From Actinomycetota bacterium (GTDB lineage Bacteria > Actinomycetota > Actinomycetes > Nanopelagicales > Nanopelagicaceae): a stretch of 5,754 bases of DNA. Below, piece by piece: positions 1-5,754 of this stretch. The DNA is taken from assembly GCA_009699765.1 (NCBI GenBank), contig WLNN01000089.1:1-5754 (forward strand), read 5' to 3'. Made by a program: the position numbers and the translations under genes. The notes under the pieces were generated by a model, which was given only the letters and a program-made list of their open reading frames with translations, searched no databases and was not told where the DNA came from. The first letter of the stretch is position 1; every line of letters begins with the position of its first letter.

Positions 1-824
1 TTGTTAGGAGCCACATAAATTCCAATTGAGTGAAGGAAATTTGCCTTCTCCTCCTCGGTAATGCGGCCTAGAAATGAGAATCGACCATGAAGAGCTGAAG
101 GAACGGATTCTAGAAACTTTGCACTGTCTCCAGGACCGGCAACAATTACTTTGACATCTGGATTCTTTTGAATGATTGCAGGAAGGGATTCGACGAGTAA
201 GGCAAGTCCTTTTCGTGGTTCTTCAAAGCGGCCAATGAATCCAATTGACTGCCCACTCCATTCAGGAATATTCACACCATTGGCTAGCTTCGTCGCATAA
301 ATACCATTCGGAACTACCACCGCATCGGTCTCTAGGTGTTCAGTCAGTGTCGATCGCGCCGCTTCGCTAACGGCGATACGAGCTGTCAATTTCTCAATCA
401 CAGGTTCAAGAATTGGACCGATTGCAAATATTGCTTTCTGTCGTTTCGCTGAAGCATGAAAGGTGCCGACCATTGGTCCTTCGGCAGCAAAGCAAGCAAG
501 AAGCGAAATCGATGGAATTGCTGGTTCATGCAAATGAAGTAAATCGAAATCTCCTTGATTAATCCATTGACGAACTCGTGAAAAGGCAATCGGTCCAAAG
601 AGGATTCTTGCCACAGCACCGTTGTATGGGATCGAAATTGGCTTTCCGGCGTCCACTAGATAGTCAGGTAGATCAACCTCCTCGCTGACCGGCGCTAACA
701 CTGAGACGTAATGTCCTCGCGAGATTAAATACGAGGCAAGATCAGCAATGTGGGCTTGAACTCCCCCTGGAGTATCCCAGCCATATGGGCAGACAATTCC
801 TATACGTTTTCGTTCGAAAGTCAT
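1..824 (-). CDS. pimA: Phosphatidylinositol alpha-mannosyltransferase PimA (3' end cut by window edge)
   Basis: GT4-family GT-B glycosyltransferase that moves mannose from GDP-mannose to phosphatidylinositol at the cytoplasmic face of the membrane, the first step of PIM synthesis. I translated 274 codons from ATG 824. The N-terminal acceptor domain has VCPYGWDTPGGVQ (residues 11-23), the P66-Y-N-G-A-V-A-R73 loop, HLHEPAIPS (97-105) and TFHAS with H123. The donor domain starts with PNG (172-174) and GRFEEPRKG (198-206). By comparison with M. smegmatis PimA, R199 and K205 match donor-binding R196 and K202, H123 matches H118, G21 matches G16, and R73 matches R68; the serine of the YNGSVAR loop is alanine here (A70). 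The last hundred or so residues, including the expected E-x7-E segment, lie outside the window. The start overlaps the acyltransferase stop (ATGA), with GAAGGA eight bases upstream. Other GT4 enzymes are possible in principle, but motifs and synteny favour PimA strongly. Confidence 0.94.
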   Translation of the reverse strand, partial: MTFERKRIGIVCPYGWDTPGGVQAHIADLASYLISRGHYVSVLAPVSEEVDLPDYLVDAGKPISIPYNGAVARILFGPIAFSRVRQWINQGDFDLLHLHEPAIPSISLLACFAAEGPMVGTFHASAKRQKAIFAIGPILEPVIEKLTARIAVSEAARSTLTEHLETDAVVVPNGIYATKLANGVNIPEWSGQSIGFIGRFEEPRKGLALLVESLPAIIQKNPDVKVIVAGPGDSAKFLESVPSALHGRFSFLGRITEEEKANFLHSIGIYVAPN

Positions 825-1699
825 GAGTAAATTCCTTCGCCGATCCAAATGCGTTGGAGCATATGCCAATCCTGTGGCGCTTTTGAAATTCCTGCTTCGA
901 ATGCGGTTGCCAAAGACTGAACCGTTTCATTTACACGTTGGCTTTCGTTGCCGTGAGTTGAAAGAACAATCTCTTGGAAATTAATATGGATACCAATCTC
1001 TGTGTAGCTAACATGGGCTGCAACTAAAGGAACAGACTCCTTAATAGCTAGCACTGCTGGACCGGCGGGCATCTTTGCGATTTTGCCGAAGAAATTCACC
1101 TCTATCCCAGAATCTGACAAGTCGCGATCTGCAACCAAAGCAATCAAACGCTTTTCTCGCGCTCTCTTCATGAGAGTGATGAATGCACGTGAGTCCAATC
1201 CGAGAACCTCAAAACCCATCTCTTCTCGATATTGTAGAAATCTGCGAAAGAGCTTCTCTGGATTCAGAATTTCAGCAACAGTTACGAGTGGAATGCCTTC
1301 CTGACAGAAATATGCCCCTGCATGATCCCAATTTCCCGAATGCGGAAGCGCAATAATCACACCACGTCCTTCAGTTATTGGATCACGAAGCAGGTTTTCA
1401 CCAGTGCATGACACTGTCTGCTTAATCCGATCAGGTGACCATTTATGAATTCTGAATGTATCGCACCAATATCTGAGATAACTTTCTAGCGAAGATATTA
1501 CGAGTACTTCTAATTGCTCTTCATTAAGATTCGGTTTCACGATAGATAAATTGGTCCGAAGGCGACAAACACTTTTGCCATTTCTCTTATACATTGATTT
1601 CGAAATGGAATTGAAAAACTTATATGCACTTTTTTCAGGAAGTATGCCGACCAATTTCCAGCCGATAACGTAGGCAATATATGAGATTTGATCAACCAT
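821..1699 (-). CDS. patA: PatA-type phosphatidylinositol mannoside acyltransferase (HtrB/LpxL family)
   Basis: 292-residue membrane-associated acyltransferase of the lysophospholipid/lipid A acyltransferase (HtrB/LpxL) superfamily. The mycobacterial homologue (Rv2611c/PatA) transfers a fatty acyl chain from acyl-CoA to the mannose added by PimA. The catalytic H-x4-D motif is ALPHSGNWDH, with H120 and D125. A second conserved block is ADRDLSDSGIEVNFFG (190-205) followed by K-M-P-A-G-P (209-214), typical of the substrate-binding PxGP region. The C terminus has the family signature PQDWHMLQRIW (275-285). The N terminus is moderately hydrophobic and amphipathic rather than a clear signal peptide. 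The ATG overlaps the end of pgsA by 8 bases (1692-1699) and the stop overlaps the pimA start by 4 bases (821-824), so the three genes are surely cotranscribed and translationally coupled. Only a weak TGGA precedes the start, as expected for coupling. Acyl-chain preference and the exact acceptor cannot be read from sequence. Confidence 0.9.
   Translation of the reverse strand: MVDQISYIAYVIGWKLVGILPEKSAYKFFNSISKSMYKRNGKSVCRLRTNLSIVKPNLNEEQLEVLVISSLESYLRYWCDTFRIHKWSPDRIKQTVSCTGENLLRDPITEGRGVIIALPHSGNWDHAGAYFCQEGIPLVTVAEILNPEKLFRRFLQYREEMGFEVLGLDSRAFITLMKRAREKRLIALVADRDLSDSGIEVNFFGKIAKMPAGPAVLAIKESVPLVAAHVSYTEIGIHINFQEIVLSTHGNESQRVNETVQSLATAFEAGISKAPQDWHMLQRIWIGEGIYS
833..838 (-). promoter_or_regulatory. 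Shine-Dalgarno site for pimA
   Basis: GAAGGA on the minus strand, eight bases before ATG 824, lies inside the last codons of the acyltransferase gene. It supports ATG 824 as the pimA start and reinitiation across the ATGA stop/start overlap. It is the clearest ribosome binding site in the window. Confidence 0.7.
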
Positions 1700-2297
1700 G
1701 ATTAAAAAGTCCAGCGCGCACTACGAGGATTCTCTGTATTACAGTCACTAGACCGAGAACAAAGAGCAACCACATGCCCAAGGCAAGGACATAAGCGACA
1801 CCTAGGCCATGTAATCCGATTGCAGTTAAGGCAAGAATTATTCTCTCTGTTCGCTCAGCTATGCCGACGGTGCAAGGAATTCCGAATGATTCCGCTTTCG
1901 CTCGAATGTACGGAACCAGCATGCCGGTAACAATTGCCCCAAGAACTACTGGAGTCAGTCTGTTATCAGTACGAACGCAATAAATTGCAAGACTTCCTAG
2001 AATCGCAGCATCTGTAACTCTGTCGCAGGTCGAGTCCAGAAAACCGCCCCATTGGCTGGCACCTTTTGCCGAGACTCGTGCTATTGCTCCGTCAAAGAGA
2101 TCGCTAGCCGCAAAGAAGCAAATTACAAGAGTGCCAATAAACAGTTCGCCTTGGAAATAAAAATAGATTGCCGCAACGGTCGTTCCAAATGTTCCTATCA
2201 AGGTGACGGCGTTTGGTGTAACCCCGAGGCGAGCTGCTCCTCGAGCTATAGGCTCGATAAGGCGACTTACCGCCGGTTTAAATGCCGAACTGACCAT
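1692..2297 (-). CDS. pgsA: Phosphatidylinositol-phosphate synthase (CDP-alcohol phosphatidyltransferase)
   Basis: 201-residue integral membrane enzyme that condenses CDP-diacylglycerol with inositol 1-phosphate to give phosphatidylinositol phosphate, the precursor of PI and PIMs. The CDP-alcohol phosphotransferase signature is present: D66-x2-D69-G70-x2-A73-R74, then G84-x3-D88-x3-D92, which supplies the metal-binding aspartates. About six hydrophobic segments can be seen, near 30-48, 52-66, 97-108, 114-131, 152-168 and 170-188. The N-terminal PIARG (16-20) and the later ...AKAE...AERTER (133-152) resemble M. tuberculosis PgsA1 (Rv2612c). The gap between the AR and G parts of the signature is 9 residues, one more than usual. 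ATG 2297 is the only start available, because an in-frame TAA lies six codons upstream. No Shine-Dalgarno sequence precedes it, so it may be leaderless. It heads the pgsA-patA-pimA unit. Neighbours argue for PIP synthase over a PG-phosphate synthase. Confidence 0.93.
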   Translation of the reverse strand: MVSSAFKPAVSRLIEPIARGAARLGVTPNAVTLIGTFGTTVAAIYFYFQGELFIGTLVICFFAASDLFDGAIARVSAKGASQWGGFLDSTCDRVTDAAILGSLAIYCVRTDNRLTPVVLGAIVTGMLVPYIRAKAESFGIPCTVGIAERTERIILALTAIGLHGLGVAYVLALGMWLLFVLGLVTVIQRILVVRAGLFNHG

Positions 2298-2303
2298 GGC
2301 TTC

Positions 2304-2309
2304 ATCGTA
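2304..2309 (-). promoter_or_regulatory. Putative -10 element for leaderless pgsA transcript
   Basis: TACGAT on the minus strand ends six bases before ATG 2297. That is the distance expected if transcription begins at the A of the start codon. A -35-like TTGAAC lies at 2325-2330 on the same strand, inside the first codons of the divergent gene, with a 15-bp spacer (shorter than ideal). The absence of a ribosome binding site at pgsA fits a leaderless mRNA. No experimental start site is known to me. Confidence 0.45.
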
Positions 2310-2313
2310 GAGT
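2308..2313 (+). promoter_or_regulatory. Putative -10 element for leaderless plus-strand gene
   Basis: TAGAGT matches TANNNT and ends seven bases before ATG 2321, so a transcript could begin at or next to the start codon. The sequence before ATG 2321 (TTATCTCC) has no Shine-Dalgarno core. Its first two bases, the TA at 2308-2309, are also the first two bases of the opposing TACGAT. No good -35 hexamer is seen at the right spacing. Confidence 0.42.
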
Positions 2314-2320
2314 TATCTCC

Positions 2321-2917
2321 ATGAGTTCAACTACCCATAGCGCCGTGAAATCCATCAAAATATATGGTCACGTAAGCGCGATGCCCGAAAAGTTTGCAGG
2401 GCTTTTCAATGGCTCTGTGGCCACAGAGGTTGAACCAGAATCCGATGTGGCAATTTTTGTAGTCAACCCATCCGCCGGTATCGATGAAGCGACGATTTCC
2501 ATGTGGCGAGCTTTTGAAGAATTTCAAACCCCCCGCTTGGTATTAGTCACCGTCCTAGATGGGATGGAGTTAGATTTTGAAGATGCTGTAATGGTTGGCA
2601 ACCGCGTATTCGATTCACTTGTTACTCCATACCTTGTCCTGCATGGAGATTCAGGAACACCAATCGGTACGATCTCTCTTAAAGATTTTTCAACAAAAGA
2701 TTACTCAACTAACCCACCGACTCCTGGAACAGCAGATTCAGAACTTCAAGAGATGGTTGCTGATTTCCGTGAAGAGTATTTAGATCATATGGTTGAAATG
2801 GAAGATGGCGCCTTTGCAGCCGGAATTCTTTTTCCTGCGCTTCCCGTAAATCTCGCTAATGGTCTCGGTTTAGATTTGGTAGAAAACTATTTGGCCTCAC
2901 TACCAAGCAGCAGCTAA
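2321..2917 (+). CDS. Degenerate EF-G2-like G-domain protein (predicted pseudo-GTPase)
   Basis: 198-residue soluble protein that I read as a reduced domain I of an EF-G/EF-G2-type translational GTPase. Residues 12-30 (IKIYGHVSAMPEKF...) align by eye with the EF-G strand and P-loop (GHxxAGKTT), but M21, P22, E23 and K24 stand where G, K, T, T should be. Residues 31-42 jump straight to DVAIFVVNPSAGID (42-55), the strand and helix after switch II, so switch I and the DTPG motif are missing. RLVLVTVLDG (72-81) matches the NKxD/TKxD strand with V78 in place of lysine. LFPALPV (170-176), NGLGLDLVENYL and LPSSS (180-198) match the end of the G domain. Domains II-V are absent. ATG 2321 is the first possible start, as an in-frame TGA at 2291 is followed by no ATG, GTG or TTG. 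It is divergent from pgsA and its 3' end overlaps HIT. Nucleotide hydrolysis is unlikely; the role is unknown. Confidence 0.85.
   Translation: MSSTTHSAVKSIKIYGHVSAMPEKFAGLFNGSVATEVEPESDVAIFVVNPSAGIDEATISMWRAFEEFQTPRLVLVTVLDGMELDFEDAVMVGNRVFDSLVTPYLVLHGDSGTPIGTISLKDFSTKDYSTNPPTPGTADSELQEMVADFREEYLDHMVEMEDGAFAAGILFPALPVNLANGLGLDLVENYLASLPSSS
2413..2428. repeat. Perfect 16-bp palindrome inside the EF-G2-like gene
   Basis: CTCTGTGGCCACAGAG is self-complementary over all 16 bases with no loop. It covers codons 31-36 of the plus-strand gene, about 92 bp from its start. It has no following T-run, so it is not an intrinsic terminator. It could be a protein-binding site, a scar where the EF-G switch region was lost, or chance. 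Confidence 0.6.
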
Positions 2918-3433
2918 TTCAGCGCGAGTTTGATTGAGCAACTGCGGGAGAACTTTAGTCTTTCCAATTATTGGCATAAAATTTACATCACCTGACCACC
3001 GCGGAACAATGTGTTGATGGATGTGTGCGGCAACTCCGGCACCAGAGATCGCTCCTTGGTTCATTCCAAGATTGAAACCTTCTGCATTTGATACTTTGCG
3101 AACAACTTCCATTGCATGCGCCGATAAATCTGTGATTTCGTGCCGTTCTTGTATTGAAAGATCAGTCAGATCTGCAACATGTCGATAAGTACAAACTAGA
3201 AGATGGCCTGGATTATATGGATAGAGATTCATAACCACGTAAGCGTTTTCTCCGCGTGCAACGATCAAGCCGTCTTCATCTGAGAGAGATGGGATACGAC
3301 AGAATGGGCATTCAACATCATTGCCATCTAATGGGCGATTCTCACCACGCAAATAATCTAAACGGTGTGGAGCCCATAATCTCTGCCAGCCGTCAGGCAT
3401 CCCTGCTCCCCCATCGATTACGCGATCGGACAT
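2900..3433 (-). CDS. HIT-family protein, probable Ap4A phosphorylase/hydrolase (Rv2613c-like)
   Basis: 177-residue cytosolic histidine-triad protein. The M. tuberculosis homologue Rv2613c acts on diadenosine tetraphosphate (Ap4A). The catalytic triad HIHQHIVPRW places H137, H139 and H141 in order, with H139 the expected nucleophile by family position. Other family blocks are GWQRLWAPHRLDYL (15-28), LSDEDGLIVARG (50-61), MNLYPYNPGHLLV (68-80), FNLGMNQG (120-127) and the C-terminal GDVNFMPIIGKTKVLPQLL (148-166). CPFC (C42, C45) looks like half of a structural zinc site; as I recall it, this pair is not kept in Rv2613c. ATG 3433 lies six bases after the thrS stop, so it is almost certainly cotranscribed with thrS. 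Only a weak AGG precedes it. Its TAG stop lies inside the end of the convergent plus-strand gene (18-base overlap). Family membership is certain; the substrate is inferred from the homologue. Confidence 0.92.
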   Translation of the reverse strand: MSDRVIDGGAGMPDGWQRLWAPHRLDYLRGENRPLDGNDVECPFCRIPSLSDEDGLIVARGENAYVVMNLYPYNPGHLLVCTYRHVADLTDLSIQERHEITDLSAHAMEVVRKVSNAEGFNLGMNQGAISGAGVAAHIHQHIVPRWSGDVNFMPIIGKTKVLPQLLNQTRAELAAAW

Positions 3434-3439
3434 GAGTAG

Positions 3440-5428
3440 TTAAACCTGAACTCGATCAGAAACTGCTTTAGAGATTTCCTTTATTGCATCCGCTATTGGT
3501 ACGCCGTTCTTCTGATCGCCATTGCGATAACGGAATGAGACTGCGCCAGCATTCATATCTTCTTCGCCAGCAATCAACATAAATGGGATTTTCTGCATCT
3601 GCGCGTTACGAACCTTCTTCTGCATGCGATCATCAGAGACATCAATATCCGCACGAATTCCAGCCAACTTCATCTGTTTTACAACACCGGTGAGGTAATC
3701 CGCAAAGGTATCAGCCACTGGAATTGCCATAACTTGAACTGGCGCTAACCAAGGAGGGAAGGCTCCGGAATAATGCTCGGTAAGAACACCAAAAAATCTT
3801 TCGATAGATCCAAAGAGCGCTCTATGAATCATGACTGGACGTTGACGCGTTCCATCTGAAGCTGCGTATTCAAGTTCGAATCGCTGCGGCAATTGGAAAT
3901 CAACTTGAATAGTAGACATCTGCCAAGTACGGCCGATGGCATCTTTTGCTTGCACTGAGATCTTCGGACCGTAGAAAGCAGCGCCACCTTCATCTAGAAC
4001 TAACTCAAGATTCTGAGCCAATGCAGCCTTTCTAAGGGCTTCTGTCGCTTCTTCCCAATCAGCATCTTCTCCAACAGACTTCTCGGGATTACGAGTTGAA
4101 AGCTCAAGATAGAAATCCTCTAACCCATAATCACGGAGTAAATTAAGGACGAAGGTGAGAAGTGAATCGAGCTCGTCGGGCATCTGCTCCTTGGTGCAGT
4201 AAATGTGCGCATCATCTTGCGTGAATCCTCGAGCTCGTGTGATCCCATGAAGAACGCCGGATTTTTCGTAGCGATAAACGGTTCCAAATTCAAAGAGTCG
4301 CAGCGGCAACTCGCGGTAAGAACGACCTCTTGCTTGAAAAATTAAATTGTGGAAAGGGCAGTTCATAGGCTTCATGTAGTACTGCTGGCCGGGACGTTTG
4401 ATTGTTCCGTCTTCATGGAGTTCTTCATCCATAATCATTGGCGGGTACATACCCTCGGAATACCAATCAAGGTGTCCAGACTTTTGGAATAGCGCTGCCT
4501 TTGTTAAATGAGGCGAATAAACAAACTCATAACCCTCTTCTTCGTGACGCTTGCGTGAATAATCTTCCATCGCTCTGCGAATGATTCCACCCTTAGGATG
4601 GAAAACTGCAAGACCAGAACCAATTTCATCAGGAAATGAGAACAAATCGAGCTCTTGACCAAGGCGGCGATGATCGCGCTTTTCTGCCTCTGCAAGAAGC
4701 TCCAAATATGCGTTCAATTCATCTTGTGATGGCCATGCTGTTCCATAAATTCTTTGCAGCATTGGATTCTTCTCAGAACCGCGCCAATAAGCACCAGCAC
4801 TTCTCATTAATTTAAATGCAGGAATGTGCTTTGTTGAAGGAAGATGAGGACCTCGGCATAAATCAGACCAGACCGGCTGTCCATCGCGACCTAAATTGTC
4901 ATAAATCGTAAGTTCACTTCCACCAACTTCAACGCTTGCTTCTTCTCCCGCCGGACCCTTAAGTCCTATGAGCTCGCATTTGTAAGGCTCGTTAGCTAAT
5001 TCAACCAACGCCTCTGCTTCGGTAGTGACACGACGCTTGAAGCGCTGACCATCTTTAACAATCTTGCGCATCGCTGATTCAATTTTTTCAAGATCGTCAG
5101 GATTGAATGGGCTTTGTGGATCAAAGTCATAATAAAACCCATCCGTGATTGGAGGACCAATACCTAAACGAGTTTGAGCAAATACTTGTTGTACTGCCTG
5201 CGCCATTACGTGAGCAGTTGAATGTCGAAGCACAGCCAATCCCTCAGGCGATGAAATCGAGATTCCTTCAATGACATCTCCATCAACAATGTCGGTCCAA
5301 AGGTCGCGAAGAACACCGTTGATTTTGCAGACAACAATCTCCTTGCGCTCTGCAAAGATCTGGGTTGGACGCTGGTCAGCAGCAACTATCTGATCCAGGC
5401 CGTCTACCTTGATTGCGATATCGGACAT
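3440..5428 (-). CDS. thrS: Threonyl-tRNA synthetase
   Basis: 662-residue class II aminoacyl-tRNA synthetase that charges tRNA-Thr with threonine in the cytoplasm. The full bacterial domain order is present: N-terminal TGS domain (about 1-62); the N2 editing domain that removes mischarged serine, with H69-x3-H73 and C191/H195 (SDLCRGPH); the catalytic core (about 255-560); and the anticodon-binding domain (about 563-662). Zinc ligands expected for threonine selection are C357 (MNCPFH), H408 (DDAHIY) and H535 (MIHRALFGS). Motif 2 is [11 protein letters not shown] (381-391) with R386 and E388. Motif 3 is [11 protein letters not shown] with R544. Length is normal and no key residue is missing. 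ATG 5428 begins four bases after the upstream stop, with TAGG about eight bases before it, which points to an operon. I see no room for a T-box leader. Confidence 0.98.
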
Positions 5429-5432
5429 AGGA

Positions 5433-5754
5433 CTAGCCTACCGAAAAGTATTCAACCTTTTCTCGCATTTGAGCATTAAAGGCTTCTGATGCGGACCCGA
5501 TGGGCAGTCGATGTTCGCCTATCTGCAAAACTGGCTGTGCGATCTTTAAGCTGCTCAAGAGTGTCACCTCTTTGGCATCAGGAATCTCAGAGATGTGAAT
5601 ATTTCGTACCTCCACCCCGCAACGCTCAATGGCAATTGCTCGCATAATGCCAGGCAATATCCCTGCAGAAATCGGTGGTGTCTGCCATTTGTTATCGAAT
5701 AGAAAGGCAATATTCGAAAGACCGGTCTCAGTTACAAAATTCCCACCATCAAAA
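5433..5754 (-). CDS. Class IV PLP aminotransferase/lyase, C-terminal part (possibly PabC-like); 5' end outside window
   Basis: The reading frame is open from the window's right edge to a TAG at 5433 and gives the last 106 residues. They show the fold-type IV signature: [15 protein letters not shown] (the E-x3-SN stretch that binds pyridoxal phosphate), a TPP-x3-AGILPGIMR block, and the later [14 protein letters not shown], in the position of the family's ADEVFLTNSL. Class IV includes branched-chain aminotransferase, D-amino-acid aminotransferase and 4-amino-4-deoxychorismate lyase (PabC, folate synthesis). The short C terminus and S-S-L-K-I-A-Q-P-V pattern make PabC a fair guess, not a firm call. 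The catalytic lysine lies upstream of the window. A TTG at 5657 is an internal leucine codon, not a start. It is followed after four bases by thrS on the same strand, so the two are likely cotranscribed. Confidence 0.85.

Follow-up and report, generated by a model that had tools for sequence, protein, structure and literature searches.

The window, that is, the whole stretch of 5,754 nucleotides that was analysed, carries a small gene with an ATG start at positions 2321..2917 of the forward strand. Its product of 198 residues is a stand-alone, reduced form of EF-G2 domain I, as judged from the open reading frame, a match to an EF-G2 profile and the predicted fold. Upstream lies a divergent gene, pgsA (1692..2297, reverse strand), which encodes a CDP-alcohol phosphatidyltransferase (Pfam PF01066 and synteny) and marks the EF-G2 slot; the two start codons are 23 nt apart. 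At the other end, the 3' part of the gene overlaps by 18 nt with a convergent gene for a HIT-domain protein (2900..3433, reverse strand; PF01230). The threonyl-tRNA synthetase gene thrS (3440..5428, reverse strand; PF00587, PF03129, PF07973 and synteny) also belongs to this conserved neighbourhood. An open frame at 5433-5753 on the reverse strand leaves the window at its end; we take it to resemble the C-terminal part of a class IV aminotransferase. At gathering scores, Rfam gives no matches in the window, and searches of PADLOC and PHROGs give none for the 198-residue protein (E <= 1).

The relationship with EF-G2 can be recognised in several ways. The EF-G2 model NF009377 matches the protein with E 3.3e-15, aligning residues 41-162 with profile positions 102-224, and the structure 9k0z, titled as EF-G2 of M. 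smegmatis, matches at 7.2e-10. The predicted structure is confident and has the domain-I fold. These profile and structural comparisons bear out the initial annotation, which had proposed that the protein follows domain I from its first strand to its last helix. The protein does not reach the thresholds set for complete members: it scores 55.5 bits against an equivalog cut-off of 890 bits for NF009377, and 17.8 bits against a gathering score of 26.5 for Pfam GTP_EFTU. Together with the shared position between HIT and pgsA, the homology makes common descent with actinobacterial EF-G2 (also called EFG II) very likely. Unlike that protein, the short form has no G1, G3 or switch I, and it lacks part of G' and domains II-V. 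By its defining features it stands outside the EF-G2 GTPase family, from which it very likely descends.

Several parts of domain I can be located along the forward strand by alignment and predicted fold. There is no GKT in what was once the P-loop strand with its loop (residues 12-22, 2354..2386). A DFED motif (residues 85-88, 2573..2584) is almost invariant across the family, and TPYLVLH (residues 102-108, 2624..2644) is a family signature unlike the sequence of full-length EF-G2. The retained G' subdomain (residues 104-160, 2630..2800) consists of four predicted strands followed by a helix. This acidic helix and its end (residues 140-162, 2738..2806) form the proposed stalk-facing part. Beyond a gap of 24 columns, domain I closes with its final strand and helix (residues 166-198, 2816..2914).

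The losses were counted in 84 stand-alone loci with products of 179-219 aa; as L014 and L081 are one and the same gene, 83 of the genes are distinct. The comparison set holds 40 full-length EF-G2 rows, left from 60 after near-identical ones were removed, and is biased by retrieval to Streptomyces and its kin. Aligned with full-length EF-G2, the reduced protein misses the stretch from the P-loop to DTPG, shows the 24-column gap in G', and stops where domain I ends. The initial annotation had estimated roughly 25 residues missing ahead of LFPALPV. Domains II-V are gone, as it had also proposed. G1 (GK[TS]) and G3 (D[TS]PG) occur in none of the 84 stand-alone rows, the window protein included; G1 is present in 39 of 40 full-length rows and G3 in 37. 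Both motifs are likewise missing from all 242 proteins of 150-260 aa, a set that includes the query and one fragment from genus g31. Of the nucleotide-handling elements named in the initial annotation, the P-loop motif, switch I and DTPG are absent; the TKxD site is not diagnostic. G4 ([NT]K.[DE]) is on site in 3/84 stand-alone rows and in only 8/40 full-length rows, and was therefore rejected as a mark of loss. The commonest forms in full-length actinobacterial EF-G2 are THLE and THLD, which replace TKxD in 25/40 rows; this bears on the nucleotide binding of the full-length protein itself. A pseudo-GTPase keeps the GTPase fold and has lost the nucleotide motifs, a description that suits the 198-residue protein with its predicted fold. 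As sequence features, missing motifs do not prove missing nucleotide binding.

The reduced gene is found throughout the order. A match is present in 194 of 201 genomes, in 106 of the 108 of good quality, and in each of the 16 genera that were sampled. Three of these matches, in G098, G186 and G211, are weak; the one in G098 is EF-G itself (frame 711), and in G186 the first part of the gene stands at the end of a contig. Seven genomes have no match. The four that were rechecked (all but G004, G236 and G238) also have no pgsA match, so the slot was probably not assembled in them. In one genome (G158, locus L079) the interval from thrS to the reduced gene gives no HIT match. Related bacteria carry full-length EF-G2 in the same slot between HIT and pgsA, where the initial annotation had suggested looking for it.

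A protein search finds 874 relatives at E <= 0.001. Among the 120 matches listed, three rows with 70-74% identity are named "Candidatus Nanopelagicaceae bacterium", and on the strength of such names the window is likely to come from this family of small-genome bacteria. The name "translation elongation factor EF-G" is attached to several members, whereas P0142 goes under "flavin-binding protein dodecin". A separate gene encodes EF-G proper: 47 of 61 genomes of the order match the EF-G2 model strongly, almost all of them with a single frame of roughly 700 aa. None of these matches exceeds the EF-G2 cut-off, and the one that was checked (L112) is nearest to EF-G1 of M. tuberculosis. The annotators knew of no described family of the reduced form, and none was found in titles and abstract openings of the open-licence literature.

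The substitution pattern shows that the gene is under purifying selection. Of the 1378 pairs formed by 53 loci of the genus, 38 are unsaturated; their median dN/dS is 0.132 (range 0.049-0.411). For the neighbouring genes the medians, each from the pairs available for that gene, are 0.033 for HIT (18 pairs), 0.057 for pgsA (17), 0.065 for the acyltransferase (14) and 0.022 for thrS (23). By segment, in ten close pairs, dN/dS is 0.05 in the core, 0.064 in helix 4 and G', 0.073 in the last strand and helix, and 0.186 in the former P-loop, the highest value among the structured parts. The reading frame is intact in the 84 loci read, and it is intact in L072. Retention by selection with losses in frame, as first proposed from the window alone, is thus upheld by orthologues gathered beside pgsA.

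The gene also appears to have its own promoter. A TAGAGT sequence (2308..2313, forward strand; TANNNT scan) lies 7 nt before the ATG and is predicted to serve as the -10 box for leaderless transcription. A TANNNT ending 5-9 nt ahead of the start is present in 74 of 83 loci, while 200 shuffles average 6.85 and reach 13 at most; at other offsets it is found in 2, 2, 4, 4 and 18 loci. A match resembling a Shine-Dalgarno sequence is found in 0 of 83. Leaderless transcription, which is frequent in Actinobacteria, is predicted for the reduced gene on this basis.

Two explanations would deny the protein a role. A decaying pseudogene or chance reading frame could account for the single frame shift seen in G008 (locus L229), either a sequencing error or a true break in a genome only 41% complete, and for two of the 14 pairs with the lowest dS, at dN/dS 0.31 and 0.41. 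The other 12 of these pairs lie at 0.049-0.095, and the intact frames, the low median, the conserved promoter, the confident predicted fold and the presence in nearly all genomes of the order refute decay for practical purposes. It is also hard to credit that the stretch is kept mainly as regulatory DNA of the divergent pgsA, with the protein incidental. In close species, codons 1-11 (2321-2353) have a dS of 0.02 on 65 sites, compared with 0.37-0.67 in other segments, as if the control DNA of pgsA extended into the reduced gene. This is limited to the first 11 codons, and the other 187 are under selection at the protein level.

The family has also acquired residues of its own. Fixed in the 84 stand-alone rows, and different in the 40 full-length ones, are T102 (P in 38), P103 (L in 36), V106 (P in 38), F149 (A in 30), F165 (V in 37), A173 (V in 39) and P175 (A in 24). 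Residue 152, a glutamate in the window protein, is acidic in 84/84 stand-alone rows and in 3/40 full-length rows, where R is found in 24. In an alignment, such newly fixed residues are a sign of constraint, not of decay; some of them (F149, F165) may merely repack the core.

The acidic G' helix is the part that suggests a partner. Acids are nearly invariant at residues 141 (84/84), 148 (82/84) and 152. According to PMC8446442, the residues of M. tuberculosis EF-G1 that contact L7/L12 include E221 and E228. Alignment of an EF-G of the family with 7cdw puts D155, E159 and D162 at the stalk-contact sites, with 155 and 162 at E221 and E228; a direct alignment of the 198-residue protein on M. tuberculosis EF-G1 is shifted by four residues from this placement. 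At these putative sites stand-alone rows have an acid in 63/84, 41/84 and 71/84, respectively, and at all three in 31/84. Full-length rows have one at 155 and at 162 in 40/40 each and at 159 in 0/40. The acidic helix thus appears to be kept and extended, and the exact stalk contacts seem to drift. Acidity as such is not new: six domain-I stretches of full-length proteins have net charges of -19 to -27, and the value for the family is about -21.

The domain may instead serve a different partner from the stalk, such as an enzyme, a regulator or some other translation factor, and the G' helix may simply belong to the fold. This is quite possible, at somewhat less than even odds. The most conserved stretches also include TPYLVLH in the G' sheet as well as F165 and P175 in the last strand, which fits such a partner; on the other hand, the kept part corresponds to the region of EF-G known to contact the stalk, and the acidic helix is strengthened in the stand-alone family. 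A sensor that binds a guanine nucleotide in a non-standard way, or ppGpp, is improbable. The former P-loop strand is kept in the predicted fold, and its GH at residues 16-17 is frequent in the family (73/84 and 62/84), but GK[TS] and D[TS]PG are absent from every row and this loop is the least constrained of the structured parts.

Reduced forms of EF-G2 can be found elsewhere in the class. A search of 197 genomes matched 141 at 1e-8; this search misses some, such as G053, which is unmatched although a full-length EF-G2 adjoins HIT. Closed short frames occupy the slot in family f34 (G397, 262 aa; G364, 232 aa; G373, 391 aa) and in f39 (G346, 344 aa). The MAG Candidatus Nanopelagicales bacterium CPBay_Spr15L08_96 has a short EF-G2 of 354 aa in the slot and clusters with f34 in trees, and G280 (f34) carries a further remnant. 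Full-length EF-G2 is interspersed among the short forms (G327, G382). The reduced EF-G2 genes that occupy the slot in other actinobacterial families (L138-L141, L150, L232) differ in their end points. Short frames in G244 and G291 were rejected as reductions, being merely cut at contig ends.

Five short forms of other families were scanned, and they retain the same part of EF-G2 as the window family: the model matches from position 91-106 to 218-341. Four of the five lack G1 and G3, and the fifth, G373, has no DTPG but has a GSAGSGRS loop. In G249 (f5, L237), G263 (f32, L236) and G243 (f26, L238) the slot is empty and HIT adjoins pgsA. The gene can thus be lost outright, and its retention in the window family is not automatic.

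On a tree built from the flanking proteins with 39 of the 56 rows, the full and short states require six changes. A single clade for the four reduced f34-like rows is rejected (p 1e-53). Within the order, one reduction for the stand-alone forms and those of genus g31 is not rejected (p-AU 0.194). The g31 form (L118-L120, L146) sits in the same slot and has no G1 or G3, as in the window family. Unlike the 198-residue protein, it has 323-329 aa, retains G' in full and ends in a tail for which domain V is predicted; by sequence, the match of this tail to domain V is not significant (hhalign E 0.095, one comparison).

The original observation of a stripped-down EF-G2 domain I is confirmed, and its reading as a retained pseudo-GTPase is supported. 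GTP-independent stalk binding is the likeliest role, with bL12 as the putative partner. The full reading, to which we give a probability of about 0.38, is that a protein without phosphate-binding motifs, kept in the EF-G2 slot by purifying selection, is a cut-down EF-G2 whose acidic G' helix binds the bL12 stalk with no need of GTP. A full-length ancestor would have lost the stretch from the P-loop to DTPG, part of G' and domains II-V, leaving a protein incapable of GTP binding. This protein would dock on the ribosomal stalk and compete with, or hold off, elongation and initiation GTPases, so that translation might be tuned or parked in a slow-growing cell. A broader proposal is rather unlikely: that Actinobacteria, several of them with small genomes, repeatedly carved a nucleotide-free stalk regulator from EF-G2 until nearly only the stalk-facing domain was left, the window family being a fixed and re-wired translation regulator of a new kind.

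EF-G2 is widespread, and its job is unsettled (PMC3150367). In the present family a translational GTPase has very likely become a stand-alone pseudo-GTPase, to which some sources give the name "translation elongation factor EF-G". The phosphate-binding motifs and four of the five EF-G2 domains are gone, and one domain is selected for across the whole family. The same gene has been trimmed similarly in other lineages, which indicates where in EF-G2 the retained function resides, and the 198-residue protein offers a small object for testing that function. A comparable known case is full-length EF-G2 of M. smegmatis, which does not act as a normal ribosomal GTPase: as cited in the same study, it has no ribosome-dependent GTPase activity. 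Unlike the reduced protein, it has all five domains and still binds guanine nucleotides. Another likeness can be found in the methanogen ribosome dimerisation factor PurH-aEF2, a relative of EF-G/EF-2 with a proposed ribosome-parking role (PMC12605026). That factor is archaeal and joins aEF2 with PurH, and it is set beside the 198-residue protein by description only.
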